A stretch of DNA of 62,812 bases from an uncultured Bacilli bacterium. Lineage in GTDB: Bacteria; Bacillota_I; Bacilli_A; RFN20; CAG-449. Below the pieces are notes generated by a model. It saw only the letters and a program-made list of their open reading frames with translations, was not told where the DNA came from and searched no databases. Position 1 is the first letter of the stretch. Every line of letters begins with the position of its first letter. The stretch spans positions 1 to 62,812 of the forward strand of contig CALVJL010000008.1 in NCBI GenBank assembly GCA_944332075.1, in the 5' to 3' direction. A program made the translations under genes and the position numbers. Below are positions 1-62,812 of the stretch, in pieces.

Positions 1-9
1 ATTTTGCTC

Positions 10-27
10 GAATGCCCTAGGGCATTC
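10..27. repeat. 18-bp perfect palindrome
   Basis: GAATGCCCTAGGGCATTC reads identically on both strands. There is no T-run next to it, so it does not look like an intrinsic terminator. It could be a dimeric-regulator operator or the end of a feature that lies outside the window. Confidence 0.5.
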
Positions 28-71
28 ATTACTTATAAGAAGAATAAAGATATCCTGATCTAATAATAAGA

Positions 72-92
72 AAAAGCCCATAAATGGCTTTT
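72..92. terminator. Weak bidirectional hairpin
   Basis: AAAAGCC and GGCTTTT form a 7-bp stem around a 7-nt loop. A and T runs flank it, so it could act as a weak terminator in either direction. The stem is short, so the call is tentative. Confidence 0.35.
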
Positions 93-278
93 CGTACTCC
101 AAATAAACAGATTAATATTTTGAGAACTACCAAATACGATAATAGAGAGGTTTAAGTTATTTTGATGCATACCTGTTGCATTTTCTTAATTGCTTAGCAC
201 AGAGCAAATCAACATAATTCTACTTTTTTCTAGAACTATTATAATGCAAATATCTATTATGATTACAGTTATTATTTT

Positions 279-1637
279 CTACAGCATAAAAGTCATGTAA
301 GGCGGAATACAAACTATATCGTCTTTAATAGAAAAATTCTTAGGATGTATAACATAGCATTCTCCAATTCGAGTTTTATACTTTTCTTTAAATTTGAGCA
401 AAGAAGACATTGTATATTTCTTACTTGATTTAACCTCAATTGGATATAGTTTATACTTTAATTTACTATTGTTTGATAAAAGAAAATCTATTTCAATATC
501 ATTACGATGTTTTTCAATATTGTAATGGGTATAAAAATATAGTTTATGTTTATTCGCAACAAGCATCTGTGCTATTACATTTTCATACAACATACCCTCA
601 TTAAAAGATAATTTATCTAAAAGTATTTGTTTATAAACTTTTTTCTCAAGCAACTCATTTTCATCAAAGGCGTGACTAACTAAAAGACCTGTATCCCCTA
701 GATAACATTTCACATAAGTTCTATCTTCATTTATTGATAACCCTACACTTGGGTCATTACATAAAAAACATTCATTCGAAATCATTGAATCTGCTAACCA
801 GAAAAAAGTTTCTTCATATTGATCTGCCTGAGAGCCTTCCTTAATTTCTTTAAAAACTACTCTTTTTTCATGCTTTGATAAAAGACCCGGAATTTGATCA
901 AAAATGGCTAACACCTTACTTCTATATCGAGCATTTATCTTCATGATATCTTCTCTATAAAGGGATAAAATATCTCTTTTTTCTTTATCTGCCTCAAAGA
1001 GACTTTTATCATTTTCAAGATATTTGATTACCGGCATAGGCATACCACCAACAAGCATATATTGTTTAAACAGTAACATTGCTTTTTTGTGTAACGATTC
1101 TTCCAAAGGCTTTCTTTCTTTAAAACAAGTTTTAATATAGTCAATTATCATCTCTTCATTTAATGCATAACAAAATTCTTCAAAATCTAAAGGATACATT
1201 GAAATATGTCTTTCTTCAGAAGGAATCACAATATTTTTAACATTCTCTTTAATAGAAATCAAAGAGCCTGTTTCTATATAATCATACCTACCATCTAATA
1301 CTAAATATTTTATAGCAGCTCTCGCTTGAGGAAACATTTGAACTTCATCAAAGATAATAACTGATTTTCGTCTTTTAAGATAAACACCAAAATGAGCCTG
1401 AAGTAACATAAAAAGAATATCTAGATCATTCAAATATTTATTAAAATACGACTCGACTTCAATATCCTTCTTTGCAAAATCTATCAATATATAGCTTTCA
1501 TATTCGTTTTTGGCAAATTCTTCAACAATTGTACTCTTTCCTATGCGTCGAGCTCCTTCAATAAGAATGGCTTTTGCGCCATTACTCTCATTTTTCCATT
1601 GCAGTAATTGATCATATATTTTTCTTCTTAATATCAT
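279..1637 (-). CDS. AAA+ ATPase with DUF4143 domain
   Basis: This encodes a 452-residue ATPase of the lone AAA_14/DUF4143 type. The Walker A motif GARRIGKST is near residue 28 and the Walker B motif VIIFDE is near residue 95. The C-terminal part carries an EIDFLL...IEVKSS segment like the PD-(D/E)xK-fold DUF4143 domain. The family is widespread and poorly characterised; many members sit near toxin or mobile regions, and no substrate is known. The ATG at 1637 is preferred because AAAGGCGG precedes it; upstream in-frame codons would run into the rpsI terminator. It is a single gene downstream of the rplM-rpsI terminator. It may be an accessory acquisition, but base composition alone does not prove transfer. 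Confidence 0.8.
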   Translation of the reverse strand: MILRRKIYDQLLQWKNESNGAKAILIEGARRIGKSTIVEEFAKNEYESYILIDFAKKDIEVESYFNKYLNDLDILFMLLQAHFGVYLKRRKSVIIFDEVQMFPQARAAIKYLVLDGRYDYIETGSLISIKENVKNIVIPSEERHISMYPLDFEEFCYALNEEMIIDYIKTCFKERKPLEESLHKKAMLLFKQYMLVGGMPMPVIKYLENDKSLFEADKEKRDILSLYREDIMKINARYRSKVLAIFDQIPGLLSKHEKRVVFKEIKEGSQADQYEETFFWLADSMISNECFLCNDPSVGLSINEDRTYVKCYLGDTGLLVSHAFDENELLEKKVYKQILLDKLSFNEGMLYENVIAQMLVANKHKLYFYTHYNIEKHRNDIEIDFLLSNNSKLKYKLYPIEVKSSKKYTMSSLLKFKEKYKTRIGECYVIHPKNFSIKDDIVCIPPYMTFML

Positions 1638-1677
1638 ATTGCCGCCTTTCTTATTATACGCATTTTTTGTTTTATAA

Positions 1678-1704
1678 TAAAAAAAAGAAGCATTCAAACT
1701 TCTT
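1678..1704 (-). terminator. Terminator of rplM-rpsI
   Basis: On the minus strand AAGAAG and CTTCTT form a stem around an 8-nt loop, followed by a run of about nine T. It lies about 47 bases after the rpsI stop and before the ATPase start. Confidence 0.7.
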
Positions 1705-1750
1705 ACAAAGTCTAAATACTTATTTGATTTTCTCTTGACGATAAAATTGA

Positions 1751-2152
1751 TTAACGTTTTGAGAATTGTGGAGCTCTTCTTGCTTTCTTTAAGCCGTAGT
1801 GCTTTCTTTCTTTGACACGAGCATCACGAGTTAACATGCCTTGTGGTTTCAAAGTAAGACGGTATTCAGGGTTTGCTTCAAGCAATGCACGAGCAATACC
1901 AAGTCTTAAAGCACCTGCTTGACCAGAGAAGCCACCACCGATAACGGTTGCTTCAATATCAAAGCGATCAGCAGTACCAGTCATGACTAAAGGTTGCTTT
2001 AAATCCATGACAAGTGTTGCGTGTGGTAAGTATTCGTTAACATCCATTCCGTTAACAGTAACTTTACCAGTACCAGGAATCAAATAGACTCTGGCGATTG
2101 ATTTTTTTCTGCGGCCAGTGCCGTAGTACTTAACATCTTTTTTCTTAGTCAT
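1751..2152 (-). CDS. rpsI: 30S ribosomal protein S9
   Basis: S9 is a small-subunit protein whose basic C-terminal tail reaches the P-site tRNA. At 133 residues it has the normal length. It contains the family hallmark [13 protein letters not shown] near the N-terminus and ends in the typical RRAPQFSKR tail. It follows rplM by 12 bases, the classic rplM-rpsI pair that is probably transcribed from the promoter at 2673-2701. Confidence 0.97.
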
Positions 2153-2164
2153 CGTCTATTCCTC

Positions 2165-2605
2165 CTAGAACTTTAAGGTTAAAACTTCTGGGTTTTGTGC
2201 TTGATGTTTGTGATCAGCACCAGCATAAACGAAGAGTTTTCCTTCCATCTTGCGGCCTAAGCGACCCTTTGGTAACATTCCGTGAACAGCTCTCTCGATC
2301 ATTTCAACCGGGAACTCTCTCTTCATGACACCGCTGGTTCTGCTTCTGATGCCTCTTGCCCAACCAGAAGCGTTATAATAAACCTTCTTGTTTTCAGCAT
2401 CGCCTGATAAAGCGACTTTATCAGCATTGACGACGATGATGTAATCACCGCAGTCAACATTAGGGGTATAGATAACTTTATTCTTACCCGTTAAATATTT
2501 GGCTACTTCTGATGCTAAACGTCCTAATGGGAGGTCGGTTGCATCAACGACATACCATTTGCGTTCAACAGTTTTAGCATTGGCGATAGTTGTTTGTCTT
2601 TGCAT
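2165..2605 (-). CDS. rplM: 50S ribosomal protein L13
   Basis: L13 is an early-assembly large-subunit protein. The family signature RKWYVVDATDLPLGRLAS is near the N-terminus and the protein has about 146 residues. The start was set at the ATG at 2605, preceded by AAGGAG at 2617-2622; a longer reading frame begins only with TTG at 2626, inside the leader hairpin. It is the first gene of the rplM-rpsI operon and has a candidate autoregulatory L13 leader directly upstream. Confidence 0.97.
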   Translation of the reverse strand: MQRQTTIANAKTVERKWYVVDATDLPLGRLASEVAKYLTGKNKVIYTPNVDCGDYIIVVNADKVALSGDAENKKVYYNASGWARGIRSRTSGVMKREFPVEMIERAVHGMLPKGRLGRKMEGKLFVYAGADHKHQAQNPEVLTLKF

Positions 2606-2616
2606 AAATCTTTTTT

Positions 2617-2667
2617 CTCCTTGCAATTGTTTGTCTTACCGGGACTACAATTGGCAATTAGTGCCAT
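2617..2667 (-). promoter_or_regulatory. Putative L13 leader RNA
   Basis: The 5' untranslated RNA of rplM would begin with a TGGCA-loop-TGCCA hairpin. It continues with TGTAGTCCCGGTAAGAC and ends next to the Shine-Dalgarno AAGGAG. An outer ATTGTT/AACAAT pairing is possible at 2669-2674 and 2626-2631. The arrangement and the CCCGGTAAGAC segment resemble the Firmicutes L13 leader (Rfam RF00555), an L13-responsive autoregulatory element. A covariance-model search would be decisive. Confidence 0.6.
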
Positions 2668-2672
2668 TAACA

Positions 2673-2701
2673 ATATTAGTCAAGATGAAGATTAAAATCA
2701 A
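2673..2701 (-). promoter_or_regulatory. Sigma-A promoter of rplM-rpsI
   Basis: TTGATT (-35) and TAATAT (-10) are separated by exactly 17 bases on the minus strand. The expected start point near 2666 coincides with the first base of the leader hairpin. Confidence 0.65.
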
Positions 2702-2797
2702 TAAAATTTTGTTGTTTATTAAGTTTTTTTACTTAACAGTGTTTTAAGATTTTCTCTTATATCTTTTTATTGCTAAAAATAGAAAATTTTAGTAAAG

Positions 2798-2818
2798 AAA
2801 AAGGAGGCTGAGCCTCCT
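2798..2818 (-). terminator. Terminator after yebC
   Basis: AGGAGGC and GCCTCCT form a perfect GC-rich stem with a 3-nt loop, followed by a T-run on the minus strand. It lies 16 bases after the yebC stop. Confidence 0.85.
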
Positions 2819-2835
2819 CAATAATTATTTAATAA

Positions 2836-3555
2836 TTATTCCTTGATGATAACGTTATGATAGACGTTTTGAACATCTTCATTATCATCGAGTAAATCCA
2901 TTAAATCTTGGAACTTTCTAGCTTCTTCACCAGACAATTCAATATATTCATTTGGAATAAAGGTAATTTCGCATTCTTGGAAATCATTAATGCCCATTTG
3001 ATTAAGGACTTCTTTAGCCTTCATTAAATCGCCTTTTTCAACTTTGACGACAACTAAATCATCTTCTTGTTCGACATCATCAACATTGACATCTGCTAAA
3101 ACTAAAGCATCAGTAACTTCATCAACATTATTACCAACAAAAGAGATTAAACCAGTTTCATTAAAGTTATAAGAAACAGAACCTGGTGTACCTAAGTGTC
3201 CACCTTTCTTAGTGAAACACATTCTAACAGAATCATAAGCTCTTCTGACATTATCGGTTAAAGTATCGACGATAATTGCTGATGATCCAGGTCCGAAACC
3301 TTCATAACGACCGGCTTCATAAGCTGTTGCTTCTCCACCTTTAGCCTTGTTAATAGCTCTTTCAATAACTTCCTTGGTAACGCCTTGTCCTTTATACTTT
3401 TCTAAAACTGCTCTCAAAGCTAAGTTAGCATTTGGATCAGGTTCACCTGACTTAGCAGCCATATAGATTTCTTTTGATGCTCTCATGTATAGAGCGGACT
3501 TTGCTGCTGATGTCGCTGCCATCTTTTTAGCTCTGACTTCATGTGCTCTTCCCAT
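2836..3555 (-). CDS. YebC/PmpR family protein
   Basis: This 239-residue protein belongs to the YebC/TACO1 family. It begins MGRAHEVRAKKMAATSAAKS and carries the family segment GFGPGSSAIIVDTLTDN. Members have been described as transcriptional regulators and, more recently, as factors that relieve ribosome stalling on proline-rich stretches, so the function here is uncertain. It is probably monocistronic, with a terminator directly downstream. The gap to the PHP gene upstream (about 100 bases) contains A/T-rich inverted repeats. Its position between truA and rplM is an insertion relative to Bacillus gene order. Confidence 0.93.
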   Translation of the reverse strand: MGRAHEVRAKKMAATSAAKSALYMRASKEIYMAAKSGEPDPNANLALRAVLEKYKGQGVTKEVIERAINKAKGGEATAYEAGRYEGFGPGSSAIIVDTLTDNVRRAYDSVRMCFTKKGGHLGTPGSVSYNFNETGLISFVGNNVDEVTDALVLADVNVDDVEQEDDLVVVKVEKGDLMKAKEVLNQMGINDFQECEITFIPNEYIELSGEEARKFQDLMDLLDDNEDVQNVYHNVIIKE

Positions 3556-3656
3556 AAAATTTCTCCTTAAAAATTAATACAATACATTTTCAACATTAAA
3601 ATATTATCACTCTAAAATGATATTTTCTATAACTTTTCTCTATCACGGCAAATTGC

Positions 3657-4454
3657 TTAACGAACTTTTTTAAAAGGTAAAGTATCAATTAAATTAAAAT
3701 TCATTTGATTGACTAAGCGATAGCCTTCATCATTTTTATCGCTGATTAGATCATCAGGGCTATGCGCGTCAAGTCCTATAATCACCTTTGCATTATATTT
3801 TTTTACCATTTCCCAAAATTTTAAATATGGATACCCATATCGAAGTTCTTTTCCTTTTTGTACTTTTCCTCTTCTAATCAAGGCAAAATTAAACTCTAAC
3901 GGCACATCATAACGAATCGCAGCTTTAATAATATCTCTTGAGACTTTCTTCGCATGATAATCCCATTTTAAATAAGAATCCATAAAGTAATCGGGATGGG
4001 CAATACAAGAGAATAAACCGGTTTCTAAACCTCTTATCAAAGTATCGCGGTACTCATAAAGGCTTTTCTTACTAGTATTCTTTCCAAAAAAAGCTCTTAA
4101 AATACCTTTATCTAAAGTGCAGTGATTGCCGAGAATTAAATAATCAATCGTTCCTGATTCTAGTAATGAGCGATAATAAGGGAAATATTCTTTAAGAGGC
4201 TCAGCCTCGAATCCGAGATAGATTTTAATTCTCTCTTGATAACGATTAGCTAAATCGCGGATAGAATTAAAATAACCTATTCGCGCGGAAAAATTTCCCC
4301 GAACATTCTCTTGGGTAATATTCTCAAGCATCACGTGATCAGAAAAACCAAGATTTTGTAAGCCAAGACCAATTGCCTGCAAAACATATTCTTCATCAGA
4401 TCCAATCGCGTGACCGCACCGGAAAGTATGAGTATGATAATTACTTCTGATCAT
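3657..4454 (-). CDS. PHP-domain phosphatase (histidinol-phosphatase type)
   Basis: This is a 265-residue PHP-family metallo-phosphoesterase. The metal-binding motif HTHTFRCGHA lies at residues 7-16 and a C-terminal GLDAHSPDD supplies further ligands. The closest family is HisK/HisJ-type histidinol phosphatase. No other histidine-biosynthesis gene is present, so the true substrate could be another phosphate ester. The start overlaps the end of truA by 14 bases, making it the last gene of the comEB-ecf-truA operon. Confidence 0.8.
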   Translation of the reverse strand: MIRSNYHTHTFRCGHAIGSDEEYVLQAIGLGLQNLGFSDHVMLENITQENVRGNFSARIGYFNSIRDLANRYQERIKIYLGFEAEPLKEYFPYYRSLLESGTIDYLILGNHCTLDKGILRAFFGKNTSKKSLYEYRDTLIRGLETGLFSCIAHPDYFMDSYLKWDYHAKKVSRDIIKAAIRYDVPLEFNFALIRRGKVQKGKELRYGYPYLKFWEMVKKYNAKVIIGLDAHSPDDLISDKNDEGYRLVNQMNFNLIDTLPFKKVR

Positions 4455-5178
4455 AACTAACCTCCATTAGATATAACCCCTGCGGAGGGGCGTTATAACT
4501 AGTTACTTTGTCATGAGAAGAATCAAGTCGCTCTTTAATATAATCAAAGGTGATTTGATGTTCATTTAAAGCCAGCAAAGTACCAATTATCATTCTGACC
4601 ATATAACGTTTAAAGCCGCTACCATAAATATCAAAAATCACCGTATCATTAGATTTTCTCAAAGTAAATTTTTCGATAGTTTCAAAATAATCAACATCAT
4701 CATTATTTGAGCAAAAATTATAAAAGTCGTGACGGCCGAGAAATAACTTCATCCCCTGCCTTAATAAATTGAAATCGAGTTTTTTTAAATACGTTAAGGA
4801 GTAATGAAGATAAAAAGGATTTTTAACTGTGACGATTCGATATTGATAATGTTTACCTATTGCCGAAAGTCTCGCGTGAAAATCGTCAGCAACAATCTTC
4901 ATATCTTTAATGACGATATCATCTGGCAACATCTTATTTAAAGAGTATTTTAATCTCTCTAAATCCATTTTTAAGTTCTCAACTTCAAAATGAAAAGTTT
5001 GCCCAGACGCATGAACATAACGGTCGGTTCTCCCCGCGCCATAAATTTTTATCTCGCGGTGAAAAATCGTTGAGAGTTTCTCTTCAATAATTCCTTGGAT
5101 AGTATTACGAACATCTTTTTGCTTTTGAAAACCATAATACATCGAGCCATCATATGTTATAGTCGCTAAAATTTTCAT
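4441..5178 (-). CDS. truA: tRNA pseudouridine(38-40) synthase TruA
   Basis: TruA converts U38-U40 in the anticodon arm of many tRNAs to pseudouridine. The catalytic aspartate is D52 in GAGRTDRYVHA. The length of 245 residues is normal. Its ATG shares a base with the stop of ecfT (TAATG), showing translational coupling. ecfA1-ecfA2-ecfT-truA is a conserved Firmicutes order. Confidence 0.96.
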   Translation of the reverse strand: MKILATITYDGSMYYGFQKQKDVRNTIQGIIEEKLSTIFHREIKIYGAGRTDRYVHASGQTFHFEVENLKMDLERLKYSLNKMLPDDIVIKDMKIVADDFHARLSAIGKHYQYRIVTVKNPFYLHYSLTYLKKLDFNLLRQGMKLFLGRHDFYNFCSNNDDVDYFETIEKFTLRKSNDTVIFDIYGSGFKRYMVRMIIGTLLALNEHQITFDYIKERLDSSHDKVTSYNAPPQGLYLMEVSYDQK

Positions 5179-6026
5179 TAGATGATCTTTACTCCTAAAA
5201 TCATCCCGGTTAATAATAATCCAAAGACGATAATGACGGTAATAAAGGAAAATAAATCACCTTTATGGAATTTTAATAACCGGTAGCGCGTCCTTTTTTT
5301 ATCAGGATCATACCCGCGCGCAATCATCGCATTAGCTAAATCGATGCTCCGCCCTAACGATGAAGCGATTAAAGGAATAATTAAAGAGATAATCGCCCGT
5401 ATCTTTTCTTTGAATTTTCCATCTTGGAAATCGACTCCGCGCGAAGCTTGGGCTTTCATAATTCTTTCGGTTTCATCAAGAAGCGTCGGAATAAACCGCA
5501 AAGCTAGAGAAATTGTCATAGCGAAAACATGAATTGGCACTTTAATCCATTTCAAAGGATGGAGAAGCCATTCTAAAGCATAGGTTAAATCCATCGGCTT
5601 AGTCGATGAAGTCAAAATCAAAGTCAGTGATAACATCAAAGCTAATCTTACAAAAATATAGAAAGTATTAATAAATGCCGAATAATAAATTGTCCAGTTT
5701 AATCCTGGAATGGTAAAAGAAACACTTCCAAATAATTCTAATGGTTCTTTAACAGTAAATAGATTGATAACAAATAAGAATAACATCATCACCCAAATAA
5801 GTTTTAACTGCCTAAAAAGCTGCTTTAAGGTAATATGAGCAACTTTCATTAAAATATAAATTAAAACCATCAACACGCCGTAAACGATTAAATTCGTCCA
5901 AGTAGAACCATAAGAAAAGAAAATCATGACCATGATTAAAATCATCGATACGAGTTTCGTCCGCGGATCAAGCCGGTGTAAAAACGTATCATATGGGGTG
6001 TAACGACCAATGGAAATATTAGCCAT
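5178..6026 (-). CDS. ecfT: ECF transporter transmembrane subunit EcfT
   Basis: EcfT links the two ATPases to exchangeable substrate-binding S components for vitamin and micronutrient uptake. The protein has 282 residues, about five hydrophobic segments, and two cytoplasmic coupling motifs, SRG (195-197) and ARG (236-238), that contact the ATPases. It overlaps ecfA2 by 8 bases and couples to truA. No classical S component lies in this operon, which suggests a shared (group II) module. Confidence 0.96.
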   Translation of the reverse strand: MANISIGRYTPYDTFLHRLDPRTKLVSMILIMVMIFFSYGSTWTNLIVYGVLMVLIYILMKVAHITLKQLFRQLKLIWVMMLFLFVINLFTVKEPLELFGSVSFTIPGLNWTIYYSAFINTFYIFVRLALMLSLTLILTSSTKPMDLTYALEWLLHPLKWIKVPIHVFAMTISLALRFIPTLLDETERIMKAQASRGVDFQDGKFKEKIRAIISLIIPLIASSLGRSIDLANAMIARGYDPDKKRTRYRLLKFHKGDLFSFITVIIVFGLLLTGMILGVKII

Positions 6027-7212
6027 GCTGCACCTCCTTTAATTCGGCAATCAAAGAATCAATATCTTTAATTTTTAATAAATTGAGTTTGATGCCTCTT
6101 TTAATTAATCGTTTAGCAAAGGTTAAAACTTCAGGTTCTTTCAAGTTATATTCCTTCTCTAAATCACTCTTAGCAAAGAGTTCTAACGGCGAAGAATCTG
6201 AGATTAATTTACCGTGATTTAAAACTAAGACGCGGGTCGCGTATTTTAAAACCAAATCCATATCATGGGTAATCATAATAATATCGGTGCCCTGATCATA
6301 TAAAGATTTAAAAAGCTTCATCATCTCGCGAGTTCCAATTGGGTCAAGACCCGCGGTCGGTTCATCAAGAATCAAGATTTTTGGATTTAAGGCGATAATC
6401 CCGGCGATAGCTACTCTCCGCTTTTGTCCTCCAGATAATTCAAATGGGGAACGAGAGAATAATTCTTCCCCGATACCAACTTTTTTCAAAGCTTCTTTAG
6501 CTTTTTCTTCGGCTTCTTGCTTAGAAAAGCCAAAATTACGCGGACCAAAGGCGACATCTAATAGAACGCTTTCTTCAAAAAGCTGATATTCAGGAAATTG
6601 GAAAACCATTCCGCAGTAGCTTTTTAAACTCTTTAATCCTTTAATTTTCTTTTTATTTTCCACGCAGAAAACGTTTTTAATGTCTTCTTTTTTAAAAGAT
6701 GAGTATTTATTCATCAACGGTGATTTTATCGCTATATAAGCCTCTTTGACGTCTTGAGGAAGTAATTCTTGTTTAAGAGATTTTACTTTTTTTATGACCG
6801 AGTAAGAATTATTTTCATCTTGATAGGCTACTAAAGTAAATTTTTTGCTTTCGAAAATTAAAATTAATTCATCTTTAATTAATGCTGCAAAGCTTAACTG
6901 ATGATCGACATAGCCTTCATAAAGATCATAGCCTTCAAATATTCCAGCATAAGCATAAACTCCCTCAGCGAGAGAGGATAATTTCTTTTGAATTTCGAAA
7001 GGGATTAATTCTCCGACCAAGACTTTGCCCTCAGTCGGTTTTAATAAAGCGTTAATCTGCTGAGCAAAGGTAGACTTACCTGATCCAGTATGTCCGACTA
7101 AAGCTAAGAAATCATGGCTATTTAAACTAACATTAATATCATTTAATGCGCTTGAAGCAAACGGAGAATGAGCTTGATATACATAAAAGACATTTTCAAA
7201 TCTTACTGGCAT
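6019..7212 (-). CDS. ecfA2: ECF transporter ATPase EcfA2 with large insertion
   Basis: One of the two ABC ATPases of the ECF module. Walker A GHTGSGKST is at 40-48, the Q-loop VFQFPEYQLFEE has Q205, the signature LSGGQ is at 259-263 and Walker B ILILDE is at 279-284. Typical EcfA2 has about 285-290 residues; this one has 397. The excess is an insertion of roughly 105 residues (about 75-185) between the first beta-strands and the Q-loop. All catalytic motifs are intact, so it should be active. It overlaps ecfA1 by 10 bases. Confidence 0.95.
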   Translation of the reverse strand: MPVRFENVFYVYQAHSPFASSALNDINVSLNSHDFLALVGHTGSGKSTFAQQINALLKPTEGKVLVGELIPFEIQKKLSSLAEGVYAYAGIFEGYDLYEGYVDHQLSFAALIKDELILIFESKKFTLVAYQDENNSYSVIKKVKSLKQELLPQDVKEAYIAIKSPLMNKYSSFKKEDIKNVFCVENKKKIKGLKSLKSYCGMVFQFPEYQLFEESVLLDVAFGPRNFGFSKQEAEEKAKEALKKVGIGEELFSRSPFELSGGQKRRVAIAGIIALNPKILILDEPTAGLDPIGTREMMKLFKSLYDQGTDIIMITHDMDLVLKYATRVLVLNHGKLISDSSPLELFAKSDLEKEYNLKEPEVLTFAKRLIKRGIKLNLLKIKDIDSLIAELKEVQHG

Positions 7213-8012
7213 AAACCATCCTCCAGCTGCGAAAGGTTTTGGCAGTTTTCCACCGCGAATCCCTCTTTAATAAGGCCATCTTTAAGTTTTTGGAAAAATG
7301 GAAGATCTAATCCGATATCCATTATTTCTTGGTGATGAGCAAATACATTTTCCGGAGTATCATCATAGATAACCTTGCCCTCATTTAAAACGACGACATG
7401 ATCAGATAAGAAAGCTTCCTCAACATCATGAGTTATTGAGATAATTGAGAGTTTTTCATCATTTTTCTTTAACTGATGAATTAAGGAAATAATTTCTTTT
7501 TTACCCTTTGGGTCAAGCATAGCTGTCGCTTCATCAAGAATAATAATCTCTGGATGCATCGCCAAAACCCCGGCGATAGCGACTCTCTGCTTTTGTCCTC
7601 CGGAAAGGGCAGATGGTTCTTTATCTAAAAATGGTTTCATCGAAACTAATTCAGAATATTCATCGATGATTTTATCCATATCATCATGTTTAACTTGATG
7701 GTTTTCCAAACCGAAAGCGATATCGTCTCTGACGGTTGAACCGATAAACTGATTATCTGGATTTTGAAAGACAATACCAATTTTTTCCCGGATTTGCTCT
7801 TCCTTAATTTTTTCTCCGTCGAGTAAAATTTCACCATTATCGAGCTCCGGAAGCAATCCGGTAATAAGCTTAGCTATCGTCGATTTACCAGAGCCATTTT
7901 TACCGATAATAGTTACGTATTCACTTTGTTTCACATCAAAAGAAACGTCGATGAGCGCCGGCTCATCTTCGACGTAAGAGAAACTAACATTTTTTAAAGT
8001 TAATCTAGCCAT
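7203..8012 (-). CDS. ecfA1: ECF transporter ATPase EcfA1
   Basis: The partner ATPase of EcfA2, energising vitamin or metal import. Walker A GKNGSGKST is at 37-45, the Q-loop VFQNPDNQFIG has Q83, and the signature LSGGQKQR and Walker B IIILDEATAMLD follow. Its 269 residues are the normal length, which makes the insertion in EcfA2 stand out. It starts directly after the stop of the small membrane gene upstream. Confidence 0.96.
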   Translation of the reverse strand: MARLTLKNVSFSYVEDEPALIDVSFDVKQSEYVTIIGKNGSGKSTIAKLITGLLPELDNGEILLDGEKIKEEQIREKIGIVFQNPDNQFIGSTVRDDIAFGLENHQVKHDDMDKIIDEYSELVSMKPFLDKEPSALSGGQKQRVAIAGVLAMHPEIIILDEATAMLDPKGKKEIISLIHQLKKNDEKLSIISITHDVEEAFLSDHVVVLNEGKVIYDDTPENVFAHHQEIMDIGLDLPFFQKLKDGLIKEGFAVENCQNLSQLEDGLCQ

Positions 8013-8213
8013 CTATTTCTTCTTTTCCTGTCTATATATAATAATGCTCATTACTGCGATATATATTATAAACAACCCTCCTGCAATTATAAAGAAAAGC
8101 ATTCTTCTAAAAGGATTATTTATAATATCAAATTGATAAAGAACTGCCATTAAAGGAATGAAAGCTAAGAAAAAGCAAATAATTAAAATTAAGTACCTCT
8201 TTAAATATTTCAT
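8013..8213 (-). CDS. Small two-TM membrane protein, unknown
   Basis: This 66-residue protein has two hydrophobic stretches (about residues 6-27 and 38-58) and a basic, charged C-terminus (RQEKKK). No family was recognised. It is embedded between comEB (4-base ATGA overlap) and ecfA1 (directly abutting), so it is clearly cotranslated with the ECF module. A small accessory subunit is possible but unproven. Confidence 0.7.
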   Translation of the reverse strand: MKYLKRYLILIICFFLAFIPLMAVLYQFDIINNPFRRMLFFIIAGGLFIIYIAVMSIIIYRQEKKK

Positions 8214-8695
8214 TCTTCTACCCTAATATCTAATTTTCTTCCCTCATATAAGCGAAAAGGAATCCCGGCCATAAGTAATAAACGCTTACTAGCTCTATCC
8301 ATTTGTGAATCCGGATACTTTTCCGTCATATATACTACCTCTTTAATACCTGATTGAATGATAGCTTTCGCGCATTCATTACATGGGAACATCGTCACAT
8401 ACAAAATGCAACCCTTAACCGGGGCATAAGAATTTAAAATAGCATTAAACTCAGCATGGCAAACGTAAAGATATTTATTATCTAAATCATCTTTACCCTC
8501 TTTGCCCCACGGCATTTCATCATCATCTAAGCCTACCGGCATTCCGTTATACCCCATCGTTACCACCTTATGATCTGGGGAAGCGACGCAGGCTCCAACC
8601 TGAGTTGACGGGTCTTTGCTCCGCATAGCTGAAAGCTGAGCAACACCCATAAAATATTCATCCCATTTAATATAATCTGTTCTTTTTTGACTCAT
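8210..8695 (-). CDS. dCMP deaminase (ComEB type)
   Basis: This 161-residue zinc deaminase converts dCMP to dUMP and so feeds dTMP synthesis. The zinc site is H80-A-E82 with C105 and C108 (PCNEC). It resembles ComEB of Bacillus, which is not itself required for DNA uptake. It is the first gene of the operon leading into ecfA1A2T-truA; an extended -10 box lies upstream. Confidence 0.92.
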   Translation of the reverse strand: MSQKRTDYIKWDEYFMGVAQLSAMRSKDPSTQVGACVASPDHKVVTMGYNGMPVGLDDDEMPWGKEGKDDLDNKYLYVCHAEFNAILNSYAPVKGCILYVTMFPCNECAKAIIQSGIKEVVYMTEKYPDSQMDRASKRLLLMAGIPFRLYEGRKLDIRVEE

Positions 8696-8728
8696 AGTAA
8701 TTGTCCTCTTAAAAGTTATTCTTAAATA

Positions 8729-8737
8729 ATTTTAGCA
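8729..8737 (-). promoter_or_regulatory. Extended -10 promoter of comEB-ecf-truA operon
   Basis: TGCTAAAAT (TGn plus TAAAAT) lies 34 bases upstream of the comEB start on the minus strand. No good -35 box is found at standard spacing; the TGn element may compensate. Confidence 0.45.
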
Positions 8738-8758
8738 AACTTCTTTTCTAAACAATAT

Positions 8759-8785
8759 AAAAACTGCTCATAGGGAGCAGTTTTT
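8759..8785 (-). terminator. Terminator of the lipoprotein gene
   Basis: AAACTGCTC and GAGCAGTTT form a 9-bp stem around a 5-nt loop. T-runs follow on both strands, so it could work in both directions. It separates the lipoprotein gene from the comEB operon. Confidence 0.85.
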
Positions 8786-8809
8786 AAAAGGAAATCTTAC
8801 AACAAGAAA

Positions 8810-11590
8810 TTATTCAGCAACGTAAGGTGTATCAGAGATATAAGAAGCAACAGCTGATAATCTAGATAATGATTTAGCTGCAGTAATGCTTTCTTCATCA
8901 GCAAAATAGATCTTGAAGCCTTCTTTAACTCCGGCGACAACTCCTTCTTTCCAGCTTGTTTTGAAGAAGCTAGTACCGACATCAATATTGCCAGAATAAG
9001 CAATACCATCGAGATTGCTATTAGCTAAAGCATATTCGCAAATCTTATATGTGCTATCGTTTAAAGTAACGATACCAGTTAAAGATTTATTAAAGTAATA
9101 GGCAGTTGAATAATCTGTTTTAATAATGGTTTCGCCTGCTTGGCTATCATCGTATTCAGCAATTGCGTAAAGAATTCCGTTTTCAACAATAAAGTCTTTA
9201 TTGCCTTCGGCAACAGAAATATCACCTAATTCTGGGCTCATATATAAATCTGAACCAGTGGTGTTAACATAGGTAACAGAAGCTGGGATAACGAAATCGC
9301 CATCATAAGCATTTGGTAAGTATTGTAAACTTGCCATGGTGTTATCTTTATAAATAGCACCTTGTTCATCAGCATAGTATTTAATTGATGAACCTTCAGC
9401 AACTGCATATTTGCTAATCTTTAAATTTTCAAAAGCTGAATCATCAGCAATCTTAGTTAAAGAGGTATAGTGATTATCAAGTGTAAGAGTTACTGGGTCA
9501 GTAGTGGTGACACCAAAAGCGTAAAGAGCATATCCAGAAGAATAAGTTCCTTCTTCAGCATTCTTGCTTGAATATCCAAAGAGAACCTTATATCCGTTAT
9601 AAGTAACAACTTCCATATGGGTATTAGCAGAATCAACAACGACATTTGCTAACGAAGTGCAGCCTTTGAAAATGTCGCTGCCTCTAGAAGAAGCTCCAGC
9701 ATCTTTACCAAAGAAAACTAAACTTAAATTAGTGCAACCAGAGAAAGTTTCAGTGCCTAAGCTCTTAGCGTTAACATAAATTGAAGTTAAACCTGTGCAG
9801 TCTTTGAATGCATATTTTCCTAAAGAATTAAGGTTGATATCAACAGTAGTTAATGAAGTGCAACCTTCAAAAACATTATTGCCGAGGGTGATAAGCTTAT
9901 CGCTAGTAGCTCCACCTTCATAAACGATTTCTTCAAGGTTGGTGCAGCCTTTGAATGCATCATTATTAATTTTGGTGATAGTAGCAGGAATATAAACTTT
10001 CTTAACGACAGTGTTGTTTAAGAAAGCTTTTGCAGCAATTGAAGTAACCGCCTTGCCGCTTTCATCAGTAGCAGCGATATGGACTTCTTCTTGAAGATTA
10101 CCTAAGTCGATGTTTGCTTGTTTAACAGCTGCTTGAGCAATTGTCTTAATAGCATTTGAAGAAACAGTTGCATGAGCAACGCTTTCAGTAGAAGTACCAT
10201 CAGTTCCAATTAAACCGAGAGCATCATCAGCAAAGTCTCCATCTTTATTATGTGAAGAAATCTTGCCGTCAAAAGCATAATCAGAAATCTTTAATGTAGT
10301 TGTGTCAACCGCGACATAAACATTGATTTCGCTAAGATATGTTCCAACGTTAGTTGATCCTTTATAAACGATGGTCTTTAAGGTACCATCTTGTTTAACA
10401 TCATAACGAGCTTTAATAACTCCATTTTCAGTAAAGGAAGTGTTTTTAACGAAATCACCAGAAGCAACTTCTGCTAAAATAGTTTGTTCTTCTGCAGTAA
10501 TATCTGATGAGAAGGTATTATCACCTGTTGAAGCAACTGGGAAATCCTTCGCAGCTTGCTCACAAGCAGCTTTTGCAACTGTCTTGAAAGCTTCTGAAGT
10601 CTTGGTTACACCAGTAATGTTATCAGTGACTGTTGTGCCATCAGTTCCAACAAATTTATTTTCCCAGCCTTCAAATGATGATTCATGATTCTCAAACGAA
10701 GAAGAAACAACCGATCCAATTGTTTTATAACCAGTGATTAAATGAGAAGCAGTATCAACTGCGACATAAGCTACAAATGGATGCTTTTCAGGTAATGTAA
10801 CTGTACCTCTATAAATAACTTTGGTAACTTTTCCGTTTTCAGTAACATCATAACGGTCGGTTAATACTTCACCAGCAGTGAAAGTTAAAACCTTTTTATA
10901 AGTACCTTTTCCCGCTAAAGCACTCAATGCAGATTTATCTTCTTCGCTTAAACCGAATTCAACTTTTGCATGTTGAACAGCTGTCTTAACTAATTCTTTA
11001 TAAATAGTTGTAGATTGAGTTAATCCGGTGACACCGTCAGTAATATTTCCGTCGGTTCCAACGAATTTATCATTAAAGTCACCTAAACCTCCCTCAGGTG
11101 GAGTCCATTGATCAGCAGGGACTTGTGACCACATAGTTCCAGTAAATTCAACGCCGGTAACTAAGAAGGTTTCAACATCAACGCCGACATAAGCGGTTAA
11201 ATAAGTACCCCAGCCTTTATCGACTTGAACTTTGTAAATGACGACTTTCAATGTTCCGTCTTGCTTAACATCATAGCGATTGACGATTTGAACAGTTCCA
11301 TCAGCAACAGAAGTTGATGGGTAATCATATTCTGTGAAATCAGCTTTAGTAAAATCACCTTCAGCAATTTCGATAAGAACAACTTTTTCTTCATCGGTAA
11401 TATTATCGCTGAATGTAGAGTTTCCAGTATCAACAGATGAAACGCTAGATGATTCTTGACTGGTTTGGCTGGTTCCAGAGCTAACCGATACAGAAGGTGC
11501 TGCACTTGTAGTTGATGAGGAAGTTCCTCCGCAAGCAGCTAAAGCGCAAAGGCAACCAAGTGATAAAAATAATAAACTTTTCTTTTTCAT
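8810..11590 (-). CDS. Large lipoprotein: FMN-bind-like repeats plus BspA-type LRR
   Basis: A 926-residue secreted lipoprotein. The signal peptide ends in the lipobox LAAC with C20, followed by a Ser/Thr-rich linker to about residue 60. Three related repeats follow (about 60-212, 217-350, 358-500), each with a RYDV..(D/N)GxxK segment, a YVxVD strand and a late motif: DGVTGLT (185-191), DNITGVT (323-329), ESVAHAT (469-475). These resemble FMN_bind domains and their D-x3-G-A-T flavinylation site, in degenerate form. From about 505 there is a BspA/LRR_5 region (AFKGCTNL, VFEGCTSL, TFSGCTNL, IFKGCTSL) and then a C-terminal beta-rich part. Flavin binding is inference; adhesion is an alternative role. 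It is monocistronic, with its own terminator, and interrupts the usual rplQ-ecfA1 order. Confidence 0.85.
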   Translation of the reverse strand: MKKKSLLFLSLGCLCALAACGGTSSSTTSAAPSVSVSSGTSQTSQESSSVSSVDTGNSTFSDNITDEEKVVLIEIAEGDFTKADFTEYDYPSTSVADGTVQIVNRYDVKQDGTLKVVIYKVQVDKGWGTYLTAYVGVDVETFLVTGVEFTGTMWSQVPADQWTPPEGGLGDFNDKFVGTDGNITDGVTGLTQSTTIYKELVKTAVQHAKVEFGLSEEDKSALSALAGKGTYKKVLTFTAGEVLTDRYDVTENGKVTKVIYRGTVTLPEKHPFVAYVAVDTASHLITGYKTIGSVVSSSFENHESSFEGWENKFVGTDGTTVTDNITGVTKTSEAFKTVAKAACEQAAKDFPVASTGDNTFSSDITAEEQTILAEVASGDFVKNTSFTENGVIKARYDVKQDGTLKTIVYKGSTNVGTYLSEINVYVAVDTTTLKISDYAFDGKISSHNKDGDFADDALGLIGTDGTSTESVAHATVSSNAIKTIAQAAVKQANIDLGNLQEEVHIAATDESGKAVTSIAAKAFLNNTVVKKVYIPATITKINNDAFKGCTNLEEIVYEGGATSDKLITLGNNVFEGCTSLTTVDINLNSLGKYAFKDCTGLTSIYVNAKSLGTETFSGCTNLSLVFFGKDAGASSRGSDIFKGCTSLANVVVDSANTHMEVVTYNGYKVLFGYSSKNAEEGTYSSGYALYAFGVTTTDPVTLTLDNHYTSLTKIADDSAFENLKISKYAVAEGSSIKYYADEQGAIYKDNTMASLQYLPNAYDGDFVIPASVTYVNTTGSDLYMSPELGDISVAEGNKDFIVENGILYAIAEYDDSQAGETIIKTDYSTAYYFNKSLTGIVTLNDSTYKICEYALANSNLDGIAYSGNIDVGTSFFKTSWKEGVVAGVKEGFKIYFADEESITAAKSLSRLSAVASYISDTPYVAE

Positions 11591-11792
11591 ATTTTTTTAA
11601 GATTCCTTTTTAATAGAAAACAATCTTTCCTACCGTCTATTATTTTAGTAATTTTTTTGAGAAAGTAAAGAGTTTTATCGATAAAATATTATCAATATAA
11701 TAAAAATAAATTATTTTAGAAATTTATTAATATTTTCATTATCAGGAATAACAACTAAGGGCTAAAATTTGAAAAAGATTTATTTTAGCAAT

Positions 11793-11839
11793 TAAAAAAG
11801 CTATTACATCACTTAATCATCTCAAGCTTTGTAATAGCT
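11793..11839 (-). terminator. Terminator of the S10-spc-alpha operon
   Basis: AGCTATTACA and TGTAATAGCT form a perfect 10-bp stem, followed by a run of T on the minus strand, just after rplQ. This marks the end of the long ribosomal-protein operon. Confidence 0.85.
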
Positions 11840-11852
11840 AATTTATCTTTAA

Positions 11853-12254
11853 TTACTTAACCCAAGTAACGATAGCAGTAACAGCGTTGTCGCCTCTTCT
11901 GACGCCTGACTTAAGAACAGAGGTATAGCCACCATTTCTGTCTTTGAAGCTAGGTGCGATTTCATTGAATAAGACTTGTAAAGCTGTTTTTCCTTCTTTA
12001 TTTGTAACTGTGCTTCTCATTTTAGCAGCTGCTAATCTGCGAGAATTTAAATCACCTTTTTTACCATAAGTGACTAAGCGATCAGCATATCTAGCTAATT
12101 CTTTAGCAAATGCGAGAGTTGCTTCGACTTTGCCATAGATGATGAGGTCAGTGACAGTATTTCTTAACATTGATTTGTACTTGCTAGAAGTGAATCCGGT
12201 TTTGAAACGGACACCGCCTTTACCATGTACATTCTTACGTCCAATTGTTGCCAT
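11853..12254 (-). CDS. rplQ: 50S ribosomal protein L17
   Basis: L17 lies near the peptide exit tunnel of the large subunit. This 133-residue protein begins MATIGRKNVHGKGGVRFKTG. It contains the central family pattern MLRNTVTDLI and a C-terminus ending AVTAIVTWVK. It lies 12 bases after rpoA and is the last gene of the ribosomal operon, followed by a strong terminator. Confidence 0.95.
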   Translation of the reverse strand: MATIGRKNVHGKGGVRFKTGFTSSKYKSMLRNTVTDLIIYGKVEATLAFAKELARYADRLVTYGKKGDLNSRRLAAAKMRSTVTNKEGKTALQVLFNEIAPSFKDRNGGYTSVLKSGVRRGDNAVTAIVTWVK

Positions 12255-12266
12255 GTTAGCCTCCTA

Positions 12267-13217
12267 TTATTCGTATTCTCTGAAGCCAAGTCCGATTGCT
12301 GCCAATTTTTCTTTGACTTCTTTGAGAGATTTTTTACCGAGGTTCTTGACTTTCATCATATCTTCCTCAGTCTTTTGAGTGAGTTCCATAACTGTCTGGA
12401 TTGAAGCTCTCTTAAGGCAGTTATATGAACGGACTGATAAATCGAGTTCATCGATTGTCATATCTTGATACTTGTTCTTCGGTTCTTCTTCTCTCTCTGC
12501 TAAGACATCGCTAGATTTAGCAATTTCGGTGAGATTGACGAATAAGTCGAAGTGTGCAACTAAGATTTTAGCTGCGAGTGAGATAGCTTCTTGTGGAAGC
12601 ATTGAACCATTAGTAGTAATGGTCATCTCTAATTTATCATACGAAGTTTTTTGACCAACACGTGATGGTTGAACATCGTATTGAACTTTAGTAATCGGAG
12701 AATAATTCGAATCGGTTGGAATCATTCCGATTGGGAAAGATTTAGTCTTATTGCCTTCAGCGGTGACATATCCACGTCCATTACGGGCATAAATTGTCAT
12801 AACCAGGTGACCATCTTCGTTGACATGTGCGATTTCTAAATCTTTGTTGATGACGGTTACTCCGCCTGGGCATTGAATATCAGCACCGGTGACAACGGCC
12901 GGTCCCTGGACATCGATGAAGAGTTTTTGAGTTGCTTCGCTATCTTCATCAATTTTCAAGACTAAGCCTTTTAAATTTAAGATGATTTCGGTGACATCTT
13001 CTTTAATTCCCTCAAGTGAGGAGAATTCGTGACGAGCGCCTTCAACTTCAACAGCGAAAACGCTAGCTCCAGGAAGTGAGGAGAGAAGAACTCTTCTCAA
13101 TGCATTACCAAGAGTGAGGCCAAAGCCTCTTTCCAATGGTTCAATTGCAAATGTACCGACATTGGTTTCCACATCGTATTGAGCAATAGTGAATTCTGGT
13201 TTTTCAAATTTTTTCAT
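12267..13217 (-). CDS. rpoA: RNA polymerase alpha subunit
   Basis: Alpha dimerises to seed RNA polymerase assembly, and its C-terminal domain contacts upstream DNA and activators. The N-terminal domain carries GFGLTLGNALRRVLLSSLPG. The C-terminal domain contains LDLSVRSYNCLKRASI and the helix-hairpin-helix segment MKVKNLGKKSLKEVKEKL. Start at the ATG at 13217, preceded by GGAGG with 8-base spacing; the codon before it (13220) is only a TTG. About 316 residues, normal length. Confidence 0.97.
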   Translation of the reverse strand: MKKFEKPEFTIAQYDVETNVGTFAIEPLERGFGLTLGNALRRVLLSSLPGASVFAVEVEGARHEFSSLEGIKEDVTEIILNLKGLVLKIDEDSEATQKLFIDVQGPAVVTGADIQCPGGVTVINKDLEIAHVNEDGHLVMTIYARNGRGYVTAEGNKTKSFPIGMIPTDSNYSPITKVQYDVQPSRVGQKTSYDKLEMTITTNGSMLPQEAISLAAKILVAHFDLFVNLTEIAKSSDVLAEREEEPKNKYQDMTIDELDLSVRSYNCLKRASIQTVMELTQKTEEDMMKVKNLGKKSLKEVKEKLAAIGLGFREYE

Positions 13218-13280
13218 CAATTAATCCTCCCTGATGATTTTAGTCTCCATGATTAAGAACTTGCTTAATCAATTCACCTA

Positions 13281-13676
13281 CTATCCGCGAGGACGTTTTG
13301 GTGGACGGCACCCATTATGTGGGATTGGGGTCGTGTCAGTGATTGCTTGAATATTTAAGCCAGCAGCTTGTAAACTTCTGACAGCTGATTCTCTTCCTGG
13401 GCCTGGACCTTTGACATCGACGTCAACGGTGGTTAAGCCTTGATCTAATGCGACTTTAGCGCAAGCTTCAGCAGCTTGTTGGGCAGCGAAAGGAGTTGCT
13501 TTCTTAGCTCCCTTGTAGCCGATAGCACCGGCGGAAGACCAAGCGATGACATTACCGTTTTCATCAGAGATGGTAACGATAGTATTATTGAATGTCGAGT
13601 GAATGTGCGCGACACCTTTAGTATAAGCTCTTTTGACTTTCTTTTTTCTTGGAGTTACTGTTTTCTTGTTTGCCAT
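13281..13676 (-). CDS. rpsK: 30S ribosomal protein S11
   Basis: S11 forms the platform of the small subunit near the E site. The 131-residue protein has the signature [16 protein letters not shown] and ends with [11 protein letters not shown]. It has the conserved order rpsM-rpsK-rpoA-rplQ. Confidence 0.97.
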
Positions 13677-13693
13677 AAATTACTCCTTCCTAA

Positions 13694-14068
13694 CTACGCA
13701 GTTGCTTTCTTCTTATTAGCGATAGTTTTCTTTGGTCCTTTTCTAGTACGGGCATTAGTTTTTGTTCTTTGTCCGCGTACTGGAAGACCTTTTCTATGTC
13801 TAATTCCGCGATAGCAACCGATATCTTGAAGACGTTTGATGTTCATTGAAACTTCTCTTCTGAGATCGCCTTCAACTTTGATTTTACTAATTTCATTTCT
13901 AATAGCGGTTAATTGTTCTTCTGTTAAATTCTTAACTCTGATGTCTTCGGAAATACCGCAAGTAGCTAAAACTTTCTTTGCAGTTGTAGGTCCAACACCG
14001 TAGATATAAGTTAAAGAAACGACGACCCGCTTATCATTTGGGATATCAACACCGACAATACGTGCCAT
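13694..14068 (-). CDS. rpsM: 30S ribosomal protein S13
   Basis: S13 sits in the head of the small subunit and bridges to L5. The 124-residue protein begins [19 protein letters not shown] and has the hallmark [17 protein letters not shown] before the basic tail. It follows rpmJ in the alpha-operon order. Confidence 0.97.
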
Positions 14069-14087
14069 ATTTTATTCCTCCTAAAAA

Positions 14088-14201
14088 TTAACCCTGTCTT
14101 TGCTTGTGCTTTGGGTTGACGCAGATGACCATGACTTTACCATGTCTTCTGATAACTTTGCACTTATCGCAAATTGGTTTTACTGAAGGTCTTACTTTCA
14201 T
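14088..14201 (-). CDS. rpmJ: 50S ribosomal protein L36
   Basis: A 37-residue protein encoded between infA and rpsM, the canonical position. It begins [17 protein letters not shown] and ends NPKHKQRQG. The zinc ligands C11, C14, C27 and H32 are all present, so this is the zinc-binding form. ATG at 14201 is preceded by GAGGAATT. Confidence 0.95.
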
Positions 14202-14222
14202 GATTAATTCCTCCTCGTGATA

Positions 14223-14441
14223 CTATTTGTATCTGAATGTTATTCTGCCATGTGTTAAATCGTATGGCGATATTGCGACCGTAACTTTATCACCTGGTAA
14301 AATGCGTATGTAATTCATGCGGATTTTACCAGAAACATTGGCCAACATTACGACCCCGTTTTCTAGTCTTACCTTAAACATCGCGTTAGGTAAGTTTTCA
14401 ACGACTACCGCTTCTACTTCTATGACGTTTTCTTTTGCCAT
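14223..14441 (-). CDS. infA: Translation initiation factor IF-1
   Basis: IF-1 is a single OB-fold protein that binds the A site of the small subunit during initiation. The 72-residue protein contains [20 protein letters not shown] and the later segment [10 protein letters not shown]. It lies between map and rpmJ, as in Bacillus. Confidence 0.97.
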
Positions 14442-14453
14442 TTTACTCCTCTC

Positions 14454-15200
14454 TCATTTTGTGAGCACTTCATAGCCATCTTTAGTGACGACAATCGTGT
14501 TCTCATGATGAGACGCTAATTTTCCGTCCCGTGTTTTCGTTGTCCATTCGTCAGGAAGAACGTAGCATTCTTTCTCCCCTTCGAGGATCATCGGCTCAAT
14601 GGCTAAGACCATACCTTCTTTTAAGATTGGTCCATGTCCTGGTTCACCATAATTTGGAATCATCGGATCTTCATGCATATTTCTGCCGATTCCGTGTCCG
14701 GTGAATTCTCTGACTACCGAATAACCATTTTTCTCAGCATACTCTTGAATAGCATGTGAGACATCGCTAAGGTGAACACCTTCTTTGACGAGCTTTAACC
14801 CTTCTTCAAGGCATTCCTCAGTGACTCTGATTAATCTGTCAGCATTTTCCTTAACCTTGCCGACGCGATAAGTACGACACGCATCTGCGTTGTACCCCTG
14901 ATATGTGACGACCACATCGCAAGAGATGATATCTCCTTCTTTTAAGCGAACTTTGTTAGAAGGGATTCCGTGTACGATGACATCGTTAACCGATGTGCAG
15001 ATCGCCCCAGGAAAACCATAATAACCTTTGCTAGCAGGTATCCCTCCGGCGTGGCGAATTACCTTCTCAGCTAAATCTGAGACTTGCAATGTCGTCACAC
15101 CTGGACGAATAAACCGTTCTAACTCATCAAACACTTGCTTAACTATTTTACCAGCTTTTCTGATAATTTCGATTTCTTCGCTCGATTTGATGATAATCAT
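14454..15200 (-). CDS. map: Methionine aminopeptidase, type I
   Basis: It removes the initiator methionine from nascent proteins. The 248-residue type I enzyme has the full active-site set: H77 (substrate), and metal ligands D95, D106, H169, E202 and E233. It is located between adk and infA, the usual spc-alpha position, with a 3-base gap to adk. Confidence 0.97.
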   Translation of the reverse strand: MIIIKSSEEIEIIRKAGKIVKQVFDELERFIRPGVTTLQVSDLAEKVIRHAGGIPASKGYYGFPGAICTSVNDVIVHGIPSNKVRLKEGDIISCDVVVTYQGYNADACRTYRVGKVKENADRLIRVTEECLEEGLKLVKEGVHLSDVSHAIQEYAEKNGYSVVREFTGHGIGRNMHEDPMIPNYGEPGHGPILKEGMVLAIEPMILEGEKECYVLPDEWTTKTRDGKLASHHENTIVVTKDGYEVLTK

Positions 15201-15203
15201 TTT

Positions 15204-15854
15204 TTATTTTCCCTCAAGAGCGTTGCAGATGTCTAAGAAAACATCTTCGATGCTCTGTAAACCATCAACCTCTTTTAATAATCCTTCTTTTTTATAGAAG
15301 TCGATAAGAGGTTTTGTTTTATTTTCATAAGCATCTAAACGCGTTTTTAACGCTTCTACCGTATCATCCGGTCTTTGGACTAAAGTAGAACCGCAGCTAT
15401 CGCAGACATTCTCAACTTTTGGTTTCTTAGTCACTAAGTGATAAGAAGCTCCACATTTTGGACAGACTCTTCTTCCGGAAATTCTTTCCGTTAAAGCTCC
15501 ATAGTCGCAGTTGAGATTGATGACGCAATCAACTTCGCGCTTAATTTCTTTGGTTAATTTCTTCAAAGCTTCCGCTTGAGCAATTGTTCTTGGGAAACCA
15601 TCGAGAAGATAACCATTTTTGCAGTCATCTTGGCTTAATCTTTCTTTGACTAATCCAATGGTGACCTCATCAGGGACTAAGGCTCCTGATTTAATGTAAG
15701 ATTCTGCTAATTTACCTAATTCTGTTTGCTTAGCGATTGCTTCGCGGAACATATCGCCAGTTGAGATATGCGGAACGTGATAGTGAGAAACGATTCTCTC
15801 AGATTGTGTTCCCTTCCCAGCACCTGGTGGGCCCATAATAATCATATTGTGCAT
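15204..15854 (-). CDS. adk: Adenylate kinase with zinc-type LID
   Basis: It interconverts AMP, ADP and ATP. The P-loop GPPGAGKGTQ is at 8-17 and DGFPRT at 85-90. The LID domain carries four cysteines (C131, C134, C151, C154), so it is the long, zinc-binding Gram-positive form. 216 residues, located between secY and map as expected. Confidence 0.97.
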   Translation of the reverse strand: MHNMIIMGPPGAGKGTQSERIVSHYHVPHISTGDMFREAIAKQTELGKLAESYIKSGALVPDEVTIGLVKERLSQDDCKNGYLLDGFPRTIAQAEALKKLTKEIKREVDCVINLNCDYGALTERISGRRVCPKCGASYHLVTKKPKVENVCDSCGSTLVQRPDDTVEALKTRLDAYENKTKPLIDFYKKEGLLKEVDGLQSIEDVFLDICNALEGK

Positions 15855-15868
15855 AAAATTATTACCTC

Positions 15869-17212
15869 CTAGATAACATCAGCATGTTCGTTGCTCGCGA
15901 GTAAACCATCGATTTGTTTCATTGTTTCCAATGCGACACCGACGATAATAATCATACCGGTTCCGCCTAATGCGAGCGATGACGGAACGACACCAGCTAA
16001 GGTGAGCACGATCGGTAAAGCAGCAATTAATGTAAGAGCTGTAGCACCGATAAAGGTAATGCGGTTTAAGACTTTAGAGATATATCTTCTAGTTTCATTA
16101 CCAGGTCTAATACCCGGAATGTAAGAACCGTTTTTCTGGAAATCATCGCTTAATCTTTCCGGATTAATCGTGAGATTAGAATAGAAGAAGGAGAAAGCGA
16201 AGGTTAAAACGATATAGATGATAAGTCCCCATGGCATATACCATGTTTCTCCATTGAACCATGGCATCTCGACTAATGCCGATGTCGAGAAAATATTCAG
16301 AATGTTATTGATTGTCGCATTCGTCTCTTCGACAGCAAAGCTGACGATGACGGCCGGAGCCATCAAAAGAGATGAAGCGAAGATAACCGGAATAACACCA
16401 GCTGAATTAATCTTAATCGGTAAGAAAGATGTGTTATTAACTTTTGCGTTAAGCGCACCGCCTTTATTGGAGTGCTGAACTGGGATCTTTCTCACAGATT
16501 TTTCAACAAATGCGACGAAGAGAATAATCAAGAGATAAGCCAAGATATAGAGAATCATCTGGACTGCTCCGTTGAGGATTAATCCCTGATCGCCTGTCGG
16601 TAAGGTTGTTGCGAAGAAGTATTCAAATGCCGAGTAAATCTGCATTGGAAGTGCCGCGACAATACCGATAAAGATAATCATCGAGATACCATTGCCAATA
16701 CCCTTGGTGGTGATTTGGTCAGCCATCCACATTACCAGCATTGAACCAGCAATTAAGAAGATAGCGATTTCCATATGTCCCCAGAAAGAGGAATCAGCTA
16801 AGGTAATCGAATCAGAATTTTCCATCGTCACGGTAATACCATAAGCTTGTACCGCGCCGAGAAGTAAAGTCAAATATCGGGTAGCCATCTCAATCTTCTT
16901 CCGCCCCGATTGCCCCTGCTTAGACAAATCTGTCAAGACAGGTAAGACATCCATCGAAAGAAGCTGGATGATGATTGATGAAGTGATGTAAGGGGAAACA
17001 CCAAGAGCAAACAGAGAGAAATTCTGCAAAGCTCCACCACCCATCAAGTTCATTAACGCCAAGACATCGGTGGTATCCATCGCATCTTGCGAGATGGTAA
17101 CGCCCGGAACCGAAATTGACGCACCGATACGGAAGATGAGAACAATTCCGAGGGTGAAGAGAATCCGGTCGCGTATATCCTTATTCTTAAAGATGGCGAT
17201 AAGTTTCTTCAT
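15869..17212 (-). CDS. secY: Protein translocase subunit SecY
   Basis: SecY is the channel-forming subunit of the Sec translocon, working with SecE and SecG, both also in this window. The 447-residue protein has about ten membrane segments and typical segments such as SGRKKIEMATRYLTLLLG and FIPGIRPGNETRRYI-like text. It lies between rplO and adk, the normal spc order. Confidence 0.97.
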   Translation of the reverse strand: MKKLIAIFKNKDIRDRILFTLGIVLIFRIGASISVPGVTISQDAMDTTDVLALMNLMGGGALQNFSLFALGVSPYITSSIIIQLLSMDVLPVLTDLSKQGQSGRKKIEMATRYLTLLLGAVQAYGITVTMENSDSITLADSSFWGHMEIAIFLIAGSMLVMWMADQITTKGIGNGISMIIFIGIVAALPMQIYSAFEYFFATTLPTGDQGLILNGAVQMILYILAYLLIILFVAFVEKSVRKIPVQHSNKGGALNAKVNNTSFLPIKINSAGVIPVIFASSLLMAPAVIVSFAVEETNATINNILNIFSTSALVEMPWFNGETWYMPWGLIIYIVLTFAFSFFYSNLTINPERLSDDFQKNGSYIPGIRPGNETRRYISKVLNRITFIGATALTLIAALPIVLTLAGVVPSSLALGGTGMIIIVGVALETMKQIDGLLASNEHADVI

Positions 17213-17213
17213 G

Positions 17214-17657
17214 TTAGAGAACCTCTACAGTACCACCAGCATCAACGATAGCTTGTTCTGCAGATTTTGAGAATTTATTTGCAGCGACTGTGAGTTTGTG
17301 TTCTAATTTACCATTTCCTAAAATTTTGACACCGCCATTGAATTCTTTCTTGACTAAACCATTTTCAATCAAGAGAGTTGGTGTGACTTTGGTTCCTTCT
17401 TCAAAGCGATTGAGATCAGCAACGTTTACTGTTGCATACTTAACGCTATTGACATTCTTGAAACCTCTCTTTGGTAATCTTCTGTAGATTGGGTTTTGAC
17501 CACCTTCGAAGCCTAAACGGACACCGCCGCCGCTTCTAGATTTTTGACCCTTGTTACCAGAACCGCCGTTTTTGCCTTTTCCGGAACCTAATCCGCGGCC
17601 TTTTCTTTTAGCCTCATAACGGGCTCCAGCGGTGAAAGTTAATTCACTAAGATTCAT
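17214..17657 (-). CDS. rplO: 50S ribosomal protein L15
   Basis: A late-assembling large-subunit protein with a glycine-rich basic N-terminus ([20 protein letters not shown]) and a C-terminal globular domain. 147 residues. It starts 12 bases after the rpsE stop; in most Firmicutes rpmD (L30) lies between these two genes, but here there is no room for it. Confidence 0.97.
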
Positions 17658-17668
17658 GGTGCAACCTC

Positions 17669-18298
17669 CTATTTTCTAAGTGCTTGAACCTGAGCGAAGG
17701 TCTTCATTGAGCACAAGCCATTGACTGTAGCTCTAATGCAGTTGATAGGAGTTCTTGAACCATAAACTTTTGAGTAAATGTTCTTGATGCCAGCTAACTC
17801 TAAGACCGCACGGACAGGACCACCGGCGATGATACCCGTACCATCACTAGCAGGTTTTAAGTAGACGCGGGAAGCGCCATATTCACCCATCACATCGTGA
17901 GAGACGGTTGCGCCTTTGACGATAGAGATGTGATACATATTGTTTTTAGCAGCAGCTAAAGCTTTCTTGATAGCTTCTGGGACTTCGCCAGCTTTTCCGG
18001 TACCAAAACCGAAATTGCCCTTGCCATCACCGATAACCATTAAGACAGCGAAGCGGAGGTGACGTCCACCTTTAACAGTCTTACTGACTCTGTTGATAGC
18101 AACAACTCTTTCCTCATAGATTTTTTCTTCTCTCTTATTGGAACGGTTGAATTTTCCTTTGCCGCGACCTTTAAAATTCTTGTCGCCTTTAGTTCTAGGA
18201 GCACGGGTGGTATTTTCTTTTCCACCAGTCTCTTTAGCGTCCTTGGCGTCTTTGACTTCAGGTGCGCTTGGAGCAACTTTCTTTTGTTCTTCTGCCAT
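17669..18298 (-). CDS. rpsE: 30S ribosomal protein S5, N-terminally extended
   Basis: S5 helps mRNA entry and decoding accuracy. The conserved core starts around [17 protein letters not shown] and includes [21 protein letters not shown]. The protein has 209 residues rather than about 165. The extra roughly 45 residues are a charged, low-complexity N-terminus rich in Lys, Glu and Ala. The ATG at 18298 directly follows a ribosome site (AGGAGGAAAAGAAA), which supports the long form. Confidence 0.96.
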
Positions 18299-18310
18299 TT
18301 TCTTTTCCTC

Positions 18311-18667
18311 CTAGAATTGTAATCCGGCTTCACGGGCAGCGTCTGCTAATGCAGCAACTCTTCCGTGATAGACATAACCGGAACGATCGAAGACGATCTT
18401 GCTGATATGAAGTTCTAATGCTGCTTTAGCGATAGCTTCGCCAACTTTCTTAGCAGCTTCGATGTTTCCGCCATTAGCGAGTTTAAGTTGAACGCTAGAA
18501 GCAGAGCAGAGTGTCACGCCCTTAACATCATCGATGAGTTGAGCGTGAATGTGCTTATTTGAACGGAAAACGCTCAAACGTGGGCAATCAGCAGTACCAG
18601 AGATCTTATTTCTCACTCTTAAGTGACGTCTGATACGACTTACATTTTTAGATTCCTTATTTATCAT
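18311..18667 (-). CDS. rplR: 50S ribosomal protein L18
   Basis: L18 binds 5S rRNA in the central protuberance. 118 residues, with the core segment [18 protein letters not shown] and the C-terminal [24 protein letters not shown]. It lies between rplF and rpsE in spc order. Confidence 0.97.
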
Positions 18668-18698
18668 AATTCATATTCTCCTTATTTGAGCAATCTCA

Positions 18699-19265
18699 TT
18701 ACTTCTTACCAGCGCGTTTACCTTCCTTACGGATGATAACTTCGTTCTCGTATTTGATACCTTTACCTAAGTATGGTTCAGGTTTACGGTATCCTCTGAT
18801 TTGAGCAGAGATTTCACCGACAACTTGCTTATCTGCGCCGGAGACCTCAATAGCCTGGATTTTTGAATTACCGACTGATTGCTCAACGACCTTGAAGGAA
18901 ATTCCTTCAGGAGCAGGGACGGTAATTTCATGAGAATAACCTAAGTTAAGAACTAAGGTAGTTCCTCTTAAAGCAGCACGATAACCGATACCGTTGATTA
19001 ATAATTTCTTTGTGAAACCTTTTTCAACACCTTCGATCATATTGTGGAGAATTGCTCTCGTAGTGCCATGTAAAGCCTTCATTTGAATCGAATTATCAGG
19101 ACGGATAACAGTTAAGTGTCCATCGGCTAATTCATACTTCATAGCTTTGTTAAACGGATGAGATAATTCACCCTTAGGACCTTTGACGGTCACAACGCCA
19201 TCATCAGCGAAATTGATGGTGACATTGGCAGGAACTGAGATAACTTTTTTACCAATTCTTGACAT
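18699..19265 (-). CDS. rplF: 50S ribosomal protein L6
   Basis: L6 sits near the GTPase-associated region. The 188-residue protein starts MSRIGKKVISVPANV. It has the C-terminal signature PEPYLGKGIKYENEVIIRKEGK followed by a short basic tail. Confidence 0.97.
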   Translation of the reverse strand: MSRIGKKVISVPANVTINFADDGVVTVKGPKGELSHPFNKAMKYELADGHLTVIRPDNSIQMKALHGTTRAILHNMIEGVEKGFTKKLLINGIGYRAALRGTTLVLNLGYSHEITVPAPEGISFKVVEQSVGNSKIQAIEVSGADKQVVGEISAQIRGYRKPEPYLGKGIKYENEVIIRKEGKRAGKK

Positions 19266-19281
19266 CGTTTTCTCCTCCTAA

Positions 19282-19674
19282 TTACCAGACATAAGCGATG
19301 ACTTCGCCGCCTAAGTTAGCTTTTCTTGCTTCCTTATCGGTAAGAATACCATTGCTTGTCGAGATGAGAGCGATACCTAAGCCATTGTTGACTCTTGGTA
19401 AATCTTCAGCTCTCGCATGAACTCTTAAACTAGGTTTAGAAATTCTCTTTAAGCCGTTGATGACGTGTTCGCCATTAGCAGCATATTTTAAAGTGATAGT
19501 TAAGGTTTTCTTGCTTTCGCCTTCGATAGCGAAATCAGTGATAAAACCTTCTTTTTTCAAAACTTCTGCGATGTGTGCCTTGACAGTAGAAGAAGGCATT
19601 TCAACAGTTGAAGCTTTGACCGCATTAGCATTGCGGATTCTAGTAAGCATATCTGCAATTGGATCTGTAAGCAT
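19282..19674 (-). CDS. rpsH: 30S ribosomal protein S8
   Basis: S8 nucleates the central domain of 16S rRNA and represses the spc operon in E. coli. It has 130 residues, beginning [17 protein letters not shown] and ending with the family signature [20 protein letters not shown]. Confidence 0.97.
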
Positions 19675-19695
19675 TGTTCTTCCTCCTTCTTTCTA

Positions 19696-19881
19696 TTACC
19701 AAGATGATTTCTTCATTCCTGGAATTTCGCCTTTGTAAGCTAATTCTCTAAGGCAGATACGGCAGATGCCGAACTTAGAGATAACTGAATGAGGACGACC
19801 ACAGCGTGAGCATCTTGTATATTCTCTGACCTTGAATTTTTGAGGACGAGCTTGTTTAACTTTCATACTTGTTTTAGCCAT
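19696..19881 (-). CDS. rpsN: 30S ribosomal protein S14, type Z
   Basis: The short, zinc-binding form of S14, 61 residues. Zinc ligands are C24, C27, C40 and C43 (CSRC and CRIC). This variant is typical of Gram-positive bacteria and mycoplasmas. It lies between rplE and rpsH. Confidence 0.97.
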
Positions 19882-19893
19882 GATTTATCCTCC

Positions 19894-20448
19894 TTATTTA
19901 GCAAAAGGCATGCCGAGTAAATCGAGAAGAGTGAATGCTTCTTCATCAGTATTTGCGGTTGTGACCATAACAATGTCCATGCCTCTTAATTTTCCGATTT
20001 TATCGTAATCGATTTCAGGGAAAATGATTTGTTCTTTAACACCTAAAGTGTAGTTGCCTCTTCCATCAAAGGCATTGCGGGAAACACCGCGGAAGTCTCT
20101 GACACGTGGAAGAGTGATAGTGACTAACTTATCGAGGAATTCATACATTCTGTTTCCTCTTAAAGTGACCTTGCAGCCGATTGCTTGATTAGCTCTTAAC
20201 TTGAATGAAGCAATTGACTTTTTAGATTTAGTAACTAATGGTTTTTGACCAGAAATTACAGTTAAATCATTAACAGCGTCTTCGAGTAACTTTGAATTTT
20301 GAGTTGCATCACCGACACCGATGTTGATAACGATTTTTTCAAGGTGAGGAACTTGCATCACGCTTGAATAATTATATTTTGCCATTAATTGCGGCATAAT
20401 CTCGCTAAGATATTTTTCTTTTAAGCGAGCGACATATTTTTCTGCCAT
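19894..20448 (-). CDS. rplE: 50S ribosomal protein L5
   Basis: L5 binds 5S rRNA and contacts the P-site tRNA. The 184-residue protein has the segments [16 protein letters not shown] and [20 protein letters not shown]. It follows rplX in spc order. Confidence 0.97.
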
Positions 20449-20459
20449 GCGTTCCCTCC

Positions 20460-20768
20460 TTAATCAATTTGAGTATTGCTAACTTTGCTGTAACGAACTT
20501 TCTTGCCGTCGACAACTTTATAGCCAACTCTTGAAGCTTTCTTTGCTTTTGCGTCGTAGTATGCTACATTGCTAACATCAATTGGAGCATAGATATCAAC
20601 GATTTGTCCTTCCGGATTATTTTGTCTAGGTTTTTGATGCTTCTTGCGAAGATTGACACCTTCGACAACTACTTTATGTAATTTAGGAAATGCTTTTTGA
20701 ACAGTTCCGACTTTATCCTTATCAGCACCAGCGATAACGATAACAGTATCACCTTTTTTAATTCTCAT
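20460..20768 (-). CDS. rplX: 50S ribosomal protein L24
   Basis: An assembly initiator for the large subunit with a KOW motif near the start ([23 protein letters not shown] pattern). 102 residues, located between rplN and rplE. Confidence 0.97.
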
Positions 20769-20780
20769 AGCCTTTCCTCC

Positions 20781-21155
20781 TTATAATACTTCCGGTGCAA
20801 GAGAGATAATCTTCATAAATTTATCTCCTTGATCACGGAGTTCACGAGCGACCGGTCCAAAGACACGGGTTCCGCGTGGTGAACCATCATCATTGATTAA
20901 GACAACAGCATTATCATCGAATCTGATGAAGGAACCATTGCTTCTTTCAATACCTTTTTTAGTTCTGACGATGACGCATTTAACAACATCGCCTTTTTTA
21001 ACTTTCGCATTCGGGATAGCTGCTTTGACTGAGCATAAGACAACATCACCGATTGTGGAAGATCTTCTCTTCGAACCACCATAGAGACGGAAGATACGAA
21101 CAGATTTTGCCCCTGAGTTGTCAGCGACAACCATATTTGTTTCAGTTTGAACCAT
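20781..21155 (-). CDS. rplN: 50S ribosomal protein L14
   Basis: L14 forms an intersubunit bridge and binds the ribosome silencing factor. 124 residues, starting [17 protein letters not shown] and containing [19 protein letters not shown]. First gene of the spc segment after rpsQ. Confidence 0.97.
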
Positions 21156-21175
21156 AATGATGTATCTCCTTTCTC

Positions 21176-21442
21176 TTATTTATTAATATCTTCAGCTTTT
21201 GTGACGACTCTGACGAGACGGAAACGCTTTGTGGCTGATAAAGGTCTTGTTTCAGCAATCTCGACGATATCGCCTTCGTGAGCGATATTCTCTTCGTCAT
21301 GAGCTTTATATTTCTTAATGTAGTTAACGTGCTTACCGTATTTAGCGTGTTTCTTCTGGGTTTCAACTAAGACAGTAATTGTCTTATCCATCTTGTCAGA
21401 AGTTACGACACCTTGTACGGATCTTCTAATATTTCTTTCCAT
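21176..21442 (-). CDS. rpsQ: 30S ribosomal protein S17
   Basis: A primary 16S-binding OB-fold protein. 88 residues. It has the pattern [16 protein letters not shown] and a central [20 protein letters not shown]. Last gene of the S10 segment. Confidence 0.97.
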
Positions 21443-21453
21443 ATTTAGTCTCC

Positions 21454-21651
21454 TTAGTTGATACCGAGTTCACGTTCTTTAAGGACGGTATAGCAGCGAG
21501 CAATCGTCTTGCGAACTTCAGTGATTTTCTTGCCATTGTCTAATTGACCGGCAGCTTGTTGGAAGCGAAGAGTCAATAATTCTTGTTTGAGTTCATAAAT
21601 TTTAGATTGGAGTTCTGCATCTTTAAGAGCTCTGATGTCTTGTAATTTCAT
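21454..21651 (-). CDS. rpmC: 50S ribosomal protein L29
   Basis: A two-helix protein at the exit tunnel that helps dock SRP and trigger factor. 65 residues, with [20 protein letters not shown] as the family core. It lies between rplP and rpsQ. Confidence 0.97.
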
Positions 21652-21656
21652 TTTTA

Positions 21657-22067
21657 CTACTCTCCTTTCTTCACAATTTTTGTGTGAATAGGTAACTTAT
21701 ATGCTGCTAAACGGAGAGCTTCACGAGCGATATCTTCGCTAACTCCACCGATTTCGAACATAACGCGGCCTGCTTTCACAACAGCAACCCACTGATCTGG
21801 TGAACCTTTACCAGAACCCATACGAACCTGGGCAGGTTTTTTAGTTTTGGATAAGTGTGGGAAGATTTTGATCCAAACTTGTCCTTGACGGTTTGTATAT
21901 CTTGATAAAACGATACGAGCTGCTTCGATTTGACGAGCAGTGATGTAGTCGCCTTCAAGTGCTTGAAGACCGAATTCACCGAAGTCGACGGTTGTTCCGC
22001 CCTTGGATTTTCCTTCATAGCTCAAGCCATGAGGTCTTCTATATTTAACTCTTTTTGGTTGTAACAT
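21657..22067 (-). CDS. rplP: 50S ribosomal protein L16
   Basis: L16 organises the peptidyl-transferase region. 136 residues, with [20 protein letters not shown] at the start and the signature [19 protein letters not shown]. Confidence 0.97.
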
Positions 22068-22072
22068 ATAGA

Positions 22073-22747
22073 TTATTCTCCTTTCTTGCCTTCAGTTTTT
22101 TCTTCGGCTTTTTTCTTAAGATCGACTTTACCTTTAGAAATCCAGACTTTGCAGCCTAATTTACCATAGGTAGTCTTTGCTTCAGCGATTGCGTAATCGA
22201 CATCTTGACGTAAGGTGTGAAGTGAGACAACGCCTTCCTTGTAACCTTCGCTACGAGCGATATCAGCACCGCCTAAACGACCGCTGATCATAGTCTTGCA
22301 GCCAACAGCGCCAGCTTTTAAGACTTTTCTAATGGCCATCTTTTGAACACTTCTGAAGGAAGCGCGTTCCTCGAGTTGTTTAGCCATATCTTGAGCAACG
22401 ATTGATGCATCGAGGTCAGGTTGTTTGACTTCGACAACACTCAATTTGATGTTCTTATTCTTTAATTCTTTGCAAACGAGTTTTTTGAGATCATTGATTC
22501 TCTTAGCTTCTTGTCCTAAAACCATACCTGGACGAGCTGTGAAAATCGAGACATTGACAAAATCCTTAACTCTGTCGATTTCGATATGTGAAACTAAGCA
22601 ATCTTTTAACTCTTTTGTAAGAAGTCTTCTGATTTTGACATCTTCTGCTAAGAAGGAAGCAAAATCTTTGTTATTAGCATACCATCTGGAATTCCAGTCG
22701 CGGCTAATGCCGATTCTTAATCCTACTGGATTAACTTTTTGACCCAT
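22073..22747 (-). CDS. rpsC: 30S ribosomal protein S3
   Basis: S3 lines the mRNA entry channel and has helicase activity with S4 and S5. 224 residues; [20 protein letters not shown] at the start, then a KH domain, and the C-terminal segment [17 protein letters not shown]. The tail is Lys/Glu-rich. Confidence 0.97.
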
Positions 22748-22760
22748 TGATTTTTACCTC

Positions 22761-23093
22761 CTATCTTTCTTTAACCACACAAGTGATGTGGCATGTTCTT
22801 TTTAAAATTGATGATGCAGAACCTTTAGCTCTTGGAAGATATCTCTTAAGACGTGGACCGTCACCAGCAAATATCTCAGCGATGTAAAGTTTGTTTTCTG
22901 CCATCTTGTTATTATTAACTGCATTGGCAGCAGCTGATTTAATTAATTTAGAAACCTCAGTGACACCGGAACGATTGGTGTTAGCAAGAATTCCGAGAGC
23001 GACTGCGACATCTTTGCCTCTGACTAAATCAAGGACGAGGCGAACTTTTCTAGGAGTGATTCTAACTCCGGTAACTTTTGCAATTGCTTCCAT
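22761..23093 (-). CDS. rplV: 50S ribosomal protein L22
   Basis: L22 reaches into the exit tunnel with a long hairpin. 110 residues, with RITPRKVRLVLDLVRGK and the hairpin segment GPRLKRYLPRAKGSAS. Its order rpsS-rplV-rpsC is conserved. Confidence 0.97.
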   Translation of the reverse strand: MEAIAKVTGVRITPRKVRLVLDLVRGKDVAVALGILANTNRSGVTEVSKLIKSAAANAVNNNKMAENKLYIAEIFAGDGPRLKRYLPRAKGSASSILKRTCHITCVVKER

Positions 23094-23108
23094 TGTTCTT
23101 CTCTCCTA

Positions 23109-23411
23109 TTATTTCTTAGCAGCTGCAGCAGCTGCGGCTTTATCTTCCGCGGTATGTCCAGTGTGACCTTTGAAGGTTCTTGTTGGAGCAAACTCGCCTA
23201 ATTTATGACCGACCATATCTTGTGTGACATAGACAGTGATGAATTCGTGACCATTGTAGACAGCAAAGGAGTGTTCCACAAATGATGGGAAGATAGTTGA
23301 TCTTCTTGACCAAGTCTTAATGACTTCATGTTTATTTGACGCATTCAATGCTTCAACTTTCTTAAGTAAGTGAGCATCAACGAATGGTCCTTTTTTAATA
23401 CTACGTGGCAT
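23109..23411 (-). CDS. rpsS: 30S ribosomal protein S19
   Basis: S19 is in the head and forms a complex with S13. 100 residues, beginning [18 protein letters not shown] with [16 protein letters not shown] later. The C-terminus is unusually alanine-rich. Confidence 0.97.
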
Positions 23412-23428
23412 TACTTTTTCTCCTTTCC

Positions 23429-24262
23429 TTACTTACCGTTACGTCTTCTGACGATTAACTTATTGCTGGCTTTCTTAGTGTTTCTAGTCTTGACACCGAG
23501 AGCACGTTTACCCCAAGGAGTTCTAGGTGCATCACGGCCAACTGGACACTTACCTTCACCACCACCGTGTGGGTGATCGTTAGGGTTCATAGCAGAACCA
23601 CGGACAGTTGGGCGAACGCCGTACCATCTGCTCTTACCAGCTTTACCGAAGTTGACTAAGTTCCAATCTTCATTACCGACAACACCGATTGTTGCACGGC
23701 AAGTAGATAAGACTTTTCTAACTTCACCGGAAGCTAAACGGAGAATAGTGTATTTTCCTTCTTTACCAAGGACTTGAGCTGAAGCACCAGCAGCACGGCA
23801 CATTTGTCCGCCTTTCTTTGGTGTTAACTCAACGTTATGGACTAAAGTACCTTCAGGAATGTTCTGAAGTTCCATCGCATTACCGACTTTGATATCGCAA
23901 GCGACACCAGAGACGATTTTATCTCCGACCTTAAGGCCTTGAGGTGCGATGATATATCTCTTTTCACCATCAACGTAGTGAACTAAGCAGATATTTGCAT
24001 TTCTGTTTGGATCGTATTCAACGGTAGCGATCTTTCCGATGATATCATCTTTATTTCTCTTGAAATCGATGATTCTGTATTTTCTCTTATGACCGCCTCC
24101 GATGTGACGAGTAGTGATGCAACCCATATTGTTGCGTCCGCCACTCTTCTTTAACGAAACTAATAAACTTTTCTCAGGAGTCGATGTAGTAATTTCACTG
24201 AAAGTGGAATTGGTCATATGGCGACGGCTAGGTGTCGTCGGCTTATATGTTCTAATTGACAT
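23429..24262 (-). CDS. rplB: 50S ribosomal protein L2
   Basis: L2 is essential for subunit association and peptidyl transfer. 277 residues; the C-terminal hallmark [20 protein letters not shown], with its catalytically implicated histidine, is intact. It lies after rplW. Confidence 0.97.
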
Positions 24263-24299
24263 TTTTGCTTTCTCCTATATTTAATTAATAACTATCTGC

Positions 24300-24659
24300 T
24301 TATTCGTTAGCAGCAGCTTGTTGAGCTAAGACATCTAACTTTTCATCAGGTGATAAGGTGATGACTGCTTTCTTATAACCTGCGACTTTGCCGGTATAAC
24401 GACCGACTCTCTTATCTTTAGCTCTGACGTTGACGGTATTAACACCGACAACTTTGACATTGAAGATGGATTCAAAGGCATCTTTGATTTCATCTTTGCT
24501 TGCAGTCTTTAAGACTTTGACAGTGACTTTGTTTTCACTTTGTTGAAGATGCATCGTTTTCTCAGTAACAACTGGAGCGATGATGACATCTAATGCTTTG
24601 AGTGTAGGAGCAGAGAATTTTCTTTCTTCTTGAACTGCTACTTCTTTTTTCTTAGCCAT
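24300..24659 (-). CDS. rplW: 50S ribosomal protein L23
   Basis: L23 lies at the exit tunnel and binds trigger factor and SRP. 119 residues with an N-terminal charged extension of about 20 residues, then the domain start ALDVIIAPVVTEKTMHL. Its start overlaps the rplD stop by one base. Confidence 0.96.
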   Translation of the reverse strand: MAKKKEVAVQEERKFSAPTLKALDVIIAPVVTEKTMHLQQSENKVTVKVLKTASKDEIKDAFESIFNVKVVGVNTVNVRAKDKRVGRYTGKVAGYKKAVITLSPDEKLDVLAQQAAANE

Positions 24660-25294
24660 TATTTTAATCCTCCTTCAACTGCTTTAACTGAGTCGACGGT
24701 GAATACTAATTTCTCAGCATTCAATAAATCGTAGACTGAGACGTTATTTGACATAACAACCTTAACTGTAGGAATGTTACGTGCTGATCTGACGAAAGCT
24801 TCATTCTCTTTGTTAAGAACGATAAGAGTTTTAACGCCTTCGAGATTTAAGCTCTTCAAGACTGAAGCGAATTCTTTAGTCTTGGTTGTGTTGAATTCAT
24901 TAACAACGATAACGTTCTTGGATTCAACTTTATCACTTAATGCTGACTTTAAAGCCAAAGCATGTGATTTCTTATTCATTGATAATTTGTAGTTTTGTCT
25001 ACCATCTGGTCCAAAGACGGTTCCGCCGCCAACCCAGATAGGCGAACGTGATGAACCAGCTCTTGCTCTTCCGGTTCCTTTTTGACGCCATGGTTTCTTA
25101 CCACCACCAGAGACCTCAGATCTAACTTTGGTTTTGGCAGTAGCTTGTCTCATGTTAGCTTGATAGACTTGGACGGCATCAAACATAACTTGTGCATGTG
25201 ATTCAACACCGAAGACATCGCCATTTAAAGTGATTTTCTTTTCTTGTTCAGCACCAGTCTGATCAAAAACTTTCATGCTAATTCTTTTTGCCAT
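24659..25294 (-). CDS. rplD: 50S ribosomal protein L4
   Basis: L4 reaches into the exit tunnel and, in E. coli, represses the S10 operon. About 211 residues. The family core KPWRQKGTGRARAGSSRSPI is present. The start was set at the ATG at 25294 because AAAGGAGA precedes it by 6 bases; the longer frame starts only with a TTG at 25312. Confidence 0.96.
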   Translation of the reverse strand: MAKRISMKVFDQTGAEQEKKITLNGDVFGVESHAQVMFDAVQVYQANMRQATAKTKVRSEVSGGGKKPWRQKGTGRARAGSSRSPIWVGGGTVFGPDGRQNYKLSMNKKSHALALKSALSDKVESKNVIVVNEFNTTKTKEFASVLKSLNLEGVKTLIVLNKENEAFVRSARNIPTVKVVMSNNVSVYDLLNAEKLVFTVDSVKAVEGGLK

Positions 25295-25315
25295 ATTCTT
25301 TCTCCTTTCCAAGTA

Positions 25316-25999
25316 CTATTCAGCTTTAGGAGCGCTGTAGTCTACTAACTCTTTAACTTCAGGTTTAACTTCGTAACCCTTTGCAGCAGTCTTGAGAACA
25401 ACGATTGATTTCTTTGGTCCTGGGACAGCACCTTTAACTAAAATTGCATTTAATTCAGGTTTGACTGCGACGACAGTTAAATTTTGAATTGTAACTCTTT
25501 CGTTACCTTCGTGACCAGCTGACTTCTTACCTGGGTGAACTCTGTTGTTAGTTCTACCATTAGTAGCGAAGGAACCTGATCCTCTGTGGTAACCAGATCC
25601 GTGACCCTTAGGTCCGATATGATAACCATATCTTTGAATTGCACCTAAGAAACCGCGGCCTTTGCTTGTTCCGATAACATCAACGACGTCACCAGCTTTG
25701 AAGATGTCGAGTTTGATTTCATCACCGACAGCATAAGTAGCTTCATCGTTGACTAATTCTTTAAGGACATACTTAGGTGAGCATTGAGCTGCTTTGAATT
25801 GGCCTAACTCAACCTTTGTACATCTCTTTTCTTTCTTGTCTTCATATCCGACCTTGACAGCATTGTAGCCATCTTTTTCTTCAGTTTTAACTTGAAGGAC
25901 GGTGTTAGGTAAGACTTCGATGACGGTGACAGGATACATTGTGCCATCTTGAGCGAAGACTTGAGTCATACCCATTTTTCTTCCGACGATTGATTTCAT
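25316..25999 (-). CDS. rplC: 50S ribosomal protein L3
   Basis: L3 starts large-subunit assembly and reaches the peptidyl-transferase centre. 227 residues, beginning MKSIVGRKMGMTQVFAQDG; the loop segment GHGSGYHRGSGSFATNGRT is present. Second gene of the operon. Confidence 0.97.
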   Translation of the reverse strand: MKSIVGRKMGMTQVFAQDGTMYPVTVIEVLPNTVLQVKTEEKDGYNAVKVGYEDKKEKRCTKVELGQFKAAQCSPKYVLKELVNDEATYAVGDEIKLDIFKAGDVVDVIGTSKGRGFLGAIQRYGYHIGPKGHGSGYHRGSGSFATNGRTNNRVHPGKKSAGHEGNERVTIQNLTVVAVKPELNAILVKGAVPGPKKSIVVLKTAAKGYEVKPEVKELVDYSAPKAE

Positions 26000-26018
26000 G
26001 TGTATCTTGCTCCTTTCA

Positions 26019-26327
26019 TTAAATCTTGAGATCGATATTCACTCCGCTAGGTAAATCGAGGTGTGAAAGAATATCGATTGTTTGTTTGTTTGGATTAATA
26101 ATTTCGATTAATCTCTTGTGTGTTCTAATTTCGAATTGCTCACGAGCGTCTTTATATTTGTGAACAGCTCTTAAGATCGTATAGACTTGTTTCTCTGTTG
26201 GAAGAGGGATAGGTCCTACGACTGACGCTCCAGAATTCTTCGCTGCTGCGATAATCTTCTCAACTGAAACGTCGAGGATGCGATAATCATAGGCTTTTAA
26301 GCGAATTCTGATTTTTTTACTTGCCAT
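26019..26327 (-). CDS. rpsJ: 30S ribosomal protein S10
   Basis: S10 is a head protein and also serves as NusE in antitermination. 102 residues, with [19 protein letters not shown] and the signature [18 protein letters not shown]. It is the first gene of the long ribosomal operon, preceded by a leader of about 135 nt and a good promoter. Confidence 0.97.
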
Positions 26328-26467
26328 GTTGTTTCCTCCTGTCTAAATCTGGCTAGACTTTTCCACTCCATGTAAGTGACCTACTTTCCTTGTCTCGTGA
26401 CAACGGACAACGGCGTTTAGCAATCTTACACTTCAATGTGGTGACAAAAAAATCGTCAACCTTCGTA
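26328..26467 (-). promoter_or_regulatory. S10-operon 5' leader
   Basis: The transcript from the promoter at 26468-26496 would have about 135 nt before rpsJ. Hairpins visible in it include TTGTC-ACGA-GACAA and GTCTA-loop-TAGAC (26341-26358). Such a long structured leader fits regulation by a ribosomal protein (L4 in E. coli), but no known leader family was recognised. Confidence 0.45.
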
Positions 26468-26496
26468 ACTATACCCTATTAGACACTTTAATGCAA
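26468..26496 (-). promoter_or_regulatory. Sigma-A promoter of the S10 operon
   Basis: TTGCAT (-35) and TATAGT (-10) are separated by 17 bases on the minus strand, upstream of rpsJ. This is the only strong promoter seen for the roughly 14-kb operon. Confidence 0.75.
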
Positions 26497-26740
26497 CTAC
26501 TTTTTTTAAAAAATATTTTTTTCTTCGGTAATAATATTATTAAACACGCGCATACGCGTATAAATGACAACGGCTATCCGCGTTTCATAAGCTATTTTTT
26601 TCTTTCTCACTTTTTTCTAAGTTTTTAAAAATTTTAGAAGTAAAGTAAAAAAAATAACCGAGAAATTCAAAAAAGAAGAAGCATTAACAATTAAATAATT
26701 GCAAGATGCGACAAAAACTTTAAAATAAAGAAGAGAAACG
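26497..26740. other. Divergent intergenic region
   Basis: This AT-rich gap lies between the S10 promoter (minus strand) and the NusG-II gene (plus strand). ACGCGCATACGCGT at 26556-26569 region forms a 5-bp inverted repeat. TGACAACGG occurs at 26565-26573 and again in the S10 leader at 26398-26406. A possible plus-strand promoter is TTGCAA (26699-26704), 16 bases, TAAAAT (26721-26726), but it would leave almost no leader before the ATG at 26741. No gene or RNA was recognised. Confidence 0.35.
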
Positions 26741-27226
26741 ATGGAAAAAGCCAAAAGAGAAGTACATTTTAGCCTCAAATGGGGCAAATTAGATATTATT
26801 GTGACCTTGCTGACATTGCTCATCGGCATTTTTTTGTCAGTTTTTGTCTTTTTTATGCCAGTTGAAGAGGGATCCTTAGTATCTGTTTACTATAACGGCG
26901 ATGAACTTATCAGTTTACCTCTCCGCGATGAAAGCGTTAATGATCCTCGTTATATCATTCTCTTCAAAGGCGAAATCACCTCAGAATATGATGATGAGTA
27001 TAAAACCGAATATAAATTTGCCGACTGCTCTTTATTGATTGAAGATTTAATAATTGAAATCGATAACGGAGGCATCACTATTGTCAAAGAAACTTCACCT
27101 AACCACATCTGCTCAGCTCAAGGAACAATTTCTCGGCCAAATATCCCTTTAACCTGCGCACCTAACTATGTGATGGTGATAATCCATTCCGCTGCTATAA
27201 GCGACAATCCGGAGATACCTGTATGA
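26741..27226 (+). CDS. NusG domain II-containing membrane-anchored protein
   Basis: A 161-residue protein with one N-terminal membrane anchor (about 17-40) and an extracytosolic domain of the NusG_II family (PF07009-like). The family hallmark is seen as NHICSAQGTISRPNIPLTCAPN with C124 and C139, followed by a YVMVII strand. Its function is unknown; in other Firmicutes such genes cluster with Gx-type membrane proteins and ApbE flavin transferases of extracytosolic redox systems. It overlaps the next gene by 4 bases (ATGA). No ApbE gene lies within the window. Confidence 0.85.
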   Translation: MEKAKREVHFSLKWGKLDIIVTLLTLLIGIFLSVFVFFMPVEEGSLVSVYYNGDELISLPLRDESVNDPRYIILFKGEITSEYDDEYKTEYKFADCSLLIEDLIIEIDNGGITIVKETSPNHICSAQGTISRPNIPLTCAPNYVMVIIHSAAISDNPEIPV

Positions 27227-27762
27227 AATCATCAAGTATTAAAAGATTGGCCACCCTCGCGATGTTCCTCGCTTTAGCTGTATTGCTTAATTACGCAGAA
27301 AATCTCTTACCGATGATTGTTCCGGTACCAGGTGTAAAGCTCGGTTTAGCTAATACGATGAATTTAATAATTCTTTATTATTATGGTAGAAGAGATTATT
27401 TTGCTATTGGGTTATTAAGAGTCTTATTGATGGCGGTAATGTTTACCGGCGTTGTTTCATACGCTTTCTTTTTATCATTAACAGGCTTCTTATTATCATC
27501 GTTAGTTGTTATCGGTTTAAGCTATATCAAAAAATTATCAATCTTCTCGCTTAGCGTCGCCTCGGCTATTTTCCACGGCATTGGGCAAATTTGCTGCGCG
27601 ATTCTTCTATATTGGACTAATGATGGAAGCTCAATTTACTTATTCACCTATTTACCAATTTTAATCGTTTCCGGAGCAATAACCGGCGTTTTAATCGCTT
27701 ATCTATCGTATTTGATAATCACCCGCTTAAATAAAACATCATTATTCCGCGATATTAATTAA
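27223..27762 (+). CDS. Gx transporter family / Hpre_diP_synt_I protein
   Basis: A 179-residue integral membrane protein with about five hydrophobic segments. It has the family-typical KLGLANTMNLIILYYYG near residue 40 and a fold like an ECF S component. It was named after heptaprenyl diphosphate synthase component I, but an S-component-like transporter is more likely. It is translationally coupled to the NusG-II gene. With the ECF module elsewhere in the window it could supply a flavin or quinone precursor; that link is inference. Confidence 0.8.
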   Translation: MKSSSIKRLATLAMFLALAVLLNYAENLLPMIVPVPGVKLGLANTMNLIILYYYGRRDYFAIGLLRVLLMAVMFTGVVSYAFFLSLTGFLLSSLVVIGLSYIKKLSIFSLSVASAIFHGIGQICCAILLYWTNDGSSIYLFTYLPILIVSGAITGVLIAYLSYLIITRLNKTSLFRDIN

Positions 27763-27894
27763 ATTTATAATCATCAATTTAAATTATTTTAAAGAATGTT
27801 CTCATATTACTTCTTTATTCTTAACAAGCGAACCGATGAAACAAAATTATGAGATGTAATTTTTACATTAAGAAATCAACATACAATTAAATTC

Positions 27895-27930
27895 AAAAGC
27901 CAAGAAAGCATGACACTTCCTTGGCTTTTT
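27895..27930. terminator. Bidirectional terminator
   Basis: AAAAGCCAAG and CTTGGCTTTT form a 10-bp stem with a T-run on either strand. It serves the convergent Gx gene (plus) and the tRNA-modification operon (minus). Confidence 0.85.
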
Positions 27931-27972
27931 GTTAATAAACATTTATAATACTCGCTAAAAAATAGATTCTGT

Positions 27973-28329
27973 TCAAGAAAGCAATGTACCTGCATAACCT
28001 GTTAATTCGTTATTAAGGTACTCATCATAAATTTCTTGATATTGGCTTTTAGTTAAATCTTCAATCGTATCAAGTTTGACGTGATAAGCAAAATAATCTT
28101 CATTGATATCTTCGCTATGAGAGAAGGAAGAAGTGACATAATAATAGACATCTTGTTCGTCATTAACCACTAAATAATTAATCACATGATAGGTTAATTT
28201 TTCACCTAAAAGCTCTTGATATTCAGCATCAAACATATCAAAGCCTTTTTGAATAAAAGCCTTTCCATTGCAGGAAGTAAGGGTCAATAACATTGCTAAA
28301 GGCAAAACTAATAATCTATTTTTCTTCAT
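27973..28329 (-). CDS. Small lipoprotein, unknown
   Basis: A 118-residue putative lipoprotein. The signal peptide [20 protein letters not shown] ends in the lipobox LTSC. The mature part is acidic and Tyr-rich with no family recognised. It overlaps the end of queH by 14 bases, so it is the last gene of the tsaE-queH operon; a link to tRNA modification is not implied. Confidence 0.7.
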   Translation of the reverse strand: MKKNRLLVLPLAMLLTLTSCNGKAFIQKGFDMFDAEYQELLGEKLTYHVINYLVVNDEQDVYYYVTSSFSHSEDINEDYFAYHVKLDTIEDLTKSQYQEIYDEYLNNELTGYAGTLLS

Positions 28330-28963
28330 CTTTTCTTTTCCTTTCTAGATACGAATAAACGCATCCGCAATAGAGCTGGTTATAAAGATTATATTCTTTT
28401 CTTAACTCAGTTGCTCGATCTATTCCTTGATGCTTTTTAAAATCGGAATAAAAATATTTAGTCTTATATTTTTTACTTAATTTTTCTCCGATATCATTAA
28501 GAATAAAAGAATCTTTTTGTCGAGAAATAGTCATCACAGTTGTAAAGTAATCATATCCGTGCTCATCGGCGTAGCGATAGGTTAAATCCATCCGCTTTTC
28601 ATAGCAAATTAAGCAGCGTTTTCCGCCTTCTTTTTCTAATGCATATGGTGCTAAAGATTTATTATATTCATCATTATCATAGATAAATTCGATTAATTCC
28701 ACATCTTGGTGATGTTCCTCATTAAAAATTTTTAAATATCTTTTTAATTCGCTAAGCCGGCGGTCATATTCTTCGCGCGGATAGATATTAGAATTAGCAT
28801 ATAATAATTTAACTTGAAAATAAGGCGTTAGAAATTCTAAAGGAAAACATGCGCATGGCGCGCAGCAAATATGTATTCCTAAAATTGGTTTTTTTCCGCT
28901 TTTTTTAATTTCTTCAATCTCATCGATTGATAAATCATAATAGAAAGTTTTTTTCTTATTCAT
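28316..28963 (-). CDS. queH: Epoxyqueuosine reductase QueH
   Basis: It reduces epoxyqueuosine to queuosine in tRNA, the last step of the pathway, replacing the B12-dependent QueG. The Cys motifs CCAPC (about residues 33-37) and CLICYEKR, which bind an iron-sulfur cluster and a metal in the family, are present. Start at the ATG at 28963 (MNKKKTF); the longer frame starts with a TTG. It overlaps the end of queA by 8 bases. Confidence 0.92.
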
Positions 28964-29993
28964 AGATAAACATGGCGTCGCCAAAGGAGAAGAAGCGATA
29001 TCTTTCCTTCACCGCGACATCATAAGCGTGTAAAATAAAATCTTTTCCCGCAAAAGCCGAAACAAGCATAATCAATGTTGATTTTGGTAAATGGAAATTA
29101 GTAATTAAAGCATCAATAGCTTCGTATTTATAGCCTGGATAAATAAAAATATCTGTCGATTCTTTAGTCTTTACAAATTGATGATATTTTTTATAAATAG
29201 CTTCCAAAGTTCTCGTTGAAGTCGTACCGACGGCGATAATTCTTCTGCCTTCTTTCTTAGCTAAATTCAAGCGATCTGCAACCTCTTGAGTCATTTCAAA
29301 CTCTTCTGAATGCATGTGGTGTTCAAGAATATTATTTGTCTTAACTGGACGGAAAGTACCTAAGCCGACATGTAAAGTAACATCGAGGACTTCGACACCT
29401 TTAGCCTTAATTTTTTCAAATAATTCATCAGTAAAATGGAATCCCGCGGTTGGAGCAGCAGCTGATCCTTCAATTTTCGCGTAGACGGTTTGATAACGAG
29501 AATTATCTTGGCATTGCTTATGGATATAAGGAGGCAATGGCATCTTACCTAATTTATCAAGAATTTCATAGAGGATTCCGTCATAATGGAGCTCCATTAC
29601 TCTGATACCTTCATCGCGGACTTCTACGCAGGTCATAGTTAATAAATCATCTTGGAAATGAATTAAAGTACCAACCTTAATCGTTTTAGCATTACCGCAT
29701 AAGCACTCATAAAGGTGATTACCTAAATCTTTAAGAAGCAAGACTTCAACATGAGCGTTAGTTTGGTCTTTCACACCATATAAACGAGCAGGAATAACTT
29801 TAGAATTATTTCTAACTAAAACATCGCCTGGACGTAAATAATCGATAATATCATAAAAATGTTTATGTTCAATCGTTTTTTCTTTTTTATTAAGAACCAT
29901 TAACCGCGAATGATCGCGAAGCTGAGATGGTTCTTGAGCGATTAATTCCTCATCAAGAGGAAAATCGAATTGTTCAAGAGAATAATCTTCCAT
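28956..29993 (-). CDS. queA: S-adenosylmethionine:tRNA ribosyltransferase-isomerase QueA
   Basis: It transfers the ribosyl moiety of SAM to preQ1 in tRNA and rearranges it to epoxyqueuosine. About 345 residues with the typical blocks [12 protein letters not shown]-like ([15 protein letters not shown]), [13 protein letters not shown] and [10 protein letters not shown]. Start at the ATG at 29993, with AAAGGA 7 bases upstream; an upstream TTG was rejected. It is separated from tgt by a single base. Confidence 0.96.
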
Positions 29994-29994
29994 A

Positions 29995-31122
<1,128 letters not shown>

Positions 31123-32154
31123 TCACTCCTGAAAATTTCTAAAGTCTTCAATTTGCCAAGTTGGATCTGCACCTAGAGAAATATCGGCAAAAACACCTTG
31201 TTTATAAAGATAATGACCGACTTTAGCAATCATCGCGGCATTATCAGTCGTGCACCAAAGAGGTGGAATAACAACTTCGACATCTTTGTCTTTTAAGCGT
31301 CTAACAATCTCGCTTCTCAGATAAGAATTCGCGGAAACTCCGCCTGCTAAAACAACTTGTTTAATATTAAATTCATCGACAGCTGGTAAAGCTTTATCTA
31401 AAAGATAATTAACCGCATCTTCTTGGAAAGAACGCGCTAAATCAGCAACTTTTACTTCCCGGTGATTATTTCTTTCCTTTGTAACTAAATTAATAACCGC
31501 AGTCTTCATTCCTGAGAAAGAATAGTCATATTTCTTTTCGACATGCGGATGCGGAATATGATAGATATGCTCACCGTTTTTTGCTTCTCTATCGATAGAA
31601 ACACCGCCTGGATAAGGTAATCCGACAACTCTTGCCACTTTATCAAAAGCTTCGCCAATCGCATCATCTTCGGTTTCACCAATAATTTGGAAATCGAGAT
31701 GTTTTTTCATTAAAACCAGTTCAGTATTGCCGCCAGAAACTACAATAGCTAAGCAAGGGAATTTTAATTCGCTAACATATTCATTTGCATAGATATGTCC
31801 GCAGAGATGGTGAACCGGCACAAGAGGTTTATTATATGTTAAAGCAATCGTTTTAGCAGCCTGTAATCCGACATGTAAAGCTCCGATTAATCCAGGTCCG
31901 CGCGTTACTGCAACGCAAGTCAAATCATCTAAAGAAATATTAGCTTTTTCTAAAGCTTCTTTAATAACGATAGAAATATTTTCTACGTGCAAACGCGAAG
32001 CGATTTCCGGCATAACTCCACCGTATTTTTGATGGACGGCAATTTGGGTAGAAATAACATTGGCTAATAATTCTTGATTATTTTTTAATACTGCTACAGC
32101 TGTTTCATCACAGCTTGATTCAATAGCTAAGATCAATTCATCTTTCATAGACAT
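31123..32154 (-). CDS. tsaD: tRNA t6A synthesis protein TsaD
   Basis: The catalytic subunit that transfers threonylcarbamoyl to A37 of ANN-decoding tRNAs. Metal ligands H116 and H120 are in HHLCGH, and the ATPase-like segments SSCDETAVAVL and VVSGGNTELVL are present. About 343 residues. Start at the ATG at 32154, 9 bases from GGAG; a TTG lies just upstream. It overlaps rimI by 17 bases. Confidence 0.96.
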   Translation of the reverse strand: MSMKDELILAIESSCDETAVAVLKNNQELLANVISTQIAVHQKYGGVMPEIASRLHVENISIVIKEALEKANISLDDLTCVAVTRGPGLIGALHVGLQAAKTIALTYNKPLVPVHHLCGHIYANEYVSELKFPCLAIVVSGGNTELVLMKKHLDFQIIGETEDDAIGEAFDKVARVVGLPYPGGVSIDREAKNGEHIYHIPHPHVEKKYDYSFSGMKTAVINLVTKERNNHREVKVADLARSFQEDAVNYLLDKALPAVDEFNIKQVVLAGGVSANSYLRSEIVRRLKDKDVEVVIPPLWCTTDNAAMIAKVGHYLYKQGVFADISLGADPTWQIEDFRNFQE

Positions 32155-32587
32155 CACCAATACTCCTGATCATGATATAAGCATCTTCACCATCATCGTA
32201 ATAATGCTTTTTTTCACCTTGTTTTTTAAACTTTTCTTTTTCGTAAAGATTAATCGCGGCCACATTGCTCTCTCTAACCTCTAAATGCGTGAATAAGCAA
32301 TTAGCCTTATCAATAATTTTTAAAGCCTCTTTTAATAAAGAATGTCCGTATCCATGCCGCTGATACTCTTTTCTAATTGCGATTTTATTTATATCAGCAT
32401 CTTCAAATAATATCCAAAAATTAATATATCCAACTAATATATCTTCCTGATAAAGAAGCAATGTCGTGGAAAATTTATTTTCATTTAATTCATAGAGATA
32501 CTGCTGCTCATTCCAGCGATCGACAAATAATTCATTTTCTAATTCGACAATCGCTTTGACATCTTCAGATGAAGCTTTTCTAAACAT
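32138..32587 (-). CDS. rimI: GNAT acetyltransferase, RimI-like
   Basis: A 149-residue GNAT-fold N-acetyltransferase. The acetyl-CoA loop is in IRKEYQRHGYGHSLLKEAL and the C-terminal part has LHLEVRESN-like text (THLEVRESNVAAINLYEKEKF). It lies between tsaB and tsaD, as is common in Firmicutes, where it is annotated RimI. Its start (ATG at 32587) overlaps the tsaB stop (TGATG). Confidence 0.9.
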   Translation of the reverse strand: MFRKASSEDVKAIVELENELFVDRWNEQQYLYELNENKFSTTLLLYQEDILVGYINFWILFEDADINKIAIRKEYQRHGYGHSLLKEALKIIDKANCLFTHLEVRESNVAAINLYEKEKFKKQGEKKHYYDDGEDAYIMIRSIGDVYER

Positions 32588-33186
32588 CAATAATTCTCCT
32601 TGAGGTAACGCGGAGTTAATTTATCGACAATTTCATAACTTTCTTGATGTTCACCATTGGTAAATAATCCGCTTACTAAAGAAGGACGTTCGCTTTCTAA
32701 ACCTAAATAGGCAGCATCTCCGCGTAGATGATAACCTTTTTTAAGATAATCTTCTATTAACTTTTTCGCCTCATCATTACCGAGAACTTGATCTTCGACA
32801 AGAGTTTTACCATCGCTATAAATGCCGATATAACTTCTATTGCTCCGCGCATTCATTAAAGCGATATAGCTTTCACCATAATCACCCATAATTTGTAAAG
32901 ATGATAAAGGTGTCACCTTAATATTTCTAATCGCATAAAGAGTTTTAGCAATTGCTAAAGAAATTCTTACCCCGGTATAAGAACCCGGTCCAATACCTAT
33001 TACAGCTTCCGAAATATCTTTCATAGAAATTGAGCAGGCTTTCAAGGCTTTATCAATTTCGCTCATCATAAATTCCGATTGTCTTTTAAAGCAATCTTTT
33101 TGATAGGAATAGATTAACTTTCCATCAAGAGAAATTCCGACAGAGAGATAAATATCCGAACTATCTAGATAAAGTTTATAATTCAT
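32587..33186 (-). CDS. tsaB: tRNA t6A synthesis scaffold TsaB
   Basis: A catalytically inactive paralogue of TsaD that forms the TsaBDE complex. 199 residues with an ASKHA fold; the segment IGIGPGSYTGVRISLAIAKTL is typical. It overlaps tsaE by 11 bases. Confidence 0.93.
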   Translation of the reverse strand: MNYKLYLDSSDIYLSVGISLDGKLIYSYQKDCFKRQSEFMMSEIDKALKACSISMKDISEAVIGIGPGSYTGVRISLAIAKTLYAIRNIKVTPLSSLQIMGDYGESYIALMNARSNRSYIGIYSDGKTLVEDQVLGNDEAKKLIEDYLKKGYHLRGDAAYLGLESERPSLVSGLFTNGEHQESYEIVDKLTPRYLKENY

Positions 33187-33646
33187 CTTTAATCTCCTTT
33201 AAACGATCAAATACCCGTTGATATTTAATGTAATCCGATTGGAAAGAAATTTCTCTTTCCTTTTCCGAAACAATTTTAATAGAAACCTCCAGAGGTTCAA
33301 AAATCATCTCTTGAATAAACTTTGGCCATTCAATCACGGCAATTCCGTCACCTTCAATGACCTCTTCAAGTCCGATATCAGTATTGACATGGTCTTCTAA
33401 ACGATAGGCATCAATATGGTAAAGAGGTAATTTTCCATTAAAATAGCACTTAAGAATATTAAAAGTCGGACTATTAATATTTCCTTTAATGCCTAATCCG
33501 CGCCCTAGGCCCTGAACAAATGTTGTTTTGCCCGCGCCTAAGTCACCATCAAGAGTCAGGACATCGCCTTTTTCTAAAGCAGAAGCTAATTTATTTGCTA
33601 ATAACTGTGTTTTATCAGCAGAATTTGTAATAAATTTAATAATCAT
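33176..33646 (-). CDS. tsaE: tRNA t6A synthesis ATPase TsaE
   Basis: A P-loop ATPase needed to cycle the TsaBDE complex. Walker A GDLGAGKTT is at 34-42 and the segment NSPTFNILK follows. 156 residues. First gene of the operon tsaE-tsaB-rimI-tsaD-tgt-queA-queH, with an extended -10 promoter just upstream. Confidence 0.95.
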   Translation of the reverse strand: MIIKFITNSADKTQLLANKLASALEKGDVLTLDGDLGAGKTTFVQGLGRGLGIKGNINSPTFNILKCYFNGKLPLYHIDAYRLEDHVNTDIGLEEVIEGDGIAVIEWPKFIQEMIFEPLEVSIKIVSEKEREISFQSDYIKYQRVFDRLKEIKDEL

Positions 33647-33662
33647 GTTATCACCGATAGAA

Positions 33663-33671
33663 AGTATACCA
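33663..33671 (-). promoter_or_regulatory. Extended -10 promoter of the tsaE operon
   Basis: TGGTATACT (TGn plus TATACT) lies 17 bases before the tsaE start on the minus strand. No -35 box of quality is present, as expected for an extended -10 promoter. The leader would be about 10 nt. Confidence 0.5.
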
Positions 33672-33816
33672 CGCGAAAAGAAAAAAACATTAACCTTTGC
33701 TAGAAACTATCAAACTTTTTTCATTAAATTAGACATTTTGTTTAATTTTTTTAAAAAATTAAAAATTAATGACGTATTCTGCATTTTGCCATATGGTCAA
33801 AAAATATATCTCGGAG

Positions 33817-33822
33817 TATAAT
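33817..33822 (+). promoter_or_regulatory. -10 box of the FNR gene
   Basis: A perfect TATAAT lies 36 bases before the plus-strand reductase gene. The best -35 candidate at 17-base spacing (TGGTCA) is weak. A ribosome site AAAGGAGA follows at about 33842. Confidence 0.5.
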
Positions 33823-33857
33823 AATTAAAACAAGCCATATAAAAGGAGACACAAAAA

Positions 33858-34805
33858 ATGGAAGATATCATCATCATCGGAGGTGGACCTGTCGGACTTT
33901 ATGCCGCGACTCTCGCCTCCCTTCACACCCTTAAAGGAATTCTTCTTGAAGGGATGGATACTTTAGGAGGTCAGTTAACTTCTCTTTATCCAGAAAAAGA
34001 TATTATCGACTTACCAGGTATTAACAGAGTCCGCGCGGGAGACTATATCAAAGACTTAATCGCTCAGACGATGAATAAGCCAAATCACTTTGATTTACAC
34101 GTTCACGAAGAAGTAAAAGAAGTTAAAGCTATTGAAAACGGCTATGAGGTCGTCACCAATAAAGCTTCTTATCAAACCCGTTTCATCTTAATCACCACCG
34201 GAATGGGAAAATTCACTCCGCGGAAGATCAATCTTCCTAACGAAGATGAGTTCTCTAACATCTACTATTCCGTACCGAGCAAAGAAAATTTTATCAACAA
34301 GCGAGTTGCTGTCCTCGGAGGAGGAGATTCGGCTGTCGATGTCGCTAATATGCTTAGCGATGTCGCCTTAGAAGTATCAATTGTTCACCGCAGAAACGAT
34401 TTCCGGGCGCAAGCACATTCTGTTGACTTACTAAAAGAAAAACGCGTCAAAATCTATAAACCTTATTTAATAAAATCACTTGAAGGAACAGATGGTAAAG
34501 TTAATAAACTAACAATCTCCCACCTTGAAGTAGAAAGAGATGATGTCTTACCAGTCGACGCGATTATCGTTCAATACGGAATTACCTCATCACCATCAAT
34601 TTTCCCAGTTAAAACTAACAAACTCGGAATCGAGGTTAACAATTTCTTTGAAACTTCATTACCGAATGTCTATGCGATCGGCAATAGCTGCTACTATGAA
34701 GGCAAAGTTAAAAACCTCACCTGCGGCTTTGGAGAAGCAGTTATCGCAATTACTAAAATTGATCAATTGCTCAATCCGACAAAGAACATTCCAGTCCATT
34801 TCTAA
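33858..34805 (+). CDS. Ferredoxin-NADP reductase, thioredoxin-reductase-like
   Basis: A 315-residue flavoprotein like YumC, moving electrons between NADPH and ferredoxin or flavodoxin. The FAD motif is IIGGGPVGLYAA (about 6-17) and the NADPH motif LGGGDSAVD (153-161). The CxxC redox centre of thioredoxin reductase is absent (the expected place reads YYSVPSKENF), which supports the FNR assignment. One of few plus-strand genes, monocistronic, with its own promoter and a UUCG-loop terminator. Confidence 0.9.
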   Translation: MEDIIIIGGGPVGLYAATLASLHTLKGILLEGMDTLGGQLTSLYPEKDIIDLPGINRVRAGDYIKDLIAQTMNKPNHFDLHVHEEVKEVKAIENGYEVVTNKASYQTRFILITTGMGKFTPRKINLPNEDEFSNIYYSVPSKENFINKRVAVLGGGDSAVDVANMLSDVALEVSIVHRRNDFRAQAHSVDLLKEKRVKIYKPYLIKSLEGTDGKVNKLTISHLEVERDDVLPVDAIIVQYGITSSPSIFPVKTNKLGIEVNNFFETSLPNVYAIGNSCYYEGKVKNLTCGFGEAVIAITKIDQLLNPTKNIPVHF

Positions 34806-34828
34806 GATCTCTTCGGAGATCTTTTTTT
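34804..34828 (+). terminator. Terminator of the FNR gene
   Basis: AAGATCTC and GAGATCTT form an 8-bp stem closed by a stable TTCG tetraloop and followed by a T-run. It starts at the stop codon. Confidence 0.92.
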
Positions 34829-34831
34829 ATT

Positions 34832-34855
34832 AAAAAAGAGGCTACTAGCCTCTTT
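34832..34855 (-). terminator. Terminator of the Ntdp-like gene
   Basis: AAAGAGGC and GCCTCTTT form an 8-bp stem with a 5-nt loop and a T-run on the minus strand. The stem includes the first bases of the stop codon at 34854-34856. It stands back to back with the FNR terminator. Confidence 0.85.
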
Positions 34856-35405
34856 AATAAATTTCATCCTGTTCACGTTTTATTTTATAAAATTCATCGA
34901 TATATTCATGAATTTTCTTATCATCAAACGGGAATTCATTTTTCTCCATCATCGCTTTAACTCTTTGAAACTCGTGGTTGACAATTAAGTCAATTGAATC
35001 AGGATATTGATATTTATCCTTATGGAAAAGATATTCTTTCCTATCGAGTTCCATAATATCGCCGGTTGGGAATAATTTTAAATCCAAATCGTAATCGATA
35101 TATTCAATTAAGTGATGCTCGATAAGCGATGGAGAAGCGATGTTGCAGTAATAGCAAATATTTTTACCGCGAATCATCGCGATGACATTAAACCATCTCT
35201 TTAAAGAAAATATTGAAACCGCGGGTTCTTTGGTATACCAAATACGTCCGTCGCATTCAACTACTCTTGATGAAGATGAACCAGTGATAACATAGTCATC
35301 ATTAATATCAATAACCATCATATTATCCCAAGTTCGATGCAGAGATCCATCGTGTTTATAAGACTGAATCCGCACCCACTTACCAATTGCTAATTCGCTT
35401 TCCAT
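34854..35405 (-). CDS. DUF402 nucleoside tri/diphosphatase (Ntdp-like)
   Basis: About 183 residues, matching the DUF402 family represented by staphylococcal Ntdp, which hydrolyses nucleoside tri- and diphosphates. Family-typical segments are RIQSYKHDGSLHRTW, RIWYTKEPAVSIF, WFNVIAMIRG and YYCNIASPSLIE, with an acidic YIDYDLDLKLF metal-site region. The ATG at 35405 was chosen; a GTG at 35414 that overlaps the upstream stop (GTGA) is a real alternative. Confidence 0.88.
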   Translation of the reverse strand: MESELAIGKWVRIQSYKHDGSLHRTWDNMMVIDINDDYVITGSSSSRVVECDGRIWYTKEPAVSIFSLKRWFNVIAMIRGKNICYYCNIASPSLIEHHLIEYIDYDLDLKLFPTGDIMELDRKEYLFHKDKYQYPDSIDLIVNHEFQRVKAMMEKNEFPFDDKKIHEYIDEFYKIKREQDEIY

Positions 35406-35410
35406 GGTAA

Positions 35411-36529
35411 TCACTTCGCTTCTAAGGCTTTAACGATTTCAACCATCTTTCTAGCATCGGAAGGATATTGTTCGACAAGCTTTTCTTCAAGGTGGTGATC
35501 AACGCTGATAACCATCATCTCATCGCTATAAGAGAAGAGGAAAATAGTTCTTTGATTATTGAAAACGAGGAAGAAATCATAGAGATTATCATTAATTTCC
35601 ATCTTTTCAATTGCCGTGCAAACTTTTTTATTTAAGATTTTTTCATTACCTTTTTCGCTATAGACGACAAATCGTTCAGATAAAGGTGTATTAACAACCT
35701 CTAAACCCTCAACATTTGTTGGGGCATCATTACCTTTACCTTTAAGATAAACGACTAAGCGTCCATCATTAATATAACTTTTTTCTAAGAATACGGCTTT
35801 ACCATAGAAAACTAAAGCTAAGATATTTTTTCCTTTTTCATTTACTTCTTTAGTCTTAATTGAACCATCACCGGCTAAGAAATCAATTCCCAGTAATTTA
35901 CCTTTAACTAAATCTCTTCCAGCTACGCTATCAACATCTTTAAAAATATCTAAAGAGAGTAAATAAGATGGATCAAGTTTAACGTTATAATCAAAGACTA
36001 CATCGCTAAAAGCTTCATCATCATAAGCATAGGAATCAGTGAAAGAAAAATAATCATTAAGAATTTCGTTGGCTTTCGCTGTTATCTTCTTTTGATTCTT
36101 TTTAGAGAATACTGTTGTTAAAACAAAATAAAGAACAACTCCGCCAATTAAGATAAAGATATAAGCATTACCAATTACTGAGCTAAGAGCGACCGATCCG
36201 ATGAAAATGATGGCTACAACAATTAATAAAATAATATTAATGCGCCTTGATTGCTTATATTCAACATTGAAAGCATCAACTTTTTTGTTATAGTTTTCCA
36301 TCTCTTCGCTAACTGAGGAAATATGTCTAGCTTTTACTGGCTTTAAAAATTCATTTTTAACCTCTTCAGAGGTTGCTTCTTCAGTTTTTTCTTCTTTGAC
36401 TTCAGCTACTTGGCTTGTTTCTTCTTTGTTTTCAACAGGCTCTGCAGTTGTTTCTGGATTTTTTACTTCCGGAGTTTGAGGATTTTCACTTTCTTTTTCC
36501 GGAACATTTTTATTTAATTCATCACTCAT
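35411..36529 (-). CDS. DUF3137-like membrane protein with acidic N-terminus
   Basis: A 372-residue protein. The first roughly 60 residues are Glu/Pro/Thr-rich and probably disordered. Two membrane segments follow (about 98-142), and then a C-terminal domain in which GRDLVKGKLLGIDF and LSERFVVYSEKGNEKIL resemble DUF3137 proteins. The function is unknown. A promoter lies upstream and the Ntdp-like gene overlaps its end. Confidence 0.7.
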   Translation of the reverse strand: MSDELNKNVPEKESENPQTPEVKNPETTAEPVENKEETSQVAEVKEEKTEEATSEEVKNEFLKPVKARHISSVSEEMENYNKKVDAFNVEYKQSRRINIILLIVVAIIFIGSVALSSVIGNAYIFILIGGVVLYFVLTTVFSKKNQKKITAKANEILNDYFSFTDSYAYDDEAFSDVVFDYNVKLDPSYLLSLDIFKDVDSVAGRDLVKGKLLGIDFLAGDGSIKTKEVNEKGKNILALVFYGKAVFLEKSYINDGRLVVYLKGKGNDAPTNVEGLEVVNTPLSERFVVYSEKGNEKILNKKVCTAIEKMEINDNLYDFFLVFNNQRTIFLFSYSDEMMVISVDHHLEEKLVEQYPSDARKMVEIVKALEAK

Positions 36530-36559
36530 TTGTCATACCTCATTTAACACTTTAATGAT

Positions 36560-36588
36560 ATTATATCGGTTAATCTTCTTAAAATAAA
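36560..36588 (-). promoter_or_regulatory. Promoter of the DUF3137-Ntdp operon
   Basis: A perfect TATAAT (36560-36565) with TTTATT 17 bases upstream on the minus strand. The start codon follows about 30 bases downstream. Confidence 0.55.
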
Positions 36589-36605
36589 CCTTAATTATTT
36601 AGATT

Positions 36606-36632
36606 AAAAAAAGAGGTTAGATAACTAACCTC
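36606..36632 (-). terminator. Terminator of the acidic membrane-protein gene
   Basis: GAGGTTAG and CTAACCTC form a perfect 8-bp stem around ATAA, followed by seven T on the minus strand, just after the stop at 36638. Confidence 0.9.
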
Positions 36633-36637
36633 CTAAA

Positions 36638-38872
36638 TTACTTTTTCACGTTTAAAGGTTTAATATTTTTCTTCTCGCGAATTTTAGTTAAAGGCTTAGA
36701 AAGCAGTAAGTCTTCATCGCTCCGCGGCTTACTTTCTTCAGCTTTTAAGAGATAAGCATTCATCGCTCCGCGGATATCTCTGCTCTTTAATGGTTTAATC
36801 TTGCCATGAGAAGAACTATCCGACAAATTATTTGCTAAAATACCAGCTTTTTCTTTTTCAATTTTCTCTTCAACAGCTTTTTCTTGAGCTTCTTGTCTCT
36901 TTCTTTCTAAAGCGGCTCTTAAAGCTCTTTGTTCAGCTTCTTTTCTATTTTTCTCTTCTTCGCTGATCGTCGCCTCAATGTTATCTAAATACAAATCGTT
37001 ATTGTCTTGAGCTTTGTCTTCAACTAAATCTAAAGCGACTCCGTCAGTATCTAATGATACGCTGTCGCGGTCAACAACATCTTGAGCGATGATGCCGTTA
37101 GATGAAGTAATTTCTTCTTCAGGTTTAACAGTTTCTGTTATCGTTTCTTCAACTGCGATTTCTTCATCTTTTTCTGGAGTAATTTCTTCAGCAATAGTTT
37201 CTGTCACTGTTTCAGTTGTTTCTACTTTTTCTTCTGGCTTATTTTCAACAGTTTCCGTTATTGTTTCTTCCTTAACTTCTTCTGTTTCCTGAGGCAAATT
37301 ATCTTCTTCAGTTACAGATTCTGTTTCTTCAGACGGAACTTCAGAAGTCTCTTCCATTTCTTCTTTAATAGCTTCGAATGGAGTAGAGATAGTTTCTTCA
37401 TCGCTAGCGACTTCTTTATTTTCTTGATTAACTTCCTCTTCAGCAAGTTGATCATTATCTTCTTTTTCATCAACCATCGCCACTAAGAAACTTTCTTCTT
37501 CAACGTAATTAGGTGTGAAATATTGTTCCTTCTCTTCTTCTTTAGCAACTTTATTAGAATTAACGTCTTCGTATTCGTGAATAGCGACATTATCGTCTTG
37601 ATATTTCACGACATCTTGGTCATCTTGAACAGTATCAACGTTATATTTTCTAACCTTATCTTCAAGTTCTAGAGAGAAACCATTGTCGCTTTGATAATGT
37701 TCAAAATCAGAGATTTCATCACTATCTTCGCCTTGATAATATTCTTCCTCTTCTTCAACAGTTTCAATTAATGGTTCTTCTTCAAGTTTGATATCAATTT
37801 CTTCTTCGCCAACAAAATGCGATTGACGAGAGAGTAAAGGCTTTTGTAATTCATCATTATCTTCGTCAACAACACCTAAATCGACAATACCCGTTGCAAT
37901 ATCGTCAATATAATCTTTAGCGTCTTGGCTTAAGCTGCCATCATCAGGCAATTTGGCATTAGCTTTATCATCATAAGTTTTAGCAATATTTTCAATTTTC
38001 GCTTCTTCTTGAGGAGCTTCGACATCCTGATTATATAAATCCTGAACTTTCTTGGAATTAGCATCTTCTTTCTTAGCCTTTTTCAAAGCTTTATACTCGA
38101 TGTTTTCCATCTTAATAATATATTTTTTCTTAGCTTTATTAGCTCTCTTTTTCGCATGATGGATTCTAAATGGTTTAGCAAAGATAGAGAAGAATCCCCA
38201 CCAGATTAAGCAAACTAAGATGAAGGCTACGGCAATTTCAATCCATTCAACATAGGTGACTCCGAGTTTAGCGACAATCGCATTATTTAAACGGATATAA
38301 GCGCCCATTCCATCAGAGATATATTGGCCTAAACCGAAAAGATGTGGTTCAATGGTTCCAAAGAAATCGAAGACGCCGTGATGATAATTATCATAACGCG
38401 CGCAGATTGTCGTATCGTAACGCAATAAGATAAACAAAGCAAAAATTATAATTGGAATAAGCAGAGATAAAAGTCTTCTTTTTGGAAAGCGTTGCTCATA
38501 GAGTTTCCACTCATATTTAGCATTCTCTTCATCGGTGAGATGAATTTCTTTTCCGGCTTGCAAGAGTTTTTTCTGCTTATGTTTTCTAATTGCATAAGCA
38601 ATAATACCGAACACTATAGCATAAACGATAATGAAGGCGATATTAAACACTATCACTACCAATAAACGCTGAATAAATGACGGCAATGATTGATACCAGT
38701 CGAATTTAATTAAACTAGTAAACTGGCTAAAAGCATCGGAAATATGACCATGAATTGTTCCAAACATCGGCCAAGCTGAGACGATTAAATCTCTAACTGG
38801 ATCGATAAATAGAGCAATTAAAACCACAAGTTCCAGAATTAGGATGATTGACAAAAATATTTTTCTTTTCAT
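36638..38872 (-). CDS. Membrane protein with long acidic tail, unknown
   Basis: About 744 residues. Four hydrophobic segments lie in the first 245 residues (near 5-24, 70-100, 135-155, 215-240). A basic helical stretch follows and then about 400 residues of very acidic, low-complexity sequence rich in Glu, Thr and Val, with near-repeats of ETITETV/ETVTETI. The end is basic (LTKIREKKNIKPLNVKK) after a possible coiled coil (ERKRQEAQEKAVEEKIEKE). The ATG at 38872 follows GGGAAG and a strong promoter. No family was recognised; a scaffold or envelope-associated role is only a guess. Confidence 0.75.
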   Translation of the reverse strand: MKRKIFLSIILILELVVLIALFIDPVRDLIVSAWPMFGTIHGHISDAFSQFTSLIKFDWYQSLPSFIQRLLVVIVFNIAFIIVYAIVFGIIAYAIRKHKQKKLLQAGKEIHLTDEENAKYEWKLYEQRFPKRRLLSLLIPIIIFALFILLRYDTTICARYDNYHHGVFDFFGTIEPHLFGLGQYISDGMGAYIRLNNAIVAKLGVTYVEWIEIAVAFILVCLIWWGFFSIFAKPFRIHHAKKRANKAKKKYIIKMENIEYKALKKAKKEDANSKKVQDLYNQDVEAPQEEAKIENIAKTYDDKANAKLPDDGSLSQDAKDYIDDIATGIVDLGVVDEDNDELQKPLLSRQSHFVGEEEIDIKLEEEPLIETVEEEEEYYQGEDSDEISDFEHYQSDNGFSLELEDKVRKYNVDTVQDDQDVVKYQDDNVAIHEYEDVNSNKVAKEEEKEQYFTPNYVEEESFLVAMVDEKEDNDQLAEEEVNQENKEVASDEETISTPFEAIKEEMEETSEVPSEETESVTEEDNLPQETEEVKEETITETVENKPEEKVETTETVTETIAEEITPEKDEEIAVEETITETVKPEEEITSSNGIIAQDVVDRDSVSLDTDGVALDLVEDKAQDNNDLYLDNIEATISEEEKNRKEAEQRALRAALERKRQEAQEKAVEEKIEKEKAGILANNLSDSSSHGKIKPLKSRDIRGAMNAYLLKAEESKPRSDEDLLLSKPLTKIREKKNIKPLNVKK

Positions 38873-38893
38873 AGCTAAAACTTCCCTAAAAAA

Positions 38894-38922
38894 ATTATAA
38901 CTAATAAATAATATTATTACAA
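38894..38922 (-). promoter_or_regulatory. Sigma-A promoter of the acidic membrane-protein gene
   Basis: TTGTAA and a perfect TATAAT at 17-base spacing on the minus strand, about 22 bases before the start codon. Confidence 0.7.
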
Positions 38923-38975
38923 TCAAAGAGAAAAAGAAAAAATTAAGGTTACTACCTATATTAAAATTTTATATT

Positions 38976-38998
38976 AAAAAGATGACCATATGGTCATC
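38976..38998 (-). terminator. Terminator of rnr-smpB
   Basis: GATGACC-ATAT-GGTCATC is an 18-bp palindrome followed by TTTTT on the minus strand. The stem contains the smpB stop codon, so the coding region and the terminator overlap. Confidence 0.85.
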
Positions 38999-39458
38999 GA
39001 TTGTTGTACTCTTTCTGTTTTGCGAGCATTTCTCTTTGCTGGGACTTATTTTTTAAATCTTCGCGTTTATCATAAAGTTTTTTACCTTTAGCCAAGCAAA
39101 TTTCAACCTTTGCCCGTCCTTTGGAAAGATAAACTTTTGTCGCAATAAGGGTATATCCCTGCTGAGAAATTTTGCCTTCTAATTTTAAAATTTCCTTTTT
39201 ATGCAGCAATAATTTACGAGTCCGCGTCTCCGCGTGATTATAAATTGTTCCCTGTTCATATGGAGCGATATGCATTCCGAGAATAAAAGCCTCATGGCCT
39301 TTGATAATGACATATGCATCTTGAAGCGAACAGGAATGTTTTCTTAAGGATTTAATCTCTGTTCCGGTTAAAACAATACCGCATTCAATTGGTGAAGAAA
39401 GAAAATACTCATAGCTCGCCCGGCGATTAGTCGCGATTAATTTATCTTCTCTTACCAT
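38994..39458 (-). CDS. smpB: tmRNA-binding protein SmpB
   Basis: SmpB delivers tmRNA to stalled ribosomes. 154 residues with NRRASYEYFLSSPIECGIVL, LTGTEIKSLR and a C-terminal basic tail (KKLYDKREDLKNKSQQRE). It overlaps rnr by 17 bases, the usual Firmicutes rnr-smpB pair; ssrA is in the same window at 61535. Confidence 0.97.
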   Translation of the reverse strand: MVREDKLIATNRRASYEYFLSSPIECGIVLTGTEIKSLRKHSCSLQDAYVIIKGHEAFILGMHIAPYEQGTIYNHAETRTRKLLLHKKEILKLEGKISQQGYTLIATKVYLSKGRAKVEICLAKGKKLYDKREDLKNKSQQREMLAKQKEYNNR

Positions 39459-41577
39459 TTCTTCTCCTATGAGGCAAATAGAAATTATCTACTTCTTTTT
39501 TGGTCTTTTCTGTAACAAAAGTAATTTGAGCTTTATCTAAATCAACCGAATCGAGAATAACCTCTAAACTATCACCTAGATGATAAATCTTGCCTCTTCT
39601 TTTACCTCTAGCAATATAGGTTTCTTCATCAAAAATATAGTAGTCATCTTTTAGTGATTCAAAAGAGATAAATCCTTCAATTCCGTTATCAAGCTGTAAA
39701 AACATACCTTTATCGGTCATCGATACGATTTTAGTTAAATACTTTTCACCGATAAATGGTTTCATCAACTTGCAGGAAAGCAAGCTATCAGTTGCTCTTT
39801 CAATTGTTAAGGCACGTCTCTCTCTTTGAGAAGATAAATCCGCTCTAAGAGATAGCATGGTTTTAAAATCATCGTTGAAAGATGTATCGCCTTCAACAAA
39901 ATAACGATCGATTAAGCGGTGGACTAATAAATCAGGATACCGACGAATCGGACTAGTAAAATGGCAATAAGATGATGAAGCTAATCCAAAGTGCTTTTTA
40001 TTTTGAGTTGAATATTTAGCCTTAGCTAAGCATCTAAGCAATAAAGAAGATAAGATCTCTTTATCATTTTCATCTTTAATTGTATCTAAGTAGACCGATA
40101 CATCCTTTGGTGAGCAATTAAGAGGGTCGAGATGGCATGGATAGCCTTTAAATTCTGAAATAATTTTATAAGCTTCTAAACGTTTTGCCCGCGGCTTTTC
40201 ATGGATACGGAAAACCATCGGAAGTTTCTTTCTTTCAATTGTCGAAGCGACGATTTCATTAGCTTTAATCATTAAATCTTCGATTAATTCTTCACCGACA
40301 TCTTGTTTTCTCTTTTCAACATCATAAGGTTGTCCCTCAGAATTAATCTTAAATTTTAATTCGACTGACTCTAATTCTAGTCCGCCCATCTTCTGTCTCT
40401 TCTTTCTGATAATTGAAGCAGCATCAAGTAAATTAATCCAAAGTTTTTCCACTTCGCTATACTCTGATGGATCTTTTTGATAACGATCGACTTTTAAAAA
40501 CTGATTAACTTCATTATATGTACATCTCTTATATGACTTAATCACGCCTTTACAAATCTTGCTATCGAGAACATTTCCGCTTTTATCAATTGTAAAAAGA
40601 CAAGAAGTAACAAGTCTTTCAACATTTGGATTTAATGAACATATTCCGTTTGATAGCTGAAAAGGAAGCATCGGAACAACTCTATCTTGAACGTAAAGGG
40701 AAGTCGCGCGGTTCAACGCTTCGACATCAAGAGGTTGATCTTTCTTTACATAATGGGCGACATCGGCAATATGGACGCCGATTTGATAATTATCGCCGAC
40801 TTTCTTAGCTTCAACAGCGTCATCAAAGTCCTTTGCATCGTCACCATCAATAGTAACAATAACATGACTGGTAAAATCTTCACGTCCAACTTTTTCGCTT
40901 TCCTCGACATGATCTGGAATATTTGATACTTCTTTCATCACATCATCAGGAAATTCCATCGGCGCGCCATTAGATAAAATAATTCTCGTGATATCCATTC
41001 CAATATCGAGTTTATTACCAAGCGCAGTAACTACTTCTACTTCAGCAAAAGAAAGGTTGATATTCACAATTTTTGCTTTAACTATTTGATGGTTAGCTAC
41101 TGCAATACCATTATCTTTAATTTTAAAGAGATAATTTTTTGGAGCGATTTTATCGACGATAAGATACTTTTTATTGCCAATTTCATCAACTTCTCCGACA
41201 ACAAATTCATTCGCGCGTTTAGTGACATACATCACTTCATATTCGCTTTTATGATCAAAAAGCGTTGAAATCTTTTTTAATAAAACTCTATCGTTAAGAA
41301 AAGCTGTTTTTAAATTATGGAGAGAGATATAAACATCTTCCTCTTCCGAAATCGTCGCAAAAGCAAAACGCGGTTTAATCGCAGTAATCGTCCCGGCGAC
41401 AAGTCCTAACTCGCGCGGTAAAACATAATTGCTTTTAACTTTGATAATATCCCCGTTTTGTTCAAGAACTCTCAAAAAATAATTTAAAGCTTCAACTTCA
41501 CTATCTTTAAAATGTTCGACAATCTCTTTATAAGTTGGATGATGTTCTTTTACGAATTCTAAAATTTGTTCTAACAT
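39442..41577 (-). CDS. rnr: Ribonuclease R
   Basis: A processive 3'-5' exoribonuclease that degrades structured RNA and the mRNAs rescued by trans-translation. 711 residues: N-terminal winged-helix and cold-shock domains, RNB domain with the catalytic block VTIDGDDAKDFDDAV, and a C-terminal S1 domain. Slightly shorter than E. coli RNase R. A terminator-like hairpin lies between secG and its ribosome site. Confidence 0.96.
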   Translation of the reverse strand: MLEQILEFVKEHHPTYKEIVEHFKDSEVEALNYFLRVLEQNGDIIKVKSNYVLPRELGLVAGTITAIKPRFAFATISEEEDVYISLHNLKTAFLNDRVLLKKISTLFDHKSEYEVMYVTKRANEFVVGEVDEIGNKKYLIVDKIAPKNYLFKIKDNGIAVANHQIVKAKIVNINLSFAEVEVVTALGNKLDIGMDITRIILSNGAPMEFPDDVMKEVSNIPDHVEESEKVGREDFTSHVIVTIDGDDAKDFDDAVEAKKVGDNYQIGVHIADVAHYVKKDQPLDVEALNRATSLYVQDRVVPMLPFQLSNGICSLNPNVERLVTSCLFTIDKSGNVLDSKICKGVIKSYKRCTYNEVNQFLKVDRYQKDPSEYSEVEKLWINLLDAASIIRKKRQKMGGLELESVELKFKINSEGQPYDVEKRKQDVGEELIEDLMIKANEIVASTIERKKLPMVFRIHEKPRAKRLEAYKIISEFKGYPCHLDPLNCSPKDVSVYLDTIKDENDKEILSSLLLRCLAKAKYSTQNKKHFGLASSSYCHFTSPIRRYPDLLVHRLIDRYFVEGDTSFNDDFKTMLSLRADLSSQRERRALTIERATDSLLSCKLMKPFIGEKYLTKIVSMTDKGMFLQLDNGIEGFISFESLKDDYYIFDEETYIARGKRRGKIYHLGDSLEVILDSVDLDKAQITFVTEKTKKEVDNFYLPHRRRNGKRR

Positions 41578-41591
41578 GTTTCTCTCCTCAA

Positions 41592-41615
41592 GAAAAAAGG
41601 TCGACGCGCGACCTT
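41592..41615 (-). terminator. Terminator or attenuator between secG and rnr
   Basis: AAGGTCG and CGACCTT form a 7-bp stem with loop CGCGT, followed by a T-run on the minus strand. It lies at the secG stop and 15 bases before the rnr start, leaving no room for a separate rnr promoter downstream, so partial read-through is likely. Confidence 0.7.
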
Positions 41616-41837
41616 CTAAAAGAAATATTTAACCAGTAATGCGACAAAGAAGAAGAGGATTCCCATAACTAAGGTTAATCGAGAAACGATAAGTTCACTG
41701 CCTCTTTCTTTGGTACGAGCGAAAATATTCATTTTGCTTGAACCGGTAATAGCTCCGGATGCTCCATCGCTTTTACCGCCCTGAAGCAAGGTCAAGATAA
41801 TTAATATAACTGATATTACGAGTAAGACGTATTCCAT
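41616..41837 (-). CDS. secG: Protein translocase subunit SecG
   Basis: An auxiliary Sec channel subunit. 73 residues with two membrane segments and the family loop LLQGGKSDGASGAITGSSKMN between them. Conserved order secG-rnr-smpB. A 14-bp palindrome lies just upstream. Confidence 0.94.
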   Translation of the reverse strand: MEYVLLVISVILIILTLLQGGKSDGASGAITGSSKMNIFARTKERGSELIVSRLTLVMGILFFFVALLVKYFF

Positions 41838-41854
41838 AAAACCTCCTGCAAGAC

Positions 41855-41868
41855 ATAGGTATACCTAT
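41855..41868. repeat. 14-bp palindrome before secG
   Basis: ATAGGTATACCTAT is a perfect palindrome 18 bases upstream of the secG start. A TAAAAT (minus strand) lies directly upstream of it, so it would fall at the transcription start, the position of a repressor operator. Confidence 0.45.
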
Positions 41869-41899
41869 TTTACACTATTTATAAAGTAAATAAATTATT

Positions 41900-43213
41900 T
41901 TATTTCATTTTTTCCACTTTATCATTGTTATGATAATCATCAATTATCAAATGGCACAGCTGAGGATAAATACATTGATGTTTTAGAAGGTATTTAAGTA
42001 AAAAATATCCTCCATAATTTAAAATCAATAAAACTGGAATTAACTGTAATGGATATAAATAATTGCTAAAGGAATAACCTAAAGCCGAATAAGCTAATAA
42101 TGTTGATGTTAATGGAGTCATAGTTACATAAGAAAATATTGATATCATTGAAATTAAAACTATAACCGGGAAGAATTCTTGATTTAGATTAAATAGTAAA
42201 TAAGAGATTTCACAAATTATCATTCCTCCAATCGCACCTAACGCCATCAAAGGAACAACCAATCCACCAGTCACCTTTCCGCTGCCGGTTAAAACAGTCA
42301 ATAAATAACGCAAAAGCAAGATGCCAAAAAGCAAGAACACTCCGCTACAAGAATAAATATTATTAATAATTTGTGATCCTGATCCCATAAGTTTAAATAA
42401 GAATATCGACATTATAAAAATCAAAACAAAGAAAATAATTCCCCGATATTTAATAATTTTCTTATTTTTATATTTACCAAACATCTGGACGCAGAAAATT
42501 AATCCTTTAACAAAAGCTAAAGCGATAATGATGTCAATCATAAATAAAAATATAAAGACAAAATAATAATTAAAACTAATTATTTCCGCGTTAGAAATAG
42601 ATAAAAGATGGTGATGATTTATTAAAGATGTGACAATAAAGGCTGGGACCATCATAACAATTCCGCGAAGAAACAACTTGATATTAATTTTATGAAGGTT
42701 TTCTTCAAACATATAGGCAAGACCCGCTAAAGGGGATAAAAATGCCGCGCCAAATCCGCAGCCAGCGGCCATTAAGATATTATCTTTATCATCAACGTGG
42801 AATATATCATTAACTAACTTTCCAGTTTTCCCGCCAATAACAACTGATGGCCCTTCACTTCCTAAAGGGAATCCGGCAAAGGTTGAAAGCGAAGAATTAA
42901 GAATTAAAAGAGGAATATCATATTTATAATCAATATCCATTAAGCCTTCAACGCCGACTTCCAAAACTGGAATACCTGATCCCTCAACGCCTCTATGACG
43001 CGAAATAATCAAATAATTTATCGCGGCAGCAAGCATTACTAAAATAAACATTAAAAGCAGTAAATACCAAGCTGACGACGTATACATATATGTGGAAAAC
43101 TCAACAACATATTGTAAAAGTAGTTGATAAACACCCACGATTACCCCAATAAAAATGCCGCTAACTAAAGCTGTTAACAACGACAAAAAGAATTTTTTAG
43201 TCGTCTTTTTCAT
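41900..43213 (-). CDS. ClC-family chloride transporter
   Basis: A 437-residue multi-pass membrane protein. The selectivity motifs are GSGIP (78-82) and GSEGP (118-122) with the gating glutamate E120; the usual GREGP or GKEGP has Ser here. Later segments include GKVTGGLVVPLMALGAIGG. Probably a Cl-/H+ antiporter; transported ion and role are not known. It starts 2 bases after tdk ends, so the two are cotranscribed. Confidence 0.9.
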   Translation of the reverse strand: MKKTTKKFFLSLLTALVSGIFIGVIVGVYQLLLQYVVEFSTYMYTSSAWYLLLLMFILVMLAAAINYLIISRHRGVEGSGIPVLEVGVEGLMDIDYKYDIPLLILNSSLSTFAGFPLGSEGPSVVIGGKTGKLVNDIFHVDDKDNILMAAGCGFGAAFLSPLAGLAYMFEENLHKINIKLFLRGIVMMVPAFIVTSLINHHHLLSISNAEIISFNYYFVFIFLFMIDIIIALAFVKGLIFCVQMFGKYKNKKIIKYRGIIFFVLIFIMSIFLFKLMGSGSQIINNIYSCSGVFLLFGILLLRYLLTVLTGSGKVTGGLVVPLMALGAIGGMIICEISYLLFNLNQEFFPVIVLISMISIFSYVTMTPLTSTLLAYSALGYSFSNYLYPLQLIPVLLILNYGGYFLLKYLLKHQCIYPQLCHLIIDDYHNNDKVEKMK

Positions 43214-43215
43214 AA

Positions 43216-43812
43216 CTATCCCTTTATCTCTTTCATGAAATCAGCTTTATGATAAACTTCATGACAAAACCGGCAACGAGGTTCATATTTTTCTTTCGCA
43301 CCGACAGAAATAATTTCTTCCTCATAAAAAGCCGGAAAACCATTAACTATCCGTTGAGTACGCGTCGCTTCATTGCCGCATTTAACGCATATCGCAGTTA
43401 ATTTAGTGACCTTTTCCGCTCTGGCTAATAACTCCATCGTAACTGAAAATGGCTCGCCGCGGAAATCTAAATCAAGTCCTCCGACGATTACTCTTATACC
43501 TTTATTCGCTAATTGTTCGCAAAGTGAAACAATATCGTGGTCAAGAAATTGCACTTCATCGATAACCACTGCATAAACATCATCATCAAGATACTTTAAA
43601 ATATCCTTCGATGAGGAAATTACATATGATTTCTTTTTTGTCATATTATGCGAAACAATCTCATCTGGTGAGTAACGATTATCAATACCCGGTTTAAAAC
43701 AAACAACTTTTTTCTTCGCATATTCAATCCGGCGGATTCTCCGAATAATCTCTTCGCTCTTGCCAGCGAACATCGGTCCGCAGATAACTTCAATTGATCC
43801 ATTTCTCTCCAT
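43216..43812 (-). CDS. tdk: Thymidine kinase
   Basis: A salvage enzyme that makes dTMP from thymidine. Type II kinase of 198 residues with P-loop GPMFAGKSE near residue 12, the Walker B-like segment VVIDEVQFLD, and a zinc ribbon with CVKCG and CRFCH. A -10 box TATAAT lies upstream at 43836-43841. Confidence 0.96.
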   Translation of the reverse strand: MERNGSIEVICGPMFAGKSEEIIRRIRRIEYAKKKVVCFKPGIDNRYSPDEIVSHNMTKKKSYVISSSKDILKYLDDDVYAVVIDEVQFLDHDIVSLCEQLANKGIRVIVGGLDLDFRGEPFSVTMELLARAEKVTKLTAICVKCGNEATRTQRIVNGFPAFYEEEIISVGAKEKYEPRCRFCHEVYHKADFMKEIKG

Positions 43813-43835
43813 AGATTTAACCTCTAAACGTTCAT

Positions 43836-43841
43836 ATTATA
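43836..43841 (-). promoter_or_regulatory. -10 box of tdk-clc
   Basis: A perfect TATAAT on the minus strand, 24 bases before the tdk start. The -35 region is poor (TGCAAC at 17 bases). Confidence 0.4.
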
Positions 43842-43876
43842 TCTTGTATCACGGCGAGTTGCATCAATTAAGGCAC

Positions 43877-43903
43877 AAAAAAAGCTATCCCGAAGGATAG
43901 CTT
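43877..43903 (-). terminator. Terminator of rpoBC
   Basis: AAGCTATCC and GGATAGCTT form a 9-bp stem with a TTCG tetraloop (minus-strand reading) and a T-run. It lies 8 bases after the rpoC stop. Confidence 0.92.
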
Positions 43904-43910
43904 ATATTTT

Positions 43911-46900
43911 TTAATTTTCGTTATCGTCACTGAAGATATCGGTGAAGTTAATCACGTTATCATCTTCTTCTGGCAAGGTTGTCGAATAGTCTTTTTCTTC
44001 TTCTGTAACCTTGTTATCTTCGCTTTCTTCTTCTTTCTTTTCAAAGAAAGCATCACCAGCAGGGATGAGTTTACCAATCATAACGTTCTCTTTAAGACCA
44101 TGTAAGTGGTCGACTGATCCCTTGATAGCAGCATCGGTAAGAACCTTTGTTGTCTCTTGGAAGGAAGCAGATGAGAGGAAGCTTTCAGTATCGAGAGCAG
44201 CCTTAGTAATACCTAAGATCTTTGGATAGCCGACAGCTGGGCGCTTGCCTTGGCTTAATGCCTTAGCATTAGCTTCAGTGAAGCGAATCGTTTCAACTCT
44301 AGTGCCTGGGAGTAAATCAGTGTCTCCTCCATCGACAATGACCATCTTACGCATCATTTGTTTAACAATAACTTCAATGTGCTTATCGGAAATTTCAATA
44401 CCTTGAGCGCGGTAAACTTTATGAATTTCTTGGACGATATACTTTTCAACAGCTCTAACATCAGAGACATTGAGAAGTTCTTTTGGATTGATAGAACCAT
44501 CGGTTAAGGCTTGACCGTTATAAACTTTCATGCCTTCGCTAACAATAACGTGAGCGCCGATGACAGTTGTATAAGATTTTTCTTCAAGATCGTTTTTAAT
44601 AACGATTGTCGATTTATTCTTATCATCAACAGTAACTGAAGCAACAGTACCAGCAATTTCAGAAATAACTGCTTCACCTTTAGGTTTTCTAGCTTCAAAT
44701 AATTCTTGAACACGAGGTAAACCTTGAGTGATATCGCTTCCGGCAACACCGCCGGTATGGAAGGTACGCATGGTTAATTGAGTACCAGGTTCACCAATGG
44801 ATTGAGCTGCCATAATACCGACTGTATCGCCGATAGAAGCAACTTTACCTGAAGCTAAGTTCCGTCCGTAGCAGTGGACGCAGACACCATCTTTGGTCTC
44901 GCAGCCAAATAAGGATCTAATTTCCACTTTCTTGATACCGGCTTTAATAATCTTATCAGCGATATCTTCATCCATTAAGGTATTACCTTCACAGATGACG
45001 ACTCCAGTATTTGGATCGACGATATCGTGGCAAGAATATCTACCGACTAATCTATCTTTAAGAGGGACAGTAGCTTCTTTAGCACCTGGTTCACGGATTT
45101 CTTCAACAACGAAGCCATGATCGGTACCGCAGTCTTCTTCTCTGATAATAACATCGTGAGAAACATCGACAAGTCTTCTTGTTAAGTAACCTGAGTCAGC
45201 AGTCTTTAACGCAGTATCCGCGCCACCCTTACGAGCACCGTGGGTCGCAATAAAGAATTCCGACACAGTTAAGCCTTCTCTGAAGCAAGACTTAATAGGT
45301 AATTCGATTGTATCACCATTAGGTTTCGCCATTAATCCACGGAAACCAGAAAGTTGAACGAAGTTAGAGATGTTACCACGAGCACCGGAATCACTCATCA
45401 TGTAGATTGGGTTACGTTTATCTCTCTCTAATTGCTTAGTCAAGACTGGTTGAATTTCTTTTTCCTTAACATCTGACCAAACGCCGACAACTTTTGTATG
45501 TCTTTCTTCATCGGTGATTAAACCTCTGTTGAATAAGCGGTTGATCTTTTCAACTTTTTCATCTCCAGATTTAAGAATTTCTTCTTTGCCTTCAACAAGC
45601 GGAATATCCGCAATTGAAATAGTGATACCGGAAATAGTGGAATAGAAGAAGCCTTGATCTTTTAACCTATCGAGAACTTCACTAGTTCTTGGATTGTGAT
45701 AACGCTTGAAGACTTCATCAATAATAGCTGATAAATCCTTCTTAGCAAATGGTGATTTAAGTGGTAATGAAGCGATATATTCTTTAATATTTGTACCTTT
45801 TGGTACGAAGAAGGTATCGAGATCACCGCTTAAATTGTTAAATTTCTTATCCGTTGGCTTAACGTTAAGATATGGGAAATCTTCTGGGAAGATTTGGTTG
45901 AAGATAATCTTACCGACAGTAGTGATTAAGTATGAATTATTCATCTTTTCACTGAAGCCGGTTTTATGCATAGCGCTGCCTTTGATAGCAATTCTGTTCT
46001 GTAAGTGGATTTGCTTTGTTTGATAAGCTCTCATGACTTCATCGATATCGCGGAATACTTTACCTTCGCATTCTGCATATAAATCGTAACGCGCAGCTTC
46101 TTCTTCATCGTGATAGACACTTCTGAGGATTTCAGCTTTATGTTTGAAGTAAGGAACATCAGATTCCAAAGTTAAGTAGTAGTTACCTAAAATCATATCT
46201 TGTGACGGAGTGACAATAGGTTTTCCATCCTTCGGACCAAGAATGTTATTTGAGGCGAGCATTAAGGTCTTTGCTTCATATTGAGCTTCATCTGACAATG
46301 GAAGGTGGACAGCCATTTGGTCACCATCGAAGTCAGCGTTGAACGCAGCACAGACAAGAGGATGTAAACGAATCGCGTGACCAGTGACAATAACTGGACG
46401 GAAAGCTTGAATACCTAATCTGTGGAGAGTAGGAGCTCTGTTAAGTAAGACGTATTTATTTTTGATGACTTCATCGACAGCATCGAGAACCTTTGCTTCG
46501 TAATGATCAATCATCTTATTAGCTTGTTTATGGGATGTAGCAGATCCATTTTTGAGCATTTCATGAGCGATGAAAGGACGGAATAATTGAACTGCCATTT
46601 CCATTGGTAATCCGCATTGATACATCTTTAAGGATGGTCCGACAGCAATAACGGAACGTCCAGAGAAGTCGACACGCTTACCGAGTAAGTTTTGACGGAA
46701 ACGTCCAGACTTACCTTTAAGGGATGTTGAAAGAGATTTATATGGTTTTCCAGCAGTAGTCATAACCGGTTTACCCTTACGGCCGTTATCGATTAAAGCA
46801 TCGACTGCTTCTTGAAGCATTCTCTTTTCGTTCATGAGAATGACATCAGGAGAAGTCATTTCAATTAATCTCTTTAAACGGTTATTTCTGTTGATAACTC

Positions 46901-47813
46901 TGCGGTAGAGATCGTTAAGATCGCTGGTAGCGAAACGTCCACCATCAAGAGGTAACATCGGTCTGAGATCAGGTGGGATGACCGGAAGGACATCGAGAAC
47001 CATCCATTCAGGCTTATTTGTTGAGGTCTTGAAAGCTTCAACAGTTTCTAATCTCTTAATGAGTTTAGCTCTCTTTTGACCTTGAGATGATTTTAATTCT
47101 TCTTGAATCTTATCGAATTCTTCATTGATATCGACTTCGTGTAAGAGTTTTTGAACTGCTTCAGCGCCAATACCGAATTCACATCCGAGGAAACGAGAAA
47201 CGTAGTAAGAAGTATCAAAGAAGTTAAATGGTTCGTGCTCATTAAGCATTCTTTCAACTAATTCTTTACCTTCTTGGTAATCATAAGACTCTTGATCGAG
47301 AGTTGGTAAAATTTCCTCATTAATAACTTTTGTAAAAACGAGGCGGCCGGTTTTCTCATCAAAAACCTGCTTTTTGAAAATGTTTTTAGACATACCAGCA
47401 TTGAGGCAGATATGGCTCTTAAAATAGACAATATCCTCAAGCTGCTTTGGTAAAATGTCTAAGACTAATCCCATTTTTGATGGGATGCCTTTTAAATACC
47501 AAATATGCGCGCATGGAGAGGCGAGTTCAATTGAACCCATTCTCTCTCTTCTGACGGCTTTAGTTGTAACTTCAACACCGCATTTATCGCAGGTGATGCC
47601 CTTAAAACGGGATTTTTTATATTTGCCGCAATGGCATTCATAGTCTTTGGCCGGACCAAAGATTTTTTCACAGAATAAACCATCTGGTTCAGGTTTCTGT
47701 GAACGGTAGTTGATCGTTTCTGGTTTTGTTACTTCACCATGAGACCATTCTCTAATCTTTTCTGGTGAGGCTAAACCGATTTGAATAGCAACTAATTCAT
47801 TTACATCAAACAT
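43911..47813 (-). CDS. rpoC: RNA polymerase beta' subunit
   Basis: 1300 residues. The N-terminal zinc ribbon CHCGKYK...CDKCGV and the catalytic [12 protein letters not shown] motif with its three metal-binding aspartates are intact. The second zinc site [13 protein letters not shown] lies in the C-terminal half. It ends in an acidic tail ([18 protein letters not shown]) longer than in Bacillus. It lies 13 bases after rpoB and before the terminator. Confidence 0.97.
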
Positions 47814-47826
47814 TCAACTTACCTCC

Positions 47827-50800
47827 TTAATCCTGATCGTAATCTTCGTCATTAACTAAGCGGATATCGCTAGTCATTTCTCTGACAGAAGAGTTAATCT
47901 TTCTAGCTTCTTTTTCTGATTCCTCGGCGAGATTATCAGTTCTGATTTCATTACCGTTCTTGTCGAGCAACTTGACATCGAGAGCTAAAGATTGTAATTC
48001 CTTAATCAGGACACGGAAGGATTCAGGCATTCCTGGTTTTGGAATTGGCTGACCCTTAATAATTGCTTCGTATGCCTTGGCTCTTCCGACCATATCATCG
48101 GACTTGATAGTGAGAATTTCTTGTAAGATATGAGCTGCACCATAAGCTTCGAGAGCCCAAACTTCCATTTCACCAAATCTTTGTCCGCCGTTTTGAGCTT
48201 TACCGCCTAAAGGTTGTTGAGTGACCAATGAATAAGGTCCTGTTGCTCTGGCGTGTAATTTATCATCGACCATGTGGACTAATTTAATCATATACATGAC
48301 ACCGACAGAGATTCTTTCATCAAATCTATCGCCTGTACGTCCATCATAGAGAATGCTCTTGCCATCGCTATCGAGACCAGCTTTGGCCATCAAGTCGAAG
48401 ATTTCATCATTGCTAAGTCCATCGAAGACTGGTGTAGCGACGTGAATACCTAACTTCCGGCAAGCCATACCTAAATGGATTTCCAAAACTTGTCCGATAT
48501 TCATACGTGACGGAACACCTAATGGATTGAGCATGATATCAATTGGGGTGCCATCTGGTAAGAACGGCATATCCTCAACCGGTAAAATCTTGGAAATAAC
48601 ACCCTTGTTACCGTGACGTCCTGACATCTTATCACCTTCGGAGATTTTTCTCTTTTGAACGATGTAGACTTTGATGACTTCATTGACAAGAGGTGGTAAT
48701 TCAGCGCCATCTTTTCTTGAGAAGCGTTTGACATCGAGAACAATACCCGCGCCTCCGTGTGGAACGCGTAAGGAAGAATCCTTTCCGTCTTTAGTCTTAT
48801 CAGCGAAGATAGCCTGTAATAATTTTTCTTCAGCTGTCGGATCAGTTTGTCCTTTTGGAGTAACTTTACCGACGAGGATGTCGCCTTCTTTAACTTCAGC
48901 ACCTGGGATGATAATACCGTTTTCATCAAGATTAGCCTTAGCTTCGTTAGAAGTGTTAGGAATATCTCTAGTGATATCTTCATCGCCTAACTTAGTTGTA
49001 CGGCATTCAATTTCGTACTCTTCGATGTGGATTGAAGTATAGACATCATCCTTAACGAGACGTTCTGACATAATGACAGCGTCTTCGTAGTTATATCCAT
49101 TCCAAGTAGTAAAGGCGATTAAAACGTTTTGTCCAAGAGCTAAATCACCGTGATCCATAGCTGGGCCATCAGCGATAATTTCACCCTTTTTAACGTGTTG
49201 ACCAGCATCGACAATTGGTGTTTGATTGATGCAGGTTCCGCCGTTAGAACGTAAGAACTTTTGTAAAATATAGGTTTTGACTGTGCCATCATCATTTTGG
49301 ACAACAATCTTTTTAGCATCGACTTTAGCGACGATCCCGTCTTCCTCAGCTAAGACTGCAGCACCGGAATCGTGAGCGATATTATATTCAATACCAGTTC
49401 CGACATATGGTGCGTGTGGTTTTAATAAAGGAAGTGCTTGTCTTTGCATGTTCGCACCCATCAAAGCACGGTGGTTATCATCGTTTTCAAGGAACGGAAT
49501 ACATGCAGCAGCAATAGAGACGATTTGCTTTGGAGAAACGTCGATATAATCAACATCTTCTCTTCTAGCCATAATGTTATCGCCGTTATATCTAGCGACG
49601 ACTTTTTCATCAAGAATTTCGTGATCTGGTCCGAGATGAACGTTAGCTTGAGCAATGACATGGTTTCTTTCATCACTAGCTGAGAAATAGACGCTTTCTT
49701 CGGTAACAATCATTTGGCCTTTATCGTTTTTAACGACTTTACGATACGGAGTTTCAATAAATCCGTATTCGTTAACTTTAGCGTAGCAAGCTAAGTTATT
49801 GATTAAGCCGATGTTTTGTCCTTCAGGTGTTTCAATTGGGCAGATACGTCCATAGTGTGAATAGTGAACATCACGGACAGCCATTGAGGCTCTATCTCTA
49901 GTTAATCCGCCAGGGCCTAAAGCTGATAAACGACGCTTATTTGATAATTCAGCTAATGGGTTAGTTTGATCCATGTATTGAGATAATTGCGAAGAGTTGA
50001 AGAATTCTTTAATCGCCGCAGTTAATGGACGGATATTGGTTAAGCTCTGAGCAGTGACTTCTTTATCAGGATCACCAGCAGAAACGATAGACATCTTGTC
50101 TTTAACCGTTCTTTCCATTCTTGATAAACCGATACGGAATTGATTTTGAATTAATTCACCAACGCAACGGATTCTTCTGTTACCCAAGTGATCGATATCA
50201 TCGGTATCACCGAAGCCATCCATAACATTCATGAAATAAGAAATAGTTGCGATCATATCAGGCATAATGACGTAATCGAGTTCACAATTTAAATCAGTGC
50301 CGATGATATTAACGATTTTTTCTTTCTTATCGTTAGTATAGACTTTAACGATATTGACATTAGTATGGCTATCGAGTTCAGGATTGAGGTCAAGAGAATA
50401 GGTGTGAGCACCTTTTTCAAAGAAACCTTCATCCTGTAATTGATTGATAATATCTTTAGTGATTTCAGTACCAGTAGGATAAACGACTTCGCCTTCAGCA
50501 GAAATTAAATCTTCAGCGATAATTCTGCCGCTTAAACGGTTATAAATACCGAGTTTTTTATTAAATTTAAATCTTCCAGCTGGGCCTAAATCGTATTGTT
50601 TATGCTTCTCTTCAAAGAAACGAGTTCTAAAGAAGGAAGTTGCACCTTCTGGTGTTGATGGTTCACCAGGTCTTAAACGAGCATAGATTTCTTGCATCGC
50701 TTGACCGGAACCAGCTTTTAATAAAGCATCTCCATGCGCATCCTTTTCTTTGTTAATTGTGTTAACAAAAGCTGGATTGTCGCCGAAGAGTTCAATCATC

Positions 50801-51429
50801 TTATCATAGGAAAGAATGCCCAATGCTCTTAATAAAACAGTGATTGGCATCTTTCTTAATCTTTCAATTCTTACCCAAAGGAAATCTTTTAAGTCAGCCT
50901 CAAACTGTAACCATGTTCCACGAGCAGGAATCAAATCTGCGTTGTAAGCATATTTACCGGATTTATTATCAAAAGTTGAGGAGAAGTAAGCTCCTGGAGA
51001 ACGGACGATTTGAGAAACGATTGCTCTTTCTGCGCCGTTAATGATAAATGTACCGGAATTAGTCATCATCGGGAAATCACCCATGAAAACTTCATTATCG
51101 GAAATTTCACCAGTTTCCAACTTGAATAAACGTAAAGTGACTCTCAATGGTGAAGAGTAAGTCAACCCACGAGTCTTGCATTCCAAAGCATCGACAGACG
51201 GTGCTTCTAAATGAGAAGAGATGTATTCAATCTTCAATGTATTGTTAGGCGATGAAATCGGGTAGATATCCCGGAAAACTTCATCGATACCATGCTTGAC
51301 TAACCATTCAAAAGATTTGGTCTGAATTTCGACCAGGTTAGGAAGCGGTAACGAACCAGAGATTTTCGAGTAATCTCTCCTTCCATTGTGAAGGTACTTA
51401 ACATTGTCGTTGTTGATATTTTTGCTCAT
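47827..51429 (-). CDS. rpoB: RNA polymerase beta subunit
   Basis: 1200 residues, normal length. The rifampicin region reads [29 protein letters not shown], with wild-type-like D, H-equivalent (N in NKRR) and S residues; an H-to-N change at the classical Rif position could lower rifampicin sensitivity. The active-site segments [13 protein letters not shown] and the C-terminal [18 protein letters not shown] are present. It lies 20 bases after ybxB. Confidence 0.97.
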
Positions 51430-51449
51430 TACAAGTCCTCCTAGAATTA

Positions 51450-52046
51450 TTATTCGCTCTTGATTGCGCGATAGATGTAGTAACCTTTATCCCGCTTGAG
51501 CAATTCGCAATTTCCGAAAAGCGAGATAACTTCCTTCTGAGCGGAAGGAGCTCCTTGATCTTTTCTAATCACGAAATAGAGAGCGCCAAGCTTCTTTAAA
51601 TGGGCGTATGCTTGCGCGAAAATTGCATAGACAACTTTCTTACCCGCGCGAATCGGTGGATTGGTGACAATATTGTCAAACTCACCATCGACATTATTTA
51701 GTATGTCGCTTTCATAGATTTTCACAGTCAAATTCATCCTTCGAGCGTTTTCTTGAGCTAAAGATAAAGCCCGGCGATTAACATCAACCATTTCTATTTC
51801 AGAATTAGGGAAAAAATGTTTAAGAATCAAACCTATTGTCCCATATCCGCATCCGACATCTAGTATTCTTCCTCCGAGGGGCTGCATAAATAAAATTTTC
51901 AATAAAGAGATAGAGCCATCATCAATTTCATTTTTTGAGAAGACTCCATTATCGGAGATGAAGGTATACTTCTTGTCATAAAGCGTGACAGATATCTCAT
52001 GCGGTGAGGATTTTACGTTATCATCATTGGTGAAATACTGCCCCAT
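51450..52046 (-). CDS. Class I SAM methyltransferase, YbxB/RsmC-like
   Basis: A 198-residue methyltransferase with SAM-binding motif [11 protein letters not shown] and the catalytic NPPIRAGK typical of RsmC-type 16S rRNA (guanine-N2) methyltransferases. It is located between rplL and rpoB, the position of ybxB in Bacillus. The exact target is unproven. Confidence 0.9.
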
Positions 52047-52070
52047 TTTTTACCTCTCTTTTAAAGCGAC

Positions 52071-52105
52071 AAAAACCCACCTCACGTTAAAACGCGCGAG
52101 GCAGG
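52071..52105 (-). terminator. Terminator or attenuator between rplL and ybxB-rpoBC
   Basis: An 11-bp stem (52076-52086 with 52095-52105, including three G-U pairs) is followed by TTTTT on the minus strand. No good promoter follows before ybxB, so rpoBC probably depends on read-through, as with the rplL-rpoB attenuator of E. coli. Confidence 0.85.
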
Positions 52106-52136
52106 TCTAAATAATCATTCAAATTTATAGTTAAAA

Positions 52137-52514
52137 CTATTTGATTTCAACTTCAGCACCAGCTTCGACTAAGGTTGCTTTGTGTCCTTCAGCTTCAGCA
52201 GGAGAAATCTTTTCCTTGATGGTAGCTGGGCAGTTATCGACTAACTTCTTAGCATCGATTAAGCCTAAGCCAGTGATAGCTTGAACAGCTTTGATGACCT
52301 TAACTTTTGTAGGTCCGACAGCCTTTAAGATTAAGTTGACTTCGGTTGGGCCAGCAGCAGCTGTTTCTTCTTCAGCTGGAGCAGCAGCAGCTGCAACAGG
52401 AGCAGCAGCAGTGACACCGAATTCTTCTTCGATAGCTTTAACGAGATCGTTTAATTCAAGAATTGACATTTCCTTGATGGAAGCAATAATTTCTTCATTA
52501 GTTAATTTTGCCAT
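52137..52514 (-). CDS. rplL: 50S ribosomal protein L7/L12
   Basis: The stalk protein that recruits translational GTPases. 125 residues, with an N-terminal dimerisation domain, an Ala-rich hinge and the C-terminal domain [24 protein letters not shown]. It follows rplJ by 30 bases. Confidence 0.97.
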
Positions 52515-52544
52515 TTTCTATTTCCTCCTAATAATTATAATGGA

Positions 52545-53033
52545 CTATTGTTCTTTGTCGGCAACTGCCTTAACTGCACATGCAAAGTTACGGACAGGAG
52601 CTTGTAATACTGAAAGAAGCATAGATAATAATCCTTCTCTTCCAGGTAATTTTGCAATCGCCTTTACTTCATCAGCACTGACGACGCGGCCATCGACTAA
52701 ACCACCTTTAATAACAAACGATGGGTGAGTCTTAGCGAATTTGCTAACCTCTTTAGGTGCGGCAATTGGATCTGCGGCATAAACGAAAGTGTTAGGTCCT
52801 TCTAATGAAGAAGCTAAGTCTTCAAAGCCTAATTCTCTCGAAGCGCGGTGAACCATTGTGTTCTTAAAGACGCTGCATTTTGCGTTTACTTTAGCTAAAG
52901 ATCTCTTGAATGAAATCATTTCATCAACTGTTAATCCACGATATTCAGCAACAACAAATGACTTATTGTTTTTGATAACTTCTTGGATTTCAGCAACATG
53001 AGCCTTTTTAGCCTCTAAAACGTTTTGATTCAT
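52545..53033 (-). CDS. rplJ: 50S ribosomal protein L10
   Basis: The base of the L7/L12 stalk. 162 residues with KKAHVAEIQEVIKNNKSFVVAEYRGL-like N-terminal text and a C-terminal helix for L12 binding. It is preceded by an L10 leader, through which L10(L12)4 represses its own operon. Confidence 0.97.
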   Translation of the reverse strand: MNQNVLEAKKAHVAEIQEVIKNNKSFVVAEYRGLTVDEMISFKRSLAKVNAKCSVFKNTMVHRASRELGFEDLASSLEGPNTFVYAADPIAAPKEVSKFAKTHPSFVIKGGLVDGRVVSADEVKAIAKLPGREGLLSMLLSVLQAPVRNFACAVKAVADKEQ

Positions 53034-53039
53034 GTAGGC

Positions 53040-53165
53040 ACCTCCTCTAAAATTGTTAATTTATAGTAACAATATACATCAGAGATTATTAGTCATCAGA
53101 TTATAACTAAGTTTACCTCGGCAACATAATTAAGGTTTCCCCGTTGCTGTCTATGGTATATTGGA
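53040..53165 (-). promoter_or_regulatory. L10 leader RNA
   Basis: The 149-base gap before rplJ contains the conserved Firmicutes L10 leader elements: CCATAGACAGCAACGGGG and, after a short loop, TTGCCGAGGT, which pair as AGCAAC/GTTGC around the kink-turn-like GAC and GAGG parts. This is the autoregulatory binding site for the L10(L12)4 complex (Rfam RF00557 family). The 5' limit is approximate. Confidence 0.85.
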
Positions 53166-53182
53166 ACTATCTAGAAAAATGT

Positions 53183-53866
53183 TTATCTGCCATCAAAAGT
53201 GAAATGGATTGCAGGACCCATGACAGTGTGGATCGCACAATTTTTAATATAAACGCCTTTAACTGAAGCTGGTTTGACCTTCAAAACAGTTTCGCAGACA
53301 GCTTTTAAGTTATCAACGATTTTTGAAGTATCAAATGATACACGGGCGATGGAGAAGCAAATATTGCCTTCCTTATCAACGCGGTAAGAAATCTTACCAG
53401 CTTTGATTTCTTGAACAGCCTGACCAATGTTTGGTGTGACAGTTCCAGTCTTTGGGTTTGGCATTAAGCCCTTAGGTCCTAAGATACGACCTAATTTACC
53501 AAGTTCACCCATCATATCTGGTGTTGCGACGATGACATCGTAATCAAACCAGTTTTCAGATTTAATTTTTTCAAGCATTTCTTTTCCGCCGACATAATCA
53601 GCACCGGCAGCAGTAGCTTCTTCCACTTTGTTAGTGATAGCTAAGATTCTCTTAGTCTTACCATTTCCATGTGGGAGAGTTAATGTTCCTCTTAATTGTT
53701 GATCAGCTTGTTTAGGATCGACATTAAGGCGGAAAGCGACATCGATAGTCGAGTCAAATTTGACAGTTGAAGTCTCTTTGACTAATGCGCAAGCTTCCTC
53801 GAGCGAATAGACTTTAGTCTTATCGATTTTCGCTAAGGCTTCTTGGTATTTTTTTCCTCTCTTCAT
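53183..53866 (-). CDS. rplA: 50S ribosomal protein L1
   Basis: L1 forms the mobile stalk at the E site and represses its own operon. 227 residues with [17 protein letters not shown] and [17 protein letters not shown]. An L1-operator-like hairpin abuts its ribosome site. Confidence 0.97.
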
Positions 53867-53878
53867 AATTTCCTCCTT

Positions 53879-53906
53879 GTGGTATTAACGGGTTAGACCC
53901 TTCCAC
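53879..53906 (-). promoter_or_regulatory. L1 operator-like hairpin, copy A
   Basis: Directly after the rplK stop the minus strand reads GTGG-AA-GGGT-CTA-ACCC-GTTAATA-CCAC: an outer GTGG/CCAC stem, an internal loop with AA and GTTAA, and an inner GGGT/ACCC stem. This layout mimics the L1-binding site in 23S rRNA and is repeated before rplK. It touches the rplA ribosome site AAGGAGGA. Confidence 0.75.
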
Positions 53907-53909
53907 TAT

Positions 53910-54323
53910 TTATTCGTCGATTGAAATACCCATGTTACGGGCTGTACCGGCAACGACCTTCATCGCTGCTTCGACATCGGTGCAATTTAAATCAGGTAAT
54001 TTGTACTCAGCAATCTTTCTTAATTGTTCTTTGCTGATGTGACCAACCTTTGTGGTCTTAGCGTTGCTTGAACCTTTCTTGATTCCCGCTTCTTTAAGTA
54101 ATAAGCCAGCAACAGGAGCTGTCTTGATGACGAAATCAAATGATTTGTCTTCGTAGGCAGTAATGATAACTGGGACTACTTCGCCGATGCGGTCAGAAGT
54201 TTTCGCATTGAAATCAGTACAGAACTTAGGCATTAAGATACCAGCAGAAGCTAGTTTAGGACCTGGTTTTGCCTGACCACCGATAAGTTCAAGTTTAACA
54301 ACTTTTGCGATTTTCTTACTCAC
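53910..54323 (-). CDS. rplK: 50S ribosomal protein L11
   Basis: L11 is part of the GTPase-associated centre and the stringent-response sensor site. 137 residues; LIGGQAKPGPKLASAGI and the C-terminal CTDVEAAMKVVAGTARNMGI are present. The start is a GTG at 54323 with AGGAGG 7 bases upstream; the ATG at 54330 is out of frame and quickly stops. Confidence 0.97.
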   Translation of the reverse strand: MSKKIAKVVKLELIGGQAKPGPKLASAGILMPKFCTDFNAKTSDRIGEVVPVIITAYEDKSFDFVIKTAPVAGLLLKEAGIKKGSSNAKTTKVGHISKEQLRKIAEYKLPDLNCTDVEAAMKVVAGTARNMGISIDE

Positions 54324-54356
54324 GTGGCATTCCTCCTATTAGTTTTTGTCCGTGCT

Positions 54357-54385
54357 GTGGGTTAACGGATTGTTAGTCCTTCCAC
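54357..54385 (-). promoter_or_regulatory. L1 operator-like hairpin, copy B
   Basis: In the rplK leader the minus strand reads GTGG-AA-GGA-CTAACAA-TCC-GTTAA-CCCAC. It has the same outer stem, AA bulge and GTTAA loop as copy A between rplK and rplA, about 450 bases away. Confidence 0.75.
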
Positions 54386-54435
54386 TGCGCAAATAACATC
54401 GCGCCAAAAAAGCATTTTTGGCACCATGCCAAAGT

Positions 54436-54464
54436 ATTATACGACGAGAGAATTTTATAAACAA
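54436..54464 (-). promoter_or_regulatory. Sigma-A promoter of rplK-rplA(-rplJL)
   Basis: TTGTTT and a perfect TATAAT at 17-base spacing on the minus strand. The leader would be about 105 nt and carries a GCCAAAAA/TTTTTGGC hairpin followed by L1 operator copy B. Confidence 0.75.
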
Positions 54465-54522
54465 GGAGAATTTAACTTTTTAAGCATTTCCTTGCGCGCA
54501 TGCGTAAACAATATATAAATAC

Positions 54523-54549
54523 AAAAAGAAAAAGTGGATAAACCACTTT
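54523..54549 (-). terminator. Terminator of secE-nusG
   Basis: AAAGTGG and CCACTTT form a 7-bp stem with a 5-nt loop and a T-rich tail on the minus strand. The stem overlaps the nusG stop codon at 54548. Confidence 0.75.
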
Positions 54550-55120
54550 ATTCTTTAATTTTATCAATTTCTGTGACTTTTGCAGTAATCGGAGTTTCTC
54601 TACCAAAGAAGATTGCATTAATTGTAACTTCGTTTGCTTCTTCGTTAACGTTAGTAATTGTACCTTCAGTTCCTTCAAATGAACCATTAAGAATTCTAAC
54701 GCGGTCACCAGGTTTATAGGCGATGAACATTTCTTCATCTTGAACGCCGACTCTCTTAAGAACAGTTTCGATTTGCTCTCTAGTAACAGGGAAAGGTTTA
54801 GCTCCGCCACCAGATGATCCGATAAATCCGGTAACACCTGGAGTGTTTCTAACAACATACCAAGCTTCATCTGACATAATCATTTCAACAAAGACATAGC
54901 CAGGGTATAAGTTTTTCATCTTGGTTTTGCCAGTTGGCTTTCCATCTCTCATTACAGGTACTTCTTGCTCAGCGACAATAATTCTAAAAATCTTATCTCC
55001 GAGATTATGGGATTCAACTCTTTTTTCAAGGCTATCCTTAACCTTGTTTTCGTGTGAAGAATAAGTATTGACAACGTACCAGTTTTTAGTAACCGGTCTG
55101 TTATTTTCCTGATTTTCCAT
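54548..55120 (-). CDS. nusG: Transcription termination/antitermination factor NusG
   Basis: NusG binds RNA polymerase and couples it to ribosomes or Rho. 190 residues: an NGN domain (KNWYVVNTYSSHENKV, GYVFVEMIM) and a C-terminal KOW domain (YKPGDRVRILNGSFEGTEGT). It lies 10 bases after secE. Confidence 0.96.
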   Translation of the reverse strand: MENQENNRPVTKNWYVVNTYSSHENKVKDSLEKRVESHNLGDKIFRIIVAEQEVPVMRDGKPTGKTKMKNLYPGYVFVEMIMSDEAWYVVRNTPGVTGFIGSSGGGAKPFPVTREQIETVLKRVGVQDEEMFIAYKPGDRVRILNGSFEGTEGTITNVNEEANEVTINAIFFGRETPITAKVTEIDKIKE

Positions 55121-55130
55121 TTTTACCCTC

Positions 55131-55394
55131 CTATAACCAAGTCAAACACGCTAGAAAAGCTCTCATAGCCGAGGTTGCTTCACTGCTCGCACTTGCAGAT
55201 GATGTTACGAGATTTTCTTCGAGAACACCTAAAATTTTAGCGATGACGAAATCGTCAATTGAGCAAGCGACAGCCGAGAAGATGATGACGCACATAACAA
55301 CTGCAAAGTATCCGATTAAATCCTTGCCGGTTGGCCATCTAACCATTTTGCCTTGCTTGACAACGCCGCGGAAATATCTTTTAATCTTGTACAT
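55131..55394 (-). CDS. secE: Protein translocase subunit SecE with C-terminal tail
   Basis: The essential SecY partner, with one membrane segment here (about 27-46) preceded by the amphipathic helix KMVRWPTGKDLIGY, the family hallmark. 87 residues. After the membrane region there is an unusual Ser/Ala-rich tail of about 25 residues ending in a second hydrophobic patch. Its position between rpmG and nusG supports the call. Confidence 0.93.
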   Translation of the reverse strand: MYKIKRYFRGVVKQGKMVRWPTGKDLIGYFAVVMCVIIFSAVACSIDDFVIAKILGVLEENLVTSSASASSEATSAMRAFLACLTWL

Positions 55395-55404
55395 TTCAAT
55401 CTCC

Positions 55405-55554
55405 TTACCTTGATTCTTTATGAATCGTGTATTTATTGCAATGCGGACAGAACTTTCTTAATTCTAAGCGCTTGGTCTTATCCTCTTGTTTTTTGGTGGT
55501 GACATAGTTTCTCGCCAAGCATTCCGAGCATATTAAAATAACTTTAACTCTCAT
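55405..55554 (-). CDS. rpmG: 50S ribosomal protein L33, zinc type
   Basis: 49 residues starting at the ATG at 55554 ([12 protein letters not shown]). Zinc ligands C9, C12, C36 and C39 are all present. The longer reading frame upstream would overlap the sigma-like gene and lacks family similarity. It precedes secE as in Bacillus. Confidence 0.95.
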
Positions 55555-55613
55555 CTTATCACCATCCTTTGTCCTAACATTCGGGTTAACTTTAACACAT
55601 GAATATTTTATAG

Positions 55614-56183
55614 TCAATTTAAGTTGTTTATTTTTTTTAAATAATCAAAGGCTTTATGTAATAAATAATTAACTCTATGGGTATCTAACTTCATTAACGA
55701 AGAAATCTCTTTGTAACTATAACCTTGACTCCATAGCCTCAATACTTTTTCTGTCTCCGTTCCAAAGCGAATGAGTGTTTGATTAAGTAACTTTTCGTAT
55801 TCTTCTTTGAGCTGATATTCTTCCTCAGTTAAATTTTCTTGGAAACTCGCTGAATGATAATCTTGAAATTCTTCTTGGGCTTTAACTAAATCAGACTGTT
55901 TTTTTAAGCGTTCAAATAACTCGTTAATATTTCTGCTTTCAACAACTTTCCAGTAGGCATAAAATGGTCCTTTGTCCATTTCGTATCTCTTAAGAATATT
56001 AATTGTATCGTGACAAATAATCATATGAAAATCTTCACGAGAAAATCCCTGGAGATTATAAGAATAAAGAAGCTTATTTTCAAAAAATCTTATATGTTTC
56101 TCAAACATTAAAAAAAGAAGCTTCAACGCTTCTTTATTGCCTTTTCTAATTTGTAAAATTACCTCATCTATGCTTACTATCAT
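55614..56183 (-). CDS. Sigma-70 family factor, SigH-like
   Basis: About 189 residues. A region 2-like segment ([33 protein letters not shown]) and a C-terminal region 4 helix-turn-helix ([26 protein letters not shown]) are visible. Its place between rlmB and rpmG-secE-nusG is that of sigH in Bacillus, so it is probably a divergent sigma-H (stress, stationary phase or competence factor). The ATG at 56183 overlaps the end of rlmB by 20 bases; its ribosome site is weak. Confidence 0.8.
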
Positions 56184-56886
56184 AAACCGCTGCAAAATAT
56201 AAAGCCGCCGCTACTGAGGCATTAAAAGAATTGACATGTCCGACCATCGGAATTTTAGTAATAAAATCACTATTTTTCAAAAGTAATTGAGAAATTCCCT
56301 TTCCCTCTGAGCCAATAATTAAGACTGTCTTCATCTTATAATCGACCTCGCGATAATCAAGAGAAGCATTGCCGTCACTAGCTACAACCCAATATCCGTT
56401 TTCTTTAAGTGTTTCCAATGCTTTATTAAGATTATTCACCCTCGCAATTTTAGCGTATTCAATTGCTCCCGTAGAGACGTGGCTCACGACTGAAGTCACT
56501 TGAACCTGCCTGCGATCAAGAATAATATATCCATCTATTCCTAAAGCATCACCAGAACGGATAATCGCACCAAAATTATGCGGATCTTCAATTTGATCTA
56601 ATAAGGCGATACATGGATATTGAACATCTTTAAGAGAAGAAACTAATTCTTCTAAAGTTAAATACTGATAATCTTCGCATTCGATAACAATACCTTGATG
56701 ATTAACTTTACCGACAAGTTTATTTAATTCATCATTCGTCATTTTTTTAACTGCGAAATTCTTCTCTTTTAAAAGACGCGAGGTTAATTTGTCATTATAA
56801 CTATCCGACAAAAAAACTTTTGAGATAGTTTTGTTATTGCTCAAAGCATTATTAGCAGCATTTTTACCGTAAATATATGTCTTCAT
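56164..56886 (-). CDS. rlmB: 23S rRNA (guanosine-2'-O)-methyltransferase RlmB
   Basis: A TrmH/SpoU-family methyltransferase that acts on G2251 of 23S rRNA. 240 residues; the SPOUT motifs are LDQIEDPHNFGAIIRSGDALG, LIIGSEGKGIS and IPMVGHVNSFNASVAAALY. The last motif has H in place of the more common M or K. It follows cysS in many Firmicutes. Confidence 0.93.
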   Translation of the reverse strand: MKTYIYGKNAANNALSNNKTISKVFLSDSYNDKLTSRLLKEKNFAVKKMTNDELNKLVGKVNHQGIVIECEDYQYLTLEELVSSLKDVQYPCIALLDQIEDPHNFGAIIRSGDALGIDGYIILDRRQVQVTSVVSHVSTGAIEYAKIARVNNLNKALETLKENGYWVVASDGNASLDYREVDYKMKTVLIIGSEGKGISQLLLKNSDFITKIPMVGHVNSFNASVAAALYFAAVYDSKHR

Positions 56887-56948
56887 TTTCTCGTTTTTTT
56901 CCTTTATGTATCTAACGTCTCTAAATCACAGATATACTAATAGATTAA

Positions 56949-57686
56949 TCACTTCTTGTCTAGTTGTTTTTTAAAGACTTTTAAAGCGACAGGTGAAAAC
57001 GTTTCATTTAACGCTTCAACAAATTCTTCAACAAAATTATATGATGATGGTGAAAGAGATATATAGAAAGTATATATCTGCTGACCCTGCTCATCTTTGC
57101 TAACTTGAGAATGAATTTCTTTAATTTCAACTTTTGAAATATTTGCTATCTCAATAATATCTTTCAAAACATGTTCATCGGTTTTAATTTTTAAAATCAG
57201 TTTTGGTGAATGCTGATAAACGCGTCTTTCTAATTTAGTTAAAACAGTCAAGGCAAGCATTGAAATTAATGAAGTAATAATCGCTCCAGTAAAATAGCCC
57301 GATCCAGCAGCTAGACCAATTCCTCCGCAGAGCCATAAAGTCGCGGCAGTTGTTAATCCTTTGACGTCTGTTCCATTTTGAATAATCGTTCCCGCGCCTA
57401 AAAAGCCGATACCGGAAACAACCTGAGCAGCCAATCTCGCTGGGTCGCGGGCTGCAGATATATTTAATCCCGGTGCCGAAATAGAAACAATCATCACTAG
57501 ACACGACCCAAGCGAAACCAAAATGTGCGTTCTTAAGCCCGCGGCATGTCCGCGCTTTTCTCTTTCATAGCCGATTACTCCAGCTAAAATCGCTGCTAGC
57601 ATTAATTCAAGCGTAATTAAAATAATATCGCCGACATATGGGATACATTCTAAATTATCAATGATAAATTGGTCTAAATCGAACAT
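56949..57686 (-). CDS. MgtC/SapB-family membrane protein
   Basis: A 245-residue protein with four to five membrane segments and the family signature GYEREKRGHAAGLRTHILVSLGS. A cytosolic ACT-like domain occupies the last 100 residues. Family members relate to Mg2+ limitation and acid stress; they are not proven Mg2+ transporters. It sits between cysS and rlmB, where Bacillus has mrnC (mini-ribonuclease III). Confidence 0.9.
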   Translation of the reverse strand: MFDLDQFIIDNLECIPYVGDIILITLELMLAAILAGVIGYEREKRGHAAGLRTHILVSLGSCLVMIVSISAPGLNISAARDPARLAAQVVSGIGFLGAGTIIQNGTDVKGLTTAATLWLCGGIGLAAGSGYFTGAIITSLISMLALTVLTKLERRVYQHSPKLILKIKTDEHVLKDIIEIANISKVEIKEIHSQVSKDEQGQQIYTFYISLSPSSYNFVEEFVEALNETFSPVALKVFKKQLDKK

Positions 57687-57701
57687 TAAAACCCCTATTC
57701 C

Positions 57702-59048
57702 TTAAAGAATTTTTTTCTCTATTAATTTTGCTCTTAACAAATCTGATGTTGCAAAATCTTTTTCTTTCTTGGCTTTATTATAATCAAAATAGAGTTTTTT
57801 GTCATCATCTGATAATAATGGGTATTCAAATTTAAATCCGAGAATATCAAACATGGTTTTTAAGGTATAGAAATCTTTATTAAGTAACTCTAAATTGAGT
57901 TCTTTATTTCTTAAGAGTATATTGCTTTCCTTAACGACTCTATATACTTCAGTTAAAGCATTCGCGGTATTTAAATCATCGCATAAGGCCTCTAAGAAAG
58001 CTTGAATATCAAGTTTAGAATCATCAAGTTTTAAATCGAGAGGTAAATTATTTAACTGCATCTGCACAGCAAGATTTTTAAATGTCGCTTCAAATTTATT
58101 TAATTCTTTAATCGCGGAAGTAGCTAATTCATTAGAAAAATTAACCGGCAAACGATAATGAGTATTAACTAAGAGGAATCTGACAGTATTACCTCCAAAT
58201 TCTTTAATATAATCGTTAGCTAAAATAACATTGCCTAATGATTTACTCATTTTAACGTTATCAACATTAATAAATCCGTTATGCATCCAATAGGTCGCGA
58301 TTTTATGTCCTTTTAAAGCTTCTTCCTGAGCGATTTCATTTTCATGATGAGGGAACTTAAGATCAAATCCACCTCCATGAATATCAATTCTGCCATCGCC
58401 GGTTAAAGAATTAATCATTACGACGCATTCGCTATGCCATCCCGGACGACCCTTGCCCCACGGAGAATCAAATTTAATACCTTCATCAGTTTTTTTCCAT
58501 AAAGCGAAATCAAGAGGTGATTCTTTTTTAGAATCTTCTTCAATTCTCGCTCCAACTAAAAGATCATCAATTTTCATGTTAGATAAGCAGCCATAATCTT
58601 TAATTTTACTAACGCGGAAATAAACATCTCCGTCAACGTTATAAGCATAGCCTTTATCTTCTAAATCTTTGACGAATTGAATTATTTGATCCATCGTCTT
58701 CGTAACGCGCGGCTGATAAGTTGGCTTTAAAGCATTAACGCCTTCGCGAGCTTCTTCAAAAGCTTTGATATATTTTTCAGCAATTTCCGCTTCAGATAGA
58801 TTTTCTTTTTGAGCTTGCTTAATAATCTTATCGTCAATATCTGTAAAGTTAGAAATAAAAGTCACATTGTATCCTAAATGTAAAAATAATCTTCTAAGTA
58901 CATCAAAAACCACGACCGGACGCATATTTCCAACGTGAACATAATTATAAACTGTCGGTCCGCAGACATAGATTGTCACTTGACCTTCTTTTAATGGCTT
59001 AAATACTTCGATTTGGTTTGATAAACTATTATATATTTTTATATCCAT
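57702..59048 (-). CDS. cysS: Cysteinyl-tRNA synthetase
   Basis: It charges tRNA-Cys. 448 residues; the HIGH-type motif is HVGN (38-41), with zinc ligand C29, and KMSKSLGN lies near residue 270. The first 130 residues have the typical FISNFTDIDDKII. Promoter directly upstream; the 51-base gap is too short for a T-box. Confidence 0.97.
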   Translation of the reverse strand: MDIKIYNSLSNQIEVFKPLKEGQVTIYVCGPTVYNYVHVGNMRPVVVFDVLRRLFLHLGYNVTFISNFTDIDDKIIKQAQKENLSEAEIAEKYIKAFEEAREGVNALKPTYQPRVTKTMDQIIQFVKDLEDKGYAYNVDGDVYFRVSKIKDYGCLSNMKIDDLLVGARIEEDSKKESPLDFALWKKTDEGIKFDSPWGKGRPGWHSECVVMINSLTGDGRIDIHGGGFDLKFPHHENEIAQEEALKGHKIATYWMHNGFINVDNVKMSKSLGNVILANDYIKEFGGNTVRFLLVNTHYRLPVNFSNELATSAIKELNKFEATFKNLAVQMQLNNLPLDLKLDDSKLDIQAFLEALCDDLNTANALTEVYRVVKESNILLRNKELNLELLNKDFYTLKTMFDILGFKFEYPLLSDDDKKLYFDYNKAKKEKDFATSDLLRAKLIEKKIL

Positions 59049-59065
59049 AATTTTACCTCCCTCTT

Positions 59066-59094
59066 ATTGTAATTTTTTTTATTAATAAAAACAA
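59066..59094 (-). promoter_or_regulatory. Sigma-A promoter of cysS
   Basis: TTGTTT and TACAAT at exactly 17-base spacing on the minus strand. The leader would be about 10 nt. An A-tract fills the spacer. Confidence 0.65.
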
Positions 59095-59099
59095 CAAAC

Positions 59100-59660
59100 T
59101 TATAAAACGTCTAATCCATCAAGCAAAACTTTAACTCCGATTAAGACTAAACATACTCCTCCAATAATCTGAGCAACTTTGTTAAACCGCGAGCCAAAGA
59201 TATTTCCAATAAATACGCCCAGCCCGGATAATATAAAAGTAATAACCCCAATAATCGTTACAGCAACAAAAATATTAACTCTTAAATCAACCATTGAAAA
59301 CGATAAACCCATGGCTAAAGCATCAATTGAAGTAGCTAAAGCCAAAATAAGCATAGCCTTCGCAGAAAAATCTGGATCGACTCCTTCTTTAGAAAAGCTT
59401 TCCCGAATCATACTTATCCCAATAATTGCTAAAATAGCAAAGGCTATCCAATGATCAAAAGATTCAATAAAAGTAATAAAGCTCTTGCCGATAAAATATC
59501 CAATTAACGGCATAATGGCTTGAAAAACACCAAAATAAATCCCGCAGATTAACGCTTTACTAATTTCCATTTTTTTCAAGGTTAAACCTTTACAAATAGA
59601 AACAGCAAAAGCATCCATAGCTAAAGCAATGCCGCTTATAATAATCTCTATAAGTCCCAT
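59100..59660 (-). CDS. mntP: Manganese efflux pump MntP
   Basis: A 186-residue protein with six membrane segments and the two conserved aspartate motifs AMDAFAVS (D16) and SIDALAMG (D113). MntP exports Mn2+. No Mn riboswitch (yybP-ykoY) was seen. It lies 4 bases after the upstream membrane gene. Confidence 0.92.
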   Translation of the reverse strand: MGLIEIIISGIALAMDAFAVSICKGLTLKKMEISKALICGIYFGVFQAIMPLIGYFIGKSFITFIESFDHWIAFAILAIIGISMIRESFSKEGVDPDFSAKAMLILALATSIDALAMGLSFSMVDLRVNIFVAVTIIGVITFILSGLGVFIGNIFGSRFNKVAQIIGGVCLVLIGVKVLLDGLDVL

Positions 59661-59664
59661 AGTA

Positions 59665-60201
59665 TTAATCGATAAATTCTAAATTTATTTTTTTATTTTG
59701 AACTAAAAATAGTAGATACTTTTTTATTTCTTCTTTTAATTCATCTTTGATTTTGACAAATTTAACAGTATAACTATTCTTTTTATCTTTGATTTTTTGA
59801 CAATAAACTACCGCGCATAACTCTTCTTCTTTAAATACTAAATAATGGAAATGTAAACGGACAAAATCAACAGTCATCTTTTCATACTCATCAAGAATTG
59901 TAATTTCTTCTTTTGAGTTAGACATTTCTCTAGTATCCAAAAAATTACGGATTAATTGATAGTCATCGTAATCGACTAAACGCGATGAATAGACTTCATC
60001 ATTACCTTCTAAAATATTTTTTTTGACTTCAGAAGCAGAAATGAAATATAAAATAACTATGCCGATATCAAAAGCGAGGACGACACACGTTAAAATAATA
60101 TGCTTTAAATCAAGAGTTAATCCGAGTAATATACCTTCAATAATTGTCAATATAATACAAATAATTAAAATACTTCTAACTAATTCAAATTGTTTTTTCA
60201 C
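59665..60201 (-). CDS. Two-TM membrane protein, unknown
   Basis: About 178 residues: two N-terminal membrane segments (about residues 7-28 and 33-54) and a charged cytosolic domain of unknown fold. The start was set at the GTG at 60201 because GAGGTG lies 6 bases upstream; a TTG at 60237 is the only earlier codon. It overlaps the HAD gene by 17 bases and sits between it and mntP. Confidence 0.7.
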   Translation of the reverse strand: MKKQFELVRSILIICIILTIIEGILLGLTLDLKHIILTCVVLAFDIGIVILYFISASEVKKNILEGNDEVYSSRLVDYDDYQLIRNFLDTREMSNSKEEITILDEYEKMTVDFVRLHFHYLVFKEEELCAVVYCQKIKDKKNSYTVKFVKIKDELKEEIKKYLLFLVQNKKINLEFID

Positions 60202-60850
60202 TATCTTCACCTCGCAATAACTCGTTGAAACTATCAATATAGTAAGTTGCTCCTATTAATTTTGCTTTATCTCCAAATCCATAATTTACAATAGCTACAT
60301 CCATCTCGCAGTTATGAGCGAATTCAATATCAACATCCATATCACCGACATAAAGAGTGTTCTTATTATTAAAACCATATTCGCCGGATAAAAGATAAAA
60401 TACTAAAGGGTTTGGTTTAGTCGGCACATTTTGATGATTGCCAAAAACAAAATCAAAAATACCAGGGAAGTAATATTCTACAATTGCTTGTACATCAGCA
60501 TCTGGTTTATTTGAGATAACTCCGAGTAAAACATGTTTTTGCTTTAAACATTTTAACGAAGTTACTACGTCAGGAAAAGGACGTGTTAAATCATCTCTAT
60601 GCAAAGCGTAATATTCAATATAGGTCTTCTTTATCTGCTCTTTTTTATCTTCAGGAGAATTAACATATTTACATGCGCGGTCAATTAAAACATTAACGCC
60701 TTTTCCAATAAAAGTTTTAACCTCAGCAATACTTAAATCTGTTACAATTCCGTTATGATTAAAAGCATAATTAATAGCATTTTTTAAATCATCAATGGTA
60801 TTAAGAAGTGTACCATCAAGATCAAAAATCATCGCTTTATAGTTTTTCAT
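60185..60850 (-). CDS. HAD-superfamily phosphatase (phosphoglycolate phosphatase type)
   Basis: A 221-residue HAD hydrolase with catalytic D10 and D12 (DLDGTLLNT), motif II SNK and motif III/IV YVGDMDVDIEFAHN. The closest general family is Gph/PpaX. The substrate is not determined by the sequence. It overlaps rdgB by 14 bases. Confidence 0.9.
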   Translation of the reverse strand: MKNYKAMIFDLDGTLLNTIDDLKNAINYAFNHNGIVTDLSIAEVKTFIGKGVNVLIDRACKYVNSPEDKKEQIKKTYIEYYALHRDDLTRPFPDVVTSLKCLKQKHVLLGVISNKPDADVQAIVEYYFPGIFDFVFGNHQNVPTKPNPLVFYLLSGEYGFNNKNTLYVGDMDVDIEFAHNCEMDVAIVNYGFGDKAKLIGATYYIDSFNELLRGEDSEKTI

Positions 60851-61436
60851 GGATATAATTATTTTCCTCCAAATATTTAACTAACGCTTTAATAGCTTCC
60901 CCGCGGTGAGAAACAGCATTCTTTTCATCTTGGGATAATTCGGCAAAAGTCTTTTTTGCTTTATAAGAATAAAAGATTGGATCATAGCCAAAGCTTGATT
61001 CACCTTGAGGTTTTTTTAAAACTTCACCCTCGGCATAACCGACAAAATAAAGAGGTTCTGGTTTTAAATTCATTACGCATAAGGTTGAATTAAAACGCGC
61101 ATAACGATCTAGTTTACCATCAAGCATTTTATTAATCGCGACAAACTTTTCTGAATATGGATGACCTTCCATAAACCTCGCAGAATATATTCCTGGAAAA
61201 TTATCTAACGCGCGAATTTCTAATCCTGAATCATCCGCGACCACTACTTTATCTGTTAATTTGCTAATAGCTTCAGCTTTTAAGAAAGCATTTTCTTTAA
61301 AAGTCTTGCCTGTTTCATCCACCTCAACATGGATATTTAAATCGTTAAGAGAATAAATCTTAACTCCATATTTTTCCAAAACTCCTTTAAATTCAGAGAT
61401 TTTGTGAAAGTTATTACTTGCAATGACAATTTCCAT
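60837..61436 (-). CDS. rdgB: XTP/dITP pyrophosphatase RdgB/HAM1
   Basis: It removes non-canonical purine nucleotides such as XTP and dITP. 199 residues with SNNFHK (7-12), VVADDSGLEI (D68, D69), FGYDPIF and the C-terminal SHRGEAIKAL. First gene of the operon rdgB-HAD-TM protein-mntP, divergent from ssrA. Confidence 0.95.
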   Translation of the reverse strand: MEIVIASNNFHKISEFKGVLEKYGVKIYSLNDLNIHVEVDETGKTFKENAFLKAEAISKLTDKVVVADDSGLEIRALDNFPGIYSARFMEGHPYSEKFVAINKMLDGKLDRYARFNSTLCVMNLKPEPLYFVGYAEGEVLKKPQGESSFGYDPIFYSYKAKKTFAELSQDEKNAVSHRGEAIKALVKYLEENNYIHEKL

Positions 61437-61487
61437 ACCTTTTTACCTCCTACATATTTTTTCACAAAGTCAATCAAAGTTGCAACT

Positions 61488-61503
61488 ATTTACTTTAGTA
61501 AAT
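61488..61503. repeat. 16-bp inverted repeat in the rdgB-ssrA gap
   Basis: ATTTACTTTAGTAAAT has 7-bp arms around TT and lies between the divergent rdgB and ssrA genes, overlapping the possible -35 box of ssrA. A regulator operator is possible. Confidence 0.45.
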
Positions 61504-61516
61504 AAACATGTTATAT
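61489..61516 (+). promoter_or_regulatory. Possible ssrA promoter
   Basis: TTTACT and TTATAT with a 16-base spacer. The predicted start lies about 12 bases before the mature tmRNA, which RNase P would trim. Both boxes are imperfect. Confidence 0.4.
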
Positions 61517-61534
61517 TTCTTATCGTACATCTTC

Positions 61535-61903
61535 GGGGTTGACAAGGTTTCGACAGGGATGTGCAGGGTATAGGATGCAGTCGCTTGGTCTCGTCATCGA
61601 CCAAAAGCCTATAAATGGCAACAGACAAAATTTAGCATTTGCTGCTTAATTAAGCCAATCTAGTCTCGTTTAGAGAAGCAAATCACTGGAATGATAGCTC
61701 GTCTCTTCGGTTACATTTCGGTGAAATTAAGAAGAGATAAGGTTCTGCGACGACAATAAGTAGAAGACGAAAATTTAATTGTCTAGTAAGAGTTAGATTT
61801 GTTTATTAATCTTACCTCTTATGAAACTAATTAATAAACTAAACTGTAGTATCTTATATGTGGCCATCTTTGGACCTGGGTTCGATTCCCAGCAGCTCCA
61901 CCA
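61535..61903 (+). ncRNA. ssrA: Transfer-messenger RNA (tmRNA)
   Basis: One-piece tmRNA of 369 nt that rescues stalled ribosomes. The 5' end GGGGTTG pairs with CAGCTCC (61893-61899) to form the acceptor stem, and ACCA is encoded. The T arm GGTTCGATTCC is intact. The tag frame at 61617-61649 reads GNRQNLAFAA followed by TAA, a typical protease-degron ending in AA. SmpB (38994) and RNase R (39442) are in the same window. The 3' end is a classic integration site, and element-like DNA follows. Confidence 0.97.
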
Positions 61904-61944
61904 TATTAGAACGACATGTCTGATACATTCTTAGTCGATGACTA

Positions 61945-62149
61945 GGGGTGTGCAGACTTTTTTCATTTTTAGGCTTAAATAGCCACTTTTTAAAATTACG
62001 CCGTTGTAATAGTTGAAGCCGAAATCTCTAAAATTCAATGAAAAACCACCATTTTTAGGGCTCACTTTGAAACGGCAGGTGTGCACTATTACACGGCAAC
62101 CCTTATTTTGCACACCCTTGCACACCCCTAAACACGGCAACTGCACACC
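61945..62149. repeat. Cluster of five GGTGTGCA repeats
   Basis: GGTGTGCA occurs on the plus strand at 61947-61954 and 62078-62085, and on the minus strand at 62109-62116, 62119-62126 and 62142-62149. The middle two minus-strand copies are exactly 10 bases apart, one helical turn. ACGGCAAC at 62093-62100 and 62134-62141 is interspersed. Such arrays near an attachment site resemble integrase or excisionase arm sites. Confidence 0.75.
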
Positions 62150-62173
62150 CTATATCTTTTAATAATATTGATT

Positions 62174-62210
62174 GACCATCTAGTTCTTATTGAGCTGGGT
62201 GGTCTTTTTT
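62174..62210 (+). terminator. Plus-strand terminator
   Basis: GACCATCTAG and CTGGGTGGTC form a 10-bp stem (two G-U pairs) with an 11-nt loop and a T6 run. It is the first strong terminator downstream of ssrA, about 270 bases after the mature end. Confidence 0.85.
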
Positions 62211-62333
62211 ATTGCCCAGAAATATTTTTTAACTTTTTTCAATTTATACCCCCATCAAAATGGCCTTGAAATCTCCATATGGTGAGAAGGGTAGTGTTCT
62301 CTCTTCTCTAGAAACTATAAGGAGGAAAAAGTT

Positions 62334-62528
62334 ATGAAACACAAATTAACCATTGGCGTTTCTAACAAGTCTCCTAAGAGCAGAGTAGTTACCTACAAAA
62401 AAGTATCACCAGATGCAAAGGTAAAAGACGTAATTGGTGATGCAAATAAGGTAGCAATCATCGTTCCTGGGGATTCCGTTAAAAGCGTCACAATCGAAGA
62501 AACAAAGGAGGGCCAATATGGAAAGTAA
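62334..62528 (+). CDS. Small protein of the integrated element, unknown
   Basis: 64 residues, basic N-terminus and a repeated Val/Lys pattern; no family recognised. ATG at 62334 is preceded by AAGGAGG at 9 bases, a very strong ribosome site. It overlaps the next gene by 11 bases, so the two are cotranslated. The compact, overlapping plus-strand arrangement is phage-like. Confidence 0.7.
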   Translation: MKHKLTIGVSNKSPKSRVVTYKKVSPDAKVKDVIGDANKVAIIVPGDSVKSVTIEETKEGQYGK

Positions 62529-62703
62529 AGAAGAAAGACTTCTAAGAGCCATCTTTGGAAACGAGCCACAAGCAAAGGCTATCAAGTTTTCTATGAATCT
62601 AGATGATCTAACAGTCGACGTAAGTATCAGAAGAAACAAGAAAAACGAAAACAAAACTTGTGAATGTTCTAAAGGATGTAAGTGTGGAGGTAAAAGACAA
62701 TGA
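62518..62703 (+). CDS. Small Cys-rich-tailed protein of the integrated element
   Basis: 61 residues. The first 45 are mixed and charged; the end reads CECSKGCKCGGK, a compact four-cysteine cluster that could bind a metal. AGGAGGG lies just upstream of the ATG at 62518. It overlaps both neighbours (ATGA at the next start). No family recognised. Confidence 0.7.
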   Translation: MESKEERLLRAIFGNEPQAKAIKFSMNLDDLTVDVSIRRNKKNENKTCECSKGCKCGGKRQ

Positions 62704-62812
62704 AACCTCAAAATCATTCTAGAATATTTAGCCCTAGTAAAAGTATGTTGTGGCTAGAATGCCATCAATCAGTTTTATTTAATGATGGCAATAATAGTGA
62801 AACTAATGAGCA
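62700..62812 (+). CDS. Partial gene, DUF2800-like (phage)
   Basis: The window cuts off this gene after 37 codons. The visible N-terminus, SRIFSPSKSMLWLECHQSV, resembles the start of DUF2800 proteins (LSPS...W..CP.S), predicted Cas4/RecB-like nucleases of phage replication modules. GGAGGT precedes the ATG, which overlaps the previous stop by 4 bases. The assignment rests on this short segment only. Confidence 0.5.
   Translation, partial: MKPQNHSRIFSPSKSMLWLECHQSVLFNDGNNSETNE

Follow-up and report, generated by a model that had tools for sequence, protein, structure and literature searches.

A lipoprotein joining three FMN_bind-like repeats to a BspA-type LRR in an uncultured Bacilli bacterium: a putative flavin-bearing surface redox protein

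The window, by which we mean the whole stretch of 62,812 nucleotides analyzed here, is contig C8 of a 1.47-Mb genome (98.75% complete) from an uncultured Bacilli bacterium. At positions 8810-11590 on the minus strand, an ORF with an ATG start encodes a 926-aa lipoprotein in which three FMN_bind-like repeats are followed by a BspA-type LRR, and a syntenic orthologue in a sister species is 95% identical. The first-pass annotation of this DNA had reported a lipoprotein here, and the ORF is real: the translation opens with a signal peptide and an LAAC lipobox ending in the lipid-anchor Cys20 (aa 1-20; 11531-11590), and continues with a Ser/Thr-rich linker (aa 21-58; 11417-11530). Repeat 1 (aa 61-212; 10955-11410), repeat 2 (aa 213-355; 10526-10954) and repeat 3 (aa 356-505; 10076-10525) come next, all on the same strand, as are the LRR core (aa 506-665; 9596-10075; LRR_5 6e-24) and a C-terminal part of divergent LRR-like strands (aa 666-926; 8810-9595), whose LRR_5 match of 0.018 is under the cut-off and which is conserved in the orthologues of G002 and G082, two genomes described below. 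Within its own genus, the gene has a deaminase gene on one side and rplQ on the other. The neighboring ecfA/ecfA/ecfT genes are reminiscent of the Listeria flavin route; we set them aside as evidence for such a route, since ECF genes beside ribosomal genes occupy their usual housekeeping position. One ECF transporter ATPase of the window (6019-7212, minus strand, 397 aa) is interrupted after the Walker A region, ahead of the Q-loop stretch, by an insertion of about 110 aa that is also found in G002 (L079:718-1908).

The repeats, each of about 145 aa, are clearly related to one another. Pairwise local alignments scored 156-199, whereas shuffled sequences averaged 32-35 (z = 21-29), with z values of 26-29 for repeat 1 against repeats 2 and 3, and RYDV, YVxVD, and [FL][VI]GTDG with a late motif were found in all three, as the annotation of three tandem repeats with common motifs had held. 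In a Pfam scan of the whole protein, LRR_5 matched at 2e-23 and FMN_bind (PF04205) at 4e-6 over three stretches, the latter with 27.7 bits and thus above the curated cut-off of 22. When the repeats were scanned singly, repeat 3 gave the best FMN_bind match (7e-4), repeat 2 matched weakly (0.055), repeat 1 gave no match, and no single repeat reached the cut-off of 22 (20.6, 14.6 and none). As repeat 1 has no Pfam match of its own, it is assigned by its homology to the other two and by the fold. The protein thus combines more than one FMN-binding domain (three repeats, by homology) with an export signal and lipobox, as multi-domain FMN-binding proteins do, and LRR_5 repeats with an export signal, as BspA-type LRR surface proteins do. 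It is probably a membrane-anchored surface protein with three flavin-binding modules and an adhesion-type repeat; the LRR type suggests that the latter part may serve in adhesion.

A PDB sequence search with the repeat profile gave at best E = 0.077 (CbFMN4 domain 1), and a fold search was therefore needed. AlphaFold2 was employed on repeat 2, supplied with eight further repeats drawn from the window and three other loci. The model of repeat 2 reached pLDDT 85 and pTM 0.83, and in a Foldseek comparison against the PDB its ranks 1-12 were all RnfG or NqrC, the best being RnfG of C. tetanomorphum (7zc6_G, TMq 0.71) and of A. woodii (9eri_G, 0.70); it also matched the minimal FMN domain SaFMN3-D2 (TMt 0.68). 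A model of the full ectodomain, built from three sequences, had a low overall confidence (pLDDT 63), and we took from it no more than the domain order and the LRR. It placed a helix-strands-helix order three times in succession before an LRR modelled at pLDDT of about 80-89, and matched T. pallidum TpLRR (6mlx, TMt 0.61), other BspA-like LRR proteins, and RnfG. Hence the BspA-type LRR part proposed earlier is supported by both its LRR_5 match and its TpLRR/BspA fold matches. The FMN_bind fold proposed with it holds for repeat 2, the only repeat modelled well, and extends to repeats 1 and 3 by homology and by the domain order of the low-confidence full model.

The late motifs are the putative flavin-acceptor sites. 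They read DGVTGLT in repeat 1 (aa 185-191; 11018-11038), DNITGVT in repeat 2 (aa 323-329; 10604-10624; DTVAGAT in the sister species) and ESVAHAT in repeat 3 (aa 469-475; 10166-10186; identical in the sister species), which puts the candidate acceptors at Thr191 and Thr329, as first annotated, and at the doubtful Thr475. The accepted ApbE acceptor motif is D-x-x-[ST]-G-A-[ST], and a review describes mutants of a fumarate reductase substrate: replacing Asp by Ala had little effect on flavinylation, Gly-to-Ala and Ala-to-Val changes left about 50% of it, and mutants without the Thr were no longer flavinylated (PMC12052999). None of the three motifs fits the strict pattern. DGVTGLT and DNITGVT depart from it only at the Ala before the acceptor Thr (Leu in repeat 1) and both fit the permissive [ST]-G-x-[ST], and in ESVAHAT the Gly is replaced by His. 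Across 22 repeats of the domain family, the acceptor was Thr or Ser in every case (22/22) and Gly stood at -2 in 18, with A (15), S (4), L (2) or V (1) at -1. Among 28 RnfG-type proteins of the same order, a set taken from Pfam matches and so biased, if at all, towards the canonical form, acceptor Thr/Ser and Gly were both invariant (28/28 each), and the -1 residue was A in 16, T in 5, S in 3, V in 2 and K in 2. The organism itself encodes an RnfG with AGTS.

RnfG function requires its flavin. Since the -1 position is nonetheless relaxed in RnfG, the Ala is probably not required within this order, which makes repeats 1 and 2 good candidate acceptors; repeat 3, which has no Gly, is doubtful, and its site may be dead. 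Two plausible sites and one doubtful site, as originally proposed, agree with both the RnfG tally and the published mutagenesis (PMC12052999). The accompanying label of degenerate repeats is apt only in part: the -1 change is a habit of the whole order, RnfG included, and no sign of local decay.

The earlier proposal presupposed an ApbE, and the genome indeed encodes one with intact motifs. It lies behind the Rnf operon on contig C12 (L005:7803-9599), where rnfC, D, G, E, A and B occupy the same region, and is a 598-aa lipoprotein that keeps the conserved stretches GKGYA, NGGD, TSGDY, HHIINPVTGYP and ADAITTGL and matches solved FMN transferases (1vrm, 3e-20; 6nxi; 4ifu; 7esa). A large insertion (about aa 200-360) splits its Pfam match, and the frame of the sister species is equally long. 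The RnfD encoded on C12 (L007:8962-10905) has 647 aa, some 300 aa beyond the usual length, and its C-terminal extension bears DLHVGATYT. Because long RnfD frames with Pfam FMN_bind matches also occur in G097, G022, G026 and G015, fusion of RnfD with FMN_bind may be widespread in the order. At the RnfG position, G082 (L078:3189-6170) and G055 (L121) encode proteins of about 1000 aa, in which FMN_bind-like repeats are numerous and their acceptor motifs mostly non-canonical (TGGT, SASAT, TGAS, SGGT).

A paralogue on contig C1 (L006:9700-11157), a lipoprotein of 485 aa, has three repeats of this type and lacks the LRR. Each species of the genus has an LRR-less FMN_bind lipoprotein of this kind, with 2-3 repeats (the others being L081:4468-5499 and L080:3116-4558), and in 3/3 species it stands divergent beside an operon resembling glycerol-3-phosphate oxidoreductase/glycerol kinase. 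Near the paralogue of G002 is a gene for a 907-aa surface protein with an apparent Hint/intein-like C-terminus (L080:5279-8002; TCILYDTMITMGDGSTKPVQDI...).

Comparison with the sister species revealed a dN/dS of 0.10 overall, with 0.02 for repeat 1, 0.17 for repeat 2, 0.10 for repeat 3 and 0.07 for the LRR. The gene is under purifying selection and is no decaying frame. We accordingly rejected the view of repeat 3 as a drifting copy; the repeat is conserved. Divergence from the sister species is greatest in repeat 2 and extends to silent sites (dS 0.53 vs 0.17-0.31 elsewhere), the silent rate over 10526-10954 being about twice that in the remainder of the gene. The sister's repeat 2 is also similar to the third repeat of the C1 paralogue. 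This excess and this likeness together point to a conversion of repeat 2 with the third repeat of the paralogue.

We restricted the searches to the FMN_bind repeats, because a full-protein search was swamped by unrelated LRR proteins. A profile search of genome contigs with the repeat alignment returned three loci, all from MAGs of uncultured Bacilli. The relatives are MAGs, yet three genomes have the gene at one and the same locus. The FMN_bind-LRR fusion was found in five genomes examined, namely three of one genus (G000, G001, G002), G082 and G484. In the third species of the genus (G002), the gene is likewise flanked by the deaminase gene and rplQ and has a single FMN_bind repeat, which carries a canonical SGAT and aligns with repeat 3. 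In another family (G082), a one-domain FMN_bind-LRR gene with TGAS is found some 6.5 kb downstream of rnfCDGEAB-apbE, a linkage that is lacking in the window's own genus. In another order of the same class (G484), two FMN_bind domains, both with SGAT, are joined to LRR_5 (FMN_bind 8e-13, LRR_5 3e-44), and the genome has ApbE. Domains of the same kind without an LRR occur in G052, G054 and G056, in the last two together with Ig-like modules. The domain family is rare, with strong matches in 7/279 genomes of the order. All seven have ApbE and RnfD, against backgrounds of 153/279 and 157/279 (P = 0.014 and 0.017, values that ignore shared descent among about three independent lineages).

Taken together, the export signal, the three repeats, the predicted fold of repeat 2, the LRR, the presence of ApbE and Rnf, and the recurrence of the fusion lead us to propose, with a probability of roughly 0.6, a multi-flavinylated, lipid-anchored surface redox protein fed by Rnf that probably carries electrons of this complex to some target outside the cell. 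From these parts we infer flavinylation, an electron donor, a role for the LRR and a terminal acceptor. After export and what would be lipidation at Cys20, ApbE would move FMN from FAD onto Thr191 and Thr329, and perhaps Thr475. The membrane-proximal flavin domains might then be reduced by Rnf (through RnfG or RnfD), either directly or via the three-repeat lipoprotein paralogue, and would hand electrons outward to a terminal acceptor, while the distal BspA-type LRR could hold the protein on, or select, a partner or acceptor surface. The fold of repeat 2, ApbE with Rnf, their co-occurrence with the domain family, the linkage in G082, the retained acceptor Thr/Ser, the purifying selection and the G484 fusion all argue for this proposal. 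Against it count the position of the gene away from the Rnf operon in its own genus, single repeats that stay under the Pfam cut-off, and a co-occurrence of ApbE and RnfD resting on about three independent lineages; moreover, no report on the effect of an Ala-to-Leu change, as in repeat 1, on flavinylation was found in the literature searched. A wider version, which we put forward only tentatively, would see here a class of surface redox adhesins, flavinylated domains plus LRR, that wire Rnf to a chosen extracellular acceptor in small-genome Bacilli, together with a relaxed ApbE lineage whose flavinylation target is [STA]-G-x-[ST], the -1 residue being A, S, T, V, L or K.

The repeats might instead have kept the FMN_bind fold and lost the flavin, and now keep the LRR at a distance from the membrane, whether as spacers or as binding modules. 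We consider this rather doubtful. It would account for the departure of all three motifs from D-x-x-[ST]-G-A-[ST], for the lost Gly of repeat 3 and the sub-threshold scores of single repeats, and it sits well with G056 and G054, where the domain is paired with Ig-like modules and no LRR. However, Thr/Ser is kept in 22/22 and Gly in 18/22 repeats, and the same drift at -1 is seen in RnfG, where the flavin is needed. Homologous fusions retain canonical motifs (SGAT in G002, TGAS in G082, SGAT twice in G484), and ApbE is present in every genome with strong family matches.

Unlikely, in our judgment, is a flavoprotein that works independently of Rnf and serves a dedicated extracytosolic reductase or local redox sensing. 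In favor of such a role, the gene and Rnf are not linked in this genus, and the paralogue lies divergent from the glycerol-3-phosphate oxidation-like operon in three genomes; yet no extracytosolic reductase partner is evident adjoining the gene in the window, the fusion of G082 is linked to Rnf and ApbE, and Rnf was the sole transmembrane flavin electron system found in a non-exhaustive search of the genome. That the protein is a plain BspA-type adhesin with a chance likeness to FMN_bind is very improbable: the LRR is its strongest domain, but Foldseek ranks 1-12 are all RnfG/NqrC and the whole-protein FMN_bind score is above the cut-off.

If the proposal of an Rnf-fed surface redox protein is true, electron export and surface attachment are united in one protein, and flavin-based extracellular electron transfer extends to uncultured Bacilli with reduced genomes. 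Furthermore, the natural variation at -1 offers a ready set for measuring the real requirement of ApbE, and the outcome could let many FMN_bind proteins without SGAT, now passed over, be counted.

Multi-flavinylated proteins with up to 13 sites are common in Gram-positives, and their genes cluster with Rnf and with cell-wall-binding proteins (SLH, LysM, others) (Meheust et al. 2021, PMC8238504); two of them, SaFMN3 and CbFMN4, were characterized in 2023 (PMC10339131). The word 'leucine' is absent from the main text of the 2021 survey (PMC8238504), and no description of an FMN_bind fusion with LRR_5 or a BspA-type LRR was found in the open-licence papers searched. The earlier impression of novelty therefore stands for the fusion, which now extends to five genomes, but not for multi-FMN_bind surface proteins as such, which were already known (PMC8238504). 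What we describe is an unusual combination of known parts. The protein resembles multi-flavinylated FMN_bind proteins in being extracytosolic, with tandem FMN_bind domains of the same fold and an ApbE in the genome (PMC8238504, PMC10339131). It differs from them in its fused BspA-type LRR, in the replacement of the -1 Ala in two repeats and in one domain without Gly, and, compared with the SaFMN3/CbFMN4 type, in having RnfG-like domains of about 140 aa instead of minimal domains of 85-89 aa. RnfG and NqrC are the closest solved folds of repeat 2; in contrast to their single TM-anchored domain, the repeats here are lipid-anchored in tandem, encoded outside the rnf operon, and only 12-19% identical. 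PplA of Listeria monocytogenes, which we set beside our protein by description and take to be a surface lipoprotein with two flavinylated domains in a Gram-positive type envelope, as here, lacks the LRR, and its dedicated EET neighbors are absent beside our gene, with Rnf in the genome instead. Finally, the LRR_5 core is shared, in sequence and fold, with BspA/TpLRR surface proteins (6mlx, 4gt6, 4fs7), from which our protein is set apart by the three FMN_bind-like domains that precede it.
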